This document shows, one piece after another, positions 1 to 36,372 of a stretch of 36,372 nt of DNA. The notes beneath the pieces were generated by a model that worked only from the letters and a program-made list of their open reading frames with translations, did not search any database and was not told the origin of the DNA. How positions within the stretch are numbered: the first letter of the stretch is position 1; every line of letters starts with the position of its first letter. The position numbers and the translations under genes were made by a program. This DNA comes from Methanobacteriota archaeon (GTDB lineage: Archaea > Thermoplasmatota > Poseidoniia > Poseidoniales > Poseidoniaceae): the NCBI GenBank assembly GCA_002706065.1, contig PAJM01000023.1, forward strand, positions 2,345-38,716. The letters are read 5' to 3'.

Positions 1-1
1 T

Positions 2-373
2 CGAAAAGGAAGTGGTTTGGAGCTGAAATTCACACCCTCTGAGGAGCATCAAGCCTTTCCAGGTATGGTGAACGGTGGCATCATTGGTACGTTACTCGAT
101 TGTCATGGAAACTGGGCTGCTGCGATTGCATTAATGGATAAACATGGATTGGAGCAACCGCCTTGCACCGTGACTGCATCCTATTCAATCTCCTTGCGCA
201 GGCCAACCCCTCTCGGTACTGAATTGCAGATCGAAGCGTATCCTGAGGAGATTGGAGAGGATCGTGTCCATGTTCGAATGGAATTGAAAGCGAACGACAA
301 AATATGTGCAACTGGAAAGGGATTGTTCGTATCCGTCAAAGAAGGCCACCCGGCTTATCATAGGTGGAATTGA
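2..373 (+). CDS. PaaI-like hotdog-fold thioesterase (5' partial)
   Basis: The frame is open to the left edge, so the gene probably starts outside the window; a TTG at 17 is possible but would give an unusually short N-terminus. The segment GMVNGGIIGTLLD, then a short helix and a strand-rich C-terminal half, matches the central helix region of PaaI/YbgC-type acyl-CoA thioesterases. Family members usually show HGG where this one has NGG. The expected role is hydrolysis of an acyl-CoA or related thioester; the substrate cannot be told. The next gene starts 9 bases downstream, so they may be cotranscribed. Confidence 0.72.
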   Translation, partial: RKGSGLELKFTPSEEHQAFPGMVNGGIIGTLLDCHGNWAAAIALMDKHGLEQPPCTVTASYSISLRRPTPLGTELQIEAYPEEIGEDRVHVRMELKANDKICATGKGLFVSVKEGHPAYHRWN

Positions 374-382
374 GGAACAAGT

Positions 383-925
383 ATGGCGAAACCATCCGTT
401 CAACAGAACCAGAGACTTGCTCAATTGAAGCAGGATGTTCTTGTTCAGATGGAATCGATGGGCCACTGGAGCCAAGAAAACCTCTCGCCACTGCAGAACA
501 TCCCCTTAGCAGTCTTAAGAAAAAACGCAACTCAACGACACGGCGTTACCCGCTTTCGACGGGGGGCACGTACCACCGAATTGAAGACAAAGGATGTTGA
601 AACCATTGACCTCCACCCGAATCTCTTGTCAATGGAATGGAACGATTATGCCCGATTTGTGCTGTACCATGAGTACTTGCATGCTTTAGGAAACCGATTT
701 CATGATACTGCGTTTCATCAACTGGAACAACTCTGGCCGTTTCCTGGTGCAGATCGTGGACGTGAATTCACACAACTCATGCGGCAGAAATCTGCAACAT
801 GGTTGTGGGTTTGCACGACTTGCGACAAAAAGTATCCGCGCAAACGCAAAGCAAATCGACGATTTCGATGTCGAACGTGCTCAACAATACTCACCGATGT
901 TCCGAACATGCAGGAAGTAAACTAA
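383..925 (+). CDS. SprT/YgjP-like zinc metallopeptidase with C-terminal zinc ribbon
   Basis: This 180-residue protein carries HEYLH around residues 95-99 followed by a third candidate zinc ligand in FHDTAFH, the layout of SprT/Wss1/YgjP-type minimal gluzincins. The C-terminal 50 residues hold two CxxC pairs (VCTTC and CRTC) spaced as a zinc ribbon, as in SprT proteins. No signal peptide is visible, so it should be cytosolic. Relatives include DNA-protein crosslink proteases such as Spartan, but assigning that role here is inference. A GAGGA about 6 bases upstream supports the ATG at 383. Confidence 0.75.
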   Translation: MAKPSVQQNQRLAQLKQDVLVQMESMGHWSQENLSPLQNIPLAVLRKNATQRHGVTRFRRGARTTELKTKDVETIDLHPNLLSMEWNDYARFVLYHEYLHALGNRFHDTAFHQLEQLWPFPGADRGREFTQLMRQKSATWLWVCTTCDKKYPRKRKANRRFRCRTCSTILTDVPNMQEVN

Positions 926-961
926 ACAACACATCATATCTCGGAGGTGTAGGGTCAATCC

Positions 962-2989
962 ATGCAGTGGAAGATACGATGTTCTGTCATCCTTATTCTT
1001 CTCTGCATGGCATCCATGCCTGTAAATGCCTCATTGAATGATGGAGAATCAGGTGGACGTCTGTACTTCTCTTGTGATTCTGACGATAATTGTCAATTGA
1101 CTCCGGTTCCGACCGGAGAAGAGATTGTTACCGGTTCCGTACAAGCTAATCCATTGATGACAGAATCTGTTTCCATCGAGTTTGATATGATTCCGTCACA
1201 GACTGAACTCGCAGTTTTACCTGACGTTCTCGATGAGTTGTTTATTGATCTCAGAGTTCAAGGAGACACGTTGGGTGTTTACACACCAGAAATGGAAGTC
1301 AAGCTCATCATTGGGACAAGCGTTACAACACTGGAATCTGAACAATCCACCTTACCCACCTCTGGCGAAGGTACCGGACACCGATGGACGGATGAGCCCC
1401 TCAATCTCGAACAAGGGCGACTTCTTTGGCCTGATGATGTGGTTCGTGCACGAATTGTGTTCACTGTTGATCGCCCATCAACATGGGAACTGCATCTTCG
1501 TGGTGCATCCTTCCTCGAATTGGATATTGCATGGTCCGAAAACGTGGCGGCCAAAGATGTTGATGAACCAACAAGCGCACTGCAACCAAAATCGACCTCA
1601 CTCGAAGATGTCCATTATGGAGCGCTGGTGGGGGATGATTCAGATTGTTGGTCGTTCACTGTTGAGTCGAACGAAATTATGCGAATCCTCATTCAGTGGG
1701 AAGATGTTCCTCTCGAATTGCAACAAAGCAATGGCGTACATCGACTGAGAACGTCAAAAGGGTTGCAAGTTGCAGCTCCTGAGGTCATTATCAAAGCAGA
1801 AGGTGACGAAGTCTTGACCAATTACCGTTGGAGAGCACTTGACCCTGGCGATTACGTGTTCTGCCTCAATGGACAGAGCGCTCGTTTCCAGCCGTACATT
1901 TGGAGCGGAGTCTACGCTGTAGAAAGCTCTGGGCCCACAGATTCGTCGCAATTTGAAGGAAAGGTCGAATATGATGCTCAATTCTTTGATTTTTCAACGG
2001 GCGAAGAGACAGAATTATCCACACAAAACGGGATTGTTTTGTTTCCAATCGCAGGTGTTCTCCTATTCTTTGGCGCCCAATTTTATCGGCCCTCGACCTC
2101 ACAACGACTTCGCATGTTTGTGTTCGCTCCGTCTGTGGCTATCCTATTCTTGAGTGGTGTTGTGAGTCCACTCTGGACCATTGCTGATGAAACGCCATCC
2201 GATTCTGAGTGGACCCTCAACGAACTGTTGGATGAACGCGTTCAGCAACTCTGGGATGTATCGAGTCCTGTCACGCCTGAAGCCACAATGATTGAACACG
2301 TGGGAGCAACATTTGGTATTCGCAACGGCGAATCATTGAACCTTCGTTTGGAAATCGATTCAGCATATGAACGAGCGGATGGACGATGGCAATTGCTCAT
2401 CAAAGGAATTGAGGATATACGTCTAGATCAACTTGTCTTTAATCAAATATCTGATGCTCGGAATGGTCGACTTGTGGATGGTTTGGATGAACAAATCGTT
2501 CAATTTTCCATCATCTCAACCCGAGCTTTGCTTCTTGATTTGATGATGTTGGAGGCATTGCTTGTTGTTGATGATAAACCTACAAACTCAATCCATCATA
2601 TCAATACAGCAATGATCGATACCTCCTCCTTTGGGTCCCTCTCTTCACCGACCTGGGCAACCCGACCTGCTGGAATCGATGATGCGTCATGGAAGCGCTT
2701 GCAGACATCGCTGTATCCCGAGAGAATCACAGTGTCATTGTGTGATTGTGCGTTGGATTTACTCGATTTACAAGTCGATTACTCAAAACAGTTCGATGAA
2801 GGAGATGCTCCAGATTTCAACGCTCTCGAAGAATCAAGTGGTATCATTCCCCACTCGGGACCTGTTGCATTGATCGCTTTCCTGTTTTGTGCTGCGGTTG
2901 TCTTCAACGATGAATATCGCAAACGAAAGGCAAAGAATCTTGCAGAATCGTACGCCTCTGCGAATTCGATTTGGACATCAGTCTTCTGA
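962..2989 (+). CDS. Large secreted/membrane-anchored protein of unknown function
   Basis: I do not recognise this 675-residue protein. It starts with a signal peptide (basic MQWKIR, hydrophobic core ILILLCMASM, small residues VNA near residue 23). A beta-rich acidic ectodomain of about 330 residues follows. There are then two close hydrophobic segments (about 365-385 and 390-412), another soluble domain, and a C-terminal hydrophobic segment near 643-660 ending in a basic tail. The tripartite plan suggests an envelope protein with two extracytoplasmic domains. A GGAGGTG lies at 943-949, 12 bases before the ATG. The 3' end overlaps the convergent neighbour by 12 bases. Confidence 0.7.
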   Translation: MQWKIRCSVILILLCMASMPVNASLNDGESGGRLYFSCDSDDNCQLTPVPTGEEIVTGSVQANPLMTESVSIEFDMIPSQTELAVLPDVLDELFIDLRVQGDTLGVYTPEMEVKLIIGTSVTTLESEQSTLPTSGEGTGHRWTDEPLNLEQGRLLWPDDVVRARIVFTVDRPSTWELHLRGASFLELDIAWSENVAAKDVDEPTSALQPKSTSLEDVHYGALVGDDSDCWSFTVESNEIMRILIQWEDVPLELQQSNGVHRLRTSKGLQVAAPEVIIKAEGDEVLTNYRWRALDPGDYVFCLNGQSARFQPYIWSGVYAVESSGPTDSSQFEGKVEYDAQFFDFSTGEETELSTQNGIVLFPIAGVLLFFGAQFYRPSTSQRLRMFVFAPSVAILFLSGVVSPLWTIADETPSDSEWTLNELLDERVQQLWDVSSPVTPEATMIEHVGATFGIRNGESLNLRLEIDSAYERADGRWQLLIKGIEDIRLDQLVFNQISDARNGRLVDGLDEQIVQFSIISTRALLLDLMMLEALLVVDDKPTNSIHHINTAMIDTSSFGSLSSPTWATRPAGIDDASWKRLQTSLYPERITVSLCDCALDLLDLQVDYSKQFDEGDAPDFNALEESSGIIPHSGPVALIAFLFCAAVVFNDEYRKRKAKNLAESYASANSIWTSVF

Positions 2990-3484
2990 AGATGCTTTTT
3001 TTGCCTTCTTGGATATATCTTCGGCATCTTCGTCACTGATACCCAATGCACTTTGGAAACGATTCAAGTCCGCAAGTTCATCTTTGGTGATGATACCATC
3101 TTCCCAAGCCTCCTCGTATGCTTTTGTGAGGAAATCTTTGTAGGCATCAGGGTTGAGTAAAACGTCACGAATAAGACCGTGGTCAACACTTCCACTTGCT
3201 GGTGATGAAGTGCTCAGTTCCATCATTGCGGCGGAACGTCGCATTTCTTTGACGGCCATATCCTTCAATCCGTGCCCCGCCCAGACAGCCCCGGCGGCGA
3301 CGACGGAAGCGGCAAACCAACGCATGAGATCGGGGTCGACCAGTTCACCTGGTGTAATGAGATGGAAGAGTCCGAGCACAGCCATTGCCGCACCGCACAT
3401 GACTTCGAACCAATCGTTCAAGTCCGGTTCATCTGAAAACACTGAAAGTCGCTGTTCAATCAGGAGTTCTGTCTGTTCGTCCAT
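2978..3484 (-). CDS. Small membrane protein with TerB/EF-hand-like C-terminal domain
   Basis: The protein has 168 residues. Two hydrophobic helices lie in the first half (about 28-45 with MAVLGLFHLI, and about 56-72 with FAASVVAAGAVWAG). After a polar linker, the last 60 residues form an acidic helical region with the pattern AYEEAWEDGIITKDE...LGISDEDAEDI. That resembles TerB-like or tellurite-resistance-type helical domains, in which an acidic 'DG.I..dE' turn joins helices. The function is unknown; a membrane-tethered adaptor is plausible. It is divergent from hel308 and overlaps the convergent upstream gene by 12 bases. Confidence 0.6.
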   Translation of the reverse strand: MDEQTELLIEQRLSVFSDEPDLNDWFEVMCGAAMAVLGLFHLITPGELVDPDLMRWFAASVVAAGAVWAGHGLKDMAVKEMRRSAAMMELSTSSPASGSVDHGLIRDVLLNPDAYKDFLTKAYEEAWEDGIITKDELADLNRFQSALGISDEDAEDISKKAKKASSED

Positions 3485-3571
3485 AAACCCCGTAAAAACT
3501 GGAAGGTCTTAGGGGTGTCGGCATTCAAGTTCAAGCGCATTCCTTTTCAGCCGTTGGCGTAACCTACGGTT

Positions 3572-6148
3572 ATGGGCGGGGGAGAAAGGTCGATTCAGAA
3601 CCTCTCTTTACCCAAGGAAGGCATAGAATTCTTTTCTACAAAGTGGGGCATTACCCAGCTCCACCCGCCACAATTTGAGGCGATGGAACCACTGTTCCAA
3701 AACGACAACATATTGCTTGCAATACCTACGGCATCAGGTAAATCACTTGTTGCTTACATCGGAATATTGAATCAGCTTCTCAACGTCAACCCAGGCTCAA
3801 GAGCCGTCTACATCGTTCCACTGAAGGCCCTTGCGAGTGAGAAATTCGGGGAATTGAAAGAGATTGGGCAGCACCTCGGTCTCAACATCGGCCTTGGCAT
3901 TGGAGATGCAACTTCGGAAGCGAAAAACATTGATGATTCGGACATCCTTATTTGCACCTCAGAGAAGTTGGATTCCTTAATGCGAACCCGGTCCGAACTA
4001 ATGAGCAATGTTTCGATTGTCGTCGCCGATGAATTCCATCTCCTCCATGATGGCTCACGTGGCCCTACTCTCGAAATCAATCTTACACGGTTGCGTACGC
4101 TACGACCCAATGCTCAGTTGATTGCATTGTCTGCTACTGTTGGCAATTGTGATGTCCTTGCAAAATGGCTTGATGCAACGTTGATTCAATCCGATTGGCG
4201 TCCAGTTGACCTTGAATATGCAACCTTACACGACCGGCATTTGGAACCTCGAAAGATACAATCCTCATCATTGGATTCCTCGCAACAGGCACTCTCGCCT
4301 CCACGACATCTCGAAGGACCGTTGAGTCATCCATCCTGGATTGTCGTACAAGATACGATTGAGCAAGGAGGTCAAGTCCTCGTCTTCGTGGGAACCAGAC
4401 GAAGTGCTCAATCCGAAGCAAAGAAATTGTCTGAACGTGTCAAAAAACGATTTGCGAAAGATCAGCCCGAACGATTGGTTGAACTTGAACAACTTGCAGA
4501 ATCGCTCGAAGGTCGAAATCAAACAAGCATGGGGGAACTTCTTGCTCACTGTGTGCGTGGAGGCGTTGCGTTCCACCATGCTGGGCTAACCCACAAACAG
4601 CGTCAAACCATCGAAGCAGGATTCAAGAGTGGAACAATCCTTGCGCTGTGTGCAACGCCAACTCTCGCAGCAGGTGTTAATCTACCAGCCCGTCGCGTAC
4701 TCGTTCGCGACATCAAACGTTGGGATGATGGCATGAGTCGCCCGCTTCCGGTGATGGAAGTGCATCAGATGCTTGGAAGAGCTGGACGACCACGCTACGA
4801 CCCTGTTGGAGAAGCGTGGGTACTCTGCAAAGGGACAGACGGTTGGCAAGTGGCTGATGAGATCAGCGAACGTTACTTCTTCGGACCAATCGAGGACATC
4901 TCCTCGAAATTATCCGCCGAACCCGCCATGCGCATGCACCTGCTATCGTGTGTTGCGACTGGAGGATTGCTCCATCGTGAAGCGATTGGTTCCTTTTTTG
5001 ATGCAACGTTTTTGGGAACAACGATGCCAACAACACAATTGCAGGAACGACTTGACTCGATGTTGAATTGGTTGGTTGAAGAACGCTTTTTACGACGCTT
5101 GGGTGTTGATGAATCCTATGAGTTGCGTCGGCACGACAGAGCAGTCGATGAAGAAGAGACATGGGATGACGATGTTCCAATTTGGGTTAATGTTGCTCAA
5201 GAATCAGGTGGTGTGACGTTGAGAGATGAACCAGCGGCAACGCACTTACCCTCCTCACATGGCACTCCTTCGCTCGGGTTTGTTTCTGCGACATCACTGA
5301 ACAACGTTGGAGGGTGGAATGAGACCGTAGGCGAGCCTCCAGCGATGAAATATGAAGCAACTCCAATGGGCGAGCGAATCGCACAGTTGTACCTCGACCC
5401 GTTGTCCGCCTCAATCCTGCGCACGGGAATGCGTCGGGCGGTCCGAAGAATGGTTCGCCAAGATGGTCCTGTGAGTGAATTTGGCTTGACACACCTCGCC
5501 TGCAGCACGCCTGATTTCGCCTCGCTTTGGGCGAAGACCGCTGATTTAACACTCGGCTCTGACCTGCAATTGAAAGCAGCCGCAGTTGAAGATGAGCTGT
5601 TGTATGAAATTCCATACGAAGAACGTCATCTCGGACTCGTGAAATCAGCATGGTGCCTCGAACACTGGTTTGAAGAAGAGACCATGCGAGAAATAGAGAA
5701 ACAATTGGATGTCTCACCAGGCGACGTACACCACCGAGTTGATCTCATGGATTGGCTGTTGTATGCTGGTCGGGAAATCCTGCTTACGGATGATGTCTTT
5801 GCGGACGAACACATGCCAATCCTGGCACAACTTTCCTCTGACCTGGACACACTCCGTCAACGCGTTCGCCATGGTTGCAAATCAGATTTGTTGAACCTCG
5901 TAAAGATTCGTCACGTTGGACGCCAACGCGCACGATCCCTCGCCTCGATCGGAATACGGACACCGAAGGATGTCATCGCAATGACTCACAAGGACCAACA
6001 AAAGGTTGCTTCGTGGAGAGGTTGGGGCCCCAAACTTGTCCACAACATCATGACCGAAGTCAAGAAGGTCGTTCAACGTGAAGACGGAAAGCTTCCGCCG
6101 AAAAAACGGGACGATGATATGCCCCTCGAAGGAGAAGATTGGGCGTAG
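3572..6148 (+). CDS. hel308: ATP-dependent DNA helicase Hel308
   Basis: This is a superfamily 2 Ski2-like helicase that unwinds forked DNA at stalled replication forks in archaea. Visible motifs are HPPQ (Q motif, about 31-34), the Walker A-like IPTASGKS (about 51-58), DEFHLL (about 152), SATVGN, FHHAGL, TPTLAAGVNLP (about 362-372), and GRAGRP (about 400). Near 775-800 is a helix-hairpin-helix (RHVGRQRARSLASIGI), as in Hel308 domain 5. At 858 residues it exceeds the usual length of roughly 700-720. Much of the excess is a low-conservation insert of about 70 residues (about 520-590) in the winged-helix domain, before YEATPMGERI. No ribosome binding site is visible before the ATG, so the transcript may be leaderless. 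The next gene follows after 12 bases. Confidence 0.92.
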   Translation: MGGGERSIQNLSLPKEGIEFFSTKWGITQLHPPQFEAMEPLFQNDNILLAIPTASGKSLVAYIGILNQLLNVNPGSRAVYIVPLKALASEKFGELKEIGQHLGLNIGLGIGDATSEAKNIDDSDILICTSEKLDSLMRTRSELMSNVSIVVADEFHLLHDGSRGPTLEINLTRLRTLRPNAQLIALSATVGNCDVLAKWLDATLIQSDWRPVDLEYATLHDRHLEPRKIQSSSLDSSQQALSPPRHLEGPLSHPSWIVVQDTIEQGGQVLVFVGTRRSAQSEAKKLSERVKKRFAKDQPERLVELEQLAESLEGRNQTSMGELLAHCVRGGVAFHHAGLTHKQRQTIEAGFKSGTILALCATPTLAAGVNLPARRVLVRDIKRWDDGMSRPLPVMEVHQMLGRAGRPRYDPVGEAWVLCKGTDGWQVADEISERYFFGPIEDISSKLSAEPAMRMHLLSCVATGGLLHREAIGSFFDATFLGTTMPTTQLQERLDSMLNWLVEERFLRRLGVDESYELRRHDRAVDEEETWDDDVPIWVNVAQESGGVTLRDEPAATHLPSSHGTPSLGFVSATSLNNVGGWNETVGEPPAMKYEATPMGERIAQLYLDPLSASILRTGMRRAVRRMVRQDGPVSEFGLTHLACSTPDFASLWAKTADLTLGSDLQLKAAAVEDELLYEIPYEERHLGLVKSAWCLEHWFEEETMREIEKQLDVSPGDVHHRVDLMDWLLYAGREILLTDDVFADEHMPILAQLSSDLDTLRQRVRHGCKSDLLNLVKIRHVGRQRARSLASIGIRTPKDVIAMTHKDQQKVASWRGWGPKLVHNIMTEVKKVVQREDGKLPPKKRDDDMPLEGEDWA

Positions 6149-6160
6149 ACTTGATGAGCC

Positions 6161-6712
6161 ATGTTGAAACAGTCCATCTCAATGTGGGATGAATTTCCTT
6201 GCTGGTCTTGGGAAAGTACCGAACCACTTGAATTGAAATCATTTGTCCAATCGTTCCAGAAAATTGTTCCAAATCAACGCTGGGTGTTTTGTCGTTCTGA
6301 TGTTGCTCAAACCTCACGCCAATTGTGGACTGCGACGACCGTCAGTAATCGAAACACAGAGCGTGGAACGGCTCAAGCCCGAACGCTTGATGCTGAATTC
6401 TTGCGAGTCTTAGCAGGCACCCACAACGTTTCAGAAGCCTTCAAGCGAGCTGGTCTACAAAACGAATCAACATCTGGATGGTTGCTCCATATCCCTGAAC
6501 AAGCAACATCGGAGATTCCAGATTCCGTTGAACAAGAAGCCAATCAATTGCTCAATGGGCTCGGGCTTTCGAAAACTTCCGAAGACTTGCAGATCAATTT
6601 CGATGGGGCGAAGAACCTCGGGATTTCACTCGACGAAGCCACCGATTTGAGCCGTATTGAGGCGTCATTGATTGGCCACATCCTGTTAGCAGATGTGAGC
6701 AGTTCCCAATGA
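6161..6712 (+). CDS. Cgi121-like KEOPS complex subunit
   Basis: This 183-residue protein carries the central Cgi121 signature: a small-residue run entering RTLDAEFLRVLAG, then an 'isAf..aG' helix (NVSEAFKRAGLQ). It ends with an E-containing helix (RIEASLIGHILL), as in Cgi121/TPRKB. In archaea this subunit binds Bud32 and tRNA 3' ends within KEOPS, which makes the t6A37 modification. The gene starts 12 bases after hel308 and is probably cotranscribed. I recall hel308 and cgi121 being neighbours in other archaea but could not verify it here. The C-terminal portion (NFDGAKNLGISLDEATD) is less typical. Confidence 0.75.
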   Translation: MLKQSISMWDEFPCWSWESTEPLELKSFVQSFQKIVPNQRWVFCRSDVAQTSRQLWTATTVSNRNTERGTAQARTLDAEFLRVLAGTHNVSEAFKRAGLQNESTSGWLLHIPEQATSEIPDSVEQEANQLLNGLGLSKTSEDLQINFDGAKNLGISLDEATDLSRIEASLIGHILLADVSSSQ

Positions 6713-6870
6713 AATCAACCCCAATCTCGTTAATTGACCGAGTCATAGAACATACACATGGTTGACTCAGTTGCATGTGATTTGATTGGAGCGCAGAAAC
6801 CAATGATTTGGCCAAATAGAGACAATGAGCAAAGCAAAGACTTCAAACACCACCCACCCTAACGACCAAT

Positions 6871-8310
6871 ATGGTCATCCAATCTCAGAGTGCATCCGAC
6901 ATCGGCCGGTCAACCAAATACCTCGACCGAACGCGAATGAACAATGCGCTTGAACAAGCCTTGGGTTTCGGTGCCACGTATGCAGAAATTCGATTGATGG
7001 CTGAAACAACCTCCTCTGTTCGTCTCAAGGACGGTCAATTAGAACATGCGATTCCAGGCCAAGAGATCGGGGCCACACTTCGGATTCTTGCTGATGGAGC
7101 CTGGGGCGTTCATTCGACAACAGATATCTCCAACATTCCAAATGAGATCGAATCGACTGTCAAACTTGCTCGTGCTGTTGCTGCCCGCCGACCAAGTGGT
7201 TCGAAACCGATTCAGCTCGCCGAGATTCCAGTTCTACAAGATGAGATACACTGGCGACCAAAGAAGGATGTTCGAAACACAGATCTTCAGACGAAACTGG
7301 ACATGCTCCAAACCATTCATGCATCTGCAGATGATGATGAACGCGTCATTTCTGTTGCTTGTGGTTGGTCTGATGAACACCTTCACACTGAACTCCTGAC
7401 CAGTGAAGGAATGGATCGTACATGGTCCTTCCAACGTTCCATGGTCAATGGCATGGTGACAGCCCGTGATGGCGGCGATCCGGTATCCTATAGAATGCGA
7501 CATGGTGGAGAAGGTGGTCTTGAATTGATTGAAAAATGTGACCTTGGGAATCTCGGCGAACATGCTCGTATCTCTGCCCTTCGATTGCTTAAGGCAGGGC
7601 GTGCTCCGAGCGGAAAACTCCCGCTCATTGCAGACCGTGACCTGACCGGTGTCTACATCCACGAAGCACTCGGCCACCCGTGTGAAGCAGACCTTGTGGC
7701 AGCTGGCGATTCTTGTCTGGATGGTAAACTTGGTCAGAAAATAGGGAACGACATCGTCACCGTTGTTGATGACCCAACCATGCGTGGCGGCTATGGAGCC
7801 TATCCAATCGACGATGAAGGCCTCGACGTTCGTGAAAAGACGCTCATCAAGAACGGTATACTCACCGACTATCTCAATCACCGTGAAACAGCACATCACT
7901 TTGGTATCGAACCAAACGCTGGGGCACGTGCTCAGGACGGGTTGCACCACCCACTTGTTCGAATGTCGAATACGATGATTATGGGAGGATCCTACACCGA
8001 TATCGACGAACTTGCTGAAGATATTCAGTACGGCGTCTATGCTTGCGGCTCACGTGGTGGGCAGGTGGATACTGGGCGTGGTTCGTTCCAATTCGCTGCG
8101 CAGGAAGCATACCTTATCGAGAATGGGGAAATCACAACTCCCCTACGTGATGTCAGCGTGAGTGGTCTAACACTTCAAATCCTCAACGATGTCGATGGGC
8201 TCACGAAGGATGCAAAACTTGCAAGCCCTGGTTTCTGTGGCAAAGGTCAGACTGTACCAGTTGGTGATGGTGGCCCAATCATGCGTATTCGTGAAGCATT
8301 GGTGGGATGA
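6871..8310 (+). CDS. tldD: TldD-type metalloprotease subunit
   Basis: The protein is 479 residues from the ATG at 6871. It carries HEALGHPCEAD around residues 265-275, the HExxxH zinc motif specific to TldD, followed by the glycine-rich C-terminal barrel (GYGAYPIDDEG, CGSRGGQVDTGRG, FCGKGQTVPVGDGGP). TldD forms a heterodimer with TldE/PmbA and degrades unfolded peptides; in bacteria it matures microcin B17 and cleaves CcdA. In archaea it is a general peptidase of unclear substrate. The first 20 residues are not typical and no ribosome binding site is seen, so the in-frame ATG at 6937 (MNNALEQALGFG) may be the true start. tldE follows after 3 bases. Confidence 0.9.
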   Translation: MVIQSQSASDIGRSTKYLDRTRMNNALEQALGFGATYAEIRLMAETTSSVRLKDGQLEHAIPGQEIGATLRILADGAWGVHSTTDISNIPNEIESTVKLARAVAARRPSGSKPIQLAEIPVLQDEIHWRPKKDVRNTDLQTKLDMLQTIHASADDDERVISVACGWSDEHLHTELLTSEGMDRTWSFQRSMVNGMVTARDGGDPVSYRMRHGGEGGLELIEKCDLGNLGEHARISALRLLKAGRAPSGKLPLIADRDLTGVYIHEALGHPCEADLVAAGDSCLDGKLGQKIGNDIVTVVDDPTMRGGYGAYPIDDEGLDVREKTLIKNGILTDYLNHRETAHHFGIEPNAGARAQDGLHHPLVRMSNTMIMGGSYTDIDELAEDIQYGVYACGSRGGQVDTGRGSFQFAAQEAYLIENGEITTPLRDVSVSGLTLQILNDVDGLTKDAKLASPGFCGKGQTVPVGDGGPIMRIREALVG

Positions 8311-8313
8311 TTC

Positions 8314-9717
8314 ATGATTCCTGATGATGCCATTGACCGGCTACTGGAAGGATGCCAGTCAATTGCAAAGCAATGCGACTCACAAGGCATACAAGAATGG
8401 GAAATCGTAGCATCGCAAGGCTATGGTCGTTCACTCGACATTGAAGCAGGACGTATTTCCCTCGCTTCAGGAGGAGGAGAGGGTGGTTTTGGTGTCAGAG
8501 TTCTGCAAAACGGTCGCTACGGATATGCACATCTCGTAGATCCAAGTGGGGCTGAGCATGCCGTCTCAGAAGCGCTCTCAATTGCGAAAGCAAGCCCTCA
8601 AATCGAAGGTTTTTGTCTACCGAACGCAATGAAAGCATCACCAGTTGAGGGCATGAGTGACGAAGCCATCCTTAACTTGTCCGCCGAAGATTTGTTGATT
8701 CAAGGAGATGCCATCATCTCAGAAGTTTCATCGCTTGATGACCGAGCAGTGGTCATTGGCGGGGGTGTGGGGATTGGAGCAGAAGCGGGTGTCATGCTTT
8801 CCAGCGAGGGTGTTGAAGCATCAGGTATTACAACATCGCATGGCCTTGGCGTCCAGGTCTCAATCGAAGAAAACGGACAAATGACAAGTTCATGGGAAAG
8901 TTGTTCCTCACGAAAACTGATGGATGGAATCCCAAGTTGTGTTTCGATGGCAGTAGAATGGGCACAGAAAACACGGGACCCAATATCGGTCGAGACACAA
9001 CCGGTTGACACATCAGTATTGATGACACCTCAGGGCATCAGTTCACTGTTCTCCAACATCATTCGCCCCTCCATCCTCGGTGAAAGAATGGTTCGCAAAG
9101 AATCGTTTTGGTCTGAAAAGATGGATCAACTCGTTCTTGACCCACACCTCTCGATGCTTGACAATCGTCGCATGGAAGGTGGCTTTGCATCTTCTGCTCG
9201 TGACGGAGAAGGTGTTCCGACTTCATGCCATACCATCGTCGAGAATGGCCTTCTCAGAAAAATGATCTGGTCATCTCGTGATGCTGCAAAAAATGTCGCT
9301 GAGGGTCGTATCGATTCAGCAACGACTACCGGTTCCGCTTCGAGAGGAAGCCACATGTCGCCTCCGACAACAGGCTGCGGCGATATACAACTACTCTCAT
9401 CCAAGAAAGCACAATCAAGAGATGAATTGATTCAAACGATGGATGAAGGATACATTGTCCACAGTGTCATGGGCGCCCATACCGCGAATCCTACGAGCGG
9501 CGATTTCTCTGTGACAACAAGTACAATTCTGCGGGTTGAGGACGGCGAAATCCAAGGGGCATTGAAACAAGCTGGCGTCTCAGGAAACCTGTTTAAAGCG
9601 ATATCAAACGACGTTCATCTCGGTATGCTCTCAACAACCAATGGCGTCTCAAGTACTGGAAGCAATCACCTTTCGGACATCCTTTTCAATCAAGGAATGC
9701 GCATTAATCCCGCCTGA
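8314..9717 (+). CDS. tldE: TldE/PmbA, non-catalytic partner of TldD
   Basis: The 467-residue protein has the PmbA/TldE pattern. Its N-terminal region contains GFGVRVLQNGRYGYAH. A central DTSVLMTPQGISSLF occupies the place where TldD has the zinc motif. The C-terminal glycine- and serine-rich strands include GGFASSARDGEGVPT, GAHTANPTSGDFSV and a final SNHLSDILFNQGMRI. No HExxxH is present, as expected for the structural subunit. The 3-base gap after tldD and a purine-rich GGTGGGA before the ATG indicate a translationally coupled pair making one TldD-TldE heterodimer. Confidence 0.9.
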   Translation: MIPDDAIDRLLEGCQSIAKQCDSQGIQEWEIVASQGYGRSLDIEAGRISLASGGGEGGFGVRVLQNGRYGYAHLVDPSGAEHAVSEALSIAKASPQIEGFCLPNAMKASPVEGMSDEAILNLSAEDLLIQGDAIISEVSSLDDRAVVIGGGVGIGAEAGVMLSSEGVEASGITTSHGLGVQVSIEENGQMTSSWESCSSRKLMDGIPSCVSMAVEWAQKTRDPISVETQPVDTSVLMTPQGISSLFSNIIRPSILGERMVRKESFWSEKMDQLVLDPHLSMLDNRRMEGGFASSARDGEGVPTSCHTIVENGLLRKMIWSSRDAAKNVAEGRIDSATTTGSASRGSHMSPPTTGCGDIQLLSSKKAQSRDELIQTMDEGYIVHSVMGAHTANPTSGDFSVTTSTILRVEDGEIQGALKQAGVSGNLFKAISNDVHLGMLSTTNGVSSTGSNHLSDILFNQGMRINPA

Positions 9718-9722
9718 TGTGT

Positions 9723-9747
9723 CGAGGGTATTGTTTATCACCCCTCG
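9723..9747. repeat. Inverted repeat just after tldE
   Basis: The arms CGAGGG (9723-9728) and CCCTCG (9742-9747) flank a 13-base AT-rich loop, starting 6 bases after the tldE stop. It could be a hairpin at the 3' end of the tldDE mRNA, acting in stability or processing. Archaeal termination relies mostly on U-tracts and none follows here, so a terminator is not established. Confidence 0.35.
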
Positions 9748-9857
9748 TCATTCTTGTACAGTTCCATGGAGGTCATGGGAGTGTATCGTCTTCACCAATC
9801 CGCACAAAAGCCCGTCGCCTGTTCTCCGCACAGGCTCAATCAAAACAACACGCCTGG

Positions 9858-9865
9858 CGGAGGTG
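9858..9865 (+). promoter_or_regulatory. Ribosome binding site deciding the RPA start
   Basis: GGAGGTGA ends 6 bases before the ATG at 9872. The frame is open far upstream into tldE, but this site and the loss of family-like sequence before MSDENRYSDH fix 9872 as the start. Confidence 0.7.
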
Positions 9866-9871
9866 AACGGC

Positions 9872-11581
9872 ATGAGCGATGAAAATCGTTACAGTGACCA
9901 CATCGCTGCCGTTCTCCAAGAATGCCCTGGCGTTGATGAAGAGGCTGTCAAATCTGCCTTCAAAAAGTATGAGGAAGAATTCTTTATTCCGCCTCAAGAC
10001 GCCATCCGTTCCATAATTCGCCGATTCAAGAGTGAATCCGATACGGCTCCAGCAACCAAAACAAGTTCTGGTCAGAGCAACAAACCAACAAAAAAAGTGA
10101 GTCGCTTGTCTGAACTAAAAGCTGATGATCGTGATATTGAAATTGAAGTTGAAATCGTTTCCCACAACGTTCGTGAACAGATGATTCGTGGAGAATCGAA
10201 ATCGATAGCATTTGGTTTGCTCGAGGACGACCCATGGCAAGAAGGAACCGAAGAACGCACACGTTGGGAGTACAAAGACTGGGGCAACAACAACAACATC
10301 ACACCGGGTTCCGTTGTTCGCATTGAAGGCGCTTCTGTCAATGAATACCAAGGACGTATGTCGTTGAACATCAACCAATCATCCCGGATTGCCGTCCTTC
10401 GCGAAGGAACACGTCCAGTCGTTGCACCCGGAGAACCGGTTGACATTGCTTCGCTTCCCAGCGATGGGTATGTGTGTGTTGTCGGACGTTTGATGTCATC
10501 CCGAGCTGATCAAATCCATCGTCGAGATGGTAGTGGAAGCATCGATGTTGTCCGCGGAAGAATCGCCGATGAATCTGGTGCCATTGGGTTCTTGTCTTGG
10601 GAACCGTTTGATTACGAGCTTGGCTCACTCCTGAAAATTGATGGTGCACAAGTCAAGACCTTCAGAGATACACCCGAATTGAATTTCGGTCGAACGACGA
10701 AAATTGAACCATTCCATGACGCAAACTTTGCGAATACGGACACATTGAAAGAAGGCATGGTCTCAACCATCAGCACGCTCAGAGATGGTTCAAAAGATGT
10801 TGAGATTGTAGTCTCCATCACCTCATGGGAAAAACGAACCTTCACCAAAGATGGTGAAGAGCGATATCTGTGGTCTGGTCAGATTGCAGATCCAACTGGC
10901 CAATGCCGCGTAAGTGCTTGGACCGACTTGCCAATCGATGATTCAACCTTGCCGATGACCGTACGAATTACAGACGCTCGTGTTCGTGCTTGGCAAGGGA
11001 TTCCTGACATTACCATCGATCGTGAAGAACAATTGACCGTTCTGGAAGAAACGCCTTGGGATGGTGAGCTTGACCTCGAGAATCTGAAAATCGAGGTCCC
11101 TCTCGATGAACTTGTATCAGGTCCAAGCCGGGTTGGAATCGCAACACGTGGTACGATTGTATCCGTACGCGATGATTCTGGAATCATCATGCGTTGCACT
11201 GAATGTCGCAGAGTTCTTCGTGATGGACAATGTTTTGATGAGAAATGTCGGACAAAGACAGTAGAAGGAAAAGAAGACGTTCGTTTGCGATTGGTTTTGG
11301 ATGACAAAGCCTCAACGTGTGCTCTTCTTGTTGCTAAGGATGCTGCATTATCGCTTTTGGGAACAGATCACGAAACAATGGCCGATGAAATTCAAGCGAA
11401 TGGAGCAATGGAATATGTCCAGAAAATTAGGGATGCCTTGTTGGGATGTGAGGTTGACGTAACAGGCCGAGTCATCAACGATGGACAAGGTGCGATGATT
11501 TTGTGTGACGGAGCGACAATGGTTGAATCTGATACCGGGCTTATTGCGACTGAACTACGTGCACAATGGGGGCTTCAATGA
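9872..11581 (+). CDS. rpa: Replication protein A, large OB-fold subunit with zinc finger
   Basis: The protein is 569 residues from the ATG at 9872. It begins with a short helical domain (HIAAVLQECPGVDEEAV...), then shows at least three OB-fold repeats. These are recognisable as 'vkSRLSELK..d.dIEIEVEIVSHN', 'GYVCVVGRLMS...GSIDVVRGRIADESGAIGF' and 'KDVEIVVSITSWEKR...GQIADPTGQCRVSAW'. Near residues 441-458 sits a zinc-finger pattern CxxC-x8-CxxxxC (CTEC...CFDEKC) inside the last OB fold, as in euryarchaeal RPA41-like proteins. It binds single-stranded DNA in replication and repair. The stop overlaps the next start in ATGA, implying coupled translation with its partner. Confidence 0.88.
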   Translation: MSDENRYSDHIAAVLQECPGVDEEAVKSAFKKYEEEFFIPPQDAIRSIIRRFKSESDTAPATKTSSGQSNKPTKKVSRLSELKADDRDIEIEVEIVSHNVREQMIRGESKSIAFGLLEDDPWQEGTEERTRWEYKDWGNNNNITPGSVVRIEGASVNEYQGRMSLNINQSSRIAVLREGTRPVVAPGEPVDIASLPSDGYVCVVGRLMSSRADQIHRRDGSGSIDVVRGRIADESGAIGFLSWEPFDYELGSLLKIDGAQVKTFRDTPELNFGRTTKIEPFHDANFANTDTLKEGMVSTISTLRDGSKDVEIVVSITSWEKRTFTKDGEERYLWSGQIADPTGQCRVSAWTDLPIDDSTLPMTVRITDARVRAWQGIPDITIDREEQLTVLEETPWDGELDLENLKIEVPLDELVSGPSRVGIATRGTIVSVRDDSGIIMRCTECRRVLRDGQCFDEKCRTKTVEGKEDVRLRLVLDDKASTCALLVAKDAALSLLGTDHETMADEIQANGAMEYVQKIRDALLGCEVDVTGRVINDGQGAMILCDGATMVESDTGLIATELRAQWGLQ

Positions 11582-12510
11582 TGACACCTTCGAGACAGAT
11601 TCGACGTCAACCTGCATGGATCATGCTTGCTTCAGAATTTGGAGAATCAACTCTTAATGAGAAAGGTTCAGGTGAATTTGACCCTACCTTTGTCATAACA
11701 AAACTCGGTGCCAAAGTCAACCGAGTCGTTGTTTCTGGTCTTGTTGAGCGCCTTGAATTGCGCGAAACAAGCAACGGTTCGCAGATGTATCAAGGACAAC
11801 TCCGTGACCCATCGGGATTGCATTACTTTTCAGTTGGCGAATATGCCTCTGATTCCATGCGTGAGTTTGTTGTTCAGCTGTTGGACAAAGTCGATTCTGG
11901 TGAACCTGTCCTTCTGAGCATGACTGCCAAAGCGCGATGGTATCAAACCGACGAGGGCGCAGTATACACCTCACTTCGTCCTGAAGAGGCTGCCATTGTC
12001 TCCCGAGACAGGTATGCATCATGGCTTGTTCGTGCTTGTGCAGCAACGCTCGACCGTCTCGATCAACATCAGAAATCGTTGAATTGTGAACCAACGAAGG
12101 AAGCGATGCTCTCGGCTGGAATTCGTCCAGAATTGGTTGATGGGCTTGTCGCAGCCAAAGCTCATTATGGGCAAATCGATACCGAAGGGTACCGCCTTAA
12201 CGTCATGCAAGCACTTGACATTGCCGAAGGAAAAATGGCCGCTGCCACGACTGCACCACCGACACTAAACCTCTCAGAGCCTGCTCCCGAAGAGAGTGAT
12301 TCGACTGATGATGGCGAAGATCTGCACGCTTTGATTCTTGAGTGCATCCAAGCCATGGACAACGGCGAGGGTGTGGATTTCGAATCCCTGGTCCGAAATC
12401 TTGCAGCACGTGGCTTCACACGGGAACAATCTGAGGCAGAGCTTGATACCATGAGCGATGATGGCGTATTGCATGAACCTCGATTTGGCTGGTTCAAGAT
12501 TGTAGCGTGA
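11578..12510 (+). CDS. RPA-associated protein (COG3390-like) with winged-helix C-terminus
   Basis: Starting at the ATG overlapping the rpa stop, this 310-residue protein opens with RQIRRQPAWIMLASEFGES and one OB fold (VNRVVVSGLVERLELRE...YQGQLRDPSGLHYFSVG), the pattern of archaeal RPA-associated proteins encoded next to RPA. A helical middle and an acidic linker lead to a C-terminal domain of about 60 residues (ALILECIQAMDNGEGVDFESLV...GVLHEPRFGWFKIV) that reads as a winged helix similar to the RPA32 or MCM C-terminus. It probably forms an RPA complex and recruits partners through the winged helix. The ATG at 11566 is disfavoured because of the longer overlap. Confidence 0.8.
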   Translation: MMTPSRQIRRQPAWIMLASEFGESTLNEKGSGEFDPTFVITKLGAKVNRVVVSGLVERLELRETSNGSQMYQGQLRDPSGLHYFSVGEYASDSMREFVVQLLDKVDSGEPVLLSMTAKARWYQTDEGAVYTSLRPEEAAIVSRDRYASWLVRACAATLDRLDQHQKSLNCEPTKEAMLSAGIRPELVDGLVAAKAHYGQIDTEGYRLNVMQALDIAEGKMAAATTAPPTLNLSEPAPEESDSTDDGEDLHALILECIQAMDNGEGVDFESLVRNLAARGFTREQSEAELDTMSDDGVLHEPRFGWFKIVA

Positions 12511-12568
12511 ACGAATTGTTCCATTACATTCAAATCTTGCCTCCACCCTCATTCATTTAGGGGTCAAC

Positions 12569-12922
12569 ATGGCAGGCACGGATTTCTTCATTCGACCGGC
12601 AACTGGAACAGGTTCTGCAGACTGGATTCGCATTCCAAACGCGGACATTGATGTTAAAATTACACGTCGCCTAACCCGCACAATCATACGCGGTGGAGAA
12701 GGTGACAACCTCCATGACGAGGGTGCTGAATCAACCATCTACACTGTACGAGGGATCTTATCCGTTGATGATTACAAGAAAATTCTCAAGATGTTCCGTA
12801 CTGGTCAACCATTCATTCATGACCCATTTGAAGAACGAGATGTCAAGGTCATTTTTGCTTCCCTTGAATACGAAGGTTCAACAGAGAAATTTGTCTTTGA
12901 GCTTATTGAAGATGTTATCTGA
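12569..12922 (+). CDS. Small beta-rich protein resembling phage baseplate/DNA-circularisation N-domain
   Basis: The protein has 117 residues and no signal peptide or membrane segment. The last two thirds follow a pattern I associate with the N-terminal domain of Mu-like DNA-circularisation/baseplate proteins: a strand pair after LHDEGAES, then TVRGILSVDDYKKIL, then a short G-x-P-F-I-HDPFEERDVKV turn, then FVFELIEDV. In those phage proteins a 'GpG.lvHP.lG...V.v' turn occupies the same place. The match is by eye and only moderate. It lies 11 bases before the first TadC-like gene, so it likely belongs to the same operon. Confidence 0.5.
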   Translation: MAGTDFFIRPATGTGSADWIRIPNADIDVKITRRLTRTIIRGGEGDNLHDEGAESTIYTVRGILSVDDYKKILKMFRTGQPFIHDPFEERDVKVIFASLEYEGSTEKFVFELIEDVI

Positions 12923-12933
12923 GGTGTGTACGC

Positions 12934-13509
12934 ATGAGAAAACTTGACGAAAAACGTGAAGTTCTCTATGTAATACGCGCCATGGACGTTCTCATGTCCT
13001 CAGGGATCGGTTTGGAAGCGACCGTACACAGCATTTCGCAAGGAGGGTATGGCGTCATTTCAGACGACTTCGGAAACATGATGGATAAAGTTCGCAAAGG
13101 TGGTCGTCCCCTTGCCAAGGAAATCAAGTTGTTGATGGGGAAAGTCGAAACCGAAGGATACCGCCGACTCCTCAACATCATGCACATGAACATCACCCAA
13201 AATACCGACATTATTGAAACGCTCAAGAAACAGGGCACTCGAATGGAAGAAGAACGGACTGAAGACGTCAAAAAGTACATCGAAGATTTGAGTGGTGTTC
13301 CAGAATCACTTCTTTCAATAGGGATGATTGGACCAATTATTCTTGCAGTGCTCGGGCTTTTCCCACAACTGGTCGGCGATATGGGTTCGTTCTTCAGCAT
13401 GCCTGAACAATCAACAATTGATGTTGTGGTCAACATCGGTCTTTTCCTTACCCTCTTTGCGATGATTATGATTGGTCTCAAGACCCACACGAAGGACCCT
13501 GGATTGTGA
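12934..13509 (+). CDS. TadB/TadC-type pilus platform protein, first copy
   Basis: This 191-residue protein has a cytoplasmic type II secretion F-like domain (LYVIRAMDVLMSSGIGLEATV, then a helical bundle to about residue 130). It ends with two membrane helices (about 128-150, GMIGPIILAVLGLF, and about 160-180, VNIGLFLTLFAMIMIGL). It is shorter than a full TadC and lacks an N-terminal helix. It would form, with the next gene, the inner-membrane platform of a Tad-like pilus. GAGGTG about 6 bases before the ATG supports the start. The next ORF begins 4 bases after the stop. Confidence 0.78.
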   Translation: MRKLDEKREVLYVIRAMDVLMSSGIGLEATVHSISQGGYGVISDDFGNMMDKVRKGGRPLAKEIKLLMGKVETEGYRRLLNIMHMNITQNTDIIETLKKQGTRMEEERTEDVKKYIEDLSGVPESLLSIGMIGPIILAVLGLFPQLVGDMGSFFSMPEQSTIDVVVNIGLFLTLFAMIMIGLKTHTKDPGL

Positions 13510-13513
13510 TTCA

Positions 13514-14245
13514 ATGCTGTTCCGTTTCCTCGAATCCTTTAGCAATCAACCGATGATGCTGATGCTCGGCGTGTTGGGTTTGGGTATGATTGGAGGAGGT
13601 ATTCCCCCCATTCGAGAACGTATTCGACGACGCAAGATCGAAAACGCTCTACCATCCTTCCTTGAAGGCTTATCCGACGAAGTTGGAGCCGGGCTTGGTA
13701 TTCAGGAAGCGATGCAGCATCAAGCCAAAACGGCACCTGCCCCACTTGGACCTCTACTCGAGGAGACTCTGAAAGAAAGTCACTCGAGTTCATTCGATGC
13801 TGCACTCTCAAGTTTTGCAACCAAAACTCGCTCATCTCAAGTTCAACGGGTCATGCATTTGCTTGAAACGGCAATCGAACAGAACGCACCGCTGCAGGAG
13901 ATTTTGATGAATCTATCCATGGACTATGAGCGTCTGAATGATCTCATGAACAAGAGAGAATCAGAACTTCAGGGACGAGGAATTCTCATCATCTTGTTCG
14001 TATGCATAGGATTACCGGGTTTGATCGGATTCCTTGTAGGTCTTTTCACTCCAGCATCGTCTGGTTTCCAAATTGAAGGATTTCTCTCTACCTTCAGTTT
14101 GTTCTTTGCTGTTGCAAGCGCAGTAGGTGTCGCAGTTTCGGGGCGAATGTTGGGACGTATGCGCGACACAATGTGGTTTGTTCCGGGTTGGATGGCAATG
14201 TCAATGTTCATTTTCCTTGGTGCTACCAAGCTTATTGGAGGTTGA
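13514..14245 (+). CDS. TadC-type pilus platform protein, second copy
   Basis: The 243-residue protein from ATG 13514 has a membrane helix at about 13-30 (MMLMLGVLGLGMIGGG). A type II secretion F domain follows (ALPSFLEGLSDEVGAGLGIQEAM...), then three C-terminal helices (about 155-180, 190-208, 218-238). The pairing of two such proteins with one ATPase is the minimal arrangement of archaeal Tad/Epd-like pili. An upstream extension to 13472 only reads through the previous gene and is rejected. The ATPase start follows 3 bases after the stop, within GGAGGTTGA context. Confidence 0.82.
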   Translation: MLFRFLESFSNQPMMLMLGVLGLGMIGGGIPPIRERIRRRKIENALPSFLEGLSDEVGAGLGIQEAMQHQAKTAPAPLGPLLEETLKESHSSSFDAALSSFATKTRSSQVQRVMHLLETAIEQNAPLQEILMNLSMDYERLNDLMNKRESELQGRGILIILFVCIGLPGLIGFLVGLFTPASSGFQIEGFLSTFSLFFAVASAVGVAVSGRMLGRMRDTMWFVPGWMAMSMFIFLGATKLIGG

Positions 14246-14248
14246 AAC

Positions 14249-15493
14249 ATGTCTGAACAAATTCTCGAACAATACGGAAATGTGACCATTTACACTGAAT
14301 CGAACCATCCTTCACCCATTTATCATGTTGAAGGGAACGTCGCTCCGAATCCACACGGCGACCTTGCCGTACTGTTTGAAGACGATAACCTGGAAGAAGT
14401 CATGTACAACGGCGGAACACAGTGCGTCAAAGTTGCCCATCGAGAGCACGGCATGTGCCGTACAAACGTATGGATCAACGACGAGGCGGGGCTTCAAATC
14501 GCTAAGAACATTGCAGCATTTACCAACGTACCCCTTGGCGATGGACCAGGAATGGTTCCGATCTTCGATGGCCGTCTTCCTGACGGATCTCGTGTCAATG
14601 GTACAATTCCACCGGTTTCACCGGATGGACCAACCCTAACGATTCGTAAGTTCAAGGAAGATCCACTCACAATGATTGACTTAGTGAAATTCGGAACCGT
14701 TAATTCTCGACTTGCAGCAATGATGTGGGTGTGGATTGAAGGACTTGACAGTCGACCAGCAAACTTCGTCATTGCAGGTGGTACAGGTTCTGGAAAAACA
14801 ACGACACTGAATTGTCTTGGGATGTACATCCCATGGCACCGTCGTCTCCTCACCGTCGAAGATACCGCTGAATTGCAAGTCTATCACGATCACTGGTTGC
14901 GAATGGAAACTCGTCGTGAACGCCCAGATGGAACACCTGAAGTTGACATGAACGATTGTCTCAAATCAAGTCTACGTATGCGCCCTGACCGAATCATTGT
15001 TGGAGAAGTTCGTGGACCTGAAGCGGCAACACTGCTCACTGCAATGAACACTGGACACGATGGCTCTTTTGGCAGCCTTCACGCGAATACAGCTCAGGAA
15101 ACGGTTACCAGAATGATCAATCCTCCAATGAATGTCCCACCGATTATGCTTACAGGTCTTGACCTTATCATCATTCAAGCAAGGCTTCACGTGAATGGGA
15201 AGACGGCCCGTAAAATCACAGAAGTTGCCGAAATTGCAGGTATGGAAGGTTCCAAACCACGATTGAACACCATTTGGAAGTACAACGCAGCAACCGATCA
15301 AATTGAAGAAACTGGAATCCCTTCCAACCTCCGTGAAGTCATCTGTCGAGCCGCCGGCGTAACACCAGACATCTTCGAAAAGCATGTCCACCAACGTCAG
15401 CAAATCATTGAAGATTTGATTGCAAGAGACATTACTGATATCCAATCAGTTACAACGGTCATTCAGAACTTCTACGCTCAGAGTCATCACTGA
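14249..15493 (+). CDS. TadA/CpaF/VirB11-family secretion ATPase
   Basis: The 414-residue hexameric ATPase shows an N-terminal domain ending in LPDGSRVNGTIPPVS. It then has Walker A GGTGSGKTTT (about 177-186), the Asp box LTVEDTAELQ (about 207-216), Walker B RIIVGEVRGPEA (about 248-259) and the His box GSLHANTAQET (about 279-289). DGSRVN and SLHANT are typical of the TadA/CpaF branch rather than FlaI. It powers assembly of type IV-like pili by acting on the two platform proteins encoded immediately upstream. GGAGGTTGA 3 bases before the ATG is a strong binding site. The 3' end overlaps the convergent SAP-like gene by 7 bases. Confidence 0.92.
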   Translation: MSEQILEQYGNVTIYTESNHPSPIYHVEGNVAPNPHGDLAVLFEDDNLEEVMYNGGTQCVKVAHREHGMCRTNVWINDEAGLQIAKNIAAFTNVPLGDGPGMVPIFDGRLPDGSRVNGTIPPVSPDGPTLTIRKFKEDPLTMIDLVKFGTVNSRLAAMMWVWIEGLDSRPANFVIAGGTGSGKTTTLNCLGMYIPWHRRLLTVEDTAELQVYHDHWLRMETRRERPDGTPEVDMNDCLKSSLRMRPDRIIVGEVRGPEAATLLTAMNTGHDGSFGSLHANTAQETVTRMINPPMNVPPIMLTGLDLIIIQARLHVNGKTARKITEVAEIAGMEGSKPRLNTIWKYNAATDQIEETGIPSNLREVICRAAGVTPDIFEKHVHQRQQIIEDLIARDITDIQSVTTVIQNFYAQSHH

Positions 15494-17241
15494 TCGTCTT
15501 GCAATCGAAGTCGTGACAGAAGGGCATCTACTCGATCGATTTGTCCTCGGACGCCTCCTACACGGTCAGAAGCATCTGCGACCGATTCTGCGACATGCAA
15601 TTCTGGTTCTTCCTCTTCCTCTTCTTGAGGTTTGAACGTTGCAGCGAGTGCTTTGAGCTCCAGAACAATTGCATCGACTTGTTCATCACTAACAAGTATG
15701 CCTGGCGCCAGTCGAGGAATCTGGCTTGGTGTCAAATACCCAAGTTCGGTGCCAACAATACCTGCACAAGCCAATACTCGCGGACGCAACTCTGCGGTGT
15801 TGACGAGATATCCTTTTGATTCAAGGAAGCGAATGATGAGGCTCTGTTGTGATTCCGAGAAATCGCCTTCACTCGACTCGAGAACTGTTTCTACAAGTGA
15901 TTCAAACGAAGGTAAATTTCGCTCAAGGCGTTCTATGGTTCTTCGCACCTCATCCGGCAAGTGAACTGCACCGTGATAGAGAATACGAAGCATGCGATTT
16001 CTCCGTGCAGCCGCTGGGTCTTGCAGTTCCTCAGCCTCACTGATTTCCAGATGAAGGTCAAACAGTGCATGCAGTCGGCCAGAGACAGCGGGACTCCTCA
16101 GGTCCAAGCCAAGACTACGTGCTTCTTCCTCAAATTCCATACGAGCTTGAATCAAATTTCCTCTGCGTCCTGCTACGATTTCAGGAATGCGTTCTCGCAG
16201 TTGTGGTCGCATTTGCTCAAACAATCGAATTGCTTCCCGTTCCGACCATGAGCCTGGTTTGGCTGAAAGTGCATGTTGCTCTTGTTCGGAACGATATGCT
16301 GTTTCCATAATGATGGATCGAATTGCATCTTGGACTCTAGCGAGATCGACTGAGAAGCCATGTGTCACTAGACTAGAGATGAACGTGTTCATGTCGTCCA
16401 CATCGGTTGTACTTCCAACCAAAAGGTAGTCTCGAGCAGCAGCCTCTACCTCTGCTCGGCGAGATGAAATCTCCAGCAAAGCTGCCTCCTCCTCAAGCGT
16501 TGGTTCCTCTGTTGAGAGTTCTTGCAGCATTGGTGGAACTGGTTGTTCAACATCGTTCATATGAGAACTGAGGCTTTCTTCTATAGAGGCTGCGACATTG
16601 GAGAGCGAGGCATCGATTCCTTCCTCGTTCATGGTTACGATCAAGTCGGATTCTTCTTCGAATGTCCATCCTTCAGGGTGCTCACTGACAAAGGATTCCA
16701 CGGTTTCTTCAATTGACGTAGCTTCTACAGTTGGCGCTTCATCGGAATCTCCCGGAGTAGGGATGTCAACTGAACCACGGCCACGCTTGAGTGAACGCTT
16801 GATTGTCCCCCAGTTCTTATGTTGAGCAGATAGTACTCCTGCTACACGAATCAACAGCGTTTGTCGGTTTCCAGAACGAGGGAGTTCCAACGCTTTGCAC
16901 AGGGAGTGCAATTCCTCTTTGGTCATTTTGTCTAAGTTCTCTTCTTTGAGTTGTTTTGGATCGTGATTTAGGTGGAGATAGATCCGTTGGCGGCGTGTTC
17001 GTAACGAACCTGTCTTTTTGATACCAAATACACCAAGAAGGTCTCCAAGGTCACTGTTGAGGATGTTTTTCAGACCGTCGAGAGTCAAGTCCCATTCGGG
17101 CAAAATAAGGTCTCGAATCAACTGGGCTCGGAGATATTCCACGGAGCCATTTTTGGCCAAACCATACGCTGAAGCAATCTCTTTGAGGTCCTCAAGACGT
17201 GCCTGATAGAGTTCAGACAGGAGACTCGAACGATTACTCAT
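15487..17241 (-). CDS. Acidic protein with N-terminal SAP-like repeats
   Basis: Starting at ATG 17241 (AGGTGA 4 bases upstream), this 584-residue protein shows three SAP-like helix-turn-helix units in about the first 140 residues: LEDLKEIASAYGLAKNGSVE, LKNILNSDLGDLLGVFGIKKTGS and LHSLCKALELPRSGNRQ. A long acidic low-complexity region follows (about 165-270), then a helical C-terminal half of about 300 residues with a run of seven glutamates near 540. SAP motifs usually bind DNA or RNA, so a nucleic-acid-associated scaffold is likely, but I do not recognise the family. The GTG- or ATG-extended N-terminus up to 17295 lacks a binding site. It is divergent from the coiled-coil gene. Confidence 0.7.
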   Translation of the reverse strand: MSNRSSLLSELYQARLEDLKEIASAYGLAKNGSVEYLRAQLIRDLILPEWDLTLDGLKNILNSDLGDLLGVFGIKKTGSLRTRRQRIYLHLNHDPKQLKEENLDKMTKEELHSLCKALELPRSGNRQTLLIRVAGVLSAQHKNWGTIKRSLKRGRGSVDIPTPGDSDEAPTVEATSIEETVESFVSEHPEGWTFEEESDLIVTMNEEGIDASLSNVAASIEESLSSHMNDVEQPVPPMLQELSTEEPTLEEEAALLEISSRRAEVEAAARDYLLVGSTTDVDDMNTFISSLVTHGFSVDLARVQDAIRSIIMETAYRSEQEQHALSAKPGSWSEREAIRLFEQMRPQLRERIPEIVAGRRGNLIQARMEFEEEARSLGLDLRSPAVSGRLHALFDLHLEISEAEELQDPAAARRNRMLRILYHGAVHLPDEVRRTIERLERNLPSFESLVETVLESSEGDFSESQQSLIIRFLESKGYLVNTAELRPRVLACAGIVGTELGYLTPSQIPRLAPGILVSDEQVDAIVLELKALAATFKPQEEEEEEPELHVAESVADASDRVGGVRGQIDRVDALLSRLRLQDDQ

Positions 17242-17245
17242 CACT

Positions 17246-17251
17246 TCACCT
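17246..17251 (-). promoter_or_regulatory. Ribosome binding site for the SAP-like gene
   Basis: On the minus strand AGGTGA lies 4 bases before the ATG at 17241, favouring MSNRSSLLSE as the N-terminus over the ATG at 17295. Confidence 0.6.
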
Positions 17252-17410
17252 ATGCATCGTTGTTCCCTTACAGTATATGTGGTTTCGCTGTCCAATTGGC
17301 ATCAATAAGCCGATTTCTGGTTCAAATTTTCAATGCGAGATGCATCCTTTTCCCGTCTTTTCGGCTAAACCTTGAAACACGTTCGACAATGAGGACCTAT
17401 CGGTGAGTAA

Positions 17411-18028
17411 ATGGTAACCGCTGAAAAAACCGCACGAACCATGCTCAAACAAGCCAATGAGTTGGGCAATACGCTACGTGAAATTGTGCGCAGGGACTTG
17501 GCTGATGAAACACGAAGATTCAACGACACCTTGAACCAACGTATTCAACTCGCAAGTGAAGCCATCGTTCAAGCAGTAAAAGCCAAGGAAGCGATTGCTG
17601 CAGGGGCAACTTCAATCAACATGAAACTAGAAAAGGCGCATCGCAGGTATTCAAAAAACAACAACCTCGAAGAGTTTCGAGGCGTCCTACAATCCACATT
17701 AGAGGAAGTTCAACAACTTCGCGAACAACATGAAACCGTTGCCAATTCATTGAGAGAAGCCCAAACCCCCAGTCGTTCTGCAGTTGAAATCGTTGAACGT
17801 TTTGCTATCGAACTGCAGAAAGCCGCTGGTGGATGGGAAGCAACCGGGCGAGAAATTGATGAAATCATTGCGAACCTGTGCGACCCCAATCCAGATGTTG
17901 CACTTGTCGAAATGGAAAAGTACCTCACTGAGAATGGATTTGAAGTTGTCCTTGTTGGAGAAAATCGAAACGATGAATCCCTTGAGGAAGCCCGACGTCA
18001 ACTCGGTTATTCGGACTCATCAGAGTGA
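17411..18028 (+). CDS. Coiled-coil protein of unknown function
   Basis: This soluble 205-residue protein is almost entirely helical. Heptad-like stretches cover roughly residues 5-65 and 75-120, and an acidic helical C-terminus of about 55 residues includes EMEKYLTENGFEVVLVGE. No catalytic motif, signal peptide or cysteine cluster is visible except one Cys in NLCDPN. GGTGAG 3 bases before the ATG supports the start. It diverges from the SAP-like gene across 169 bases that probably hold both promoters, and its 3' end overlaps the PBGD-like gene by 22 bases. Possible roles are scaffold or oligomeric adaptor; function unknown. Confidence 0.65.
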   Translation: MVTAEKTARTMLKQANELGNTLREIVRRDLADETRRFNDTLNQRIQLASEAIVQAVKAKEAIAAGATSINMKLEKAHRRYSKNNNLEEFRGVLQSTLEEVQQLREQHETVANSLREAQTPSRSAVEIVERFAIELQKAAGGWEATGREIDEIIANLCDPNPDVALVEMEKYLTENGFEVVLVGENRNDESLEEARRQLGYSDSSE

Positions 18029-19092
18029 ATTCGCATCATTGCTGGACGATCTTCGTGGAATTCGTCGGGCATGTCGCGAACTCTGCGAAGAGTTGCCTTG
18101 TGTTCGGAAGTTAACGTTGTCAGCATACTTCCCCATTCCTGAAGAAGATTAATCGCTGCAACTCGATGTTTTTCGATCGGTCCAACCTGTTCAGCACAAG
18201 CACTTACCTTTCCATCTATGCTCAGAGTTTCGATTCGCATTTCGACACGTGTTCCTGCATCGCGAACGTTCTTCTCCGTATCGACCATTGCCCCCATGGT
18301 CCAATCATCGTTGTTTCTTTTCGCCTCGCGCAGAATTGTACCAACACCGCGTTGTTCCACATGGATTCCAGTTAATTCTACAAGATCGCTGGGAATACTT
18401 TCAAGCAAAGAAGATTCGATTCGGTAGGCGAATTCTGCAGAAGGATCAAGAATATGTTCAACCTTGTTCTTTGGAAATCCAACACGGCCAACAAGAAGGG
18501 TGAAGCCATTCAGCGGAGGCGGTACGAAGTGCGAACGTTCCGGCGATCCTTTATGCAATCCAAGCGTATGTCGGCGGGTTTTACTTGAAAGTAAATTGTA
18601 TTGAGAACGCTTCACGACATAGCCATCGATTGTACCGTCAACCCTCAATGATTCAAGTTGTTCAATCTCTTCACGAGATTCATCTTCGAGCCCCTCAAGC
18701 TCAACCTGTTGCTTTGTCAGAAGGTCGAAATCTTGACGCAAGCGAAGCATTTGTCGCTGAAGCAGTGGGTGATGACAAACTATTCGTGCATTTTTAATCA
18801 AATACTCAGGCTTGTCATCGCTTACTAACACCCAGGTTGGTTCTCGGCGCGAAAGCAATCCGATGATGGCGATGTTTTCGTTTTGATGTTCAATCCAGTT
18901 TTGGGGACTCATAGCCACCAAATCACCAACACCATCGAGGAGAAGCGTAAGGGCATCATCGATTGTCGGTGTTTGACGTAGAATAGCGTTAAACGTCTTA
19001 CTGCGCTGCTCCAAGACCTTTTCGACCTGTTGCCTGACACCATCTCCGTGAGATGATGTTGAAAGGAAAACCAAACGCTCGTCATCCATCAT
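18007..19092 (-). CDS. Degenerate porphobilinogen deaminase (HemC)-like protein
   Basis: The 361 residues can be laid along HemC end to end. TIDDALTLLLDGVGDLVAMS matches the 'ei..aLl.g..DlaVhS' segment, and GLLSRREPTWVLVS matches 'vl.Re.prDvLvs'. ARIVCHHPLLQRQMLRLR matches 'a.iGTSSlRRqaqll..r'. Residues about 136-168 match 'RGNV.tRl.kl..g.yDaivla.agl.rL'. The end (SIDGKVSACAEQVGP...NLLQEWG) matches domain 3. Yet the catalytic KD pair reads QN (64-65), the GTSSLRR loop is CHHPLLQ, and the cofactor-binding GC..PVG is SIPSDLVELTG. It is therefore probably not a deaminase and may bind another ligand. ATG 19092 or 19089 are both possible; GAGGTGA sits immediately upstream. Confidence 0.6.
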   Translation of the reverse strand: MMDDERLVFLSTSSHGDGVRQQVEKVLEQRSKTFNAILRQTPTIDDALTLLLDGVGDLVAMSPQNWIEHQNENIAIIGLLSRREPTWVLVSDDKPEYLIKNARIVCHHPLLQRQMLRLRQDFDLLTKQQVELEGLEDESREEIEQLESLRVDGTIDGYVVKRSQYNLLSSKTRRHTLGLHKGSPERSHFVPPPLNGFTLLVGRVGFPKNKVEHILDPSAEFAYRIESSLLESIPSDLVELTGIHVEQRGVGTILREAKRNNDDWTMGAMVDTEKNVRDAGTRVEMRIETLSIDGKVSACAEQVGPIEKHRVAAINLLQEWGSMLTTLTSEHKATLRRVRDMPDEFHEDRPAMMRIHSDESE

Positions 19093-19170
19093 CTCACCTC
19101 GGCCGAGGGTCCCTCAGCAATCTATGGGCGTAGCCCACTCGTTAAGAAGGACACCCTCATCGTCCCTACC

Positions 19171-20154
19171 GTGCAAGCAATTCCTGAAGCCCAACTTCTT
19201 CGCCTCGAAGACCTTCGTGAGAAGGTCAATGTGGCACTTGAAACATTGATTCAACGTGAGGTTGGAAAAGGTGCGGGCGAAGTCGCACAACTCTCTGGCG
19301 AGATTTTGCTGTCTGGAGGGAAGAGGCTGCGACCCTTGCTTGGCATATTCTGCTACGAAGCAGCAGGCGGAAAAGACGTTGATGAAATCATGGACCTTGC
19401 ACTTGCATTTGAACTCATACACACCGCTACGCTCATTCACGATGACATCAATGATGCAGCGAAGCTTCGTCGAGGCATTACCACTTTGCATGAACGTATT
19501 GGCCAACCAAAAGCCATCATTGCAGGGGACTGGCTGTTTGTCCAAGGATATGGACTAAGTGGAAGATACACAAAGGAATGCATCGATCTGATTCGAGAAG
19601 CTTGTGCAAACATCGCAGTCTCAGAATTCAAGCAGCTCGACCACGTCCTTGACCTATCCACATCCCCTGAAGATTATCTCCAAATCGTTCGAGGAAAGAC
19701 CGCAGGCCCGTTTTCAGCAGTATGTGAAAGCGCAGCAATCATTGCTGGAGCAACCCCTGAACAATCAAGGGCGCTCGGTCGATTTGGCATGGAGTTAGGA
19801 ATTGCGTTTCAACTGATGGACGATTTACTCGACCTTCGAGGGGATGAACGCATGGGCAAACTACGCGGAAAGGACATTCTCGAAGGAAAGATGACACTGC
19901 CGTTGATTCACGCCCTCACGTTGCTCCATGGTAAACGCCGTCAACGTCTTTCTGAAATTTTACAACATTTCAACGACAATCTGTGGGATGAACTCATGGG
20001 CCTCTTGGAAACATCAGACTCAATTCATTACTCAGAATGCTTGATGCATACGCACCTTGAACGAGCCATTCAGGAATTGGATATTCTGCCTGAAACTGGA
20101 TCAAAGCAACTTCTTCTAAACATTGTAGAGCAAATGCAATCACGAGAAATTTGA
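19171..20154 (+). CDS. Polyprenyl diphosphate synthase (geranylgeranyl-type)
   Basis: This is a trans-isoprenyl diphosphate synthase of 327 residues with GGKRLRP (about 50-56). It has the first aspartate-rich motif HDDIND...RRG (about 90-103) and the second, FQLMDDLLDLRGD (about 211-223); both DDxxD motifs are complete. It condenses IPP with allylic diphosphates to C15/C20 or longer chains for archaeal ether lipids; chain length cannot be read reliably. The start is a GTG without a visible binding site, 78 bases from the divergent PBGD-like gene. The geranylgeranyl reductase follows after 9 bases, forming a lipid operon. Confidence 0.92.
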   Translation: MQAIPEAQLLRLEDLREKVNVALETLIQREVGKGAGEVAQLSGEILLSGGKRLRPLLGIFCYEAAGGKDVDEIMDLALAFELIHTATLIHDDINDAAKLRRGITTLHERIGQPKAIIAGDWLFVQGYGLSGRYTKECIDLIREACANIAVSEFKQLDHVLDLSTSPEDYLQIVRGKTAGPFSAVCESAAIIAGATPEQSRALGRFGMELGIAFQLMDDLLDLRGDERMGKLRGKDILEGKMTLPLIHALTLLHGKRRQRLSEILQHFNDNLWDELMGLLETSDSIHYSECLMHTHLERAIQELDILPETGSKQLLLNIVEQMQSREI

Positions 20155-20163
20155 GGGTTCACT

Positions 20164-21264
20164 TTGCCAACTGACTTTGATTACGAGGCGATTGTCATTG
20201 GTGGCGGACCTGCGGGAAGTACCGTAGCACGCTACGCCGCTGAACGAGGTGTGAAGGTCCTCGTAATCGATGGAAGAGACCCAATCGGCTCACCACTGCA
20301 ATGCGGGGAACTTGTTCCGAGCAACGAAGAAATGAAGCGTTTGTGCCCAGACGTCCCCGATATCGATGATTTGTTTCAGACTCCGGATGAGGCCATTTCC
20401 ATGACCTGCGATCAAATGCACATCATTACACCCTCAGGTAAAGCGCTGAAGTATCGCTTCGAAGGATTGATGCTTAATCGCGTCGTTCATGATGAAAATC
20501 TTGTTGCCATTGCACAACAGGCTGGTGCCGAGTATTTGGTTGGAAAACGCGTATTGCGGGCTGAGGGGAACACCATTTTCCTCCGAGATGGAAGCACACT
20601 TACTGCAAACGTCATCGTCGACGCTGGTGGGCACAAGGGCCCCATACGCAGAGAATACTGGGATGAGAAATCAGTCACAATACCAGTGAAGTTTTGCTTG
20701 ATGGACGGCCACTTTGGTGATGCTGTAGAATTGCATTTTGGTTCTGTTGCACCTGGAGGCTATGCATGGATGTTCCCGAAAACAGGAGGCGCAAACATTG
20801 GTTTGGGAATCCAGCGATCGTTTGCAAAAGGGAAAACTCTCAATCAATATGCTGACGATTTCATCTCAAAGTATGACGGTGAAACAACCTTCAACGGAGC
20901 GGGTGGCCTACCTATGTCTGGAACATTGAAGTCCTTCGTCAAAGGGAATTTCATGCTCGTGGGTGATTCTGCAGGAATGGTGTTGCCCTCAAATGGAGCA
21001 GGAATTACCATTGCGATGATTGGAGGCCGAATCGCTGGAAAGATAATCCATGAGCATCTCAAAAACAATGTTCCGTTAAAATCATATGAAACTGAGTGGA
21101 AAAAACAGATGGGCAAGGTCATGAAAAACTCAAAGCGATCGTTCAAGATTGGCTCGTTGATGTTCCGATTACCAAATTGGATGCTAAATTTGCTGTTTAA
21201 CCGCCTCACAAAAGGAATCGTTTGGAGAGCCGTCACCTGCAAGAGGATGTTCTTTATCCTGTGA
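20164..21264 (+). CDS. Geranylgeranyl reductase family flavoprotein
   Basis: The 366-residue FAD enzyme has GGGPAGSTVARYAAERG (about 13-29), the CGE segment (LQCGELV, about 47-52), the family motif YAWMFP (about 200-205), and the flavin-binding GDSAGMVLPSNGAGI (about 268-282). These match digeranylgeranylglycerophospholipid reductase, which saturates isoprenoid chains of archaeal membrane lipids. The C-terminus carries a basic, hydrophobic tail suited to membrane association. The start is a TTG preceded by GAGGG at about 6 bases, overlapping the upstream stop region. It is coupled with the prenyl synthase. Confidence 0.9.
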   Translation: MPTDFDYEAIVIGGGPAGSTVARYAAERGVKVLVIDGRDPIGSPLQCGELVPSNEEMKRLCPDVPDIDDLFQTPDEAISMTCDQMHIITPSGKALKYRFEGLMLNRVVHDENLVAIAQQAGAEYLVGKRVLRAEGNTIFLRDGSTLTANVIVDAGGHKGPIRREYWDEKSVTIPVKFCLMDGHFGDAVELHFGSVAPGGYAWMFPKTGGANIGLGIQRSFAKGKTLNQYADDFISKYDGETTFNGAGGLPMSGTLKSFVKGNFMLVGDSAGMVLPSNGAGITIAMIGGRIAGKIIHEHLKNNVPLKSYETEWKKQMGKVMKNSKRSFKIGSLMFRLPNWMLNLLFNRLTKGIVWRAVTCKRMFFIL

Positions 21265-21301
21265 TTCCCTTCGTTTTCATCGGTGTGTTCAAGTCTAACC
21301 G

Positions 21302-21808
21302 ATGTCAGCACCTGCCATGGCGAAACTGGATAAGAATGACGAGGCGGTCAGCCCCGTTATTGCTACAGTACTCCTTCTTGCCATCACAGTCATGCTCTCT
21401 GGAATGGTTTTCGTGCTCATGCAGGGTGCTCTAAGTACAGCAGAAAAAGCACCACCCCAGATGACTGTGAGCGTTCGTTCCCTTGACAATGGATATCACG
21501 TCGTTCGAATTACAAGTCTTGACCAAACTCTCGACCCTGGTCGTATTTCATTCAGCCTCCAAGAGCAGGGAGACAGTTCAAACGCCTCGTTTACTGGATA
21601 CGTCAACGATGCTGAGGTGTACTCCGTCATTGGATCAAACATTTCATTCCATGACCGTGACGCAAGTTACTCAATTTCGGCTGGTGATTACTTCGTAATA
21701 CATTCAGAAGAAATCGGTTCCGACGAAGGTGTGTGGACGTTTGTTCTTCTCGAGGAGTCCATTCAATATGTGCTCGTGCGAGTGGATTTACCACCGATGA
21801 GCTCATGA
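21302..21808 (+). CDS. Archaeal type IV pilin-like protein
   Basis: The 168-residue protein has the archaeal pilin N-terminus: charged leader MAKLDKNDE, then AVSPVIATVLLLAITVML, which is both processing site and hydrophobic assembly helix. A beta-rich extracellular domain of about 110 residues with N-glycosylation-like NXS/T sites (SNAS, SNIS) follows. A prepilin peptidase would cleave just before the hydrophobic helix. The in-frame ATG at 21317 is an equally good start. No assembly genes are adjacent; the Tad-like ATPase lies 6 kb upstream. The 3' end overlaps the convergent gene by 6 bases. Confidence 0.82.
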   Translation: MSAPAMAKLDKNDEAVSPVIATVLLLAITVMLSGMVFVLMQGALSTAEKAPPQMTVSVRSLDNGYHVVRITSLDQTLDPGRISFSLQEQGDSSNASFTGYVNDAEVYSVIGSNISFHDRDASYSISAGDYFVIHSEEIGSDEGVWTFVLLEESIQYVLVRVDLPPMSS

Positions 21809-22552
21809 CCCTTCATCGGGGTCATTAAGGGCTCGGATGAAATTCAACTGAGCATTCTTTTCTCGCAGTGCTTTTTGAAGCAGTGAGAACAGTTCTTCTG
21901 AAGTGGTTGAGCCGAGTGCTGACTGTCGATCCGATTGTTTGTCGAGTACGGCGTTTGCTACCTGCCAAAGGGAATCCGTATCGTAAGGCAAGAATTCTTC
22001 TTCCAGAATCAATTGCATTTGTTCAAGTTCAACTTCGTCATTACGGAATATTGCGTTCACGTCAACGATGTGTTGAGCCCATTCATGGAGGAAGGTGGCC
22101 CAATCTTCAGCAAGCAACTCACCTTCGAGGTCATCCATCATACGGATTGATGCACGTAGATACAGCTTACCATTTGGTTCGTCTTCAATGTACTGCTCAA
22201 CGAGGTCGTCAACAGTAGGATAAATGTCTCCGAAAGGCATTGAAGGTAGTGCAGATTGAACAACGTCAATAATTTCGAACCGTTGAGTTCCGTTGGCCGT
22301 GAACATGATGTTTGTTCCTTGCTCCCTCAAGTCGTCCAGCGTACACAGAACACCATATGTCCCTGGTTGGGACCATCCGTCAATTGATTCGGAGTCAGGC
22401 TCATGTGCAACGTATCCAAAGGGGCGCTCATCAATGGTACAATCATCGAGCATTTGCTTGTAACGAGGCTCAAAGACGCGGAGAGGTTCACTCACTGACG
22501 GAAAGATTCCAGACGGTAAAACGAACAATGGGATGGGTTCATCTTCGCTCAT
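21803..22552 (-). CDS. Stand-alone LON substrate-binding domain protein
   Basis: This 249-residue protein begins IPLFVLPSGIFPSVSEPLRVFEPRYKQML, shown here only as the family pattern 'iPLFpL....PG....L.iFEpRY..ml', which marks the Lon N-terminal domain. The middle follows the domain (GYVAHEP, GVLCTLDD, TANGTQRFEI) and a helical C-terminal half follows. No AAA+ or protease domain is attached. Such proteins bind unfolded or specific substrates, and their targets are mostly unknown. The gene lies 39 bases downstream of moaA on the same strand and may be its operon partner by position only. Confidence 0.8.
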   Translation of the reverse strand: MSEDEPIPLFVLPSGIFPSVSEPLRVFEPRYKQMLDDCTIDERPFGYVAHEPDSESIDGWSQPGTYGVLCTLDDLREQGTNIMFTANGTQRFEIIDVVQSALPSMPFGDIYPTVDDLVEQYIEDEPNGKLYLRASIRMMDDLEGELLAEDWATFLHEWAQHIVDVNAIFRNDEVELEQMQLILEEEFLPYDTDSLWQVANAVLDKQSDRQSALGSTTSEELFSLLQKALREKNAQLNFIRALNDPDEGS

Positions 22553-22591
22553 GATACCACCCTGACCTCTGTCCTCTTCAAGGATTGTGAT

Positions 22592-23593
22592 TCATCCACC
22601 GATATAGGACATTTCAACTTTAATTTTTGTTGTTTGATTTGAACGTTCTTCGGAATATCGGTCTTTCCGATTCATCCAAATCGACTGTATTGCCTGAGTA
22701 ATATCAGCGGGCGAGCCATCCATTCGCAGAATTCCCCGTACGTCATGCCCTTTGTTTGTGAACAGGCACGTGTAGATACTCCCGTTTGCTGAAAGTCGAG
22801 CCCTTGAGCAATCGCCACAGAATGGGTTGGTAATGGATTCGATAAATCCTATTTTCCAACCTTCTGAGGTGGTGTACACCTTTGCCACGTCGCTGGCATG
22901 GTCAGGACGTTTGGCCTCAAGAGTCCCATATTCATCCGTGAGCATTGAACGTATCACTTCTGCAGGAAGGACATGGTCGAGATTCCAATCATTTGTACTT
23001 CCCACATCCATGAATTCGATGAACCGAACCGAAACGTCTCGCTGGCCGAAGTACTTGACCATTGGAAGTATTTGGTCTTCATTTACGCCTTTTTTTACCA
23101 CAGTATTGACCTTAATTGGGAGGCCAAGACGTTGAACGGCATCAATAGCTTCGAGAACAGTCGATGGAGTCGCATTGGTGTCGCCCATGCTCTGATAGGT
23201 TTGTTCATCCAATGCATCCAGTGAAATCGTCACTCGACTGAGACCGGCCTCATGTAGCTTCTTCAACTGTTTTTTGAGCAATAGCCCATTGGTTGTGATG
23301 GCAATGTCAAGATCGCTTGAACAAACACGCAACTGCCGTATTAACTCGTGAAGGTCCCTGCGGAGAAGTGGTTCACCTCCGGTCAAGCGTACCTTGCGCA
23401 ATCCATGTGGAAGCATAGCCTGTACAACACAGACAATCTCTTCAAATCGCAAAATGTCCTCCCTCGGAAGGAATTCATGGTGCTTATCAAAATGTTCTCT
23501 TGGCATACAATATCGACAACGCATGTTGCACCGATCGGTTACGGAAATACGTAGGTCAAGGAGAGGGCGGTGGTGAACATCCTCAATGACCAT
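22592..23593 (-). CDS. moaA: GTP 3',8-cyclase MoaA
   Basis: This radical SAM enzyme of 333 residues performs the first step of molybdopterin (Moco/tungsten cofactor) synthesis, turning GTP into 3',8-cyclo-GTP. CNMRCRYC (about 22-29) binds the SAM cluster, and LTGGEPLLR (about 70-78) is the SAM-contacting segment. The C-terminal cluster motif NPFCGDCSRARL...YTC (about 257-275) binds the second [4Fe-4S]. The protein ends in the conserved GG tail (SYIGG), so it appears complete. Other moa genes are not in the window. Confidence 0.93.
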   Translation of the reverse strand: MVIEDVHHRPLLDLRISVTDRCNMRCRYCMPREHFDKHHEFLPREDILRFEEIVCVVQAMLPHGLRKVRLTGGEPLLRRDLHELIRQLRVCSSDLDIAITTNGLLLKKQLKKLHEAGLSRVTISLDALDEQTYQSMGDTNATPSTVLEAIDAVQRLGLPIKVNTVVKKGVNEDQILPMVKYFGQRDVSVRFIEFMDVGSTNDWNLDHVLPAEVIRSMLTDEYGTLEAKRPDHASDVAKVYTTSEGWKIGFIESITNPFCGDCSRARLSANGSIYTCLFTNKGHDVRGILRMDGSPADITQAIQSIWMNRKDRYSEERSNQTTKIKVEMSYIGG

Positions 23594-23663
23594 ACATTCC
23601 CCAATTTGCTTTGTATTGTGAATGTTTGCAAGGCTTCATCTGATATGATTCTGTGGAAAGCAC

Positions 23664-25013
23664 ATGGGCAGCCATAGGGTCAAACAAGGAAAAGCCCAAG
23701 ATGATGAGCAACCTTCGAGCCAAATCCATGCACTCCACATTCAGCCTACCACGCTTCGTCTCCCGTCTTGGAATCTACCTCCCTCCAAGAGTCATTTAAT
23801 TCGCATGCTCCTTCTCTGCGCCCTTAGTAAGAAGAAGCATACATTGATTGGATTCAACAATATGGGCGAAGATGCAGAAAGTATGCTTCGCTGTTTGACC
23901 CAGCTTGGAGTCAAATGTGTCTGGACAGAAAGTGGATTCGAAATACGAGGAGTTGGAATTGAAGGGCTCCAACCCACCTCAGAGGTCATCTATGCTGGAA
24001 ATTCTGGGACGGCACTTCGACTTCTCATCGGCTTAAGCTCCCGAACTGAGTTCACCATCACGGTCGATGGTGATGCAAGTTTGAGGAATAGAAATCATTC
24101 AGATCTCGTGAATGCTTTGTCACCTTTGGGTGTTGAATTTTCATTTGAAACCCAACCTAAAGCTCTCCCTATGCGCATTCGCGGCCCTTGGATTGGAAAT
24201 AAGTTGAGTGTTGATGTCAGTCGCTCTTCACAACCGTACTCCAGTGTACTCTTGGCAACGTCTGGCTTGAGGTCCTCTTGCGTCATAACGACAGAAGGGG
24301 ATGCAGTGAGTCGACGACACTCCGCATTGACAAAGGAGTTGATGCGACAAAGTGGAGCTTCCTTTGAAATCAATGGACGAGACACAAGCATAGCGCCTTG
24401 GACTTCGAATCCGCCAAGAGAATGGAAGGTGCCACCGGATGGTTCGATGATGGCTTTCCCGATACTCGCATGTGTACTCAAAAAGGAGCCGATACAAATC
24501 GGGAATCCTGTGGAACCCGGGGATGCCTTGGGACATGAAGTTCTTCTTGACCATCTCGAACAACTCGGCATACAGAAGCACGATGAGACACTAACCTATG
24601 TTGGAAATGGGCAAGCAATCGACATCGATCTTCGCGATGCAAACGACCTCTTGCCTCCATTAGCGGCCACTCTGGCTCTTTCTGGTGGAGGACGAATCCG
24701 TGGTGCTTCACACGCAAAACACAAAGAAAGCAATCGAATAAAATCAACAGCATCGCTTCTAAACGCCTTTGGTTTGCGTTGCACTATCGAAGATGATGGC
24801 CTTTCTATAGAAGGAGGTCAAGTTTTGTCAAAACCACTAGTCTCAGTGGATACATTTGGAGATCATCGAATTCAAATGACCGCCGTCCTCTTAGCTACGG
24901 AAACGGGAGGAGTCGTAGAAGGATACGATTTGCACAACATCGCTGACCCAGAATTCCTGAATCGTCTCTCATCCATGCCGACCGAAATGCTTGTCGAGAG
25001 AATCCAAAGATAA
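23664..25013 (+). CDS. aroA: EPSP synthase (divergent)
   Basis: The 449-residue enolpyruvyl transferase makes 5-enolpyruvylshikimate-3-phosphate in the shikimate pathway. Visible motifs are PPSKSH (about 39-44), GNSGTALR (about 112-119), the serine pair SRSSQPYSS, PPDGSMMAF carrying the catalytic Asp (about 258), KESNRIKS, and TFGDHRIQM (about 395-403). The usual KESDR has Asn for Asp. The middle 'DLLPPLAATLA' matches the family's 'ND.pp..a.lA'. The length is normal plus a polar N-terminal tail of about 22 residues. The start is uncertain. The gene diverges from moaA by 70 bases and overlaps convergent mutL by 45 bases. Confidence 0.85.
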   Translation: MGSHRVKQGKAQDDEQPSSQIHALHIQPTTLRLPSWNLPPSKSHLIRMLLLCALSKKKHTLIGFNNMGEDAESMLRCLTQLGVKCVWTESGFEIRGVGIEGLQPTSEVIYAGNSGTALRLLIGLSSRTEFTITVDGDASLRNRNHSDLVNALSPLGVEFSFETQPKALPMRIRGPWIGNKLSVDVSRSSQPYSSVLLATSGLRSSCVITTEGDAVSRRHSALTKELMRQSGASFEINGRDTSIAPWTSNPPREWKVPPDGSMMAFPILACVLKKEPIQIGNPVEPGDALGHEVLLDHLEQLGIQKHDETLTYVGNGQAIDIDLRDANDLLPPLAATLALSGGGRIRGASHAKHKESNRIKSTASLLNAFGLRCTIEDDGLSIEGGQVLSKPLVSVDTFGDHRIQMTAVLLATETGGVVEGYDLHNIADPEFLNRLSSMPTEMLVERIQR

Positions 25014-26939
25014 ACGCAACGCAGTGGGACGACCGTGAACACATGCCCAGGGATTGGGCACGTTTCTCATATCCTCTAGTAATCGACGCATCTGAGCAAT
25101 CGTTAGGCGGTCATTGGCCTTGACAGAACCTCGGCATGCGTTAAGGAACGCGAGGTGATCTTTCCGTCGTTCAATGGTTTCGAGTGGCGCACCATCTTCT
25201 GATATGTCCTGCAAGAGATCGAGTAAGAAGGGTTCTACTTCATCGCCATCCAACAACCGTGGTGCCTGCTGGACGTCCCATTGGCCATCTCCATGCTTTT
25301 CCAGAACAAATCCTAACTCTTCAAATCGTTCCAAAAACGATTCAAGTCGTGCTTGTTGAGCGAGTGTAAGTTCAATCCTTGATGGAATCAATCGTGGTTG
25401 TGGTATCCAAAGGCTCTCATCGTTGCGCAAGCGTTCGTAACGAATTCGTTCATGGAGAGCGTGTTGATCGATCAAGAGGAGCTCTTCACCAGCCTGTGCA
25501 AGAATGTATGAATCTGCAAATTGCGACAGTGGCTCCATTACTGGAAGATCATTCTCAACAGAAGCGAGCGGCGATTCTGCGGTTGGTGAAACACTCCCCC
25601 CAGAGCCAGCATGTCGATGCAGATCTCTTTCGGCATGTGAAAGTGCGGGTGCAGTCGGTGATGTTGACATCCCAGGTAGAGATTTTTGTGCTGCTGCTGC
25701 TACGGATTGAGGGCGAGGTTTCTCAGAGCGTTCAACAGACTCTTCTGCGACTTGACCAACCAGATTGAGTTGGGTCCCCGCTGCGAGCGCCCACGGAGGT
25801 GCAGTTGATGGTTTCGAGGTCTTGTCGTCCAAATCGTTCGGAGTCAACAACTCTTGAATCGGTTGGTTTTGCTCGGATTGGGCCAATCCCTGCAACTCTT
25901 GCAACTCTCCGCTCGAATCAGGTTGTGTGGGTGATGTTGCAAGCGTGTGCGCAATGGCTCGCTCAAGTCGTTCCAAAACCCTCCACGAATGACGAAGTCG
26001 TACCTCGCGCTTGGTAGGGTGTACATTGACGTCAACTTCGTTTGCTGGGACTTTCAAATGGAGGACTGCAACTGGATGTCGTCCTTGCATTAATCGGGTT
26101 CGATACCCTCGACGAATGGCTTGGTGAAACGGTGTCGAAGCAACGGGGCGATCATTGACAAAAATGTGAATTTCATCGCCCTTGCCTCGAGAGATATCAG
26201 GAGCACTGATGTAGCCGTTCCATGACTCATCTCCAGGAACATCGGCGTCGCCTGCAGGAGGGACAAGTGGAAGAAGGTTGGACGATTGGCCACCAAGAAC
26301 ATCGTACAGCCTGTCTTCAATTGAAGTGCTTGATGGAAGGTTCAAGGTTGAACGACCATCAATCGTACATCGGAACCCAACACTTGGATGGGCAATTGCA
26401 TGGGCGATAACGACCTCAACGATACGAGCATGCTCAGTTGCAGGACGGCGTTGGAAGCCAAGGCGGACTGGCGTGTTCTGGAACAAATGCTCAACTGCAA
26501 CAACGGTACCATTCGCCATTCCAACAGGTTCAACCGCTCGTTTAACACCATCTTCCATCGAAATACTACGCCCCTCCTGACCGTCAGGGCGTGAGGATAC
26601 CGTCAGACGTGAAACAACGCCAATGCTCGCAAGCGCTTCACCTCGGAATCCAAGGGTGTGTATTTCGTTCAAGTCTTCTGGTTGACTTAATTTTGAGGTT
26701 GCATGGCGAGAAAGAGCAAGTTCCAGATCTTCCTCATGGATGCCGTTACCATTGTCTTCAATGCGAATAAGATCGAATCCACCTCGTTCAATCTCGACAT
26801 GAATCGATGTTGAATTCGCGTCCAGCGCATTTTCCAGCAATTCTTTGACGACTTGGGCTGGTCGTTCGACCACCTCTCCAGCAGCGATATGGCCGATGGT
26901 AAATTCATCGAGTTGCTGAATTCTGTTTGGTTCACTCAA
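24969..26939 (-). CDS. mutL: DNA mismatch repair protein MutL with endonuclease motif
   Basis: From TTG 26939 this is a 656-residue GHKL ATPase. ELLENALDA (about 33-41), DNGNGI (62-67), HATSKL (79-84) and GFRGEALASIG (about 95-105) form the ATP site. After a proline/serine-rich linker, the C-terminal domain contains DQHALHERIRYE (about 489-500), the DQHAx2Ex4E endonuclease motif, followed by ACRGSVKA (about 600) and CVHGRP (about 632). It is therefore a nicking MutL, as in Bacillus rather than E. coli. The start is the TTG after GGAGGGAG, overlapping the end of mutS by 8 bases. The C-terminus shares 45 bases with convergent aroA. Confidence 0.93.
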   Translation of the reverse strand: MSEPNRIQQLDEFTIGHIAAGEVVERPAQVVKELLENALDANSTSIHVEIERGGFDLIRIEDNGNGIHEEDLELALSRHATSKLSQPEDLNEIHTLGFRGEALASIGVVSRLTVSSRPDGQEGRSISMEDGVKRAVEPVGMANGTVVAVEHLFQNTPVRLGFQRRPATEHARIVEVVIAHAIAHPSVGFRCTIDGRSTLNLPSSTSIEDRLYDVLGGQSSNLLPLVPPAGDADVPGDESWNGYISAPDISRGKGDEIHIFVNDRPVASTPFHQAIRRGYRTRLMQGRHPVAVLHLKVPANEVDVNVHPTKREVRLRHSWRVLERLERAIAHTLATSPTQPDSSGELQELQGLAQSEQNQPIQELLTPNDLDDKTSKPSTAPPWALAAGTQLNLVGQVAEESVERSEKPRPQSVAAAAQKSLPGMSTSPTAPALSHAERDLHRHAGSGGSVSPTAESPLASVENDLPVMEPLSQFADSYILAQAGEELLLIDQHALHERIRYERLRNDESLWIPQPRLIPSRIELTLAQQARLESFLERFEELGFVLEKHGDGQWDVQQAPRLLDGDEVEPFLLDLLQDISEDGAPLETIERRKDHLAFLNACRGSVKANDRLTIAQMRRLLEDMRNVPNPWACVHGRPTALRLSLDSLDKHFGRHG

Positions 26940-29577
26940 CGGAATCTCCCTCCAATTGGTGTTGTATGCGTTCAATCAATGCAAAGGCATCTCTCGGAGA
27001 AAGGTCATCAAGATTGAGTTTCGATAATGTGGACAAGACATCGAGTTGTGAGTCTGAGATGGAGGGCCCTTTCGATTCATTCGATTGCATTGCAGCCGCC
27101 GCAAAGTAACCAAGAAGTGAAGACTGACCATGTTCACGAGTGCTCGGCGCTCCTTCACGGCCTGCCTTCGCACCCTGAGCTTGTTGCTCCAAGAACGCAA
27201 GAAGGTCTGTAGCGCGTTCGACGACACTGCGTGGCAATCCTGCCAATGCTGCGACTTGCACACCGTACGATTCGTCGCAGGGTCCGTTTGCAACTGTATG
27301 TAAAAAGCGAAGCGAACCGTCTGTTTGTGCGACTTGAACATGCACATTTGCAAGTCCATTCACCTCAGATTCCAAACCAACCAATTGGTGATAATGCGTT
27401 GCAAACAGGCTCCTTGCTCCGATTCTATTGCACACATCCTCGGTCACAGCCCATGCAATGGAGAGTCCATCAAAAGTTGAGGTTCCTCGACCGATTTCGT
27501 CAAGCAGGAGCAACGAATTGGATGTCGCTCGTCGAAGAATATGAGCAACTTCAATCATTTCCATCATGAAAGTTGAGCGACCTCGCCTAAGATCATCACT
27601 CGCTCCAACGCGAGTGAAGATTCGATCGATTAATCCAAGTCGAGCTTTTTCTGCTGGGACATAACATCCCGCTTGTGCTAAGATGCTTACCAATGCTACC
27701 GTACGAAGATAGGTTGACTTCCCGCCCATATTCGGACCAGTGATGAGTAAGAAACGCCGTTTCTCATCCATGACAACATCGTTCGGTACGAACCCTTGTT
27801 GGACTTCTAAAACCGGATGCCGTGCTTGACTCAAGACCATCTTCCTATCCGAGGAGAGGGTTGGTTTTACCCATGAGCGTTGGCGAGCAGTCGAAGCAAA
27901 GCATTGCAACACATCGATCGCTGCAACCTTCGAGGCAATTTGTGCAAGTTGATTTGCATGCTTACGTACCAAATCACGGAGAGAGCAGAACAACCGATAC
28001 TCCATGGTTTTTGATTTACTTTCTGCTGTGAGCAGGAGATCGTCTTGTTCACGAAGATCATCGGTAATGTATCGATTCCCATTGGTCATTTGTTGCTTTC
28101 GTGTCCATTCTACAGGAACCTTGTCCTGATGTGTAGATGTCACTTCAATGAACCAACCAATTTGACGATTCATTCGGACCTTCAGACTCGGAATCTTTAG
28201 TTCGTTTCGTAGTGTCGCTTCAAGATTGGAAAACCAACCGTGGCCTTGGTTCGAAGCATCTCGGTACGTGTCGAGTTCTTTATCGACTCCAGAACGAATC
28301 AAACCGCCATCCCTTAGTCCGAGTGGTGCGTCATCAAGCAGGGTTCTGTGGATGTGTTCTGCGACGTCTGTCAGGGAGTCAAGATCTTCGACGAGGTGCA
28401 TCAGCAACCCATCTTCGGTTTCACCGCAAAGACGCTGAATCGCTGGCAATCGTTCGATTGCATTTGCAGTTGCAAGTAAATCACGGGCATTTGATCGGTT
28501 GTACTTCAACTGCGTTGCAAGCCGTTCAAGATCCAACATACCCTTGAGGCTCTCTCGGAGATGGTCCAATCGTTTCGAGGAACGCATTAATGCTCCAACT
28601 GAGGAATGACGTGCTTGCATCGCTTCAGCGTTTGAAAGCGGTCGCAACAACCAGGATTTCAGACACCTACGACCCATAGCAGTCCTACATTTATTCATGG
28701 CCCAAAGCAAGGAACCCTCGTATTCACCGGCCAAGGTTTGAGTGATTTCCAAATTGCGTAATGTTGTCTGGTCAAGCACCATTCCATCCGTTGTCTCTTG
28801 AATTTCAACATCTCGAATGGCAATATCATCGTGACGATGAACAGAGGCGAGGTAATCCGCAGCGAGCGCGGTTGCTTGCAATGCTTCTGGCGATTGACCA
28901 AGGTCGAGATGGCCCAAATCATTGACTTCCAGCATCGCTTTGAGGCGTTCATGTGCTCGTTTTGGCTGCACTGAATGTTGACTGACAACCATGCTATCGA
29001 GCATATTCAGAAGATTGAGGAGGTCTTCCTGTTCCGCATCGTTTGGAGTGAGTACCAATTCACTTGGATTCCATCGCATGATTTCATCATAAATCGAAGC
29101 CCATCTTCCTTCTCCTGAAAACCCAACGGCCCAGGCTTGACCGGTTGAGGCATCGATCATTGAGATGGCCGTCGTATCGTTGACAATCAAGAGACTGCAC
29201 AACAGTGCTGAAGCATCGGAGCCAATCAGTGATTCTTCGTAGAGCGAACCCGGCGTGTAGATTCGAGTAACAACCCGTTCCAGAAGTTTTGCTCCCTCCC
29301 GTAGCTCTTCTTCCTGCTCAGCGACCGTTACTTTGTAACCTGCTCGGAGCATCAGCCGGAGGTTTTCCTCCAATTGGTGCCATGGAAAGCCCGCCATTGG
29401 AATGGGTTCCTCAGCATTTTTATCGCGTGATGTGAGTGCAAGACCAAGCACGGTCGAGCCGACTTCTGCGTCATCATGAAACAATTCGTAGAAGTCTCCC
29501 ATGCGGAAAAAGAGAATTGTTCCAGGATTGGCTTCTTTGAGCTCATGGAATTGGTCCATCATGCTCCTCTTCGCCAT
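26932..29577 (-). CDS. mutS: DNA mismatch recognition protein MutS
   Basis: The 881-residue MutS1-type protein has the mismatch-reading F-x-E motif in MGDFYELF (about residues 29-31), the connector and lever domains, Walker A GPNMGGKST (about 612-620), signature region RRGRSTFMMEM, Walker B LLLLDEIGRGTST, and ATHYHQL. The C-terminus ends with a helical dimer segment (LSKLNLDDLSPRDAFALIERI) like bacterial MutS. It starts mismatch repair and is coupled to mutL. ATGs at residues 6 and 7 are alternative starts. A complete MutS1-MutL pair is patchy in archaea and is often explained by transfer from bacteria. Confidence 0.95.
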   Translation of the reverse strand: MAKRSMMDQFHELKEANPGTILFFRMGDFYELFHDDAEVGSTVLGLALTSRDKNAEEPIPMAGFPWHQLEENLRLMLRAGYKVTVAEQEEELREGAKLLERVVTRIYTPGSLYEESLIGSDASALLCSLLIVNDTTAISMIDASTGQAWAVGFSGEGRWASIYDEIMRWNPSELVLTPNDAEQEDLLNLLNMLDSMVVSQHSVQPKRAHERLKAMLEVNDLGHLDLGQSPEALQATALAADYLASVHRHDDIAIRDVEIQETTDGMVLDQTTLRNLEITQTLAGEYEGSLLWAMNKCRTAMGRRCLKSWLLRPLSNAEAMQARHSSVGALMRSSKRLDHLRESLKGMLDLERLATQLKYNRSNARDLLATANAIERLPAIQRLCGETEDGLLMHLVEDLDSLTDVAEHIHRTLLDDAPLGLRDGGLIRSGVDKELDTYRDASNQGHGWFSNLEATLRNELKIPSLKVRMNRQIGWFIEVTSTHQDKVPVEWTRKQQMTNGNRYITDDLREQDDLLLTAESKSKTMEYRLFCSLRDLVRKHANQLAQIASKVAAIDVLQCFASTARQRSWVKPTLSSDRKMVLSQARHPVLEVQQGFVPNDVVMDEKRRFLLITGPNMGGKSTYLRTVALVSILAQAGCYVPAEKARLGLIDRIFTRVGASDDLRRGRSTFMMEMIEVAHILRRATSNSLLLLDEIGRGTSTFDGLSIAWAVTEDVCNRIGARSLFATHYHQLVGLESEVNGLANVHVQVAQTDGSLRFLHTVANGPCDESYGVQVAALAGLPRSVVERATDLLAFLEQQAQGAKAGREGAPSTREHGQSSLLGYFAAAAMQSNESKGPSISDSQLDVLSTLSKLNLDDLSPRDAFALIERIQHQLEGDSVE
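26946..26953 (-). promoter_or_regulatory. Ribosome binding site inside mutS end, for mutL
   Basis: On the minus strand GGAGGGAG lies 6 bases before the TTG at 26939. It decides the mutL start in favour of TTG rather than the ATG at 26975, which would give 12 additional atypical residues. Confidence 0.7.
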
Positions 29578-29652
29578 TGAAACCCCTACCGTGCAGTATG
29601 CAGGAGTAAGCCTGATGACGAGAGGTGATTAAGGTTCGGAAAAGTCGCTGTC

Positions 29653-30894
29653 TTACGCCTTCTTGACGTGCGTTGCTTTCTCAATCAAGAGGTATGCTTG
29701 GGTTACAATCATAATCAAACCAACCACGATAAATGCAAAGTTCAGTAGTCCGCGGCCTGAAGAAAGCGATCCTTCCAAGCTGAGATCAAGAGAAATACGA
29801 TCTGCTTTCCCTTGAGTATCGAAACCATGAATGTACAGCGTATCGCCTTCGATCACGCCCTTGGTTGGCTGCAACGGTAGAGGGTACGCAAGATTCTTCG
29901 AGGTTCTTTCTCCGCTTTCAAGTTCGATACGCAGGATGGATTCAGTCCCTCGCTGGCCAAACAACCAGGCTCTATCATGTTCTTCTTCGTAAACCATTGA
30001 GGTCGATGCAACCCCAAGAGTCTGCATTGAATTCGCAGAAACGATGTAAAATTCTTCATTTGTTGCTGCCACAGCTCCTCCATCTGCTGTTCGGCTGAGG
30101 GAATGAATTTCGCTCCCGTTCCCCATGTTTTGTCCGATGATTTGGGGCGCTGTTGACGGGTCACCACTCCAGTACACATGTGAGAGGACAATTTGAGACA
30201 TTGGCGTGGCAGGACTTTGGTTGGGAGAGGCTTGGACAGTGTAAGTTCCAACTGCAAGGAAGGTTGAATCTTCAAGATACACCACATCATCCCAAATAAC
30301 AGAGTCTTGGAACGGGGCGCTCACCGATACAATGGTTTGTCCGTTCCAACCTCGCAGACTGGAACCACCGTCTTCCGAGGTGATGAGCAATCGATTGTTC
30401 AGCATTGAAGAGGTATCAATCGCGATTCCGTTGATGCCAAATTCCGAACCGTATGTATCGTCTAAGATCATCTCTGAAACTGCTCCGTTAACGTAGGTTG
30501 AAACGGTATTCAAGGAGGATGAAAACGTCACGATACCATCTTCATCCGCTGAAAACATGGTGATGTTTTGAATCGCTGAATCATTCGGCTCCAAGATGTC
30601 ATCGACATCGTCTGGGCCCATTTGTTGATACATTTTGAGGCCTGTTTGTGTTTTCACAATCGCACTGTGTGCATTATCCCAAGAGGCCCCTTGGTGGTAA
30701 TCGATATCGATGACAAATTCTCCCTCTTCAAACGCCAAATCATCAGCTGGGTTTGTGCCGAGCATCATACCCTCGAGCGAAGTTGTACCGCCAATGAGGA
30801 AGCCTCCGACGATAACGAAAACAAAAAACAGGCCCATAGCCAGCCATTGGTGCTCTGATTCTTGCTCGAGCAACTTCCTCCAGCCACTCGCCAT
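29653..30894 (-). CDS. Membrane protein with large beta-rich ectodomain
   Basis: The protein has 413 residues. An N-terminal cytoplasmic patch (residues 1-17) leads into a hydrophobic helix (about 18-36, AMGLFFVFVIVGGFLIGG). About 340 residues of extracytoplasmic strand-rich sequence follow, then a C-terminal helix (about 383-405, FAFIVVGLIMIVTQAYLL) ending in a basic tail. The ectodomain contains repeated strand blocks of 40-50 residues with turns such as GNGSEIHSLSRTADGG and NRLLITSEDGGSS, suggesting a beta-propeller. No enzymatic motif is seen. It is divergent from the L10e gene by 135 bases; function unknown. Confidence 0.62.
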   Translation of the reverse strand: MASGWRKLLEQESEHQWLAMGLFFVFVIVGGFLIGGTTSLEGMMLGTNPADDLAFEEGEFVIDIDYHQGASWDNAHSAIVKTQTGLKMYQQMGPDDVDDILEPNDSAIQNITMFSADEDGIVTFSSSLNTVSTYVNGAVSEMILDDTYGSEFGINGIAIDTSSMLNNRLLITSEDGGSSLRGWNGQTIVSVSAPFQDSVIWDDVVYLEDSTFLAVGTYTVQASPNQSPATPMSQIVLSHVYWSGDPSTAPQIIGQNMGNGSEIHSLSRTADGGAVAATNEEFYIVSANSMQTLGVASTSMVYEEEHDRAWLFGQRGTESILRIELESGERTSKNLAYPLPLQPTKGVIEGDTLYIHGFDTQGKADRISLDLSLEGSLSSGRGLLNFAFIVVGLIMIVTQAYLLIEKATHVKKA

Positions 30895-31016
30895 GAGCCC
30901 TGGTAGGGTTGAATGATTAAGTTCCTTCCCATTCTTTTCCCGAGAACTTGGCCATCATTCAATCAGTGGGAACGCATCGGAGGGATGATAAAGGGAGCAT
31001 CAGTCGGAGGCATGCT

Positions 31017-31022
31017 TGGAGG
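31017..31022 (+). promoter_or_regulatory. Ribosome binding site for L10e
   Basis: GGAGGA-like purines sit about 7 bases before the ATG at 31030, supporting the MARKPASMYRR N-terminus, which matches the family. Confidence 0.65.
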
Positions 31023-31029
31023 AATCAAT

Positions 31030-31569
31030 ATGGCACGTAAGCCCGCATCCATGTATCGCCGTCTCAAGGGACCAGCCTACACTCGACGCAAGTATATTGG
31101 CGGTGTTCCAAACAACCGTATCCTTGCATATCACTCTGGAAACCGCCGTGCTGCGGAGACAGGAGGATTCCCCGTTGTTCTTGAACTACGAGCAGACAAC
31201 AACTGTCAGATCCGACACACGGCTCTAGAAGCGGCCCGTGTCATTTCCAACTCCACCATTCGTAATGCTGCAGGAACTCAAGGATACGCACTTCGCGTCC
31301 ACACTTACCCGCATCATGTCCTCCGAGAAAACAAGCAAGCTACAGGCGCCGGTGCTGACCGTGTCTCCCAAGGTATGCGTTGCGCATTCGGAAAGAACGT
31401 CGGAACCGCTGCACGTGTTCGCAGAGGCCAGCGAGTAATCTCAATCCACTGCAATGCAGAAAACTACCTAACAGCCAAGGACGCATTGCGCAAGGCTGGT
31501 ATGAAGTTCCCAACACCAACAACAACACGCGTTGTCCGTGGCAAGGAACATCTCAAGGGACTTGTTTGA
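31030..31569 (+). CDS. rpl10e: 50S ribosomal protein L10e (uL16)
   Basis: The 179-residue protein begins MARKPASMYRRLKGPAYTRR, like archaeal L10e. It carries the conserved ADNNCQIRHTALEAAR, the YPHHVLRENK loop near the tRNA site, and GAGADRVSQGMRCAFGKNVGTAARV in two shorter pieces. It lies near the peptidyl-transferase centre of the large subunit and contacts tRNA. The frame is open back to 30913, but the extra 39 residues (glycine-rich) do not match the family. ABCE1 begins 52 bases downstream, a ribosome-function pairing. Confidence 0.95.
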   Translation: MARKPASMYRRLKGPAYTRRKYIGGVPNNRILAYHSGNRRAAETGGFPVVLELRADNNCQIRHTALEAARVISNSTIRNAAGTQGYALRVHTYPHHVLRENKQATGAGADRVSQGMRCAFGKNVGTAARVRRGQRVISIHCNAENYLTAKDALRKAGMKFPTPTTTRVVRGKEHLKGLV

Positions 31570-31621
31570 GAAAAACCCGAACCAAGCCGTTCGGTGCTTG
31601 TTGCAGTACGAGGAAGAGAAG

Positions 31622-33394
31622 ATGCGCATCGTTGTTCTTGATGATGAGCGTTGCCAGCCAAACATGCCTGCGTATGACTATTTGCAAAAATACGCTGGCT
31701 CATGCGGCGGTGAATGCATTCAATTCACGGATGGAAAGTGGAAGATCCTCGAAACAGCATGTCCAGTTTGCTTCACACGGGCCAAACTCTGTCCAGGAGA
31801 CGCCGTAAAAGTGATCAATCTCCCCACAGAGTTGGATACGGACATGATTCACCGCTACGGTTTGAATGGATTCAGATTGTTTCGATTACCAACTCCCACG
31901 AAGGAATCCGTTGTCGGCGTCCTCGGTCCAAATGGAATGGGGAAGTCAACAGCATTCAATGCCTTATCGGGACGGTCAGTCCCAAACTTAGGCGACTGGA
32001 GGTCTGATGATACGACCTGGGACGATGTGATTGAAACCCTACCACGAGGAGAATTGCGTGATTTCTTCGTTTCTGTGAAGAAGGGGGAAATCAAAGTTGC
32101 ACTCAAACCACAAAACGTCGACAAACTACCAAAACGGGTACAAGGAACTGTTGAAGGTTTGCTTCGAAAAGTCGATGAACGGGAAATGTTCGATGAGTTG
32201 GTAACCGCCACGGGAATACAGAATTTACTCTCTCGAACAGTTCAGCAGTTGTCCGGCGGAGAGCTTCAACGGATGGCAATATGTGCGACATTGCTCAGAG
32301 ATGCAGATGTCTATTTCTTTGACGAACCGTCCTCATATCTTGATATTCATGAGCGAATGAGAATTGTTCGGATCATTCAAGAGTTGGCGAAAACCAAACG
32401 AGTCATCGTTATCGAACACGATTTGGCGGTTCTTGATGTCCTTGCGGATTTGGTTCACATTGTCTATGGGAAAAAGGGTGCATTCGGAGTGTTCACACCC
32501 GCCCGTTCCACACGTACTGCAATCAATGCGTACCTCGAAGGATACTTGCCAGAAGAAAACGTCAGAATTCGTGACAAACCGATCAAATTCCAGAAACACT
32601 ACGATCGTCGAGCAGAAATTGGAAGCCCAATCATCCAATGGGGCGAACTCAAGAAGAATTTGGGACAATTTGAACTCACCACAGACGAAGGAGCCGTCCA
32701 TCGTTCTGAAGTGGTCGGCGTTGTTGGCGCAAACGGTACCGGTAAATCCACCATGATCAAAATTCTTTCAGGAGATCTCGAATACGATGCAGGATGGGTT
32801 ACAGAAGAGACGACCATATCCTACAAACCTCAACACATTGATGCTGATATGGACTGTACCGTACAAATGTGGCTCGACAGTGAAATCGGGATGCGATGGA
32901 GAAGTGGTGAATTCAACGTCAATGTAATTCGAACGTTAGGTATTGAACCACTCCTTCCAAAGCGTGTCAAGAAATTGTCCGGTGGAGAAAGGCAAGCCGT
33001 CGCTATTGCTGTTTGTCTTGGTCGAGAAGCAGATCTCTACCTCCTCGACGAGCCTTCTGCACATTTGGATGCGAATGCAAGAATGGAAGCTGCGAAAGCG
33101 ATTCGAAGAACCATGGAGGCGAACGAAAAGTCAGCCTTCGTCATCGATCATGACGTTTACTTCATCGATATCGTAAGTGACTCACTGCTTGTATTTGAGG
33201 GACAAGGTGGAGTGCGAGGAAAGGCCATGGGACCCTATTCATTGCGGGATGGGATGAATCGTTTCCTCAATGATGTAAACGTTACATTCCGCCGGGACCA
33301 CGATTCAAAGCGGCCAAGAATAAACAAGGCTGAGAGTCGGAAAGACCGCGAACAACGAGAAATTGGTGACTTTTACTCCTTTGATAGCAAATAA
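31622..33394 (+). CDS. ABCE1/Rli1 ribosome-splitting ATPase with altered FeS domain
   Basis: From ATG 31622 the protein has 590 residues, as expected for ABCE1, which splits terminated ribosomes. The first ABC domain has GPNGMGKST (about 105), LSGGELQRMAI and FFDEPSSYLD; the helix-loop-helix insert follows Walker A. The second has GANGTGKST (about 375), LSGGERQAVAI and LLDEPSAHLD. The end (VTFRRDHDSKRPRINK) is typical. The N-terminal ferredoxin-like part is not: of the eight expected cluster cysteines only C11, C47, C50 and C57 remain. The others read P16, Y20, Y24 and R53. C28 and C32 are additional. Upstream in-frame ATG 31532 only extends into L10e and is rejected. Confidence 0.93.
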   Translation: MRIVVLDDERCQPNMPAYDYLQKYAGSCGGECIQFTDGKWKILETACPVCFTRAKLCPGDAVKVINLPTELDTDMIHRYGLNGFRLFRLPTPTKESVVGVLGPNGMGKSTAFNALSGRSVPNLGDWRSDDTTWDDVIETLPRGELRDFFVSVKKGEIKVALKPQNVDKLPKRVQGTVEGLLRKVDEREMFDELVTATGIQNLLSRTVQQLSGGELQRMAICATLLRDADVYFFDEPSSYLDIHERMRIVRIIQELAKTKRVIVIEHDLAVLDVLADLVHIVYGKKGAFGVFTPARSTRTAINAYLEGYLPEENVRIRDKPIKFQKHYDRRAEIGSPIIQWGELKKNLGQFELTTDEGAVHRSEVVGVVGANGTGKSTMIKILSGDLEYDAGWVTEETTISYKPQHIDADMDCTVQMWLDSEIGMRWRSGEFNVNVIRTLGIEPLLPKRVKKLSGGERQAVAIAVCLGREADLYLLDEPSAHLDANARMEAAKAIRRTMEANEKSAFVIDHDVYFIDIVSDSLLVFEGQGGVRGKAMGPYSLRDGMNRFLNDVNVTFRRDHDSKRPRINKAESRKDREQREIGDFYSFDSK

Positions 33395-33435
33395 ATCGTC
33401 ACGACGTCTAAAGACCACCACCATGAGGACTCAAC

Positions 33436-35205
33436 ATGCCTGTCGGCGTCCCACCAAAAGGAGGACCTCTCGGGCGAAGCCGTTCTAGACTATCTGCGTC
33501 TGGCTTGACCACATATCTTCGTTGTCCACGGCAATGGTATTTGACGCGCAAGGTCGGGTTGTCCTCTCCGTCCTCCATCGGCCAAATTACGGGACTCGTC
33601 GTTGAAGATGCGGTTTGTCGAGTGCTCATGCACCGACCTGGTGTGATGGTATCGTTGGATGGGCTCCGAACGTGGGCCCATGCATTGTGCGAACAAGAGG
33701 CAGAGACTGCTTGGCAGGAAGGCGAGGAAGCTTGGAGCAATCGACTATGGAAGCGTGAAGATTCAGAGTGGTCAACTGTAGAAGTCGACGACTACAACAA
33801 GAAAATACGCCACGGTATCGACTTGTTTTTGGAAGAGGTTGAGGCGTGTTTCAATCAAAACGGTGGGCCATACATCAACGAATATCGAAGTGGTACGAGT
33901 CCATTCAATGTGCCATCCCCTGCATGGGGAGAGATTCCACATTTTCCCGTCCCTGAGAAGGTTCGTTCGTTAGAATCAAGAGATTGGTCCGTCGATCATG
34001 CGTTTGCTTGGCAAGCAGAAGATGAACCCATACAATGGAATGAAGCATGGGAGATTGCTCGGCCCTGGTTCAAGGATCCTCGAGTACATCAACCGCAACG
34101 TATGTTTCATCCTGAAGGATGGGCTGCAGGTGAATTGGATTTGGTAATTCGATGGGATGGAAACATTCGACTTGTGGACATCAAATCGGGACACTCTGGA
34201 TCTTCATTTTCCGAAAGCCTCCAACACCAACTGCGATTTTATGCATGGTTATGGTCGAGAACAAACGAGGAGGGCACTGTTCAACAAATGGAGGGATGGT
34301 ACCTCTCAAGCAAGGAGCGAATCATCTACAGTGCTCCAAGTGACGTAGAACTTACTTCCATGGATGAAGAGTTCTTTGACATCAACCAGACAATGAGATC
34401 TGTGGGAGAAGGAGCATCATTGATTCCAGCAAATCCTCACCAGGACAAGGCAGATCACCTTCAGGCGTGTACTGGAGAGGCCGCTGGTTGCGGATGGTGC
34501 AGTGTTTCTACTGAGAATCTCGCATCAGCCGGTCCCATGAATGAGGCCACGCGTCAAGCAATGTTGCACGGTTTTGAAATAAAATCCCCTTGCCTTCCCT
34601 TTTCCAACATCCCATCGAGGGTTGATGTTGCTGGAGAACTTATTGCTCAATGGGGGCCACTGCCGAATCATTTCAACGAACCTGTCCTAGGTGCGATGCT
34701 CAAAGCGGGCGAGGCAACCATTGCAATCGAGGAAGCCGAACCTGGCGCTTTTCTCCACCTTCATGACAGTAAAGCAACCAAGGTTGTCGTCACAAATGCT
34801 TTACCCGGAGTCTGGAGAGACCAACCTCGACTCTATGTCGATGCGGAATCAAAAATTGTGACGCAATCGGGAAGGGATTTGCCGAGCACACGCATTGGCT
34901 TACTGAGAACAAGGGCAAATGTGGAAGGCCTCGTTCTGTCGATTCGACAACAACGTGGGAAGCGTCTCGATGGTCGTCCATGGTCGATGTTGGCATTTCA
35001 CCTCTGGGACGGTCACCATGTTGCGGAGGTGGTTGCTTTTGGTTCGGCTATCAGTGAACGCCTATTGAATCTACAGCCGGGTGAAAAAATTCGTTTGATT
35101 GGTGCTGAATTAGGGTGGCGAGCTGGATTGGTTCAACTGCGAATCGATGTTCGTAAAACGAGAGTCGAACTCCCCGGACCGTCTTTCGCGTCCAAGAGTA
35201 TTTGA
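33436..35205 (+). CDS. PD-(D/E)XK nuclease with Cas4/AddB-like cysteines and C-terminal OB fold
   Basis: The 589-residue protein shows C30 in YLRCPRQWY, then the RecB-family nuclease core: GELDLVIRW (about 232-240), VDIKSG (about 247-252) and the QHQLRFYAW helix (about 264-272). Cysteines 345, 352 and 355 (ACTGEAAGCGWC) complete a four-cysteine set like the [4Fe-4S] of AddB and Cas4. From about 480 the sequence reads as an OB fold (TRANVEGLVLSIRQ...MLAFHLWDGHHVAEVVAFG). It is probably a DNA-processing nuclease with its own ssDNA-binding domain. GAGGA sits 6 bases before the ATG. A paralogue follows after 24 bases. Confidence 0.82.
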   Translation: MPVGVPPKGGPLGRSRSRLSASGLTTYLRCPRQWYLTRKVGLSSPSSIGQITGLVVEDAVCRVLMHRPGVMVSLDGLRTWAHALCEQEAETAWQEGEEAWSNRLWKREDSEWSTVEVDDYNKKIRHGIDLFLEEVEACFNQNGGPYINEYRSGTSPFNVPSPAWGEIPHFPVPEKVRSLESRDWSVDHAFAWQAEDEPIQWNEAWEIARPWFKDPRVHQPQRMFHPEGWAAGELDLVIRWDGNIRLVDIKSGHSGSSFSESLQHQLRFYAWLWSRTNEEGTVQQMEGWYLSSKERIIYSAPSDVELTSMDEEFFDINQTMRSVGEGASLIPANPHQDKADHLQACTGEAAGCGWCSVSTENLASAGPMNEATRQAMLHGFEIKSPCLPFSNIPSRVDVAGELIAQWGPLPNHFNEPVLGAMLKAGEATIAIEEAEPGAFLHLHDSKATKVVVTNALPGVWRDQPRLYVDAESKIVTQSGRDLPSTRIGLLRTRANVEGLVLSIRQQRGKRLDGRPWSMLAFHLWDGHHVAEVVAFGSAISERLLNLQPGEKIRLIGAELGWRAGLVQLRIDVRKTRVELPGPSFASKSI

Positions 35206-35229
35206 GGGGTCGGTACCAGTACCCATCCT

Positions 35230-36372
35230 ATGCCTGTGCGACTGCCAGATCCTGAAGTGGATTTTATTGGCCCATACAACCGGTTGTCGGCAAGCCAGGT
35301 GAATACGTGGAAAGCCTGTCCTCGCCTGTGGTATTACGAGAAGGTCCGACGATTTGTCATGCCTCAGATTCCAATTCTCTTCGTTGGCAGAGCTGTTGAG
35401 GAAGCAATTTGCAAGACGCTGAAAGAATCACCAGCCCTTATTGTCTCCTCTGCTCCGGCCGAAATCTATCTTGAAACCCCTCTCGATGAAGAAGGACGGC
35501 CAAATCGTGAATATAACGAAAAATGGCCAGCTGAACAGTTGCTGACACTACCGCCATCAAAATGGCCAGACAGCATAACTGCACTCCAAGAGTGGGGTAC
35601 TCGCAGGGTCCTTACGCATCTGGCAGTAAGTCTCGAAGCAATGCGAATTGAATGGTCAAAACATGATCGAAAAGCAGGCGATTGGAAACGTGATGTGGAC
35701 ATTGAGCGTTGTGCCATGATGGCAAAAAATGGAATCCGAATGCATATGCAAGAAGTCAAGGCGTGTCTTGAATCCATCAGTGAAGACGAACTCGACGCAT
35801 GGCGATCTGGTCAGCGCCATTATTGGCCTGCACCGGATGGACGTGGATATTCGTTGGATAAGCATCCACTCGCACAAACGGGACAGATCACGCTGATTGA
35901 AGCATGGGAAATCGCTCGACCTTGGTTTGTTGACCCTGATGCCAAACCCTTCATGATGAACGCTGTTCATCCAGAACACTGGTTTCAGGGTGAATACGAT
36001 CTCGTTTATCGATGGGGAGGACAAAACAAAATCGTTGACATTAAAGCGTCACTCGGCAACTCCGATCGTTCCGGGGATTATGTCGAGCAGTTGCGCATGT
36101 ATGCCTACTTGTGGTGGAGTACAACCGATAATCAAATGATTGATTCGCTTGAGATTTGGTATCTTGCTGCTGATGCAATTAAGTCGGTTCAGGTTCCGGT
36201 TGAAGAGGAACTGGAGGCCCTTGGTTCTGAATTGAAATCCCTCTGGTCTGAATTGCGTGAAGAAACGCCAAATATCGAGGGATGTCCTCCCAAACCAGCA
36301 CCAATGCGCTCATTCGGACCGGGAGGTGTTCCATCCAGTGAGACACCTCAGAAGAGTCGTTGCCAGCGTTGT
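35230..36372 (+). CDS. PD-(D/E)XK nuclease, tandem paralogue (3' partial)
   Basis: Translation from ATG 35230 is open to the right edge, giving 381 residues without a stop. It parallels the upstream gene: C30 in WKACPRLWY, EAWEIARPWF, GEYDLVYRW (about 254-262), VDIKAS (about 268-273), QLRMYAYLW (about 286-294), and cysteines at 352, 378 and 381 (the last codon of the window). This is the RecB-like nuclease core with a probable FeS cluster. Insertions around residues 90-130 and a polar stretch near 360 differ from the first copy. Whether an OB domain follows cannot be seen. Confidence 0.8.
   Translation, partial: MPVRLPDPEVDFIGPYNRLSASQVNTWKACPRLWYYEKVRRFVMPQIPILFVGRAVEEAICKTLKESPALIVSSAPAEIYLETPLDEEGRPNREYNEKWPAEQLLTLPPSKWPDSITALQEWGTRRVLTHLAVSLEAMRIEWSKHDRKAGDWKRDVDIERCAMMAKNGIRMHMQEVKACLESISEDELDAWRSGQRHYWPAPDGRGYSLDKHPLAQTGQITLIEAWEIARPWFVDPDAKPFMMNAVHPEHWFQGEYDLVYRWGGQNKIVDIKASLGNSDRSGDYVEQLRMYAYLWWSTTDNQMIDSLEIWYLAADAIKSVQVPVEEELEALGSELKSLWSELREETPNIEGCPPKPAPMRSFGPGGVPSSETPQKSRCQRC

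Follow-up and report, generated by a model that had tools for sequence, protein, structure and literature searches.

The genome of an archaeon of Candidatus Poseidoniales (Marine Group II) encodes a protein of 361 aa that has the fold of porphobilinogen deaminase (PBGD), is homologous to HemC, and has lost the catalytic residues of that enzyme. The gene is under purifying selection and belongs to a fixed gene block, together with genes for a SAP protein, a geranylgeranyl diphosphate (GGPP) synthase and a geranylgeranyl reductase. An old enzyme seems to have acquired another role, most likely that of a regulatory binding protein. The family is order-wide and constrained, it combines a complete three-domain PBGD fold with none of the chemistry, and it occurs mostly in cells without the early heme pathway.

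Position and surroundings of the HemC-like gene

The window, i.e. the whole stretch of 36,372 nucleotides that was analysed, belongs to contig C23; the genome comprises 1.89 Mb in 45 contigs. The HemC-like gene and its surroundings comprise the following features.

15487-17295, minus strand: SAP protein of 602 aa, next gene downstream on the strand of the HemC-like gene (Pfam, structure model, pI, synteny)
17411-18028, plus strand: convergent coiled-coil protein of 205 aa, between the HemC-like and SAP genes
18007-19092, minus strand: HemC-like (PBGD-fold) pseudoenzyme of 361 aa (HemC profile-profile match, PBGD fold match, alignment of 31 family members)
19093-19170, no strand: divergent promoter region of 78 bases, provided that the facing gene starts with the GTG at 19171 (sequence conserved in the genus)
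19171-20154, plus strand: geranylgeranyl/polyprenyl diphosphate synthase, divergent in all loci read (PF00348 7e-61, synteny)
20164-21264, plus strand: geranylgeranyl-reductase-like FAD protein (translation, synteny; family name from reading the sequence)

The bounds of the open reading frame given in a preliminary description of this DNA are exact, and its strand, absent from that description, is minus. The convergent coiled-coil neighbour named there is real as well, and overlaps the 3′ end of the HemC-like gene by 22 bases. Rfam families were not found in positions 14000-22000 of the window. Beyond the SAP gene, positions 12934-15493 hold genes for two T2SSF-type membrane proteins and, at 14249-15493, for a FlaI/TadA-type secretion ATPase; together they resemble an archaellum/pilus-like motor cluster. 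On the other side, a short ORF whose N-terminus resembles that of a pilin (21302-21808) is followed by a stand-alone Lon substrate-binding-domain protein (21803-22552), adjoining a MoaA-type radical SAM gene (22592-23593).

Homology to HemC and predicted fold

Searches with the single window protein against Pfam, NCBIfam and PDB (phmmer) gave chance matches only and none to HemC. Therefore, the segment-by-segment correspondence to HemC that had been read from the sequence was beyond proof from one sequence. Relatives were gathered from 60 genomes, 59 of them positive, and 31 diverse HemC-like members were aligned (A1); a second alignment contained 24 true HemC sequences (A2). The profile match required a HemC alignment rather than one HemC sequence, and the family profile did not match one HemC sequence of the same genome. 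Comparison of A1 with A2 by hhalign gave 98.5% and an E-value of 2.9e-15 over 217 columns, reaching from domain 1 into domain 3, and the control against the unrelated SAP family gave 0.2%.

In a reverse search over 390 Thermoplasmatota genomes, the A1 profile matched nearly all Poseidoniales, and the matches outside them were weak. Eighteen of the outside loci were read. The best ORFs of 17 carry the HemC motifs SxKD, GTSSxRR, RGN, PAPGQG and the Cys in collinear order, and the best ORF of the remaining locus is itself a degenerate HemC. PF01379 was matched weakly by six of the 31 members on their own (best 0.00087), with the window protein below the Pfam threshold. The best PDB sequence matches of the family profile are likewise PBGD, with a weak E-value of 0.03.

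The AlphaFold model of the HemC-like protein has a mean pLDDT of 89.2 and a pTM of 0.86. In the Foldseek search of this model against PDB, the first 32 matches were all PBGD chains (E 5e-15 to 5e-11; TM by target 0.55-0.71), aligned over 330-390 columns and thus near full length. The next fold followed at 5e-8 with a TM by target of at most 0.42. The preliminary description had named a mismatch to the three-domain PBGD fold as the outcome that would speak against it, and the predicted structure has this fold. The match along the protein, for which a profile-profile comparison had been proposed, is confirmed at the level of the family by hhalign, the reverse profile search, PF01379 and Foldseek. 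There is hardly any doubt that the protein has a PBGD-derived fold. Descent from a periplasmic binding protein was also considered and was rejected, since the third domain is present and all top fold matches are PBGD.

Active-site positions and family signature

In E. coli PBGD, the variants D84N and D84A are inactive and R131L and R132L are without cofactor, and R155 and R176 are also required (PMC3945110). All 24 true HemC sequences of A2 have the corresponding Lys and Asp, the two Arg of the loop, the equivalents of R155 and R176, and the Cys. At the HemC active-site columns the window protein has Q64, N65, L110, L111, L146 and L167, and the catalytic and cofactor columns are not conserved across the 31 HemC-like members. 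Replaced HemC sites and motifs of the family map to the window as follows.

18898-18903, minus strand: Q64-N65, at the position of E. coli HemC Lys83-Asp84 (hhalign register, column counts)
18760-18777, minus strand: CHHPLL (residues 106-111), replacing TSSLRR (hhalign register, column counts)
18367-18393, minus strand: residues 234-242, cofactor-cysteine region of HemC (GGGC in HemC), without Cys (hhalign register, column counts)
18736-18756, minus strand: family motif RQxxRxR (R113, Q114, R117, R119; 31 of 31) (family alignment, column counts)
18568-18576, minus strand: family motif RRH (R173 and R174 invariant; H175 in 28 of 31) (family alignment, column counts)

The three replacements described from the single sequence were all recovered. 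The catalytic Lys-Asp pair is Gln-Asn in the window protein; across the family these two columns are highly variable, with Asp at the Asp84 column in four of the 31 members. The TSSLRR loop is CHHPLL, and most members have aliphatic residues at both of its cofactor/substrate Arg positions. The cofactor region lacks Cys: residues 222-250 contain none in the window protein, the same holds for 28 of the 31 members, and the three exceptions share no conserved position. The wording that all catalytic positions are altered stands for the catalytic and cofactor residues, which are gone, and fails for S62, G196, D57, R83 and R119, which persist. S62 is the Ser81 equivalent, G196 belongs to the GQG motif, and D57, R83 and R119 are structural; with S62, G196 and R83 kept, that wording was slightly overstated.

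Fourteen positions are invariant in 31 of 31 members, namely D57, R113, Q114, R117, R119, R162, R173, R174, L177, P191, R203, R248, E288 and G294. D57 and R119 lie on conserved HemC positions; D57 matches the structural Asp that is invariant in HemC. Most of the other invariant residues form a new signature.

Distribution, heme pathway and selection

The HemC-like protein is present in 59 of the 60 genomes of relatives, and the few cases missing it are incomplete assemblies. Over the cut-off, hemC was found in 16 of the 60 and hemB also in 16, with 15 genomes common to both. Forty-three genomes possess the HemC-like protein and neither hemC nor hemB, including one assembled as a single contig and 96% complete (G033). 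The HemC-like protein occurs regardless of whether a genome has the heme pathway. The window genome itself harbours the separate true hemC whose presence the preliminary description had left to be checked, in an ORF of 563 aa adjoining a glutamyl-tRNA-reductase-like gene and hemB.

The heme operon of Poseidoniales, read at L001:126-3681 (G000:C19), encodes the glutamyl-tRNA-reductase-like protein, HemC and hemB, and is patchy, occurring in about 16 of the 60 genomes. The HemC of 563 aa encoded in this operon carries a long C-terminal extension, probably HemD. In another genome, a second, bacterial-looking pair of hemC and hemB lies on one short contig (G017:C56; L055, L072), and is probably contamination.

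Against congeners, the dN/dS of the HemC-like gene is about 0.03 where dS, which is near saturation, can be estimated. This value indicates a constrained protein and not a relic. A decaying pseudogene was rejected on the basis of this ratio and of the near-universal presence, and a phage gene was rejected because there was no match among phage records. It is practically certain that the HemC-like protein is not a PBG deaminase. The proposal that it derives from HemC and has another role is well supported by the PBGD fold, the missing catalytic and cofactor residues, the separate hemC and the 43 genomes without hemC and hemB.

Origin of the family

Set on a very long branch, the HemC-like family is recovered as monophyletic (100%), and the tree does not settle its attachment within Thermoplasmatota HemC. 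The best explanation is that the family arose from HemC long ago, as a duplicate or a descendant, and became fixed in Poseidoniales.

A degenerate second HemC was observed in another Thermoplasmatota genus (L123:7326-8183, minus strand, and L129-L132; genomes G353 and G407-G409). Here the KD pair is changed to DE or EQ, and the cofactor Cys is lost in the copies read. These genomes encode a true hemC elsewhere, and next to the degenerate copy lie genes for an M48-like peptidase and for a DoxX-like membrane protein. The tree joins this paralogue to the HemC of its own genus (100% ultrafast bootstrap); the AU test does not reject a shared origin with the Poseidoniales family (p 0.20). The tree does not favour the paralogue as the ancestor or sister of the Poseidoniales family, and the same conversion may have happened independently in this genus.

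Conserved gene block and SAP protein

Clustering of ORFs from 31 loci, which cover both families of the order, gave the arrangement reductase, GGPP synthase, (divergent) HemC-like gene and SAP gene. This fixed block, found in all Poseidoniales loci read, is new here. Reductase, GGPP synthase and HemC-like genes are present in 31 of 31 loci and the SAP gene in 30, the exception being a contig end. The coiled-coil gene occurs in nine of the 31 loci, and the conserved same-strand partner of the HemC-like gene is the SAP gene beyond it. Nine of the 31 loci likewise have, beyond the SAP gene, the gene for the pilus-type ATPase (some loci have short flanks), and genes further downstream differ.

In the model of the SAP protein, three SAP-like helix-extended-helix motifs are predicted in the N-terminal part, at residues ~34-64, 80-110 and 126-158. 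Pfam SAP_new25 and SAP were detected in 16 and 13 of 17 SAP-family members, respectively. The motif exceeds the curated threshold (PF18953, 27.3 bits against a cut-off of 26.3), with E <= 0.01 in 16 of the 17 members. The N-terminal part is basic (pI 9.85 for residues 20-175), which is suggestive of DNA binding, and the C-terminal part is acidic and helical. The fold search with the SAP protein model gave no significant match; the best, non-significant matches include DEK-nucleosome complexes and other SAP domains. Within the SAP family (A3), the N-terminal 160 aa are strongly conserved, and total length ranges from about 330 to 675 aa between genera, with the C-terminal part varying. The HemC-like and SAP families have the same range, covering nearly all Poseidoniales and none of the seven genomes of the third family of the class.

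The divergent promoter region contains a CCTCGG/CCGAGG palindrome and the inverted repeat TGGGC-GTA-GCCCA, conserved in most of the genus, with one arm of the repeat imperfect in part of it. Some of the conservation in this region could be coding, if the GGPP synthase starts upstream of the GTG. The window genome contains one exact copy of the inverted repeat, so that any such operator would be at most local. For this reason the repeat was rejected as a regulon operator.

Possible role of the HemC-like protein

A descendant of HemC would have given up binding of the dipyrromethane cofactor and polymerisation of porphobilinogen, and its two-domain cleft and third domain would have taken on a different, arginine-rich set of invariant residues. 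The HemC-like and SAP proteins would be the two subunits of a complex: DNA binding would fall to the SAP protein, and binding, sensing or scaffolding to the PBGD-fold protein. As target, the divergent promoter common to the GGPP synthase and the geranylgeranyl reductase would be the most economical. That the HemC-like protein acts with the SAP protein is fairly probable; the conserved linkage could also stem from a shared essential locus and not from a shared function. A DNA-associated complex of the two proteins, ligand-responsive or structural, is the favoured reading, and comes close to being probable without quite reaching it; the acidic character of the full HemC-like protein (pI 5.5) and the absence of a significant fold match for the SAP protein model count against it. 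Since the substrate and cofactor arginines are gone, nothing points to a tetrapyrrole if the protein senses a ligand, as the preliminary description had suggested that it might. At its widest, the proposal would make the PBGD scaffold the sensor subunit of a regulator with a triple-SAP DNA binder, controlling the synthesis of archaeal membrane lipids across the order. We consider this widest form unlikely, and the pattern of the inverted repeat, which gives no regulon-type support, counts against it.

Several other roles were weighed. In an architectural complex of nucleoid type, the SAP protein would coat or bridge DNA, the PBGD-fold protein would be a ligand-free adaptor, and the adjacency to the lipid genes would be historical. 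A basic N-terminal part with its three SAP-like motifs, followed by a long helical acidic part, the DEK-nucleosome and SAP domains among the non-significant fold matches, and the near-universal occurrence in Poseidoniales agree with such a complex. However, a cleft-forming two-domain fold kept with its own invariant motifs suggests specific binding, and SAP proteins vary in the length of their C-terminal part, which leaves an architectural role rather unlikely. The invariant linkage with the GGPP synthase and reductase pair, and the residues invariant across the 31 members, eight Arg and one Glu among them, would also suit a new enzyme, in which the scaffold performs other chemistry or the arginines bind isoprenoid diphosphate or another anion in connection with the GGPP synthase. 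Such an enzyme is decidedly improbable, as the polar invariant set is nearly all Arg (plus D57, Q114 and E288), which is not a typical catalytic set, and the HemC-like gene is transcribed away from the GGPP synthase gene, together with the SAP gene.

Because the PBGD fold holds linear tetrapyrroles, and hemC and hemB are absent from most Poseidoniales examined, a tetrapyrrole- or heme-related carrier or sensor, retained in cells without heme synthesis by the known route, was also considered. It is very unlikely, since the cofactor and chain residues (R131, R132, R155, R176, K83, D84 and the Cys) are all lost and their positions unconserved, and the protein is present independently of the heme pathway. 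Even less credible, to the point of being nearly negligible, is a divergent but working PBG deaminase replacing hemC. Fold and homology speak for it; against it are the lost catalytic residues, the window genome encoding both the HemC-like protein and a true HemC, and the 43 genomes without hemB, which would have no porphobilinogen by the known route.

Significance and comparison with known systems

As an enzyme, porphobilinogen deaminase is highly conserved and serves a single purpose. The pseudoenzyme and its SAP neighbour offer a testable case of evolution from an enzyme to a binding protein, and a candidate core-gene pair for one of the commonest archaeal groups of the surface ocean. Furthermore, permissive annotation could mis-call Poseidoniales genomes as hemC-positive. 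A search for open-access papers combining "porphobilinogen deaminase" and "pseudoenzyme" found none, which does not prove absence from the literature. The main genome paper on Poseidoniales has no heme or porphyrin terms, and describes the lineage as without cultured representatives (PMC6461757).

Similar to HemC (PF01379 and PF03900), the HemC-like protein has three domains in the same order, a collinear profile match and the structural Asp (D57). It also shares an RREP-like strand, the R(P)DL helix end, a strand with FxPPP in place of LPAPGQG, and the DG turn of domain 3. Unlike HemC, it is without Lys83-Asp84, TSSLRR, Arg155, Arg176 and the cofactor Cys, it has its own invariant RQxxRxR, R162, RRH, R203 and R248, it is about 60 aa longer, and its gene is not linked to heme genes.

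The type II periplasmic-binding-protein-like effector domains (for example YhfZ, SsuA and HisG), some of which are sensor parts of regulators, have a two-lobe binding fold equivalent to domains 1 and 2. However, their Foldseek matches are at 5e-8 or weaker, with TM by target of at most 0.42, and they lack the third domain. The paralogue of the G353 genus resembles the Poseidoniales family in being a non-catalytic copy of HemC that accompanies a true hemC, but it has no SAP gene or lipid genes alongside and groups with the HemC of its own genus.
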